Positions 1 to 36,404 of a stretch of 36,404 nucleotides of DNA are shown here, piece after piece; position 1 is the stretch's first letter, and each line of letters opens with the position of its first letter. The DNA comes from Lachnospiraceae oral taxon 107 str. F0167 (GTDB lineage Bacteria; Bacillota; Clostridia; Lachnospirales; Lachnospiraceae), in NCBI GenBank assembly GCA_000209465.1, contig GL890605.1:1-36404 (forward strand), written 5' to 3'. Both the position numbers and the translations under genes were made by a program. A model generated the notes under the pieces. The model was not told where the DNA came from, made no database searches, and worked only from the letters and a program-made list of their open reading frames with translations.

Positions 1-1
1 G

Positions 2-330
2 GAAGCAGAAGTATGTCCGGATCACATACATATGCTGGTAGAGATTCCAACCCAAAATGAGTGTATCAAGTATTTTGTAGGATATTTAAAAGGTAAGAGT
101 ACACTAATGATATTTGAAAGACATGACAAATCTAAAATACAAGTATGGGAATAGACATTTTTTGGTGTAGGGGATATTATGTAGATACGGTAGGAAAAAA
201 TGCAAAAAAGATAGAAGAATACATAAGAAACCAGCTAAATGAAGATATGTTATATGACCAAATGAGTATGAAAGAATATATAGACCCGTTTACGGGTGAG
301 CCGGTAATAAAAAGCAATAAGAAAAAATAA
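2..330 (+). pseudogene. tnpA: IS200/IS605-family transposase TnpA (Y1 HUH), 5' end outside window, frameshifted
   Basis: This is the 3' part of a Y1 single-strand transposase of the IS200 type, which in intact form cuts and joins IS ends as ssDNA. The first reading frame (from base 2) gives CPDHIHMLVEIP, containing the HIH (HUH) metal-binding motif, and continues to FERHD. The last frame (to the TAA at 328-330) gives FWCRGYYVDTVGKNAKKIEEYIRNQ, containing the expected catalytic tyrosine region, and ends in a Lys-rich tail. To read the family pattern continuously one must remove one base near 125-128 and one T from the T6 run at 158-163. Two +1 frameshifts therefore make this copy dead. The upstream portion lies outside the window. 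The identification rests on remembered family motifs. Confidence 0.8.
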
Positions 331-452
331 GCCCAAGGGGCTAAGCAAGTAAATGATGTGCGGTTGGAGAACTTTCGATGAGTCTTTAGACTCAAGCGCA
401 GGTAAAGAGCCCTTATAGGGCGAAACAACAAACCACCGGCTTAGCCGGTGGT
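331..452 (+). mobile_element. IS200-type right end with three tandem hairpins
   Basis: Directly after the transposase stop come three perfect inverted repeats: 380-393 (GAGTCT-TT-AGACTC), 409-421 (GCCC-TTATA-GGGC) and 432-452 (ACCACCGGC-TTA-GCCGGTGGT). Subterminal imperfect or perfect hairpins are how IS200/IS605 elements mark the ends recognised by TnpA, so 432-452 is the best candidate for the right-end hairpin. The two preceding hairpins may be structured 3' UTR or part of a small RNA. The exact cleavage site cannot be fixed without a second copy or an empty site. Confidence 0.6.
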
Positions 453-478
453 ACTGATTAAGAATGTTTTTTCTCATA

Positions 479-503
479 AAAATCCAACCACATTGGATTT
501 TTT
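479..503 (+). terminator. Possible rho-independent terminator
   Basis: A 7-bp stem AATCCAA / TTGGATT with a 5-base loop (481-499) runs into a T-run ending at 503. It would stop transcription coming from the IS remnant before the HTH gene. Confidence 0.45.
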
Positions 504-526
504 GTTCTATTTTCGATGCGGAAGAC

Positions 527-547
527 TTGATATAGTATATATATCAA
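527..547 (+). promoter_or_regulatory. Inverted-repeat operator upstream of the HTH gene
   Basis: TTGATATA (527-534) and TATATCAA (540-547) form a perfect 8-bp inverted repeat around GTATA, ending only 3 bases before the AAGGAGG ribosome binding site. A TATAGT hexamer (531-536) lies inside it and may be a -10 box. The placement suggests autorepression by the encoded HTH protein; this is inference. Confidence 0.45.
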
Positions 548-567
548 ACAAAGGAGGTGATTCCGGT

Positions 568-1164
568 GTGAAGGATACAAATAATATAGGTGGGATGATA
601 AAGCGTTTTATTAAAAACAGAAACAGAACAGAAAAACAGATTGCAGGCGAACTTGGAATTAAAAATACTACATTTTCGGCACAGCTAAATCACGATACTG
701 TAAGTGCAGAAACACTTTTTAGATTATCGGTATTACTTGATATAGATCTGAACTGGATGAAATATGCGCTTGGGTATCATGGTCAGGTAGGTCTTCTTGA
801 AAGAGAGCAGATACCGAGAATGCAGGAAGAGTTTAGAGAAAATGAGCGAAAGTTTGTTTTAAATAGGATGGATGATTTGATAAATGATAATCCTAACAGC
901 ACTGCGGATGTAAGGAGAGAGCTTCTTAAGGAATTTCATGATAATATGTTTTATCTGTTGGACGTACTTGTACCTGATGAATTTGAACTCTTTTTAGTAG
1001 TGGAGAGGGGTAAGGCAAAGTACTATGTTGATACAAAGGAAGTACTACCAAAGAGGTTGTCTTCTTTTGCAAGCATGCGAAATAAGCCTATTGCATGCTT
1101 GAAGGATGGAAACAACGCATTGAATATTGTTATTGAAGATAGAAAGGATGAGATATGTATATAA
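568..1164 (+). CDS. XRE-type helix-turn-helix transcriptional regulator
   Basis: A 198-residue protein starting at GTG 568, chosen because AAGGAGGTGA sits 7-10 bases upstream; longer in-frame starts have no such site. Residues about 8-60 form a helix-turn-helix: a basic N-terminal helix (GGMIKRFIKNRNRTEKQIAGEL) and then the GIKNTTFSAQL recognition region, as in Cro/XRE regulators, though divergent. The remaining ~130 residues are charged, have no recognised domain, and may be the sensing or dimer part. The stop overlaps the start of the next gene by 10 bases, so the two are translationally coupled. The gene probably regulates this two-gene unit through the inverted repeat at 527-547. The HTH call is fairly safe; the target is inferred. 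Confidence 0.7.
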   Translation: MKDTNNIGGMIKRFIKNRNRTEKQIAGELGIKNTTFSAQLNHDTVSAETLFRLSVLLDIDLNWMKYALGYHGQVGLLEREQIPRMQEEFRENERKFVLNRMDDLINDNPNSTADVRRELLKEFHDNMFYLLDVLVPDEFELFLVVERGKAKYYVDTKEVLPKRLSSFASMRNKPIACLKDGNNALNIVIEDRKDEICI

Positions 1165-2240
1165 TATTTTGTAATATTGCGTATTTGAGATACTATGACG
1201 GACGTGTTGCAGGAGAGATAAAGCCGAAATCCGGTGGAAGATGGGTTCAGGAAAATGAAGATGCGCATGAAAAGTGGAATTTTTTAAATATGGACGGAAG
1301 ATGCTTCGGTTTTGTTAAATCTATCGGGGAGGAGTTTCACATAGAGAAATTTGATAAAAAGTACCGACATTTTGATGAAACTAACAATGTTTTAGTAATT
1401 TGGTGTGCTACGCACCATGAAAGAGGTACGGTAATCGTTGGATGGTATGAAAATGCAACTGCCAATAGATTTTTGAGGGAAACACGCTGTACACCTGTTA
1501 GCGGTATTGACAGGTATTATTGGTTTGAATGTAAGGCAGAGGATGCATATCTTTTACCGGAAGATAAGAGAACATTTACAATTGGAAGAGCGAAAAAAGA
1601 TGGCGCAGGAAAAGGCTTTGGTCAGTCCAATACATGGTTTGCAGAATCCATATATGCTAAGGAGAATATAATTCCAAAAGTATTGGAATTTATCGGTTCA
1701 CATAAAGAATACAGAATCAACACATTGACAAGAGAGTTCTTGGATTACGGAGATAAGACACCTCTCACAAAACAGGAAGAGGAATATGCAAAAAAATTAA
1801 CAGATGATCAAAATTTGGAGTATCTGCCTTTTGGATATAGGATGTATGCAAATGATCAGTCTGCTGATAATGCATATGCTATTGCTATATCCTTAAATAA
1901 CTGTTATCAGTACTCTATGGCAATACCTTGGTTTGAAAAGACTGTTGAACTGGATCCTGAGGATATTGATACAAGGGGAAAGCTGGCGTATATATATCAG
2001 CAAGTTGAGATGTATGATAAATCTACAGAAACAGTCAAAGATTTGCTGGATAGAATACTTGATGAAGAAACTGACTTAAGAGATGAGCTGTATTGTATAG
2101 TTGCTGACAATTACTATTTTGATGACAAGATTGACGAAGCAATCACATGGCTTGAACGTATTTTGCAAGAGAGTAAGAATAAGGATTTAATTTCTTATGC
2201 AGAGGATATGATTAAAAAATGCAAAAAGTTTTTAGGATAA
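1155..2240 (+). CDS. EVE-like N-terminal domain plus TPR repeats, function unknown
   Basis: A 361-residue soluble protein with no signal peptide. The N-terminal ~165 residues (opening CNIAYLRYYDG, then NVLVIWCATHHERGTVIVGWY and a YWFECKAEDAYLLP stretch) resemble PUA/EVE-like domains I remember at the N-terminus of clostridial and bacillar proteins, some linked to nucleic-acid or modified-base recognition. Residues about 225-360 carry helical repeats of TPR type (e.g. ALNNCYQYSMAIPWFEKTVELDPED is approximated at 247-272, then two further units). The gene overlaps the upstream HTH gene by 10 bases. GGATGAG lies just upstream of ATG 1155. A DNA or RNA sensing role is a guess from the domain; the TPR part suggests a partner protein. 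Confidence 0.55.
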   Translation: MYIIFCNIAYLRYYDGRVAGEIKPKSGGRWVQENEDAHEKWNFLNMDGRCFGFVKSIGEEFHIEKFDKKYRHFDETNNVLVIWCATHHERGTVIVGWYENATANRFLRETRCTPVSGIDRYYWFECKAEDAYLLPEDKRTFTIGRAKKDGAGKGFGQSNTWFAESIYAKENIIPKVLEFIGSHKEYRINTLTREFLDYGDKTPLTKQEEEYAKKLTDDQNLEYLPFGYRMYANDQSADNAYAIAISLNNCYQYSMAIPWFEKTVELDPEDIDTRGKLAYIYQQVEMYDKSTETVKDLLDRILDEETDLRDELYCIVADNYYFDDKIDEAITWLERILQESKNKDLISYAEDMIKKCKKFLG

Positions 2241-2275
2241 GTCTAAATAAAAAGAAAGTAGTTAAATGATAGCTA

Positions 2276-2325
2276 TAAAAAGGGTAGCACGATTTAAAAT
2301 GAGTCACGCTACCCTAAGTTTTTAT
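2276..2325. terminator. Bidirectional terminator between convergent genes
   Basis: An 8-bp perfect stem AGGGTAGC (2281-2288) / GCTACCCT (2308-2315) is flanked by A-rich sequence on the left and TTTTT on the right. It can terminate the EVE/TPR unit on the plus strand and the lipoprotein gene on the minus strand. Confidence 0.8.
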
Positions 2326-2327
2326 AT

Positions 2328-3467
2328 TTAATGATTTTTAGATGCCAGTTCTTCTCTTACCATTCCATATTCTATTACATTTTCATTATTATCATATGTA
2401 AAGTATAGATAATCAGATAAACCGGAGGTTAGTCTATAATAATAAGTATCTGAGGTTTTTATTCTAGGTTCTCCAAGGTAGCCCACAACACGAGATTTAC
2501 TTAAAACTCCATTTTGCTCAGGTAATAATCCTATACTGAGTGGGAAAAACTGTTCATATATGATTTTTTTAAGTGGGCGAACTGAAATCTTTGTAACAGT
2601 TAATAGATTATCTTCAGTTTTTCCTTTTTCGAGCCTAAATGTTATAGTGCTATCTTCGGAAAGATATATATAATTATTTCCATTTTTTTCATTAGGTTCT
2701 TTATATCTTTTAATGAGCACTTCTTCTTCAGAACCAAGGACTACACCATTAAGGTGTATTCTATTGGCAAATATGGCGTTATCATGATCTAATAAAATAT
2801 CATAAAGGCTTTTATCTTCTCTAGCACCGGATATATCGCCTAAGTGCTTTGTAAAGTTTTCTCTTGCAAGTTCTAGAGTAAGTGGTTTTGAATCAAAAAA
2901 TTCCTCAGGTACAGAAATCTCATAATTTACATATGATATGGAATCATTGGCTATTATTAAAAGTAAAGCATTATTGTCAAGCCTTGGAAATATATATGGT
3001 GAAGAATACAAAGGATTTTCATCTATGCCGGGTGGTGTTAAATCAATATCATAAAGCCTGGATGCGATTGCACCTTCATAAAATTCATCATATTTGATTG
3101 TGATTGTCGAAGAGTCATTACTTAACTCCACATCACTAAGTTGTATATATTCAGCTATCTCAGGGAGTTTGCTGATGATATTTTTTAAGCTGTCCTTATC
3201 AGTCTTTTCATTAATAGTTAACTCATTTAAGTTTTCATATGGAAAATAGATACTTTCTGATATAGAAAGTTCATTATCTATTGAAGTTTGAGTTATATCA
3301 CTTTCAGCTGAAGTGGTAGGTTTTTCTTCTGTTGGAGTTTCTTGTGTTGCGAGAGATTCACTTTCCTGTGCAACAGAGGAGGTTTTACTCTCTTTGGATG
3401 ATGGGCATCCTGAAAGTGAAGATATTAAAAATGATAACAAGAATAAGGTAAATAGCTTCTTTTTCAT
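2328..3467 (-). CDS. Predicted lipoprotein of unknown function
   Basis: A 379-residue protein with a lipoprotein signal peptide: MKKK, a hydrophobic stretch (LFTLFLLSFLIS) and a lipobox S-L-S-G-C with the lipidated cysteine at residue 21. Residues ~22-70 are a Ser/Thr/Glu-rich linker typical of surface-tethered proteins; the rest is an acidic globular domain with many beta-like segments (e.g. SYVNYEISVPEEF and YYYRLTSGLSDYLYFTYD near the C-terminus) that I do not recognise. The start has a clear AAGGAG site 8-9 bases upstream. The gene lies downstream of, and on the same strand as, the ClpP/VirD4-like pair but is separated by a terminator, so it is probably its own unit. It should be anchored to the outer face of the membrane. 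Confidence 0.75.
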   Translation of the reverse strand: MKKKLFTLFLLSFLISSLSGCPSSKESKTSSVAQESESLATQETPTEEKPTTSAESDITQTSIDNELSISESIYFPYENLNELTINEKTDKDSLKNIISKLPEIAEYIQLSDVELSNDSSTITIKYDEFYEGAIASRLYDIDLTPPGIDENPLYSSPYIFPRLDNNALLLIIANDSISYVNYEISVPEEFFDSKPLTLELARENFTKHLGDISGAREDKSLYDILLDHDNAIFANRIHLNGVVLGSEEEVLIKRYKEPNEKNGNNYIYLSEDSTITFRLEKGKTEDNLLTVTKISVRPLKKIIYEQFFPLSIGLLPEQNGVLSKSRVVGYLGEPRIKTSDTYYYRLTSGLSDYLYFTYDNNENVIEYGMVREELASKNH

Positions 3468-3545
3468 CCTACATTCTCCTTAAAATATGTTTAAAGTTTA
3501 TTTTTTTAAATATTATCATTAAATACATGGCTTGTAAATATAGAG

Positions 3546-3585
3546 AAAAACTTCCAAACTGAGCATAAGTTCAGAAGTTTTTTTG
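3546..3585 (-). terminator. Terminator after the VirD4-like gene
   Basis: On the minus strand AAAAACTTC and GAAGTTTTT arms, with an inner AACT/AGTT pairing, enclose a short loop and end in a T-run. It lies between the VirD4-like stop (3601) and the lipoprotein start, and is nearly symmetrical. Confidence 0.7.
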
Positions 3586-3600
3586 GATTTATAGTATTTG

Positions 3601-4953
3601 TTAAACATTAATAATACAGCTGTCGTTTGATTTTTTAGCAATACGTTTAAGTTCTTTAATAAATGAATGCCTGTCCTTAATAACTATTTTATCAACATGT
3701 GAATCTTTAAATTTATTAGTAATTTCTTGATATTTTTTATTTTTAAAAACATTATATCTTTTGCAGAATATAGGTTTTAAACCACGCCTAAATATGATTT
3801 GGTTACCCAATTTCATGCTTAAACAATCTTCAGGCATTATACCGGCTCTGTCAGAAATGTTTTTTGCAGTAGCTAAATCATTTGATCCCATGTACACATA
3901 GGTATCACAATTATTGATAATAGTAGTAGAGCTTTGATATCCATATAGGGAAGATAGCTGAGACTCTGATTGTATTAGGAGAGTTACAGATATTCCTTTT
4001 TCTCTAAAAATGGAAATATATTGATCAAATAAAGGTACAGGACATCCTGTAGCAAAATCATCTGACAGGAAGTGTATAGGAATAGGAAGTACACCACTGT
4101 CTTGCATTTCTCCTATTTCAAAAAGTTCTTTAAAAGTATGGGCATAAAACATGTTTATAAAGCTGTTTAAAGAGGGGTTTACAGGGCTGCTTGTAATAAA
4201 TAATGCCGACTTTTCCTTTGTAAAATCATTGAAATTTACTCTATTTTTCATCTTAAACATTTTTCTAAGCTCAGGTGTAAATACAGTTGCAAGAGCAGTA
4301 TTTAAAAATGAAAATACACAACCAGCTGTTCTGACAGGTAATCTTTTAAAAGACATCCAGTTAACACTTGCCATATTTAATGGATTATATTTTTGTAAAA
4401 GCTCAAAGTCAGAGTCATAATTAGTCACTATAGTTCCATCTTTTTCACTATAACTAAGTTTGTCAACCATTTCCAATACATCAGAAAAGTCCGGATCATC
4501 ATACTCTATTAATATATAGGATATGATAGCTACAAATAAAGATGTAGCGGATTCATACCAGTAGGGGTCAAGATTCTTATTATTAGTCTCAACATTTGCT
4601 TGAACTATGGCTCTAGCAATAAATATTATATCTTGATAGCTTTTAATATAATTTAATGGATCATAAGATACATTACCATTTTCCGGATGTACAAAGTCAA
4701 GATCCCATACCTTGTACCCCCTATCCTCTAATAATGGTGTATACTTCTTTACAATTCTTCTTTTGGTTACACTTGTAATTATATTTCTATTATTTGATTC
4801 TAATAGGAAAGGTTCTGCTATAGAGACTGTCTTACCTGAGCCGGAGCCTCCTACGACCATTACATTGTTATTTATTCCGGTCACATTAGTATCAGAACTA
4901 AATATACAGTCCTTACCATCACCTAATACAACTCTGTCTGTTTTCCTATACAT
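3601..4953 (-). CDS. Divergent soluble VirD4/TraG-like (T4CP family) ATPase
   Basis: A 450-residue P-loop ATPase related to the cytosolic domain of conjugative coupling proteins (VirD4/TraG, CD1115-like). Visible marks: NNNVMVVGGSGSGKT with Walker A at residues 35-42; DPYWYESATSLF, matching the DPFWEKSE segment of the family; a Walker-B-like HFLSDDFA (D298-D299); the VTLLIQSESQL sensor segment; and a C-terminal IIFRRGLKPIFCKRY like the family's LFIRGxxP end. Oddities: there is no N-terminal transmembrane pair, and the usual DPKGE motif is replaced by ITSVTKRR. I chose ATG 4953 over ATG 4959 because GAGGAGG is 7 bases from the former and only 1 from the latter. This gives a TAATG overlap with the upstream ClpP-like gene. 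No relaxase or T4SS genes are nearby, so a conjugation role is doubtful. Confidence 0.75.
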   Translation of the reverse strand: MYRKTDRVVLGDGKDCIFSSDTNVTGINNNVMVVGGSGSGKTVSIAEPFLLESNNRNIITSVTKRRIVKKYTPLLEDRGYKVWDLDFVHPENGNVSYDPLNYIKSYQDIIFIARAIVQANVETNNKNLDPYWYESATSLFVAIISYILIEYDDPDFSDVLEMVDKLSYSEKDGTIVTNYDSDFELLQKYNPLNMASVNWMSFKRLPVRTAGCVFSFLNTALATVFTPELRKMFKMKNRVNFNDFTKEKSALFITSSPVNPSLNSFINMFYAHTFKELFEIGEMQDSGVLPIPIHFLSDDFATGCPVPLFDQYISIFREKGISVTLLIQSESQLSSLYGYQSSTTIINNCDTYVYMGSNDLATAKNISDRAGIMPEDCLSMKLGNQIIFRRGLKPIFCKRYNVFKNKKYQEITNKFKDSHVDKIVIKDRHSFIKELKRIAKKSNDSCIINV

Positions 4954-5558
4954 TACCATTCCTCCTCTTTTATTAAATCAATTATTTTTGCAAAATTAAT
5001 TACTTTATCACATAAGTTAAATCCTATCGCTTCATCAGGTAAAAAGTAATGATCAAAACTTGTTGCGATATCTATTTCCTCTTCAGTTTTACCGATATGT
5101 TTTGATAATAGTCCATTTAATTTTCTCTTGGTTTCAAGCATACTGTCAGAAATGTTCTTTATACTTGAAGCATTACCTGCTACATTTCCACCAAGTATAG
5201 GTTGATGTAACATTAGCTCACTGTTTGGAAGCATATATCGCTCATTTGCACAAGCAAAGAGTATGGCTCCCATGCTATATGCTCTTCCTCTACATACCAT
5301 TCTTATAGGTGCTTTTGAACCAACTATGGCATCATACATTAATAATCCACTATTGATTTCTCCACCAAGACTGTTTATAAGTATTGTAATAGGTCGATCT
5401 GATTCCAGATTTAATTCCAATATTTTATCTGTAAAATCAAGAGCTAAAATATCTGTTATATCACCATTTATATTGATACACCTTTTGTCAAAAAATCTTG
5501 TTTCCAGTGAAACCTGAGATATTCCACAGTTTGTTCTTAGTAATGTAGTAAAACTCAT
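4953..5558 (-). CDS. ClpP-like serine protease, active-site triad intact
   Basis: A 201-residue ClpP-fold peptidase. The triad can be read: Ser95 in GRAYSMGAIL (ClpP GxxASMGA), His118 in ELMLHQP (ClpP MIHQP) and Asp169 in SFDHYFLPDEA (ClpP RDxFLSAxEA). INSLGGEINSGLLMYDAI matches the oligomer-forming INSPGG region. Length is normal for ClpP. I use ATG 5558 because AAAGGAGG lies 5-6 bases upstream; the longer frame would add a hydrophobic leader from AT-rich promoter DNA. Sequence around the triad diverges from housekeeping ClpP (Ser-Leu-Gly-Gly for Ser-Pro-Gly-Gly), so this is probably a second, specialised copy. It is first in a two-gene unit with the VirD4-like ATPase, which may take the place of ClpX/ClpA; that is inference. 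Phage-type and SppA-like prohead proteases are the alternative. Confidence 0.85.
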   Translation of the reverse strand: MSFTTLLRTNCGISQVSLETRFFDKRCININGDITDILALDFTDKILELNLESDRPITILINSLGGEINSGLLMYDAIVGSKAPIRMVCRGRAYSMGAILFACANERYMLPNSELMLHQPILGGNVAGNASSIKNISDSMLETKRKLNGLLSKHIGKTEEEIDIATSFDHYFLPDEAIGFNLCDKVINFAKIIDLIKEEEW

Positions 5559-5769
5559 ACTACCTCCTTTATATTTGAAATTATTAATACTTGTTGATCC
5601 GGATTTAAGTATGCTTGGATTATAACATTTATATACATATATGTATATAAACAAGTAAAATAAAAATATAGACAAAATGAAAGCTTTTACTTGTAAAATA
5701 AAGAAAAGTAGTATATATTTAGATGTATATAAATAAAAAAATATACATAAATGAAAATGGAGTACAAAT
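5559..5769. promoter_or_regulatory. Shared divergent promoter region with a 24-bp perfect palindrome
   Basis: This very AT-rich spacer separates the ClpP-like gene (minus) from the 5770 gene (plus). Positions 5629-5652 form a perfect 24-bp palindrome, with half-site TTTATATACATA and its complement. Related half-sites (GTATATAAA and TATACATAAA) recur around 5722-5752. This looks like a dimer-bound operator array controlling both directions. Confidence 0.55.
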
Positions 5770-6525
5770 ATGTCAAAAAAAAGCGGGAATCACGAGTCAA
5801 CTGAAAGCAGAGCTTTCAAACTAACTGAATTAACAAAGTATTTAGTGAAAATGTATAAACTACCAACTGAAGACAAAGCCAGTCTGGATGAATGTAATGG
5901 TGATGGATTAAGAGGATATAGAAAACAAATAGAGAGAATTCTAAAAAACACCAAAGTAAATGGGAGGTCACTTTATGATATTTGCACACCGGTTGATGGT
6001 GGACCAAGAAAAATAAGTATTTCAGATTTTAATAAACATTGCTTTCTACAATGGTCAGATTATCTTAAAAATGGTAAAAATGAATATAATAAAGAAGTGT
6101 TAGAAAGAGAGAAAAAAATATATGAACGTGCGAAAATAATACAAGAAAATGCCGAGTATGATGATGTATATGATAATGAACCTGAAGATATATTTATATA
6201 TTCAGAGGAAGAATTAGAAAAACATGCTATGAAACTGATGATAGAGGGGATTTTTGAGGCAGTATGTGGAGAATTTGATTGGAGGAAATTAAAGTATGAT
6301 TTAGAAAATAAAGAATACTATTTACATCCATGGAATGTTGAAAAAATTTATCCGGAGGAATATTTTGATGGAAGTGAACTTTGGAATGAGGAAGATGGAA
6401 AGTACTATATTATTCCATATGAAAAATTGCGAGAAGAGGGTAGAAAGACAAGAGAGCCTTTAGAAAAATCAATGGAAAATCTAAAATCATATAAGAACTA
6501 TATAAAAGATAAGGATAATAAATAG
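5770..6525 (+). CDS. Unknown protein divergent from the clpP-like/VirD4-like pair
   Basis: A 251-residue soluble, strongly charged protein that I do not recognise. The N-terminal ~90 residues have helical character with basic patches (ESRAFKLTELTKYLVKMYKL; GLRGYRKQIERILKNTKVNGRSLYDI) and could be a DNA-binding or helical adaptor region. The middle (residues ~110-160) is a long charged helix, and the C-terminal third is acidic and Tyr/Trp-rich (DWRKLKYDLENKEYYLHPW). No signal peptide or membrane segment is seen. ATG 5770 has only a weak GGAG 8 bases upstream. The gene is transcribed away from the ClpP-like gene across the palindrome region and ends at its own terminator, so a regulator or substrate/adaptor of that pair is plausible but not shown. 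Confidence 0.6.
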   Translation: MSKKSGNHESTESRAFKLTELTKYLVKMYKLPTEDKASLDECNGDGLRGYRKQIERILKNTKVNGRSLYDICTPVDGGPRKISISDFNKHCFLQWSDYLKNGKNEYNKEVLEREKKIYERAKIIQENAEYDDVYDNEPEDIFIYSEEELEKHAMKLMIEGIFEAVCGEFDWRKLKYDLENKEYYLHPWNVEKIYPEEYFDGSELWNEEDGKYYIIPYEKLREEGRKTREPLEKSMENLKSYKNYIKDKDNK

Positions 6526-6544
6526 ACATCAAAAATAATAGTTT

Positions 6545-6577
6545 TAAAAAAGCCACCCCTTTTTGGGGTGGTCTTTA
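6545..6577. terminator. Bidirectional terminator
   Basis: CCACCCC (6553-6559) / GGGGTGG (6565-6571), a 7-bp GC-rich stem with a 5-T loop, flanked by AAAAAAG on the left and TCTTT on the right. It serves the 5770 gene on the plus strand and the lysozyme gene on the minus strand. Confidence 0.85.
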
Positions 6578-6588
6578 ATTTGATATTT

Positions 6589-8529
6589 TTATCTGGCTAC
6601 CGGTCCGACACTTGCTTTTGTATAAACTTGACCTGAGTTATCAGCCACAGTCTGTGCACTTGTAGTGCTTTCAGGAGTCTGAGTTGTATTTGCTACAACC
6701 GGAGTCATAACACCTGAGCCATCTATATTATACTCTGTGCCGTTTACATTTACGGTAGTATTGGCAAGCATCTTTCCGTTCTCATCAAGATAGTAGGAGG
6801 TATTGTTGATATTTATTACACCTTTTGACATAGCACCTGAATTGTTCAGATAGTACCAGGTATTGTTTTCATTTATCCAGCCTGTTTTCATAGCACCGCT
6901 TGGAGATAGGAAATATCTTTGATTGCCGAGGTCTATCCAACCTGTTACCATCTTACCGTTATTATCCATATAATACCAGGTATTATTTTCATTTAACCAT
7001 CCGGTTCTTGTGGAGCCTGATTTATCTATATAATACCAGTCATTATTGTCTTTAATCCATCCGGTTCTCATTGCACCTGAATCTGTAAGGAAATATTTAT
7101 TCTTTCCGTCATTTATCCAGCCTGTTTGCATCTTACCCGAATTGTCCATAAAGTACCAGGTGTTTTTATCATTTACCCAGCCTGTCATCATCTTACCGTT
7201 ATTATCCATATAATACCAAGTGCCGCTATCATTCAGCCAACCTCTGGCTAGCGCACCTGATTGTGTCAGGAAGTATTTGGCATTGCCGATATCTGTCCAG
7301 CCCGTCATCATCTTACCGTTGCTGTCCATATAATATCTCTGATTTCCCGAGTCCACCCAGCCGGTTAGCATCTTACCGTTATTATCCATATAATACCAGC
7401 TGTTGTTGTCATTTACCCAACCGGTAACCATAGCACCTGATTGTGCCAGGAAATAGGTATTCTTGCCGTCTACAAGCCAGCCTGTTTGCATTTTGCCTTC
7501 TTTGTCGGCATAATATCTTTTGTTTCCGTCCACAAACCAGTTTGTTTGCATCTTGCCGTCATTATTATCAAGATAGTACCATGAATTGTTTTCCTTGTAC
7601 CAACCTTTCTTTGCAGCGCCGTTATCGGACGGGTCCAGATAATAAATTGCATTATTGGAAGAATACCAGCCGGTCTTTGCCGTACCGTTTGAATCCATGT
7701 AGTAGGAGTTTTTACTGTCATGAACCCAGGAATCCTTTACCATATTGTAGTCTTTATAATAATATCTCTTTCCGGCAATGGTTCTCCATGTATCTGCAGG
7801 AATCTTGTCGGCAAATGATTTATACTGGAAGTCAATATCTACATTTGCCTTTATTCCGTTTACCTTACCGGTACTTGTAGCCTGCCACATCACAGGATTT
7901 GGATAGGAATGCTTTACATTGTATCTGGCAACCCAGATATCATATTTTTTAAGTGCATTCATATCAAGCTTATTTGCTATCCAATAGTCATTTGCATACA
8001 GTATCGGATAGTAGCCTGCAGCTTCCACCTTATTACAGAAAGTTTTTATAATTGCGGTGAGTTCGTCCTTTGGCAATTTGCCTTGAGTGTTAGCATCCTC
8101 CACATCAAATGCTACAGGATATGAAATAGGATAATCCTTTATTATATCCAAAACAAAATCAGCTTCCGCCTCAGCTTGTGCAACTGTCATCGCATAGGAA
8201 TAAATATATACTCCCAGCTTAATACCTCTTTTATTTGCTTCAGTCAGATTTTTTCTTATAACGGGGTCTATTTGACCTTTATATCTGGTTCCGTGAATGA
8301 TAAATTGAACATCATCCGCCGCAACCTTATCCCAGTCTACATTCCCCTGATAATGAGAAAGGTCAATACCTCTTGCAACTACTCCGGAAAGTGATGAACC
8401 GTCAAGCATCTGGTATACACCGGGACTTTGCATGGTCCACTCATTTGCCGCATAGGCTGTCACCGGAGAAAGTAAAGACAGTGCAAGTGACAACGATATA
8501 GCAGTTTTTGTAAATTTGTTTAAATGCAT
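6589..8529 (-). CDS. Secreted GH25 lysozyme with 18 cell-wall-binding repeats
   Basis: A 646-residue secreted muramidase. Residues 1-28 are a signal peptide ending AYA-A. Residues ~53-245 form a glycoside hydrolase family 25 domain: GIDLSHYQG (Asp56), VAFDVEDA (Asp142 and Glu144, the catalytic D-x-E), then an IWVARY and WQATSTGKV end. GH25 cleaves the MurNAc-GlcNAc bond of peptidoglycan. Residues ~250-610 hold about 18 cell-wall-binding repeats of ~20 residues (WYYMDNNGKMxTGW type), the family that binds choline or wall glycans. A Thr/Ser/Gln-rich tail follows. AGAGGT lies 6 bases before ATG 8529. The gene starts 9 bases after the stop of the upstream repeat protein, so both are one transcript. 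It probably acts in wall remodelling or autolysis. Confidence 0.93.
   Translation of the reverse strand: MHLNKFTKTAISLSLALSLLSPVTAYAANEWTMQSPGVYQMLDGSSLSGVVARGIDLSHYQGNVDWDKVAADDVQFIIHGTRYKGQIDPVIRKNLTEANKRGIKLGVYIYSYAMTVAQAEAEADFVLDIIKDYPISYPVAFDVEDANTQGKLPKDELTAIIKTFCNKVEAAGYYPILYANDYWIANKLDMNALKKYDIWVARYNVKHSYPNPVMWQATSTGKVNGIKANVDIDFQYKSFADKIPADTWRTIAGKRYYYKDYNMVKDSWVHDSKNSYYMDSNGTAKTGWYSSNNAIYYLDPSDNGAAKKGWYKENNSWYYLDNNDGKMQTNWFVDGNKRYYADKEGKMQTGWLVDGKNTYFLAQSGAMVTGWVNDNNSWYYMDNNGKMLTGWVDSGNQRYYMDSNGKMMTGWTDIGNAKYFLTQSGALARGWLNDSGTWYYMDNNGKMMTGWVNDKNTWYFMDNSGKMQTGWINDGKNKYFLTDSGAMRTGWIKDNNDWYYIDKSGSTRTGWLNENNTWYYMDNNGKMVTGWIDLGNQRYFLSPSGAMKTGWINENNTWYYLNNSGAMSKGVININNTSYYLDENGKMLANTTVNVNGTEYNIDGSGVMTPVVANTTQTPESTTSAQTVADNSGQVYTKASVGPVAR
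6880..7445 (-). repeat. 180-bp higher-order repeats inside the lysozyme gene
   Basis: Three consecutive 20-residue wall-binding units (KYFL, WYY and RYY or WYF types) repeat as a block. The marker segment GCACC...AGGAAATA recurs near 6893, 7073, 7254 and 7434, a period of about 180 bp. This points to growth by duplication of a three-unit block. Confidence 0.75.
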
Positions 8530-8538
8530 TTTGTACCT

Positions 8539-9804
8539 CTATTTTGGTCCGGATGTTTCACCGGGTTTTAGACCTACTTCGTCCTTGCTTGAAGAATTGC
8601 TTTGTGAATTCTTCTTGCTTTCATCTGAAGGACTTTTCGATTCTCCGGAAGGATCTTTTGATTTTGAATCCTCCGTAGAATTTTTTGATTTGGCCTCATC
8701 CAAAGGTGATGCCGGAACTGTAGAATCCTTGCTTCCCTTTGATTCCTCAATAGGTGCGGCAGGAGCTAAAGAACCTGAAGATGAGCTTGGAGCCGAACTT
8801 GATGATTCGCTCTTAGAGCCGGAGGTTTCCGGTTTTGCTCCGGGAGCTTCAAGCTTTGAACCCGAACCGGAACCTGAAGTCGGTGCAACAGTACTTTCCT
8901 TGGATTCAGTCTTTTGCTCGGATTTTTTTGTTTCAGATATAGCATTAGTGACACTGCCAGGAGTGCCACTAAGATTTGTACATACACCGTTTGTATCGAA
9001 TGTGTATTCTTTTCCTTCTATAGTTATAGATCTTCCGGCTACCATTTTACCGTCTGAATCAAAGTAATAGTATTTGCCGTTTGAATGCAACCAACCGGTG
9101 AACATATGACCTTTTTCATTAAAATAATAAGATGTACCGGCGATTTTTTTGAAACCGAAGCTCATTTTACCATGATTTTCGCCCGCAGTTTCTTCCATGT
9201 AATACTTATGAGTGCCGTCATTTATCCAGCCTGTTTTCATGGAGCCGTCACTATTGAAGTAATAGTAAATACCGTCGATTTCATTCCATGATGTATACAT
9301 TTTAGCGGCAGATGAGAAGTAATAAGTCTTATCTCCAACCTTTGTCCATCCAAAAGCGGCTCTACCGTCAGGTTTAAAGTAATACCATGCGCCATCCATC
9401 TGTCTCCAGCCTGTAGCCATAGCACCGGTACCTCTTAGGTAGTAATAATTTGAATCACTCTTTAACCAGCTGCTTTGTACAAGGTTTCCACTACTAAGGG
9501 TATAAAACCAATCATTACCAACTTTGAACCAGCCAGTGGCCATGATTCCGTTAGATTTGAAATAGTACCATTTTGAATCAATTTTCTTCCAGCCTGTAGT
9601 CATAACACCATTGGATAAATCCATGTAATAGTAGCCGTTGGAAGACTGTAGCCAACCTTTATGAAGCTGTCCTTTTTCATCCACATAGGTCCATGTTCCG
9701 CCGGAAGATTTCCAACCGGCCGCATATACGGCAGAAATAGCAGAAAGTGAAAGAATACCGCTTAATACACCGGTAACCAGCATTTTTCTGATAGTATGTT
9801 TCAT
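8539..9804 (-). CDS. Secreted cell-wall-binding repeat protein with Ser/Pro/Lys/Glu-rich tail
   Basis: A 421-residue secreted protein. A signal peptide (MKHTIRKMLVTGVLSGILSL... ending VYA-A near residue 29) precedes ~12 cell-wall-binding repeats (YYYFxSxGxMxTGW type, residues ~35-280). The last ~135 residues are a low-complexity tail rich in Ser, Glu, Lys and Pro (SESSSSAPSSSSGS, KSKDPSGESKSPSDESKK). There is no enzymatic domain, so it is a structural or adhesive wall protein; the tail may span the wall or act as a flexible stalk. AAGGAGG lies 5-6 bases before the ATG. It is the first gene of the pair with the GH25 lysozyme and probably shares its wall ligand. Confidence 0.85.
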   Translation of the reverse strand: MKHTIRKMLVTGVLSGILSLSAISAVYAAGWKSSGGTWTYVDEKGQLHKGWLQSSNGYYYMDLSNGVMTTGWKKIDSKWYYFKSNGIMATGWFKVGNDWFYTLSSGNLVQSSWLKSDSNYYYLRGTGAMATGWRQMDGAWYYFKPDGRAAFGWTKVGDKTYYFSSAAKMYTSWNEIDGIYYYFNSDGSMKTGWINDGTHKYYMEETAGENHGKMSFGFKKIAGTSYYFNEKGHMFTGWLHSNGKYYYFDSDGKMVAGRSITIEGKEYTFDTNGVCTNLSGTPGSVTNAISETKKSEQKTESKESTVAPTSGSGSGSKLEAPGAKPETSGSKSESSSSAPSSSSGSLAPAAPIEESKGSKDSTVPASPLDEAKSKNSTEDSKSKDPSGESKSPSDESKKNSQSNSSSKDEVGLKPGETSGPK

Positions 9805-10084
9805 ATTTTCCTCCTTTTTGATAATATTAGGGGGGCAAAATGGATTGAGGCCCTTATATCCCCTGTATCACATTATTATAGCATATATATTATAACAAAT
9901 ATTTACGATTTACAGAATATCATTTTATAATATTTTTGAACCAAAAATTATCTATTTGTTGGAGTGTTTTAATGATATTTTTAAAAGCTTTAACTAAAAT
10001 ATTCTTATTTTGATTTTTTTTGTATAAAATTTTTGAAAGTAAGTTTTTAAATTAACAATGGTATTGATAAAAAAAACACTAATA
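9805..10084 (-). promoter_or_regulatory. Promoter region of the wall-protein operon, otherwise empty
   Basis: No gene is visible in 9805-10186. Read on the minus strand, two TATAAT hexamers occur at 9889-9894 and 9875-9880, about 70-90 bases before the ATG at 9804; neither has a convincing -35 box. The leader between them and the start contains a run of G (9832-9837) and a GGCCC/GGGG-rich stretch that could fold weakly. The remainder (9900-10080) is AT-rich with no structure that I can support. Confidence 0.4.
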
Positions 10085-10113
10085 TAGACAAGTCGGAATT
10101 ATATAGGTATAAT
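10085..10113 (+). promoter_or_regulatory. Sigma-A-type promoter of the ATP synthase operon
   Basis: TAGACA (10085-10090), a 17-base spacer, and TATAAT (10108-10113). A second, less likely set is TTGAAA (10143-10148), an 18-base spacer, and TATAGT (10167-10172), which would put the transcript start on top of the ribosome binding site. Confidence 0.6.
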
Positions 10114-10186
10114 AAGAAAACCGAAAAAAATTAAATGTGATATTGAAAGTTTTTGTGGTTTTGGGGTATAGTAGGAGGTGAGAGAT

Positions 10187-10480
10187 ATGGAAGCCTTAAG
10201 ATATTTGTCATTAATTTCTCAGGTGGGTTTTACTATAGTTACCCCTATTCTGCTTTGTACATTTGCGGGCATTAAATTAGAGGAAAGATTTAACTTTCCT
10301 TTTACTATGATATTTATACTTCTCGGTGTTGCAAGCGGTTGCGTGTCGGGATTCAGGTTGATTATTAATGCCATAAAAAGGATGGATGAAAAGAAAGAGG
10401 AGATAAATCCGCAGGAACAGGAAAGCAGTTTTGTTTTACCCAAAAAAGAAAGTAGGATTTTTAAGAATAAGAATGAGTAA
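10187..10480 (+). CDS. atpZ: AtpZ/AtpI-family small membrane protein
   Basis: A 97-residue protein with two hydrophobic segments (residues ~9-31, ISQVGFTIVTPILLCTFAGI, and ~40-60, FTMIFILLGVASGCVSGFRLI) and a charged C-terminus. This is the AtpZ/AtpI pattern found at the head of bacterial F-type ATP synthase operons; such proteins assist assembly or Mg2+/ion handling. I chose ATG 10187 because AGGAGG (10173-10178) is 8 bases upstream; GTG 10178 overlaps that site. The stop overlaps the next gene by 8 bases. Confidence 0.75.
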   Translation: MEALRYLSLISQVGFTIVTPILLCTFAGIKLEERFNFPFTMIFILLGVASGCVSGFRLIINAIKRMDEKKEEINPQEQESSFVLPKKESRIFKNKNE

Positions 10481-10886
10481 GGAAACAAGAAGAACATGCT
10501 TTTATATGGGTATGGGGGTTTTACTTTATGAGATTATTCTGAGTTTAGCGGCTATCCCCTTTGCCGGACTCATGAAATATTCGATATATTCGATAGAACT
10601 GGGAATACTGGTGGGCACTGTTTTGGTAATAGGCATGGTCATAGATATGGGAATATCTACGGAAGACAGTCTGTACGGAGGCAGTCCTTCCATTGCACAA
10701 AGAAAAGTTATGATACATTCTTTGCTTAGAAAAGCAGCCCTATTCGTTGTTGTTGCAATATTTTGGAACAGTAGATACATAAATGTACTCGCAATTGTCA
10801 TGTCGGTTTTCGGTTTGAAATCGGGCGCATATATGTATCCACTGTTTAAAAAAATATTTGAAAAAGAAGGAAAGGAGGAAACATGA
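10473..10886 (+). CDS. atpI: ATP synthase subunit I-like membrane protein
   Basis: A 137-residue protein with four predicted membrane segments (around residues 11-30, 37-58, 87-103 and 105-123), as in the ATP synthase I family. It lies between atpZ and atpB, where atpI normally sits, and probably helps assemble the c-ring. ATG 10473 overlaps the end of atpZ by 8 bases, so translation is coupled; the ribosome binding site is weak. Its stop TGA overlaps the atpB ATG (ATGA). Sequence identity in this family is low, so position in the operon carries much of the call. Confidence 0.7.
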   Translation: MSKETRRTCFYMGMGVLLYEIILSLAAIPFAGLMKYSIYSIELGILVGTVLVIGMVIDMGISTEDSLYGGSPSIAQRKVMIHSLLRKAALFVVVAIFWNSRYINVLAIVMSVFGLKSGAYMYPLFKKIFEKEGKEET

Positions 10887-11611
10887 GCTTAAATATTTTA
10901 GCTGAAAGCGCATCCGGAAGTAAAAATCTGGATTTCATGATTCATGGTCTGTATAAGTATGAGCTTTTTGGACAGGAGCTTTATCTGACCACGACTACGG
11001 TTTCTTTGGCGGTAGTTGTTTTATTGATTACCGTATTTGCTGTTTTTGCAAACAGAGCAATAAAGGCGGCGGATCCGTACAGTGTACCAAGCGGGTTTGT
11101 GAATTTTTTGGAATGTGGTATTGAAGCTTTGGAGGGAATGACTGAAACTATACTTGGTGCAAATAAAAATAGATTCATGAACTATATAGGAACAATCTTT
11201 ATCTTTATTTTTGTTTCAAACTTCAGCGGTTTGCTGGGACTTAGAAACCCAACAGCGGATTACGGTGTAACCTTTATGCTTGGTGTGTTTACATTTTTGA
11301 TTGTAAATTTCCAGGGTATAAAGAACAGAAAATTAAAACATTTTACATCGCTGTTTGAGCCTATACCATTGCTCTTTCCGATAAATATTATCGGTGAGAT
11401 AGCAAATCCGATATCTATATCATTGCGTCTTTTTGCAAATGTGCTTTCAGGTGTTTTGATCATGGGGCTTTGGTATGGTATGATGCCGATCTTTTTAAAG
11501 ATTGGTGTACCGTCATTCTTACATCTATATACAGATGTGTTTTCAGGAGCATTACAGACCTATGTTTTCTGTATGCTGAGCATGGTCTATATCAATGACA
11601 AATTAGAATAG
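10883..11611 (+). CDS. atpB: F0F1 ATP synthase subunit a
   Basis: A 242-residue integral membrane protein forming the ion half-channels of the F0 motor. Residues 178-190 (SISLRLFANVLSG) hold the invariant arginine, here Arg182, that faces the c-ring carboxylate. Further family marks are YIGTIFIFIFVSNFSGLLGL (101-120) and FPINIIGEIANPISISLRLF. A strong AAAGGAGG precedes ATG 10883, which overlaps the atpI stop as ATGA. Full length. Confidence 0.97.
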   Translation: MSLNILAESASGSKNLDFMIHGLYKYELFGQELYLTTTTVSLAVVVLLITVFAVFANRAIKAADPYSVPSGFVNFLECGIEALEGMTETILGANKNRFMNYIGTIFIFIFVSNFSGLLGLRNPTADYGVTFMLGVFTFLIVNFQGIKNRKLKHFTSLFEPIPLLFPINIIGEIANPISISLRLFANVLSGVLIMGLWYGMMPIFLKIGVPSFLHLYTDVFSGALQTYVFCMLSMVYINDKLE

Positions 11612-11666
11612 TTCATTGGATAGTAAAATATTTTCATGGATTTAAGTGAGGAAGAGCCTTGCTTGA

Positions 11667-11948
<282 letters not shown>

Positions 11949-11960
11949 TTTGGAGGGTTT

Positions 11961-12476
11961 ATGGAAAGACTGATAGGATTTGACCCTCAGCTGTTGGCTG
12001 ATTCGGCTATAACCGGCTTTGCGGTCCTTTTCTTGTTCTTTATTCTTTCCTATTTGCTTTTTAATCCTGCTAAGGACATGTTAAACAAAAGAAGAGAGCG
12101 TGTAGCGGGAGACCTGGAAAGTGCGAAAGATGCAAAGGCAAAAGCTGATGCTCTAAAGGCGGAGTACGAAGAAAGATTAGCCTCTTTCCAAAAGCAGGCT
12201 GATGCTATCTTGGAGGATGCCAGAAAAAGGGCAAAGGATAGAGAAAATGAAATCATAGAAGAAGCAAAGGCAGAAGCTATGAGAATTACTGACAGGGCTA
12301 ACAATGAGATAGAGCTGGCAAAGAAAAAAGCCATGGAAGAAGTAAAATCAAATATAGTGGATGTGGCTTCGATTATTGCAGGCAAAGCAGTCAATTCTGC
12401 AATGAGTGTTGAGGTGCAGGATAGACTTGTGGAAGAGACTTTAAAAGAAATCGGAGATGGTACATGGCAAAATTAG
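11961..12476 (+). CDS. atpF: F0F1 ATP synthase subunit b
   Basis: A 171-residue peripheral-stalk protein: one N-terminal membrane segment (residues ~15-36, ITGFAVLFLFFILSYLLFN) followed by a long charged, Ala/Glu/Lys-rich coiled coil (about 42-140) and a C-terminal region that binds delta. GGAGGG lies 4-6 bases upstream of the ATG. It overlaps atpH by 13 bases, so the two are translationally coupled. Length and position are normal. Confidence 0.95.
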   Translation: MERLIGFDPQLLADSAITGFAVLFLFFILSYLLFNPAKDMLNKRRERVAGDLESAKDAKAKADALKAEYEERLASFQKQADAILEDARKRAKDRENEIIEEAKAEAMRITDRANNEIELAKKKAMEEVKSNIVDVASIIAGKAVNSAMSVEVQDRLVEETLKEIGDGTWQN

Positions 12477-12997
12477 TGTCCAAAGTATATGGAGATGCTT
12501 ATGTGTCGGTAGTATCTGAGAAAAATAATCTGATTGATGCACTTGAAGAGATAAAATTATTAAAAAATATTTTGCTTGAAAATGATGAAATTATAGAACT
12601 TCTGGATTCCCCCAAGTTGGATGATGAAGAGAAGACAGCATTTATAAAGGGAATATTTGAGAATCACATCAGTGTTGATTCATTGGGATTTTTATTGACT
12701 GTAATTGAAAAGAAGAGACAGGCGGAACTTTTACCTATAGTTGATTATGTTATAGATTGTATAAAGGAGCTTCTTCTTATCGGAAAGGCAACCATCACCA
12801 CTGCATTGGAACTTGATGATGCAAAGAAGGAGAGAATAGTGGATGAGCTTTTAAAGACTTCTCATTATAAATCTCTTGAAGTAGAGTATGTGGTAGATAA
12901 CAGTATCATAGGCGGTATAGTTATCAGAATCGGTGACAGAGTTGTGGATTCAAGTGTAAAAACAAGAATTGAAAAGATGCGAAAAATGCTATCATAA
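12464..12997 (+). CDS. atpH: F0F1 ATP synthase subunit delta
   Basis: A 177-residue soluble stalk subunit (OSCP/delta family). The N-terminal helical domain begins VSKVYGDAYVSVVSEKNN, like the family's YAxAL start. The C-terminal domain shows VVDNSIIGGIVIRIGDRVVDSSVKTRIEKM, matching the conserved GGxxIxIGDxVxDxSxxxxL end. It connects F1 to subunit b. Start ATG 12464 lies inside the end of atpF. Confidence 0.95.
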   Translation: MAKLVSKVYGDAYVSVVSEKNNLIDALEEIKLLKNILLENDEIIELLDSPKLDDEEKTAFIKGIFENHISVDSLGFLLTVIEKKRQAELLPIVDYVIDCIKELLLIGKATITTALELDDAKKERIVDELLKTSHYKSLEVEYVVDNSIIGGIVIRIGDRVVDSSVKTRIEKMRKMLS

Positions 12998-13042
12998 GCC
13001 GTATTACCGGCAAAAAGTTTAAAGAAAAGAGGTACGAGTCTA

Positions 13043-14542
13043 GTGAATCTAAGACCTGAAGAAATCAGCTCAGTTATAAAAGAGCAGATAAATAAGTATT
13101 CAACTAAACTCGAGGTATCAGATGTGGGTACTGTTATCCAGGTGGCGGACGGTATTGCAAGAATACATGGTCTTGCAAAGGCTATGCAGGGAGAACTTCT
13201 GGAATTTCCGGGAGATGTTTACGGCATGGTGCTTAACTTGGAGGAGGACAATGTTGGTGCTGTATTACTTGGTGATAAGAAAAATATCAGTGAGGGAGAT
13301 ACAGTAAAGACCACAGGTAGAGTTGTAGAGGTTCCTGTAGGAGATGAGCTTACAGGAAGAGTTGTAAATGCTCTCGGTCAGCCAATCGACGGAAAGGGAC
13401 CTATAACTTCAGATACCTTTAGAAGAATAGAGAGAGTTGCACATGGTGTTATCGAAAGAAAATCTGTAGATACACCGCTTCAAACAGGAATAAAGGCTAT
13501 TGATGCCATGATTCCTATAGGAAGAGGACAAAGAGAACTCATAATCGGTGATAGACAGACAGGAAAGACTTCTATCGCTGTAGATACCATAATCAATCAA
13601 AAGGGACAGCATGTTCATTGTATCTATGTTGCTATAGGACAGAAGGCTTCTACTGTAGCTTCAATTGTAAAGACTTTTGAGGATTACGGTGCTATGGACT
13701 ATACTACAGTAGTAGTTTCCACAGCAAGTGACCTTGCACCGCTTCAATATATCGCACCTTATTCAGGTTGTGCTATAGGTGAGGAGTGGATGGAAAGAGG
13801 CGAGGATGTACTTGTAGTATATGATGACCTTACAAAGCATGCTGCCGCATATCGTACACTTTCATTGCTTCTTAAGAGACCTCCCGGTCGTGAGGCATAT
13901 CCGGGAGATGTATTCTATCTGCATTCAAGACTTCTTGAGAGAGCTTCAAGACTTTCAGAGGATCTTGGCGGCGGTTCACTTACCGCATTACCTATAATAG
14001 AAACACAGGCAGGAGATGTTTCGGCATATATTCCTACAAATGTTATTTCTATTACGGACGGTCAGATATACCTTGAGACGGAAATGTTTAATGCGGGATT
14101 CAGACCTGCTATCAATGCCGGACTTTCAGTATCAAGAGTAGGAGGTTCTGCACAGATAAAGGCGATGAAGAAGATTGCAGGACCTATAAGAGTGGAGCTT
14201 GCACAGTATAGAGAGCTTGCATCCTTTGCACAGTTCGGTTCTGAGCTTGATGAAGCTACAAAGAATCAGTTGGCACAGGGTGAGAGAATCAGAGAAATAC
14301 TCAAGCAACCTAATTACAAGCCTATGGCTGTAGAATATCAGATAATTATTATCTTTGCCGCTACAAAGAAGCTCTTACTTGATGTACCTACAGATAAGGT
14401 ACTTGAATTTGAAGAGAAACTCTTTAAGTTTGTTGAGAGCAAGCATCCTGAGATAGCAGCGGAAATAAGAGATAAAAAAGAAATTTCCGATGAACTTGCA
14501 AAAAAACTTACAGATGTTATCAATGAATGCAAGAAAGCATAG
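13043..14542 (+). CDS. atpA: F0F1 ATP synthase subunit alpha
   Basis: A 499-residue non-catalytic nucleotide-binding subunit. Walker A GDRQTGKT is at residues 169-176; the N-terminal beta-barrel (about 25-92) and the [16 protein letters not shown] segment are canonical. It starts at GTG 13043, the first codon of the frame, with AAGAGGT 10 bases upstream. Length equals that of the family. Intergenic gap from atpH is 45 bases. Confidence 0.98.
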
Positions 14543-14554
14543 TGCAGGTGTAGT

Positions 14555-16851
<2,297 letters not shown>

Positions 16852-16859
16852 GAGGTGGT

Positions 16860-17261
16860 ATGGACAAGTTTGCATTAAAGATAATATGTCCGGATCATAT
16901 ATTCTATGAGGGTGATGCTACAATGGTGGAATTTACCACCACAGAGGGGAATGTAGGTATATTTGCAAAGCATATCCCCATGGTAAGCGTGGTGGCACCG
17001 GGAAAGCTGACCATACATTGTGAAGACGGCAGTGAAAAGACATGTGCTCTGCACTCGGGCTTTGCCGAAGTTTTACAGGATAGCGTAACAATTATGGCAG
17101 ACTCATGTGAGTACAGTGACAGGATAGATATCACCAGAGCCAAAGAGGCGAAGGAGAGGGCCCAAAAGAGGCTTTCTGAAAGAGAAGGCGTAGATATAGC
17201 CAGAGCCGAGATGGCACTTAGAAGAGCTCTTGTGCGTCTGGATGTAGCAGGACATAAATAA
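16860..17261 (+). CDS. atpC: F0F1 ATP synthase subunit epsilon
   Basis: A 133-residue subunit: an N-terminal beta-sandwich (residues ~1-84, including TTEGNVGIFAKHIPMVSVVAPG) and a C-terminal helical hairpin (RAKEAKERAQKRLSE and ARAEMALRRALVRLDV) that can inhibit ATP hydrolysis. AGGAGGTG precedes the ATG. It is the last gene of the operon and is followed at once by a strong terminator. Confidence 0.95.
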   Translation: MDKFALKIICPDHIFYEGDATMVEFTTTEGNVGIFAKHIPMVSVVAPGKLTIHCEDGSEKTCALHSGFAEVLQDSVTIMADSCEYSDRIDITRAKEAKERAQKRLSEREGVDIARAEMALRRALVRLDVAGHK

Positions 17262-17267
17262 ATAATG

Positions 17268-17317
17268 AGGATTGTATGTATATTTTAAAAGGATGATAAC
17301 ATACAATCCTTTTTTTA
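17268..17317 (+). terminator. Strong terminator of the ATP synthase operon
   Basis: A 12-bp perfect stem AGGATTGTATGT (17268-17279) / ACATACAATCCT (17299-17310) with a 19-base loop, followed by seven Ts. Confidence 0.93.
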
Positions 17318-17323
17318 AAATGA

Positions 17324-17352
17324 CTAAGTATTTCAGAATGAGAAATTCTTAG
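17324..17352 (+). promoter_or_regulatory. Inverted repeat upstream of the glycosyltransferase gene
   Basis: CTAAG-T-ATTTC (17324-17334) and GAAAT-T-CTTAG (17342-17352) form an 11-base inverted repeat with one central mismatch and a 7-base gap, 45 bases before the next start codon. It may be an operator; no clear promoter boxes accompany it, although TATAGT occurs at 17358-17363. Confidence 0.35.
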
Positions 17353-17396
17353 TATCTATAGTAGGGGAATCATTTAAGTGGGAATTGAGGTGAATA

Positions 17397-18218
17397 ATGA
17401 ACAATTGTAGGATTTCAGTAATTATACCTGTATTTAATTTGGAAAGTTTTTTACGCAGATGTATAGACTCAGTATTAAATCAAAGTTTTAGCGGATTAGA
17501 GATAATAATAGTTGATGATGAAAGTACTGATAATTCGGGAAAAATTGCTGATGAGTTTGCCTGTAAAAATGATAATATAAGGGTATTTCATATAAAAAGA
17601 GGTGGGGTATCAAAGGCAAGAAACTATGGAGTACAACACTCAAATGGAGATTATATTGCATTTCTTGATGGAGATGACTGTGTAGATAAAGATATATACA
17701 AGGAGATGTATATGGCAATAACATCACAAAAAGCGGATATTGCATTTTGCGATGTTATTAAAGTACATGAGAATGGAATAAAAGAAGAAATCGAAAGTTT
17801 GAATTTAGAGGGTGGTGTAGTACCGGTCGGTAAATACTTGAAAGACGGCAAGTATATGCAACTTGCATGGAATAAGCTTTACAAAAGAGAGATATGGGAT
17901 AGATTTTTATTTGAAAGTAAGTACTTTGAAGATCTGTTATTAATTCCTGAGATTATAAGTAAATCTAATAGTATAGTGTATGTTAAGAAGTATCTGAATT
18001 ATTATTTTATTAGAGATAAATCTATTTCCAGAACTTTTTCCAAAGAAAACTACATACACAAGATAAACGCATATAAAAATGTTATAGATAATGTAAATAA
18101 AACTTATAAGGATGAGCTGGTCTACTGGATTGTAAATAATATATTAGACTGTATTAAAAGAAAAGAATTATATTTTTTTAGAGAAGAGTTTATTATGTTC
18201 TTGCAAAGTATATCGTAA
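17397..18218 (+). CDS. GT2-family glycosyltransferase, possibly shortened by a stop codon
   Basis: A 273-residue GT-A glycosyltransferase: ISVIIPVFNLESFLRRCIDSV (residues 6-26), VDDESTDNSG (39-48), GVSKARNYGV (70-79) and the metal-binding D-G-D-D at 91-94. It transfers a sugar from a nucleotide-sugar to a cell-surface acceptor. GAGGTGA lies 5 bases before the ATG. It ends at TAA 18216-18218, but the same frame stays open for another 25 codons (18219-18293) with sensible composition (EIIDNIYKIDLIDSEIESIL) before TAG. The TAA is probably a nonsense change removing a short C-terminal helix. The catalytic domain is complete, so it may still work. Confidence 0.85.
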   Translation: MNNCRISVIIPVFNLESFLRRCIDSVLNQSFSGLEIIIVDDESTDNSGKIADEFACKNDNIRVFHIKRGGVSKARNYGVQHSNGDYIAFLDGDDCVDKDIYKEMYMAITSQKADIAFCDVIKVHENGIKEEIESLNLEGGVVPVGKYLKDGKYMQLAWNKLYKREIWDRFLFESKYFEDLLLIPEIISKSNSIVYVKKYLNYYFIRDKSISRTFSKENYIHKINAYKNVIDNVNKTYKDELVYWIVNNILDCIKRKELYFFREEFIMFLQSIS

Positions 18219-18417
18219 GAGATAATAGATAACATATATAAAATAGATTTAATTGATAGTGAAATTGAAAGTATTTTATATAACGATAAAAAATAGTAGT
18301 TATATAATTGCTGATGAAAAAGTGATGGGGAAAAGCCATTTTTAGTGGGACTTTAGATTTGAAATGAAGATGATAGAACTCGCACTAAGTATAAACCCGT
18401 TGCAAGTTTTTTATTTC

Positions 18418-18446
18418 TTCACAGTTTTATCAAATTATGGTATTAT
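18418..18446 (+). promoter_or_regulatory. Promoter of rmlA
   Basis: TTCACA (18418-18423), a 17-base spacer, and TATTAT (18441-18446). The leader downstream contains a small GGCTTT/AAAGCC hairpin (18474-18494) just before the GAGGA ribosome binding site. The rest of the gap 18297-18417 shows no gene. Confidence 0.55.
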
Positions 18447-18516
18447 AAATGTTATTGAAAGTTATATACTAAAGGCTTTGAGGTTGAAAAAGCCCCGGCG
18501 AAAGTGAGGACGAACA

Positions 18517-19410
18517 ATGAAGGGTATTATATTAGCTGGCGGTAGCGGTACAAGATTGTATCCGCTGACAAAGGTTACATCAAAACAACTATTGCCTATT
18601 TATGATAAGCCGATGATTTATTATCCGATTTCCGTATTGATGGAGGCAGGAATCAGAGAGATACTTATAATTTCCACTACTGAAGATACTCCAAGATTTA
18701 AAGAACTCCTTGGAGACGGAACACAATTTGGTTTAAAACTGGAATATGCGGTTCAGCCAAGTCCGGACGGACTGGCACAGGCATTTATAATCGGAGAAGA
18801 ATTTATCGGTAATGACCCTGTGGCAATGATACTTGGTGATAATATTTTCCATGGGCATGGATTAAAAAATCATCTTAAATCCGCAGCTGCAAAGACCAAG
18901 GGTGCTACGGTATTCGGCTACTATGTGGATGATCCTGAAAGATTTGGAATCGTAGAATTTGATAAAAACGGTAAGGCTGTTTCAATAGAGGAAAAACCTG
19001 AAAAGCCAAAGAGTAATTACTGCGTTACAGGATTATATTTCTATGATAATGATGTAGTTGAATATGCCAAGAATCTAAAACCTTCCGCAAGAGGAGAACT
19101 TGAGATCACGGATCTTAACAGAATCTACCTTGAAAAGGGAGAACTGGAAGTAAAGTTACTAGGACAGGGATTTACATGGCTTGATACAGGTACACATGAG
19201 AGCCTTGTAGAGGCTACCAATTTTGTATATACCATGGAGACACACCAACACAGAAAAATAGCATGCTTAGAGGAAATAGCATATTTAAACGGTTGGATAA
19301 ATGATGATGAGCTTTTGAAAGCTTATGAGATATTTAAGAAAAATCAATATGGTAAATATCTGAAAGATGTATATGACGGTAAGTATATAGATAATATACA
19401 TTTATCATAA
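18517..19410 (+). CDS. rmlA: Glucose-1-phosphate thymidylyltransferase
   Basis: A 297-residue nucleotidyltransferase that makes dTDP-glucose from glucose-1-phosphate and dTTP, the first step towards dTDP-rhamnose. It shows [15 protein letters not shown] (residues 4-18), [36 protein letters not shown] and LDTGTHESL, all hallmarks of RmlA/RfbA. The ATG has GAGGA 8 bases upstream and its own promoter. The rmlB gene follows after 88 bases. Confidence 0.97.
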
Positions 19411-19498
19411 AATCAACTTGTTTTAAAGAAAATCCTGTGTGGTTTTTAGAAAATAAGAATTAAAATTAAAAGTAAAACTATAGACACATGAGGTTAAT

Positions 19499-20521
19499 AT
19501 GAAAATTATTGTTACAGGCGGTGCCGGCTTTATTGGAGGAAATTTTGTTCACTATATGGTAAATCAGTATCCTGAGGATATGATAATCAATCTTGATTTG
19601 CTTACCTATGCAGGAAATTTAGAGACTTTAAAGCCGGTAGAAAATGCACCGAATTATAAGTTTGTAAAAGGTGATATAGCGGATAGAGATTTTATCTTCA
19701 AGCTGTTTGAAGAGGAGAAGCCTGATGTAGTGATCAATTTTGCCGCAGAGAGCCATGTAGACAGATCCATCACAGATCCTGAGAGTTTTGTAAGAACAAA
19801 TGTGATGGGAACTACAACTTTACTGGATGCTTGCAGAAAGTATGGAATCAAGAGATATCATCAGGTATCAACAGATGAGGTATATGGAGATTTACCGCTT
19901 GACAGACCTGATTTGTTCTTTACAGAAGAGACACCGCTGCATACCTCAAGCCCATATTCATCATCAAAGGCAAGTGCAGACCTTTTTGTACTTGCATACC
20001 ACAGAACTTACGGACTTCCTGTTACCGTGTCAAGATGTTCCAATAACTACGGACCGTATCATTTCCCTGAGAAGCTTATTCCGCTTATCATAAGCAGAGC
20101 ACTTAATGATGAGGAGCTTCCTGTATATGGAAAGGGTGATAATGTAAGAGATTGGCTCTATGTTACAGACCATTGTAAGGCTATCGACCTGGTAGTGAGA
20201 AAAGGTAGAGTCGGTGAAGTTTACAATATCGGCGGACATAATGAGAGAACAAATCTTGAGGTTGTAAAGACAATACTTAAGGCGCTTAATAAGCCTGAGA
20301 GTCTTATTAAGTTTGTTACAGACAGACCGGGACATGACAGAAGATATGCTATCGATCCTACAAAGATGGAAAAAGAGCTTGGATGGAAGCCTGAGTACAC
20401 ATTTGATACAGGTATTGTAAAGACTATTGAATGGTATCTTAACAATAAAGATTGGTGGGAACATATCATAAGCGGCGAATACACAAAGTATTTTGAGAAT
20501 ATGTATGGAGAAAGACTTTAA
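19499..20521 (+). CDS. rmlB: dTDP-glucose 4,6-dehydratase
   Basis: A 340-residue short-chain dehydrogenase that converts dTDP-glucose to dTDP-4-keto-6-deoxyglucose. NAD-binding GGAGFIGGNF is at residues 7-16; catalytic T125-D126-E127 and Y153-x3-K157 are intact; FAAESHVDRSI and RDWLYVTDHCKAI are typical. GAGGT lies 5 bases upstream of the ATG. The stop overlaps the rmlD ATG (TAATG). Confidence 0.97.
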   Translation: MKIIVTGGAGFIGGNFVHYMVNQYPEDMIINLDLLTYAGNLETLKPVENAPNYKFVKGDIADRDFIFKLFEEEKPDVVINFAAESHVDRSITDPESFVRTNVMGTTTLLDACRKYGIKRYHQVSTDEVYGDLPLDRPDLFFTEETPLHTSSPYSSSKASADLFVLAYHRTYGLPVTVSRCSNNYGPYHFPEKLIPLIISRALNDEELPVYGKGDNVRDWLYVTDHCKAIDLVVRKGRVGEVYNIGGHNERTNLEVVKTILKALNKPESLIKFVTDRPGHDRRYAIDPTKMEKELGWKPEYTFDTGIVKTIEWYLNNKDWWEHIISGEYTKYFENMYGERL

Positions 20522-21381
20522 TGAGAGTATTGGTAACAGGTGCAAAAGGTCAGCTGGGAAGTGACTTTCTTTGCGAGTTGTCAAATAGAAATATAGATGC
20601 GATAGGCATTGATATTGATGACTTGGATATTACAGATGCTAAGGCAACTAAGGAAGTAATAGAAAAAATCAATGCCGATAAAAAGCTTGACGCCATCATC
20701 CACTGTGCGGCTTATACTGCAGTGGATGCGGCACAGGACAATGAGGCTCTTGTAACAAAGATAAATGCGGACGGTACAAAAAACATTGCAGAGGTGGCAA
20801 AAGCACTTGATCTTTCAATGATGTATATTTCTACCGACTATGTATTTGACGGAGAAGGGGAGCGTCCGTGGGAGCCTGATGATAAGAGAGCACCGCTTAA
20901 TATCTACGGTATGGCAAAGTATAAGGGCGAGCTGTATGTGGAGGAATTGCTTGAGAAATACTTTATAGTGAGAATCTCTTGGGTGTTCGGTCTTCATGGC
21001 AATAATTTTATAAAAACAATGTTAAGACTCGGCAAGGAAAGAGGGGCTGTAAGTGTGGTAAACGATCAAATCGGCTCACCTACATATACTCCCGATCTTT
21101 CAAGACTTTTAGCCGATATGATTTTGACAGATAAATACGGAAGATATCATGCCACAAATGAGGGGCTATGCTCCTGGTATGAATTTGCATGTGAGATATT
21201 TAAGCAGGCAAAGCTTGATGTAAAGGTCACATCGGTATCTTCCGATGCCTTCCCTGTGAAGGCAAAAAGACCTCATAATTCAAGGATGGACAAATCAAAG
21301 CTGACAGAGAACGGATTTGAGCTTTTGCCTGCATGGCAGGATGCTCTAAGCAGATATTTGTCAGAATTGGAGAAAAACTGA
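20521..21381 (+). CDS. rmlD: dTDP-4-dehydrorhamnose reductase
   Basis: A 286-residue SDR enzyme that carries out the last step of dTDP-L-rhamnose synthesis. GAKGQLGSDF (7-16), STDYVFDG (104-111) and Y129-x3-K133 are the cofactor and catalytic marks. It overlaps both neighbours by one base (TAATG with rmlB, TGATG with glmM). The 3,5-epimerase gene rmlC, which acts between RmlB and RmlD, is not found in this window. Confidence 0.95.
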   Translation: MRVLVTGAKGQLGSDFLCELSNRNIDAIGIDIDDLDITDAKATKEVIEKINADKKLDAIIHCAAYTAVDAAQDNEALVTKINADGTKNIAEVAKALDLSMMYISTDYVFDGEGERPWEPDDKRAPLNIYGMAKYKGELYVEELLEKYFIVRISWVFGLHGNNFIKTMLRLGKERGAVSVVNDQIGSPTYTPDLSRLLADMILTDKYGRYHATNEGLCSWYEFACEIFKQAKLDVKVTSVSSDAFPVKAKRPHNSRMDKSKLTENGFELLPAWQDALSRYLSELEKN

Positions 21382-22727
21382 TGGGAAGATATTTTGGTAC
21401 AGACGGATTTAGGGGAGAGGCAAATATAGACCTGACTGTTGAACATGCATATAAGGTCGGCAGGTTTTTGGGCAGCTTTTATTCTAAGGATGGAAAAAAA
21501 TGTAGAGTGGTAATAGGCAAAGATACGAGAAGATCAAGTTATATGTTTGAGTATTCGCTTGTTGCCGGACTCACAGCATCGGGGGCGGATGTATATCTGC
21601 TGCATGTCACGACTACACCAAGTGTATCCTATGTGGTAAGAAGTGATGATTTTGACTGCGGTATAATGATTTCAGCCAGTCACAATCCATATTATGACAA
21701 TGGTATAAAGGTGATCAATGGCAGAGGCGAAAAGCTTGAAGAAGAAGTAATAGAAAAGATAGAAGAATATATTGACGGACCTGCCGACGTGCTTCCTTTT
21801 GCCACAAAGGAAAATATTGGAAGGACTATAGACCATGCGGCGGGCAGAAACAGATATATAGGATATCTTATTTCGATTGCCACCAGATCTTTTAAAGGTA
21901 AAAAGGTGGCGCTTGATCTGGCAAACGGTTCGGCTTCAAGCATTGCAAAGAATGTTTTTGACGCTTTGGGAGCGGATACATATGTAATCCACAATAATCC
22001 TGACGGAATAAATATAAATACCGACTGCGGTTCTACACATATAGAGGGCTTGCAAAAATGTGTGCTGGAAAACGGCTGCGATATCGGCTTTGCCTATGAC
22101 GGTGATGCCGACAGATGTCTTTGTGTGGATGAAAAGGGTAATGTGGTTGACGGTGATCTTATCCTATATATTTGCGGAAAATATATGAAGGATAGAGGAG
22201 AACTTTTCAATAACACCGTAGTAACGACTGTAATGTCAAATCTGGGACTTTATAAGGCATTTGACAGAGAAAATATAAAATATGAAAAGACTGCCGTAGG
22301 TGATAAATATGTATATGAAAATATGCAAAACAATGGTCATTTCCTTGGAGGAGAGCAGTCGGGACATATTATTTTTGCAAAACATGCCACAACGGGTGAC
22401 GGTATACTTACATCTCTTAAGGTGATGGAGGTGATGCTTGAAACAAAGGAGAGCCTGTCAAAGCTTGCAGGCGAAGTGCAGATCTTCCCGCAGGTTCTAA
22501 AGAATGTAAAAGTGGTAGATAAGCAAAAAGCCGGAGAAAATAAGGCGGTACTTGCAGCCGTAGAAGATGTAAGCAGGACTTTGGGTGATGACGGAAGGAT
22601 ACTTCTTCGTCCAAGCGGTACGGAACCTCTTATCAGAGTAATGGTAGAGGCAAAGACCATGGAAGAATGTGAGAAGTATACGGATGAAGTTATTAAGGTT
22701 ATGCAAGATGAAGGACTTTTAATATAG
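21381..22727 (+). CDS. glmM: Phosphoglucosamine mutase
   Basis: A 448-residue alpha-D-phosphohexomutase that interconverts glucosamine-6-P and glucosamine-1-P for UDP-GlcNAc synthesis. It shows GTDGFRGEAN (6-15), the phosphoserine loop ISASHNPYYDNGIK with Ser100, the metal loop DGDADRC, GEQSGH, and the phosphate-binding RPSGTEPLIRVMVEA typical of GlmM. The longer frame upstream lies inside rmlD; ATG 21381 gives the family's normal length and a TGATG overlap. A phosphomannomutase/phosphoglucomutase role is the alternative but the C-terminal motif favours GlmM. Confidence 0.92.
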   Translation: MGRYFGTDGFRGEANIDLTVEHAYKVGRFLGSFYSKDGKKCRVVIGKDTRRSSYMFEYSLVAGLTASGADVYLLHVTTTPSVSYVVRSDDFDCGIMISASHNPYYDNGIKVINGRGEKLEEEVIEKIEEYIDGPADVLPFATKENIGRTIDHAAGRNRYIGYLISIATRSFKGKKVALDLANGSASSIAKNVFDALGADTYVIHNNPDGININTDCGSTHIEGLQKCVLENGCDIGFAYDGDADRCLCVDEKGNVVDGDLILYICGKYMKDRGELFNNTVVTTVMSNLGLYKAFDRENIKYEKTAVGDKYVYENMQNNGHFLGGEQSGHIIFAKHATTGDGILTSLKVMEVMLETKESLSKLAGEVQIFPQVLKNVKVVDKQKAGENKAVLAAVEDVSRTLGDDGRILLRPSGTEPLIRVMVEAKTMEECEKYTDEVIKVMQDEGLLI

Positions 22728-22793
22728 GGGGATGTAAAAACAGGGATGAAGCAAAGCTTAACTATAGACTGAGAATAGAAATGGAGAGATTAA

Positions 22794-24458
22794 ATGTATC
22801 ATATTGAGAGATATAAAAGAAATCCTGTAGTGGATTTTAAAGAGAGAACATGGCCGGATAAGCAAATAGAAAAGGCACCTATATGGTGTTCATCAGATCT
22901 AAGAGACGGCAATCAGGCATTGGTTGAGCCGATGGTGGTGGAAGAAAAGATAGAGATGTTTAATCTGCTTGTAAAGTTGGGCTTTAAGGAGATAGAGATA
23001 GGTTTTCCGGCTGCATCTCAAATTGAATTTGACTTTCTTCGTCAACTTGTAGACAGAAAGCTTATACCTGATGATGTGGTAGTACAGGTGCTTTGTCAGT
23101 GCAGAGAGCATCTTATAAAAAGAAGCTTTGAAGCTATACAGGGAATTAAAAAATGTATAATGCATATCTATAATTCCACTGATACATTACAAAGAGATGT
23201 AGTATACGCTCTTGATAGAGAAGGAATAAAAAATATTGCACTTGAAGGTGTGGATCTTGTAAAGAAGTATATGAAAGATCATGACGGTGAAATTATATTG
23301 GAATATTCACCTGAGAGCTTTATGGGAACTGAACTTGATTTTGCACTTGATGTATGTGACGCCGTTGTAGATGCATGGGGCGCTACAAAAGATAAGAAGA
23401 TAATAATCAATCTGCCGAACACTGTTGAGATGACAACACCTAATGTATTTGCAGACAGAATAGAGTGGATGAGTATACACCTAAAAAACAGAGAGGCGAT
23501 TATACTTTCCACACATCCTCATAATGACAGAGGTACAGGTACAGCTGTTGCGGAGCTTGCACTTTTGGCAGGAGCCGACAGAATGGAGGGTACACTTTTT
23601 GGAAACGGTGAGAGAACAGGAAATGTGGATATACTTAATATTGCCTACAATATGTTTTCACAGGGAATAAACCCGAATCTTAATATCAGCAATATTAAAG
23701 AAATCATAGATGTATATGAGAGAACCACAAAGATGAGCATCGACCCGAGACATCCATATGCCGGAAAGCTTGTATTTACAGCCTTTTCAGGTTCACATCA
23801 GGATGCTATCAACAAGGGTGTACAGGCAATGAGACAGAGAAACAATCCGTATTGGGAGGTGCCATATCTGCCGATAGATCCGGCTGATATCGGTCGTGAA
23901 TACGAGCCTGTAGTAAGAATAAATTCTCAATCAGGAAAGGGCGGAGTTGCCTTTGTTATGGATACCTTCTACGGATTCAAACTGCCTAAGAGTATGCATA
24001 AGGAATTTGCGGATATTATCCAGAAGATTTCAGAAACACAGGGTGAGGTATCTCCTGAAGAAATCTATAAGGAATTTGAGAAAAATTATATTGAGAAGAA
24101 GGAACCTCTGCATTTTGGGAAATGTGTTATTACCGATGCTGACGAGGATGGAGATTTCTCTACATTTGTCAAGGTTACATATACTCTTAACGGAGAGAAG
24201 AGAGTATTTGAAAGCACAGGAAACGGTCCTATTGATGCGGTAAAGAGAGGACTTGAAAATGTAATCGGTAAGGAAATCAAGGTGCTTGACTATAATGAGC
24301 ATGCTCTTACATCAGGTTCAAATGCAAAGGCGGCTTCATATATCCATATGCTTGACGTGGAAAGCGGGAAAACTACTTATGGTGTAGGTATTTCAGGAAA
24401 TATCACAAAATCATCTATCAGAGGTTTGTTCTCTGCAATAAACAGATTATTTTATTAA
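22794..24458 (+). CDS. leuA: 2-isopropylmalate synthase, long (LeuA2) type
   Basis: A 554-residue enzyme that condenses acetyl-CoA with 2-oxoisovalerate, the committed step of leucine synthesis. The catalytic TIM barrel shows SSDLRDGNQAL (33-43), GFKEIEIGFPAAS and the metal-binding HPHNDRGTG; the C-terminal part (~430-554, ending SIRGLFSAINRLFY) is the leucine-sensing regulatory domain. Opening IERYKRNP.....RTWPDK is characteristic of the long type found in actinobacteria and many Clostridia. GGAGAG lies 5 bases before the ATG. It stands alone, with no other leu genes, and I see no T-box leader in the 66-base gap after glmM. Confidence 0.95.
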   Translation: MYHIERYKRNPVVDFKERTWPDKQIEKAPIWCSSDLRDGNQALVEPMVVEEKIEMFNLLVKLGFKEIEIGFPAASQIEFDFLRQLVDRKLIPDDVVVQVLCQCREHLIKRSFEAIQGIKKCIMHIYNSTDTLQRDVVYALDREGIKNIALEGVDLVKKYMKDHDGEIILEYSPESFMGTELDFALDVCDAVVDAWGATKDKKIIINLPNTVEMTTPNVFADRIEWMSIHLKNREAIILSTHPHNDRGTGTAVAELALLAGADRMEGTLFGNGERTGNVDILNIAYNMFSQGINPNLNISNIKEIIDVYERTTKMSIDPRHPYAGKLVFTAFSGSHQDAINKGVQAMRQRNNPYWEVPYLPIDPADIGREYEPVVRINSQSGKGGVAFVMDTFYGFKLPKSMHKEFADIIQKISETQGEVSPEEIYKEFEKNYIEKKEPLHFGKCVITDADEDGDFSTFVKVTYTLNGEKRVFESTGNGPIDAVKRGLENVIGKEIKVLDYNEHALTSGSNAKAASYIHMLDVESGKTTYGVGISGNITKSSIRGLFSAINRLFY

Positions 24459-24578
24459 GAGTATTTGCTAAGCAGGTCTGTATTACAGGAATCTGAGAAA
24501 TTTAGCTATGATAAAATCATGACGTTTGCAAGGGGCAAAACTTATTATACCGTAGGTGGCAATGAAATTTTAAAGTAA
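24459..24578 (+). pseudogene. Short gene fossil following leuA in the same frame
   Basis: Immediately after the leuA stop the frame stays open for 39 codons and reads like a protein C-terminus (ESEKFSYDKIMTFARGKTYYTVGGNEILK), ending at TAA 24576-24578. There is no start codon with a ribosome binding site. It is probably the leftover 3' end of a deleted gene. I do not recognise the parent family. Confidence 0.35.
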
Positions 24579-24678
24579 AGGGGCTGTTGCACTAAAGTCA
24601 AACAACTCATAATACCGGTAATATGTTTATCATAAATGAGTATTTTGAGTATTATATTCTTAAAGTGACGGCTCCTTT
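24577..24678. mobile_element. MITE-like element, ~100 bp, with terminal inverted repeats
   Basis: The left end AAAGGGGCTGTTGCACTAAAG (here split: AAAGGGGCTGT, then TGCACTAAAG) is mirrored at the right end, whose complement reads AAAGGAGCCGTCACTTTAAG. GGGGCTGTTGCA is reminiscent of terminal repeats of IS1182-type elements in Clostridia. No transposase is inside. In RNA the outer 11 bases pair fully when G-U pairs are allowed, so a structured leader of the downstream operon is the other reading. Confidence 0.4.
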
Positions 24679-24695
24679 ATATAAATGAGGTAGGT

Positions 24696-25676
24696 ATGAA
24701 TATAGTTTATATAGCAAATGAGAAATTTGCAGTTCACCTGGGAGTCAGCTTATATTCGCTATATGAGAGAAACAGATACGAAAAAGATATCAGAGTCTTC
24801 ATCATTTCCACAGGAATTGGTGAGGACTCTTTGGGTAAGTTGAAAAATATAGCAAATAAGTTTTGCAGGGAAGTGGAAATAATAGAACTTGGCAATACAT
24901 CAGGATATTTTGATACAGGCATGCAGGATGCCACATTTGATATAAGCAAGATGGGCAGACTGCTTGTAGGAGAAATCTTACCAAAGGATGTAGATAGAGT
25001 ACTTTATCTGGATTGTGATATGGTGATATTACATTCTATAAAAAAATTATATAATATGGATCTTGAAAAAAATATAGTTGCTGCGGTGGAAGAACCCACG
25101 GTACTTGAAAGGGTAAGATATGAAATAGGGCTTGACTATGAGGCATCCTATGTGAATGCAGGACTTTTACTTATAGATTTGAAAAAATGGAGGGAAAAAA
25201 ATCTTGGAGAAAAGACTATAAGCTATAGTAGAAGTATCTGGAACAGAAGCCTTTTTGGGGAACAGGATGCTATAAACGGTGTGCTTAGATGGAAAATCAA
25301 AAAACTTCCCCCCAAATATAATTTCTTCTCAAATTATAAATATTTTTCATACAATTCCTTTGTAAAAGTTTATGCTGCAAGACTTTCATATACTAAAAGA
25401 GATTTGGAACAGGCAAAGAAAAGACCTGTAATACTGCATTATGCGGGAGATGAAAGACCTTGGATTGCAGGCAGTTTTAATCCTTATAAAAGAGCATATG
25501 ATTATTTTAAGAAAAAGACTCCTTTTAAAGATGTACCTATAGAAAAAGGAAAGCGTTTATATATGGCTCTTTATCATATTATGGACTTACTTACTGTAGT
25601 ATGTCCGAAAGTCAGAAAAAAGATATCCGAGTATTATATAGATAAAGCCTATAGAAAGCATGCAAAAAGGAAATAA
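24696..25676 (+). CDS. GT8-family glycosyltransferase
   Basis: A 326-residue retaining glycosyltransferase of the LgtC/GspA type. Visible marks are the N-terminal NIVYIANEKFAVHLGVSLYSL, the metal-binding D106-x-D108 in LYLDCDMV, SYVNAGLLLIDLKKWR, FGEQDAIN and the HYAGDERPW variant of the HxxGxxKPW motif. It probably adds a glucose or galactose residue to a lipid-linked oligosaccharide. GAGGTAGGT precedes the ATG. First gene of a tightly packed nine-gene polysaccharide operon. Confidence 0.9.
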   Translation: MNIVYIANEKFAVHLGVSLYSLYERNRYEKDIRVFIISTGIGEDSLGKLKNIANKFCREVEIIELGNTSGYFDTGMQDATFDISKMGRLLVGEILPKDVDRVLYLDCDMVILHSIKKLYNMDLEKNIVAAVEEPTVLERVRYEIGLDYEASYVNAGLLLIDLKKWREKNLGEKTISYSRSIWNRSLFGEQDAINGVLRWKIKKLPPKYNFFSNYKYFSYNSFVKVYAARLSYTKRDLEQAKKRPVILHYAGDERPWIAGSFNPYKRAYDYFKKKTPFKDVPIEKGKRLYMALYHIMDLLTVVCPKVRKKISEYYIDKAYRKHAKRK

Positions 25677-25685
25677 GGAGAAAAG

Positions 25686-26564
25686 ATGAAATTAGCCTTG
25701 GTAGTTTTAAATTATAATGATGCCGACAATACATTAAAGATTCTTGGCAATGTCGCAGATTATGACATCTTTGATAAGGTTATTTTGGTCGACAATGCCT
25801 CAAATGACGATTCAAGAGTAAGACTTGGAAGCTTTTGTGAGAGGAAAAATAAAATTCATTTTATAGAAAATCATGAAAACAAAGGCTATGGTGCAGGCAA
25901 TAATATAGGGATAGCCGTGGCAAAAAAGCTCGGAATAGATCTGGCTTTGATAGCCAATCCCGATACGGATTTTGATGAAAATGTGATTCGGGTTTTAAAA
26001 TCAGCAATGGTTAAGAATGATAATATCGCTATATGTGCACCGCTTGTAGACACAAATGATGCCTATGGCAGCAGAGAGAATGTGCTTAAGGGGGCTTCAT
26101 GCTGGCCTATGAGAGATTTTTTGCATTCACTTGCCGAGAACGGACCGATATGCAGAAGAATTTTTACAAGGGCTTTGCATTATGATAAAAATTTTTATAA
26201 TGCGAAGATAAGAACGGTAGGTGCCGTACTTGGGGCACTACTGATGGTAAGGGTGGATGATTTTATAAAAGTAGGCGGATATGATGAAAATATGTTCCTG
26301 TACGGAGAAGAGGATCTGCTCTCAAAAAAGATGGCGGATATAGGATTAAAGACTGCCGTAATCACAGGATATAAGTATAAGCATATACATTCAGCCAGCA
26401 TTAAAAAGAGCTTAAAGAGCCTGTACTCACGCCAAAAAATCAGAGAAGAGTCAACTCTTTATTTTTATGAAAAATATTTAAAGATAAATCCATTGCAAAA
26501 GCTCCTTGCCAAAGTTTTTTTTGCGGTGGTAAGACTTGAGGTGCTGGTCTTTGCACTGATATAA
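25686..26564 (+). CDS. GT2-family glycosyltransferase, rhamnosyltransferase-like
   Basis: A 292-residue inverting glycosyltransferase: LALVVLNYNDADNT (3-16), VILVDNASNDDS (~32-43), NKGYGAGNNIGI and ANPDTDFDENV (the acidic metal site), then VGGYDENMFLYGEEDLLSKKM, all typical of the WcaA/rhamnosyltransferase group. The C-terminal ~30 residues are hydrophobic and may lie at the membrane. AAGGAG lies 6-7 bases upstream, and only 9 bases separate it from the GT8 gene. Confidence 0.88.
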   Translation: MKLALVVLNYNDADNTLKILGNVADYDIFDKVILVDNASNDDSRVRLGSFCERKNKIHFIENHENKGYGAGNNIGIAVAKKLGIDLALIANPDTDFDENVIRVLKSAMVKNDNIAICAPLVDTNDAYGSRENVLKGASCWPMRDFLHSLAENGPICRRIFTRALHYDKNFYNAKIRTVGAVLGALLMVRVDDFIKVGGYDENMFLYGEEDLLSKKMADIGLKTAVITGYKYKHIHSASIKKSLKSLYSRQKIREESTLYFYEKYLKINPLQKLLAKVFFAVVRLEVLVFALI

Positions 26565-26572
26565 GGAAAATT

Positions 26573-27553
26573 ATGGTTGAGATATTACTGGCTACATATA
26601 ATGGGGAGAGGTTTTTACCCGAACAGATAGAGAGTATTTTAAATCAGAGTTATACAGATTTTAAAATACTTGCAAGTGATGACGGCTCAAATGATTGTAC
26701 ACCGGAAATATTAAGAGCTTATAAAGATCTTTTGCAGGATAAGATGTCTGTGATAAACTCTGAAAGCCACAGTGCAAAAGAGAACTTTTATAATCTTCTT
26801 GACAGGGCTGATTCAGAATATATTGCACTTTGCGATCAGGATGATTTTTGGGAAATTGACAGATTAAAAAAAAGTATAGCTGCCATAAAAACACTGGAAG
26901 ATAAATACGGTAAGGATATGCCGGTTTTGGTTCACTCGGATTTAATGATAGTGGATGAATGTCTGAATTCACAAAATAAAAAAATGTCAGCCATTACAGG
27001 TATAAATAAGGCATTAAAATATGCCGATAAATCAGATAGTTGCCAAAACTTATATATACTTAATAATAAAAAAAGTTTCTCAAGCTATCTGGTAGAGAAT
27101 AATATTACCGGAAATACGGTTATTTTTAACAAGGCATTGCTTAAGCTTTATAAAAGACCTAAGCTTTCCTTTATGCATGATTGGTGGCTTGGAATACTGG
27201 CATTTAGTTTCGGTAAAGTGGGTTATATAGATGAGCCTTTGGTAAAATATCGCCAGCATGGGCAAAATGAGCTGGGTGCCAAAAGTCCGCTGGAGATAGA
27301 TAATATAAAAAAAAGAGATAAAGAAAGAGTCAGAAAAAATTATGATGCCATGTTTGCACAGGTAGAGGAGTTTTTAAGATTATATAAAAAAGAGGATTGC
27401 CAAAATAGCGATACAGCTTTTGCATATAATATTTTGAAAGCCTTTGCAAATATGAAAAATAAAAACAGAATATCAAGGATTTTTGATATTCTCAGATACT
27501 CTTTTTTTAAGAGTTCACTAATACTTACAATAGGAGAGATGTTGAATATCTAA
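26573..27553 (+). CDS. GT2-family glycosyltransferase
   Basis: A 326-residue enzyme with VEILLATYNGERFLPEQIESIL (2-23), SDDGSNDCT (35-43) and the D88-Q-D-D-F-W motif characteristic of the rhamnosyl/galactosyltransferase group of GT2, followed by HDWWLG and KYRQHGQN. It begins 8 bases after the previous gene and its stop overlaps the next start (TAATG). It acts on a lipid-linked acceptor in the cytoplasm. Confidence 0.9.
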   Translation: MVEILLATYNGERFLPEQIESILNQSYTDFKILASDDGSNDCTPEILRAYKDLLQDKMSVINSESHSAKENFYNLLDRADSEYIALCDQDDFWEIDRLKKSIAAIKTLEDKYGKDMPVLVHSDLMIVDECLNSQNKKMSAITGINKALKYADKSDSCQNLYILNNKKSFSSYLVENNITGNTVIFNKALLKLYKRPKLSFMHDWWLGILAFSFGKVGYIDEPLVKYRQHGQNELGAKSPLEIDNIKKRDKERVRKNYDAMFAQVEEFLRLYKKEDCQNSDTAFAYNILKAFANMKNKNRISRIFDILRYSFFKSSLILTIGEMLNI

Positions 27554-28983
27554 TGAATAAAAAAAATAAAAATGAGATTGCCACATCTCTTTTTTGGAAA
27601 ATACTTGAAAATGGAGGCTCACAGGGAGTCCAATTCATAGTGTCCATACTTCTTGCAAGACTTTTAAGCCCTGCCGAATATGGAATAGTGGCTATTGTTT
27701 TGATATTTACAACAATAGCCAATGTTTTGGTGCAAAACGGTTTTTCCTCTGCGCTTATTCAAAAGCAGAATGCTGATGATTTGGATTTTTCCTCTGTGCT
27801 TATATTTAATATATTTTTATCGATTTTAATATATATTTTATTGTTTTTGATTTCGCCTGCAATAGCAGGTATATATAATAGAGCCGAGCTTATAAAAATA
27901 CTCAGGGTGATGGGCATTATTATAATTCCCGGAAGTATTATATCTGTACAAAATTCCTATGTTGCCAGAAATATGAAATTTAAGATGCTGTTTATAGCAA
28001 CATTTTTTGCATCCGTTATTTCGGGTGGAATAAGTGTATTTATGGCATTTAGTGGAATGAAAGTCTGGGCACTTGCATTTCAGCAGATAGTCTATTATTT
28101 TGCTCTGCTTATAATACTGGGAATCGGAATCAAGTATTTTCCAAAACTGAGATTCAGCATGGAAAGGCTTAGAACGATGTTTGCCTTCGGCTCTAAGCTG
28201 TTGGTCGCATCCTTACTGGATACTTTTTTTACCAATATACATGGACTTATAATCGGTAAGGCATATAGCGAGGAAATGCTTGGAGCTTTTAACAGAGGGG
28301 AACAGTTTCCAAAGCTTGTGGTAACAAATCTTTCCTCGGCAATACAGTCGGTGCTGTTGCCTGTAATGTCCAAAAAGCAGGACAGCAAGGAGGATATAAA
28401 AAAGCTTTTGAAATCCTCAATAAAACTCTCTACATTTGTAGTGGCACCGATGATGTGCGGTCTTGCGGCGGTAAGTGACAATCTGATACTGCTTTTACTG
28501 GGTGAGAAATGGTCATTTGCCATTCCTTTTTTGCAGATGATGTGTTTTTCATATGTTTTTTGGCCAATACATATATCAAATCTTCAGGCATTAAATGCTA
28601 TGGGAAGAAGTGATATTTTCTTGAAACTTGAGATTGTAAAAAAGCTTCTGGGAGTAGCGGTATTAGTTATAGGTATACGCTATAATGTATTTATTTTTGT
28701 AGGGATTAAGGCATTTTCCGATTTGATATGTGCCTTTATCAATGCTTATCCGAATGTAAAGCTCTTAGATTATAAGCTGAAAGAACAGAGTATGGATGCC
28801 TTGAATAATTTTATACCCGCAGTATGTATGGGAGTGATTATTTATATTGCAGGCAGATATATAGGTATCGGAGTTTTGAGTCTACTTATACAGATAGTAC
28901 TTGGAGTGATTATCTATACATCATTGGCTGTGCTTATGAAAAATGAGAACTTTAAGATGATAGTGAGTAAGGTGAGAGAATAA
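27553..28983 (+). CDS. Polysaccharide flippase (Wzx/MOP superfamily)
   Basis: A 476-residue membrane protein with about a dozen hydrophobic segments. The N-terminal ENGGSQGVQFIVSILLARLLSPAEYG and QNGFSSALIQKQNADD are typical of the lipopolysaccharide-biosynthesis/Wzx-type exporters that flip undecaprenyl-linked oligosaccharides. It is joined to both neighbours by TAATG overlaps. A second flippase lies three genes on, at 30004. Confidence 0.92.
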   Translation: MNKKNKNEIATSLFWKILENGGSQGVQFIVSILLARLLSPAEYGIVAIVLIFTTIANVLVQNGFSSALIQKQNADDLDFSSVLIFNIFLSILIYILLFLISPAIAGIYNRAELIKILRVMGIIIIPGSIISVQNSYVARNMKFKMLFIATFFASVISGGISVFMAFSGMKVWALAFQQIVYYFALLIILGIGIKYFPKLRFSMERLRTMFAFGSKLLVASLLDTFFTNIHGLIIGKAYSEEMLGAFNRGEQFPKLVVTNLSSAIQSVLLPVMSKKQDSKEDIKKLLKSSIKLSTFVVAPMMCGLAAVSDNLILLLLGEKWSFAIPFLQMMCFSYVFWPIHISNLQALNAMGRSDIFLKLEIVKKLLGVAVLVIGIRYNVFIFVGIKAFSDLICAFINAYPNVKLLDYKLKEQSMDALNNFIPAVCMGVIIYIAGRYIGIGVLSLLIQIVLGVIIYTSLAVLMKNENFKMIVSKVRE

Positions 28984-29990
28984 TGAATATACTTTTAACC
29001 AGTGTGGGCAGGAGAGCATATATAATAGACTATTTAAGGGATGTATATAAGAGGCTTTTCTTAGTCGGAAATATCATAGCAACAAATTCGGATATGAATA
29101 CAACTGCTATGAGTGTGGCAGATAAGGCTTTTGAGTCGCCGATTATATATGATGAAAAATATATTCCTTTTTTGCTGGAGATATGTAAGAGTGAAAAGAT
29201 TGATATGTTGATTTCACTTTTTGATATTGATCTCATGATACTTGCAAAAAATAAGAGCAGATTTGAGGAAATGGGAGTAAAGGTGATTGTTTCAAATGAG
29301 AATATTATAAATATTTGTAATGATAAATTTGAAATGTTAAAATATCTGAAGAAGATTAATATGCCTGTGCCAAAGACATATATAGATTTGGAAGAGGCAT
29401 TAAAGGGAGCCGATTTTGATAAAAACAGCTATATTTTAAAACCGAGATGGGGTATGGGTTCTTTAAGTATTTTTGAAGCCGAGAATAAAAAGGAACTGGA
29501 AGTACTTTATGAAAAAGCCAAGAGGAGTATTCAAAAATCATATTTAAGATTTGAGTCAGGGGCTGATATTGACAGGGCGATACTTATACAGGAAAAGATA
29601 AAAGGAGATGAGTACGGACTTGATATATTTAATGATTTTAAAGGTGAAAATCTGACTGTTACGGTGAAAAGAAAGCTTGCTATGAGATCCGGTGAAACTG
29701 ATATTGCTAAGGTCATTGAAAACAAAGAACTTGAAGATATCGGTAAGAAGATAGCAGAAAGCTTAAAACATATCGGAAATCTTGATATGGATATACTCTT
29801 TGACGGGCAGAATGCCTATATAATAGATATGAATGCCAGATTCGGCGGAGGTTATCCCTTTACCCACAGTGCAGGGGTAAACGAATTGGAAGCTCTTATA
29901 AGACTTTGCAAAAATGAGAAAGTAAATGATCTCTCGGTAAAGAAATACGGGCTTTTTGCAAAGGAAATAGCTATGTTGGAATTAAAGTAG
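28983..29990 (+). CDS. ATP-grasp carboxylate ligase
   Basis: A 335-residue ATP-grasp enzyme. The N-terminal ~100 residues form the pre-ATP-grasp fold (MNILLTSVGRRAYIIDYL, TNSDMNTTAMSVADKAF, DMLISLFDIDLMIL). The grasp part shows SYILKPRWGMGS (nucleotide-binding Lys) and the Mg-binding IIDMNARFGGGYPF near residue ~280-293. Such enzymes join a carboxylate to an amine or thiol by an acyl-phosphate; relatives include PylC and carbamoyl-phosphate-synthase-like proteins. Between two flippases, in a glycan operon, it may add an amino acid to a uronic acid or make an amide-linked substituent. The substrate is unknown. Start overlaps the flippase stop (TAATG). Confidence 0.85.
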   Translation: MNILLTSVGRRAYIIDYLRDVYKRLFLVGNIIATNSDMNTTAMSVADKAFESPIIYDEKYIPFLLEICKSEKIDMLISLFDIDLMILAKNKSRFEEMGVKVIVSNENIINICNDKFEMLKYLKKINMPVPKTYIDLEEALKGADFDKNSYILKPRWGMGSLSIFEAENKKELEVLYEKAKRSIQKSYLRFESGADIDRAILIQEKIKGDEYGLDIFNDFKGENLTVTVKRKLAMRSGETDIAKVIENKELEDIGKKIAESLKHIGNLDMDILFDGQNAYIIDMNARFGGGYPFTHSAGVNELEALIRLCKNEKVNDLSVKKYGLFAKEIAMLELK

Positions 29991-30003
29991 ATTTGGATAT
30001 ATT

Positions 30004-31236
30004 ATGGATAGTAAAGAAAGAAGTGCATATTTTTGGAATATGCTTGGAAGTCTGGTATATGCTATTACCAGTATGCTGCTTGGAGTGGCGGTAACAAAGC
30101 TTGCGGGAGCCTATGCCGGCGGAATATTTTTCTTCGGATTTTCCACTCTGGGGCAGCAACTTTATATAGTTTCATATTTCGGGATGAGACCTATACAGGT
30201 TACGGATATTTCAAATGAATATACATTCGGAGATTATCTGAGACTTAGAGCGATAACTTCATTTTTGGCAGCTTTGGCAGGCTTTGTATATATATTCTTA
30301 ACAACCGGGGATTTATATGTATTTGAAGTATATATGATACTCTCACTTTATAAGATTCTTGACGGATTTTGCGATATATTCGAGTCCGAGATGCAAAGAC
30401 AGGACAGGCTGGATATGACCGGAAAGGCGACACTTTTTAGAACATTGCTCTGTGTGGGAGTGTTCCTTGCCGCTTTGGTTACCACAAAAGATCTAAAACT
30501 CAGTTCTTTAGCATTACTTCCAAGCATATTGTTGGCGGCAATTATTTTTGATATTCTGCCGTTACTTAGGCTAAAGCCTGATAAAACTATAAAAAAAGCT
30601 TCATATATATCATTGATAAATAAGAGTAAATGGCTCTTTTTAGGGGCATTTATAGATCTATATATTTTTGCGGCGGCTAAATATGCGGTAAACTATAGAT
30701 TAGGTGAGGAGTTAAACGGTTATTTCAGTATAATCTTTATACCTACTTCAATAATAAATCTTATGGCAGGATTTATAATAAGACCGATACTTACCAAGCT
30801 TTCACTGCTTTATAAGACAGGCAATCAAAAAAAGTTCATTTCAACTATATCAAAGATTGCAGCATTTATATTTGCAGCTACAGTACTTGGAATGGGCATG
30901 GCATACTTGCTTGGAATCCCTGTATTAAAGCTGGTGCTTGGCGAGGTGGCAACTGCGATAGAGCCGTATAAGACGGCACTTGTTTTGGTGATATTTGGCG
31001 GCGGACTTTATGCTTTAGTAAATCTTGGATACTACTGTCTGGTTATTTTTGAAATGACAGGAATTATATTTTTAATATATGCTGTCGGAGCGGTATTTGC
31101 ATACTTTGTCAGTGATTTTATGGTAATAAAATTCGGAATGAACGGAGCAGCCATGGCATATATGATAACAATGCTTTTATTAACCGTATTTTTCCTGACG
31201 GCAGTGATTTTTGGACTCAGAAAGGTTAAAAAATGA
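30004..31236 (+). CDS. Second polysaccharide flippase-like membrane protein
   Basis: A 410-residue protein with about 12 hydrophobic segments and the MOP-type pattern (AYFWNMLGSLVYAITSMLLGVAVTKLAGAYAGGIFFF at the start, GMNGAAMAYMITMLL at the end). It is unlike the 27553 flippase in sequence. It may export a different glycan or the same one after modification by the ATP-grasp enzyme 13 bases upstream. The stop overlaps the next ATG as ATGA. Confidence 0.82.
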   Translation: MDSKERSAYFWNMLGSLVYAITSMLLGVAVTKLAGAYAGGIFFFGFSTLGQQLYIVSYFGMRPIQVTDISNEYTFGDYLRLRAITSFLAALAGFVYIFLTTGDLYVFEVYMILSLYKILDGFCDIFESEMQRQDRLDMTGKATLFRTLLCVGVFLAALVTTKDLKLSSLALLPSILLAAIIFDILPLLRLKPDKTIKKASYISLINKSKWLFLGAFIDLYIFAAAKYAVNYRLGEELNGYFSIIFIPTSIINLMAGFIIRPILTKLSLLYKTGNQKKFISTISKIAAFIFAATVLGMGMAYLLGIPVLKLVLGEVATAIEPYKTALVLVIFGGGLYALVNLGYYCLVIFEMTGIIFLIYAVGAVFAYFVSDFMVIKFGMNGAAMAYMITMLLLTVFFLTAVIFGLRKVKK

Positions 31237-32168
31237 ATTTAGTAGATGTGATAATACCTACCTATAAACCGGATAATAAATTTTTGGTATCGATAAAAAG
31301 ACTTTTGGCTCAAACTGTCAAACCGGGCAAGATTATTATTATAAATACGGATAAGAATGTTTGGGATAAAGCGGGAATCGGAGAAGAATTAAATTCTCTT
31401 TTTGAGGACAGTAATACAAGCCTTTATCTGGAGCATATAGAAAAATCGGATTTTGACCATGGAGCCACCAGAAATCTGGGAGTATCAAAATCCGATGCAA
31501 AGTATTTTATATGTATGACTCAGGATGCGGTATGTGCCGATAAGCAGACTGTAGAATATCTTCTTAGAGGAATGGATAAATCCATCAAGATGACTTATGC
31601 AAGACAAATACCGGATAAAAAGGCTGATAAGATAGAGAAATTTACAAGAGAGTTTAATTATCCGGCAGAGTCAATGATAAAATCCTTTAATGAAAGGGAG
31701 GCTTTAGGTATAAAAACATATTTTGCTTCAAATGTCTGTTCCGCCTATGAAAGAGAATGCTTTGATGCTTTGGGAGGGTTTGATACCGGAGAGATTTTAA
31801 ATGAGGATATGCTTTATGCCTATAAGCTGATAGAACATGGATATTTTATAAAATATGAGGCATGGGCAAAGGTTATACACTCTCATAATTACAGCGGAAA
31901 AAAGCAGTTTATGAGAAATTTTGATATAGGTGTTTCTCAAAGCAGCAATCCAAAGATTTTTAAGAGTATCAAAAGTGAGAATGAAGGAAAAAAACTTGTA
32001 TTAAAAACGCTAAAGCACCTGTTGTCTACACATTCATATATCAGTGCGGTAAGACTTATATATATAAGTGCCTGCAAATATGCGGGATTTTTGGCAGGAA
32101 AGAATTTTAAGAAACTTCCAAAAGGTCTTATAAGGGCATGCAGTATGAATAAAGAATTTTGGAGATAG
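31233..32168 (+). CDS. GT2-family glycosyltransferase, rhamnosyltransferase-like
   Basis: A 311-residue enzyme: VDVIIPTYKPDNKFLVSIKRLLAQT (4-28), INTDKN, FDHGATRNLGV (74-84) and the T96-Q-D-A motif in place of a DxD, a pattern found in rhamnosyltransferases that use dTDP-rhamnose. This fits the rml genes upstream. C-terminal ~70 residues are basic and amphipathic. ATGA overlap with the flippase; the next ATG comes 2 bases after the stop. Confidence 0.88.
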   Translation: MNLVDVIIPTYKPDNKFLVSIKRLLAQTVKPGKIIIINTDKNVWDKAGIGEELNSLFEDSNTSLYLEHIEKSDFDHGATRNLGVSKSDAKYFICMTQDAVCADKQTVEYLLRGMDKSIKMTYARQIPDKKADKIEKFTREFNYPAESMIKSFNEREALGIKTYFASNVCSAYERECFDALGGFDTGEILNEDMLYAYKLIEHGYFIKYEAWAKVIHSHNYSGKKQFMRNFDIGVSQSSNPKIFKSIKSENEGKKLVLKTLKHLLSTHSYISAVRLIYISACKYAGFLAGKNFKKLPKGLIRACSMNKEFWR

Positions 32169-32170
32169 AT

Positions 32171-32860
32171 ATGGCTGATACATTGGTGATAATACCGGCA
32201 TTTAATGAAGAGAAGAATATAGTAAATGTAATAGAGAGGCTTACAAGTACATTAAATGATGTGGATTATGTGATTGTAAATGACGGTTCCATCGATAATA
32301 CATCCAAAATCTGTAAGGAAAAAGCATTTAATATTATTGATTTGCCGGTCAATCTTGGGCTGGCGGGTGCTTTCCAAACCGGAATGAAATATGCTCATAA
32401 GCATGGCTATAAATACGCAGTACAATTTGACGGAGACGGACAGCACAGACCGGAGTACATACCTACAATGAGAAAAAAATGTGAGGAATGTGATATAGTC
32501 ATAGTTTCAAGATTTGTCACTAAGAAAAAGCCCTTCACTCCAAGGATGCTGGGCTCAAGACTTATAAGTCTTGCAATAAAACTAAGCACAGGTGCGACCA
32601 TCCATGATCCCACATCAGGCATGAGAATGTACAATGAAAAACTTATAACAGAATTTGCCTTAAGACTAAACTATGCCCCGGAGCCCGACACCATATCATA
32701 TCTGATAAAACAAGGGGTGAAGGTATGTGAGATACAGGGTGAGATGGATGAAAGGGTGGCGGGAATAAGCTATCTTACTCCTATAAATGCTGCAAAATAT
32801 ATGTTCAGAATGTTGTGCTCCATTATATTTATTCAAAGTTTTAGAGAGAAGAAAAGATAA
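32171..32860 (+). CDS. GT2 glycosyltransferase, DPM1/polyprenyl-phosphate type
   Basis: A 229-residue enzyme of the dolichyl-phosphate-mannose-synthase-like group: LVIIPAFNEEKNI (5-17), VNDGSIDNT (37-45), NLGLAGAFQTGM and D87-G-D-G-Q-H. It probably charges undecaprenyl phosphate with a sugar. I take ATG 32171, with GGAG 6 bases upstream, over an upstream TTG. The DUF2304 gene follows after 1 base; this GT2 plus DUF2304 pair is common in polysaccharide loci. Confidence 0.88.
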   Translation: MADTLVIIPAFNEEKNIVNVIERLTSTLNDVDYVIVNDGSIDNTSKICKEKAFNIIDLPVNLGLAGAFQTGMKYAHKHGYKYAVQFDGDGQHRPEYIPTMRKKCEECDIVIVSRFVTKKKPFTPRMLGSRLISLAIKLSTGATIHDPTSGMRMYNEKLITEFALRLNYAPEPDTISYLIKQGVKVCEIQGEMDERVAGISYLTPINAAKYMFRMLCSIIFIQSFREKKR

Positions 32861-32861
32861 T

Positions 32862-33224
32862 ATGACTGCTATACTAAGAATTGGTCTGATTTTAATATCA
32901 ATAATGTCATTTTTTGTCATTATAAGAAAAATAAGAAAATCAAAAATAAGAATAGAGGACGGACTCTTCTGGGTGGCATTTTCCATCATACTGATAGTAT
33001 TTGCCATATTCCCGAGAATAATATATTTCATATCGGATATGGTAGGAGCCAAATCCCCTGCAAATATAGTCTATCTTATAATAATAGGAATGCTGCTGGT
33101 AAAACTCTTCTTTATGAGCATACAGATTTCACTCCTGGAACATAAGGTGGTGAATCTGACTCAGGAGATGGCACTCAAGGAAAAAGAGGATGGGGAGAGA
33201 AGTAAATTGTCGGGAGTGAAATAA
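32862..33224 (+). CDS. DUF2304 small membrane protein
   Basis: A 120-residue protein with three hydrophobic segments (residues ~3-20, 34-55 and 69-89, the last beginning YLIIIGMLLVKLFF) and a charged C-terminal coil (LLEHKVVNLTQEMALKEKE). This matches DUF2304 proteins, which sit next to DPM1-like GT2 genes and are thought to help flip or anchor the polyprenyl-phosphate sugar. ATG 32862 follows the GT2 stop by one base. Last gene of the operon; no clear terminator follows. Confidence 0.82.
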   Translation: MTAILRIGLILISIMSFFVIIRKIRKSKIRIEDGLFWVAFSIILIVFAIFPRIIYFISDMVGAKSPANIVYLIIIGMLLVKLFFMSIQISLLEHKVVNLTQEMALKEKEDGERSKLSGVK

Positions 33225-33241
33225 AAATATGAATTCAGTGC

Positions 33242-33928
33242 TTGTTATACACATTAGATGAAATATTAAGATATGGGGATGTATTAAATATTATACAGGC
33301 GGATGAGACAGATAGAATTGTTGAAAGAAAAGATGTCCCGCTGTTTGATAAGGATGCCTTTAGAGAAGCAATAATTAATGCATTTTTACATAACAAGTGG
33401 ATAGAGATGAATGAACCTATGGTGACTATTTACTCTGATAGGATAGAAATTTTATCAAGGGGAACAATACCACAAGGGCAGACGGTAGAAGGCTTCTTTT
33501 TAGGTGAGTCCATTCCTGTTAATAAAAAATTATCTGAGATTTTTTTGCAACTGCATATCAGTGAGAAGACCAGTAGAGGCGTTCCTAAAATTACAGAGAA
33601 ATATGGAAAAGAAGCATTTGAATTTAGAGAAAATTCTATTATAGTAAAAATTCCTTTTAATTGGATTAATACTATGTATGATAAAGAGGGTAATAAAGAG
33701 GGTAATAAAGAGGGTAATAAAGGTATCGAGTATTCATATTTAAATGAGACACAGAAAATTATACTACAAGAAATAAAAAACAATCCCAATATTACCAAGA
33801 AACAGATTCAAGAAAAAATTGGTAAAGGAAAGACGGCAGTAGATAGGGGAATTGCCAATTTGAAAGAAAAAGGATATATAGAACATATAGGCTCAAATAG
33901 AGCCGGGTATTGGAAAATACTTATATAA
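33242..33928 (+). pseudogene. RecG-like/AlbA_2-HATPase regulator, 5'-truncated
   Basis: The remaining ~228 residues match the second half of the large family of putative regulators with an N-terminal AlbA_2 domain, a HATPase_c_4 domain and a C-terminal winged helix. Seen here: REAIINAFLHNKWIE (the N-box), DRIEILSRGTIPQGQ, FLQLHISEKTSRGVPKIT and a C-terminal winged helix (TQKIILQEIKNNPNITKKQIQEKIGKG). The expected ~230 N-terminal residues including AlbA_2 are missing and there is no start codon with a ribosome binding site; the frame begins only 18 bases after DUF2304. Probably a remnant of insertion or deletion. A linker of three 12-bp repeats (33683-33718) encodes the KEGN units. Confidence 0.7.
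33683..33718 (+). repeat. Three tandem 12-bp repeats (AAAGAGGGTAAT)
   Basis: Perfect units at 33683-33694, 33695-33706 and 33707-33718 encode Lys-Glu-Gly-Asn repeats between the HATPase part and the winged helix. Unit changes would keep the frame. Confidence 0.95.
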
Positions 33929-34086
33929 AATTGTTTCATTTTTCAATAAAACCCGGATAATTACTATATTAAAATGAGTAGATTTTTTTGCCTATTAAGT
34001 GAATAAAAAAGAAGTTTATTATTACGTATTCCTACAAAATTTCCGCAAAGGATGCTGCAAAAAGCTAATATAAGTATAAGCAATTT

Positions 34087-34112
34087 GGACACCATAAAAG
34101 GTGTCCTTTTTT
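34087..34112 (+). terminator. Terminator in the gap before the WYL gene
   Basis: GGACACC (34087-34093) / GGTGTCC (34100-34106), a 7-bp stem with a 6-base loop, followed by TTTTTT. The remainder of the 358-base gap (33929-34286) is AT-rich; a TATAAT at 34169-34174 may be the -10 box of the next gene, but no -35 box is clear. Confidence 0.85.
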
Positions 34113-34286
34113 CGTAAGAAAATAGCCGGAATCTTAATTTTATAGATGAAAAATATTAATAAATTTGTTATAATCAGGTGGTGTTACAAGTTTATTAATA
34201 ATACACATGAAATTATATAATTAAATTTTTAAAATGACATATTTTGTCTATGTGAGATTGTATATTGGAGGCATAGGAGATGAGAA

Positions 34287-35246
34287 ATGAAAAGTGAAGG
34301 GATGGATAAGTCAACACGATTGCTTATGATATATTCTAAGCTCGTGAAGGGTTATATAGTAAATAAAAGTGAAGAAGCGGCAAACTTTAATGTGGATGAA
34401 AGAACCATACAAAGAGATATTGCTTCTATAAAAGAGTATATGGGTTCCGATATAACGAATAATGGTATTATAAATTCAATAATATATGATAAAGCTGCAG
34501 GGGGATATAGGGTGGAATCATCTTATACAGGAACTTTGTCAAACAGTGAGACACTGGCGGTGTGTAAAGTATTATTGGATAGCAGAGCTTTTCCTAAGGA
34601 TGAAATGAAAGAGATACTTGATAAGCTCATAAGCTGCTGCGTACCTAAAGAGAACAGACAGCCGGTGAAAGAGCTGATAGGAAATGAAGAACATCATTAT
34701 ATAGAACTGAGACATAAAACCAACTTCCTTGAAACATTGTGGGATCTCGGTCAGGCAATAAGAAGCTGTAAATATGTGGAAATAGAATACAGGAGAACCA
34801 AGGATAAGGCGATTGTAAAAAGAAAAATAAAGCCTGTAGGAATAATGTTCTCAGAATACTACTTTTATATAACCGCATTTATAGATGATAAGGAAGTTCT
34901 GGAAAACTTTGATGTAATAAATGACGCCTTCCCCACAATATACCGAGTGGATAGAATTGTAAGTTACAAATTGCTTGAAGAGCGATTTAAAATGCCCTAC
35001 AAAGACAGATTTGAAGAGGGCGAATTCAGAAAAAGAGTCCAGTTTATGTATGGCGGAAAGCTGAACAGAATCCGCTTTGAATATACAGGCACCGATGTGG
35101 ATGCAATCCTAGACCGCCTACCCACAGCAAAGATAGAAAGCGAAAAGGATGGTAAGTATATTATTAAGGCAGAAGTGTTTGGAAAGGGAATTGATATGTG
35201 GCTAAGGAGTCAGGGGGAGAATGTAAGGGTGCTAGGGGGAAAGTAA
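34287..35246 (+). CDS. WYL-domain transcriptional regulator
   Basis: A 319-residue regulator: an N-terminal winged helix (residues ~8-60, with NVDERTIQRDIASIKEY), a WYL domain (~145-230, with VEIEYRRTKDKAIVKRKIKPVGIMFSEYYFYITAF; the signature W-Y-L is Y-F-Y here) and a C-terminal WCX extension (about 245-319). WYL proteins bind nucleic-acid or nucleotide ligands and often control defence, DNA repair or accessory loci. GGAG lies 8 bases before ATG 34287. A long leader (~110 bases) lies downstream of a possible -10 box. It does not obviously control a neighbour; the Sel1-repeat gene begins 72 bases after it. Confidence 0.9.
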   Translation: MKSEGMDKSTRLLMIYSKLVKGYIVNKSEEAANFNVDERTIQRDIASIKEYMGSDITNNGIINSIIYDKAAGGYRVESSYTGTLSNSETLAVCKVLLDSRAFPKDEMKEILDKLISCCVPKENRQPVKELIGNEEHHYIELRHKTNFLETLWDLGQAIRSCKYVEIEYRRTKDKAIVKRKIKPVGIMFSEYYFYITAFIDDKEVLENFDVINDAFPTIYRVDRIVSYKLLEERFKMPYKDRFEEGEFRKRVQFMYGGKLNRIRFEYTGTDVDAILDRLPTAKIESEKDGKYIIKAEVFGKGIDMWLRSQGENVRVLGGK

Positions 35247-35318
35247 AAGTGACAAATATGATTATCTTGTATGGATGTAGATTAATAGATAAATTTTTAT
35301 ATTAGAGAGGTGAAAGAC

Positions 35319-36404
35319 ATGAGTGTAAGAATAGTAGTAATATGTTCAAATGAACTGGAGCGTATCATTGTTGACGGAATAGAAATGGATGATATATCAC
35401 CAATTAGACATAAACTAATTCAGGATTGGTTTGTTCCTTCAAATGGTAGAGATGGATGGGAAGGTCTGATTCAAGAAATAAAAAGAAATATAGATGATAG
35501 TGAGGCAAAGCTTAGCTTTGAATTTCAGGGTCCAAAGGAAAGCAAGGATATATTTGAAAGATTGATTAGAGAATATGGATATGGTGTAGATAAATTAAGT
35601 GATGATGAAATTGCTAAAATACATTTAGAAGATGCTAGAAAAGCTGAACATAGGGGATTGCATAAAAAGGCATTACAACATTATGTAAATGCGGCTGAGT
35701 TTGGTAAGTCTGCAGAAGCGTCTTTTTGTGTTGCAGAATATTACTTTAATTTTGAGGAAAAAGGGATTGAATGTTCTAGGGAAGATGCACTGTCAAATGC
35801 AATTGATTATTATGAAAAATCGGCATCAGCAGGTCACACAAAGGCTCAATATAAACTATATAAAATATTGTCAACTGATGAGTACGTAAAGAAAGATAGA
35901 GTAACCGCACTGAAATGGTTGAAAAAAGTAGCGGAGTCAGGAGATGACAAGGCACAGGTTGATCTGGGGAATGAATTATATGATAAAGACTGCAAAGAAG
36001 CTTTGAAATGGTATCTAAAAGCTGTTGAGAATAATAATACAGAAGGACAATGGAGATTAGGATCCCTGTATAGATCTGGGAATTTAGGAAAAGCAGATTA
36101 TGCAAATGCAGAGAAATGGTATAAAAAAGCATCAGAGAATAATAATGCAGAAGGACAATGGAGGTTGGGATGGTTGTATGCATCAGGAAATTTAGGTAAA
36201 GCAGATTATGTAAATGCAGAGAAATGGTATAAAAAAGCATCAGAGAATAATAATGCAGAAGGGCAATGGAGGTTGGGATGGTTGTATGCATCAGGAAATT
36301 TAGGTAAAGCAGATTATGTAAATGCAGAGAAATGGTATCAAAAGTCGGCAGAGAATAATAATGCAGAAGGGCAAGGGAGATTGGGATGGCTGTATGCATC
36401 AGGA
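35319..36404 (+). CDS. Sel1-repeat protein, 3' end outside window
   Basis: An open frame from ATG 35319 to the window end (362 codons visible), with GAGAGGTGA 6 bases upstream. Residues ~1-100 are a non-repeat region that I do not recognise (MSVRIVVICSNELERI, HKLIQDWFVPSNGRDGWEGL). From ~115 on come Sel1-like repeats (KKALQHYVNAAEFGKSAEA; AIDYYEKSASAGHTKAQYKL; ALKWLKKVAESGDDKAQVDLG), which fold as helical hairpins and bind other proteins. From 36027 the gene becomes a tandem array of nearly identical 108-bp units. No signal peptide is seen, so it is cytoplasmic. A signalling or scaffold role is only inferred. Confidence 0.85.
   Translation, partial: MSVRIVVICSNELERIIVDGIEMDDISPIRHKLIQDWFVPSNGRDGWEGLIQEIKRNIDDSEAKLSFEFQGPKESKDIFERLIREYGYGVDKLSDDEIAKIHLEDARKAEHRGLHKKALQHYVNAAEFGKSAEASFCVAEYYFNFEEKGIECSREDALSNAIDYYEKSASAGHTKAQYKLYKILSTDEYVKKDRVTALKWLKKVAESGDDKAQVDLGNELYDKDCKEALKWYLKAVENNNTEGQWRLGSLYRSGNLGKADYANAEKWYKKASENNNAEGQWRLGWLYASGNLGKADYVNAEKWYKKASENNNAEGQWRLGWLYASGNLGKADYVNAEKWYQKSAENNNAEGQGRLGWLYASG
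36027..36404 (+). repeat. 108-bp tandem repeats in the Sel1 gene
   Basis: Units begin at 36027, 36135, 36243 and 36351 (the last cut by the window end), each opening GAGAATAATAAT and coding 36 residues. Units two and three differ at only one base over their first ~95 bases, which shows very recent duplication or conversion. Confidence 0.95.

Follow-up and report, generated by a model that had tools for sequence, protein, structure and literature searches.

The window analysed here, a stretch of 36,404 nucleotides from Lachnospiraceae oral taxon 107 str. F0167, encodes on its reverse strand a ClpP-like protein and, immediately downstream, a P-loop ATPase of the VirD4/TraG type (Table 1). The original prediction had read the locus as a ClpP-like gene with a Ser95/His118/Asp169 triad, joined by a TAATG overlap to the gene of a coupling-protein ATPase, and both parts of this reading are borne out: all 14 family members compared have S95, H118 and D169, and the overlap is present in the sequence, with Pfam assigning T4SS-DNA_transf and TraG-D_C domains to the ATPase. 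The further statement that no relaxase, VirB4 or integrase lies nearby is in line with the Pfam results for 28 proteins of the window, out of 47 ORFs of at least 100 aa, a number that includes overlapping antisense ORFs.

As judged from these signals, the clpP-like gene and the ATPase gene likely form a two-gene operon, with a promoter-like site before it and a strong terminator after it. The terminator (3582-3546) has a fold z of -4.0, and none of 200 shuffles was equally stable; sigma-70-like sites number 27 in the region, no more than expected from shuffles (mean 25.6). The operon lies in a variable segment that also contains a lipoprotein gene (2328-3467) and a gene for a 251-aa protein (5770-6525). 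A sister species (L187) lacks this segment of approximately 4.3 kb at the same place, the genes on either side being separated there by about 60 bp. At another locus (L183), a 103-bp stretch resembling the ATPase gene, flanked by an Xre gene and by a lipoprotein gene in a different position, suggests a decayed ATPase copy.

Table 1. Features of the clpP-like/ATPase locus, in window coordinates.
Feature	Position	Strand	Basis
clpP-like gene, 201 aa (P0001)	4953..5558	-	translation; Pfam CLP_protease, E 3.9e-36
RBS AAAGGAGG	upstream of clpP-like gene	-	
VirD4/TraG-type P-loop ATPase gene, 450 aa, soluble (P0002)	3601..4953	-	T4SS-DNA_transf, 1.4e-35; TraG-D_C, 1.4e-18
TAATG stop/start overlap, coupling the clpP-like gene to the ATPase gene	4951..4955	-	sequence
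Second possible ATPase start, in-frame ATG	4959	-	sequence
Promoter-like site before clpP, sigma-70 (TATACA-17-TATAAT, TG ahead of second hexamer)	5619..5647	-	
Intrinsic terminator after ATPase gene	3546..3582	-	15-pair stem, -13.8 kcal/mol
Variable segment, ~4.3 kb, approximate ends	2241..6588	.	blastn, tblastn and ORFs of syntenic regions of five congeners

Occurrence and conservation of the pair

A second intact pair, in the same gene order and at 71%/75% identity, is found on another contig of this genome (C7), whose housekeeping ClpP is 34% identical to the ClpP of the window. Two separate searches of 250 genomes of the family, one with the ATPase at E up to 1e-60 and one with the ClpP at E up to 1e-40, gave 14 matches in 12 genomes and 13 matches in 11 genomes, respectively. 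Every one of the 13 ClpP matches adjoins an ATPase match, with a small predicted ORF intervening in G039, and for the fourteenth ATPase, that of G213, the gene immediately upstream encodes a ClpP of greater divergence. Outside the family, in samples of 391 genomes of the class and 348 of the phylum, all six ATPase matches have an adjoining ClpP (four in G389/G611 and two in G659/G939). At E 1e-36, searching the class sample with the ClpP matched the own genome alone, because the ClpPs of remote pairs are too divergent for this cut-off. Within the genus, the ATPase occurs in five of six species, and both genes are present at all three further congener loci. Altogether, a neighbouring ClpP stands beside 23 of the 23 ATPases that passed the E-value cut-offs in the sampled whole genomes of genus, family, class and phylum, copy counts being lower bounds since a subset of the candidates in each genome was scored (e.g. 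6 of 12).

The same picture was obtained with named genomes, for which the best 80 of 256 ATPase relatives were retained as loci. ClpP neighbours the ATPase in 70 of these 80, as a full-length gene in 69 and as a 60-residue fragment in L059; a small predicted ORF separates the two genes in L124. Six of the 70 paired loci have the opposite gene order, so it is the neighbourhood rather than the order that is conserved. A fusion of ClpP and ATPase was not noticed among the loci looked at. The sampled-genome and named-genome sets overlap (e.g. L034/L048, L035/L058, L036/L088 and L037/L093), such that 23/23 and 70/80 are not independent. As controls, no ClpP was found in the 16-20 kb fetched for each of the own genome's four membrane-anchored coupling proteins, nor in the stretches fetched for 15 ATPase homologues on viral contigs, several of the latter being cut by contig ends. 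The pairing of ClpP and ATPase far exceeds chance, and cultured bacteria of the mouth and gut carry it, among them Lachnoanaerobaculum, Frisingicoccus, Fusicatenibacter and Selenomonas ruminantium.

Ten of the 80 named-genome loci have no neighbouring ClpP. Four of them are at contig ends, either starting near the end (L067, L096) or ending inside the ATPase gene (L121, L125). Of the ten genomes, G971, G972, G974 and G975 (those of L100, L113, L121 and L125) encode a family-like ClpP at another site, at 273-341 bits, and the remaining six yielded, in a whole-genome search, ClpPs of housekeeping-like score alone (168-185 bits). These ClpPs found elsewhere lie beside a further full ATPase in L153 and L154, beside an ATPase cut by a contig end in L156, and, in L169, within a larger cluster with a second TraG-like ATPase of 694 aa. 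This leaves L094, L095, L099 and L118, which have no neighbouring ClpP and have neither a contig end nor a family-like ClpP elsewhere. Such loci are what would be expected if the ATPase moved proteins or DNA alone and ClpP were an independent clean-up protease, with the operon as the sole thing shared. We hold this to be quite unlikely, however, since adjacency persists through order reversal and wide divergence, and since the docking pocket of ClpP itself is changed, as described below.

Distance matrices of the two proteins, built from 78 pairs (68 of the 69 full named-genome pairs, L061 being left out as its ATPase is cut by a contig end, plus ten others), correlate with an r of 0.78, which includes shared ancestry, the maximum of 1000 permutations being 0.30. 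Values of dN/dS between 0.04 and 0.20 for both genes, in six of nine genome pairs (the other three are saturated in dS), indicate that both genes are under purifying selection. As far as can be read from the genes themselves, these comparisons show that the pairing is conserved and selectively maintained.

Fold, active site and predicted docking surface of the two proteins

The AlphaFold2 model of the ClpP-like protein, made as a single chain, has a pLDDT of 92.9, and its best Foldseek match is S. aureus ClpP (6tty, TMq 0.85). Among 78 ClpPs of the family, the catalytic Ser and His are present in all and the Asp in 72 (replaced by N in five and by G in one), such that a complete Ser-His-Asp triad within a ClpP fold is found in the window protein and in 72/78 homologs. 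The comparison with housekeeping ClpPs, for which 12 of 14 candidates were used after excluding the divergent L167 and L168, gave different results for the surface where ClpX and ClpC dock, whose residues are labelled in E. coli ClpP numbering. First, an aromatic residue at F82 is found in 11/12 housekeeping ClpPs but in 0/78 family ClpPs, and Y62 in 12/12 versus 17/78; the window ClpP, with L and G at Y62 and F82, lacks these two residues of the apical hydrophobic pocket. Second, E14 is present in 12/12 versus 0/78, and the Arg that precedes the catalytic Asp, R170 of E. coli with a role in ring contacts, in 12/12 versus 1/78. Third, other pocket positions are mostly retained (L114 in 69/78, an aromatic residue at F112 in 65/78), I90 is replaced by F or Y in 55/78, and Y60 is non-aromatic in the compared housekeeping ClpPs too. 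Thus, on the basis of these alignments, the predicted docking pocket of the family ClpPs is remodelled, not erased.

According to a study of B. subtilis ClpP, LGF loops and ADEPs bind in a pocket to which Y62 and F82 belong, and mutation at both positions greatly diminished caseinolysis (PMC11005422). An altered pocket is what would be expected if the motor were not ClpX, ClpA or ClpC, and it is consistent with a ClpP that has become suited to a different motor. These data also bear on the possibility that the protein is a spare subunit for housekeeping ClpX or ClpC, perhaps mixed with normal ClpP. The fold shared with S. aureus ClpP, the housekeeping-type ClpPs that the own genome and the ten searched genomes encode, and the partly retained pocket would all suit this reading; however, the complete loss of aromatic F82 and of E14, and the rarity of the Arg before the catalytic Asp and of Y62, render it very unlikely.

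The ATPase has an intact Walker A (G35-T42) and a Walker B at D298-D299, and an all-alpha insertion at approximately residues 99-232, as we read them from the helices of its model (pLDDT 91.2). Foldseek ranks Cagbeta first (8dol, TMq 0.73), followed by TrwB-deltaN70 (approximately 0.6) and HerA, the HerA matches coming from anti-phage complexes (8xav, 0.56; HerA-DUF, 9c1m). The coupling-protein architecture of a nucleotide-binding domain with TraG-D_C and an all-alpha domain is thus supported by Pfam, model and Foldseek, and Pfam and NCBIfam assign the protein to the coupling proteins and not to a HerA family; the closest NCBIfam model is that of the conjugative VirD4 family conju_CD1115, at 230 bits, under its cut-off of 250. 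An N-terminal anchor was not seen in any of 80 homologs, the maximum 19-residue hydropathy within the first 80 residues being 1.31, versus 2.16-2.65 within the N-terminal 120 residues of the four anchored coupling proteins of the own genome; internal hydrophobic stretches above 1.6 occur in 3/80. In a tree that took 46 of the 80 genome loci, and in which some rows are long, a branch of length 1.36, with an SH-aLRT of 100, separates the soluble ATPases (62 rows) from the ten that are anchored. Walker B is DD in 61/61 soluble and DE in 10/10 anchored sequences, a change that could slow ATP hydrolysis. Taken together, model and sequence features identify this ATPase as a predicted coupling-protein ring without a membrane anchor.

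Structure alignments covered 62 ATPases and 54 ClpPs. No IGF/LGF-type tripeptide is common to the ATPase family, [ILVM]GF occurring anywhere in 7/78 sequences and the looser [ILVM]G[FLY] reaching 20/78 in one alignment column, and no common C-terminal docking motif was found in these sequences.

Gene neighbourhood of the pair

Coupling proteins are encoded with relaxase and VirB4 genes of type IV secretion systems, and neither the 28 window proteins scanned with Pfam nor the 80 loci searched by tblastn yielded such genes with the ATPase. Nine proteins from conjugative regions of the own genome, among them three VirB4-type P-loop_TraG proteins and one relaxase, had no tblastn match at E 1e-4 in the 80 loci, a test that covers one relaxase type and flanks of about 6 kb at most. 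From the fourteen such proteins used, the four coupling proteins match 79-80 loci each, because they are relatives of the ATPase, and a reverse transcriptase matches one; blastp of our own gene calls agrees. Thus, the adjacency of the two genes outside conjugative elements, on which the original prediction turned, holds at 23/23 and 70/80 loci, and what had been named as speaking against it, that the genes are rarely neighbours or that homologs lie mainly in ICEs with a relaxase and VirB4, is not what these loci contain.

The pair might nonetheless be a remnant or cargo of conjugative elements, with incidental adjacency, as could be thought from the coupling-protein character of the ATPase and from CD1115 being its nearest NCBIfam model. 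In a plasmid collection, however, all ATPase matches are below 60% identity, and the 25 matches listed, mostly annotated as CD1115 conjugal proteins, do not exceed 27%. With these plasmid matches, the lack of an anchor, the separate soluble clade, and the three VirB4-type proteins, the relaxase and five other conjugative proteins all unmatched in the 80 loci, an ICE or plasmid remnant was rejected, and we give this explanation almost no credence. A phage element was also rejected: the ATPase has 15 distant matches on viral contigs (23-33% identity), none with a ClpP in the fetched stretch, and the 15 matches listed for phage ClpPs reach no more than 37% identity.

Pfam and PADLOC scans of 115 of the 138 immediate neighbours listed showed these to be diverse. 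The second copy of the pair is located about 4 kb from a type I-B cas operon (Cas6b, Cas8b, Cas7b, Cas5b), a Cas10/Cas10d-like protein is encoded near the pair in L117, and the pair in L056 has nearby a CRISPR array as well as a gene for a Cas2-reverse transcriptase protein. Among the best 25 of 31 PADLOC families, CARF-HEPN models match up to 3/115 neighbours, as a raw count uncorrected for background, and the mad2, mad3, mad6 and PD-T4-6 models match single neighbours each. Linkage to CRISPR arrays in general was rejected, an array being present within the fetched flanks of 2/80 loci according to a home-made finder run with no control. PADLOC gave no match to the ClpP at E up to 0.001; its one match to the ATPase, to mad8, is weak (3.5e-4).

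These observations weigh on the main rival reading, namely, that the ATPase is a HerA-like sensor whose ring binds DNA or another cue and gates ClpP as the effector of an anti-phage or abortive-infection module, in which unfolding would be unneeded. In its favour are the best fold matches after the coupling proteins, which are to HerA and include the complexes 8xav and 9c1m, the scattered distribution of the pair (12 of 250 family genomes), and the defence genes and models found near some pairs. Against it, there is no common neighbour family, the commonest in Pfam being YbjN at 4/115 (among the best 25 of 107 families); CRISPR arrays are as rare as stated; and PADLOC offers the ClpP no match and the ATPase that to mad8 only. 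A defence role for the pair is therefore weakly supported, and we consider a HerA-like gate unlikely, while according it a higher chance than any other alternative discussed here. For an inter-bacterial role, the other alternative named in the original prediction, no sign was noticed.

A candidate ATP-dependent compartmental protease

The reading that we favour, and which we consider probable from sequences and models, is that the pair is a dedicated two-component ATP-dependent compartmental protease, with a ring motor of the VirD4/HerA class instead of an AAA+ unfoldase. Its more specific form, to which we lean only slightly, is that a coupling-protein motor of the VirD4/FtsK-HerA superfamily, not an AAA+ ring, unfolds proteins and passes them to its co-evolved ClpP, as if the exit of an export pump for DNA or effectors now opened into a degradation chamber instead of at the membrane. 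According to this proposal, ClpP would form its usual closed proteolytic barrel, and the ATPase ring, having lost its membrane anchor, would cap it where ClpX, ClpA or ClpC would sit. By analogy with Cagbeta and TrwB, the all-alpha domain would be where the substrate goes in; the nucleotide-binding ring would then draw it through in unfolded form, and it would exit from the face that points to the membrane in coupling proteins, straight into ClpP; the adjacent YbjN-like protein, where present, may serve as a substrate adaptor. We infer from the above features that the ATPase docks physically on ClpP, in a hexamer-on-heptamer geometry, and likewise the unfolding activity, the transport direction, and the substrate and adaptor. 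The original prediction of such an ATPase in the unfoldase place is supported in part. In published work, Cagbeta and coupling proteins of like fold are described as hexamers whose channel suits only unfolded chains (PMC9886983), and substrates of conjugative type IV secretion systems as having to be unfolded by an enzyme whose identity is called unclear (PMC5826034).

The pair can be compared with several known systems. First, it shares with ClpXP, ClpAP and ClpCP a ClpP fold, the catalytic triad, the N-terminal strands and a presumed hexameric ATP-driven partner, but this partner has a T4SS-DNA_transf domain, rather than being an AAA+ protein with an IGF/LGF loop, and lacks a shared I/LGF motif, and the family ClpPs are altered at F82, Y62 and E14. 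Second, the ATPase has in common with VirD4, TraG, TrwB, Cagbeta and CD1115 coupling proteins the fold of nucleotide-binding plus all-alpha domains, the Walker motifs and TraG-D_C, but it is about 120-170 residues shorter, has no visible anchor, carries DD instead of DE in Walker B, has no T4SS genes found around it, and falls, in the case of the window member, under the CD1115 cut-off. Third, the pair resembles HerA-SIR2 and HerA-DUF4297 as a ring of the FtsK-HerA superfamily encoded beside a ring- or barrel-forming enzyme. In contrast to these HerA-effector anti-phage complexes, the effector here is a ClpP protease, the motor is on the coupling-protein branch and not on that of HerA, and a defence role is putative.

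HslUV, FtsH, Lon and the proteasome with PAN are two-part or fused systems of ATP-dependent compartmental proteolysis, all driven by AAA+ motors. To our knowledge, characterised compartmental proteases all use such motors, and we know of no protease that uses ClpP with a non-AAA+ motor. In the open-access PMC literature, judged mostly from listings of papers, we found no description of a ClpP paired with a VirD4-like ATPase. A plausible case can be made for a new class of ATP-dependent compartmental protease. If this is true, a second motor superfamily would have been recruited for regulated proteolysis, which would bear on the question of which enzyme unfolds substrates in type IV secretion, a point described as unclear (PMC5826034). 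A soluble coupling-protein ring with ClpP would provide a direct read-out, as this class of motor would be proven to unfold proteins if a stable, folded reporter were degraded, and the reading is testable because the pair is found in cultured oral and gut bacteria.

A conserved third gene was rejected, since only a YbjN-like gene, directly upstream of the pair within 83 nt in 12/80 loci (one a short fragment), and a small Xre regulator gene, near the pair in 5/14 loci, recur; long ORFs in L046-L049 that were likewise picked up with the Xre profile are not counted here. Single YbjN-like proteins have weak or no Pfam support, and a more divergent YbjN-like neighbour, at L037, also weakly matches CesT_Tir_1, a type III secretion chaperone model.

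A probable remnant and divergent forms of the pair

The region syntenic to the window in a sister species (L183) carries a 103-bp stretch (7925-8024) with 79% identity to window positions 3857-3959, within the ATPase gene; judged by this similarity, the stretch is probably a remnant of that gene. Among the ClpPs of this family, the catalytic Asp is substituted in 6 of 78, namely, by Asn in L074, L077, L085, L145 and L147, and by Gly in L089. Pairing of a ClpP with a VirD4-like ATPase may extend beyond the family to which the window pair belongs, as suggested by the arrangement at L170, which is tabulated together with other variants and neighboring genes.

Features in the window and at other loci
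Location	Features	Remarks
Window 33242-35246	HATPase_c_4/winged-helix protein, then WYL-domain protein	
L169:4185-9570	Xre-like regulator, soluble ATPase, 250-aa protein, 694-aa TraG-like ATPase, ClpP	Larger variant cluster
L170:9209-12027	454-aa VirD4-like ATPase near still more divergent ClpP (L167)	One ORF separates them
L118:5821-9278	Two tandem ATPases, without ClpP	MAG labelled Abditibacteriota
L033 9356-19900	Type I-B cas operon (Cas6b, Cas8b, Cas7b, Cas5b) and second pair copy	Own genome, contig C7; ~4 kb apart
L056:9864-13263	Cas2-reverse transcriptase fusion, short CRISPR array	Both downstream of pair

Genes accompanying the pair

In 12 of the 80 loci (best 80 of 256 ATPase relatives, from named genomes), namely L058:4353-4940, L064:4736-5413 and ten others, the gene immediately preceding clpP is YbjN-like, and its product is a possible adaptor for the pair. 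The gene order at L033, where the strain's second pair copy resides, is matched in a congener (L034). Close to several pairs (L063, L064, L073, L086, L111, L117 and L171) a large protein is encoded, of ~830-1100 aa, a range that includes copies ending at contig ends; the copies from L064 and L171 match WYL models.
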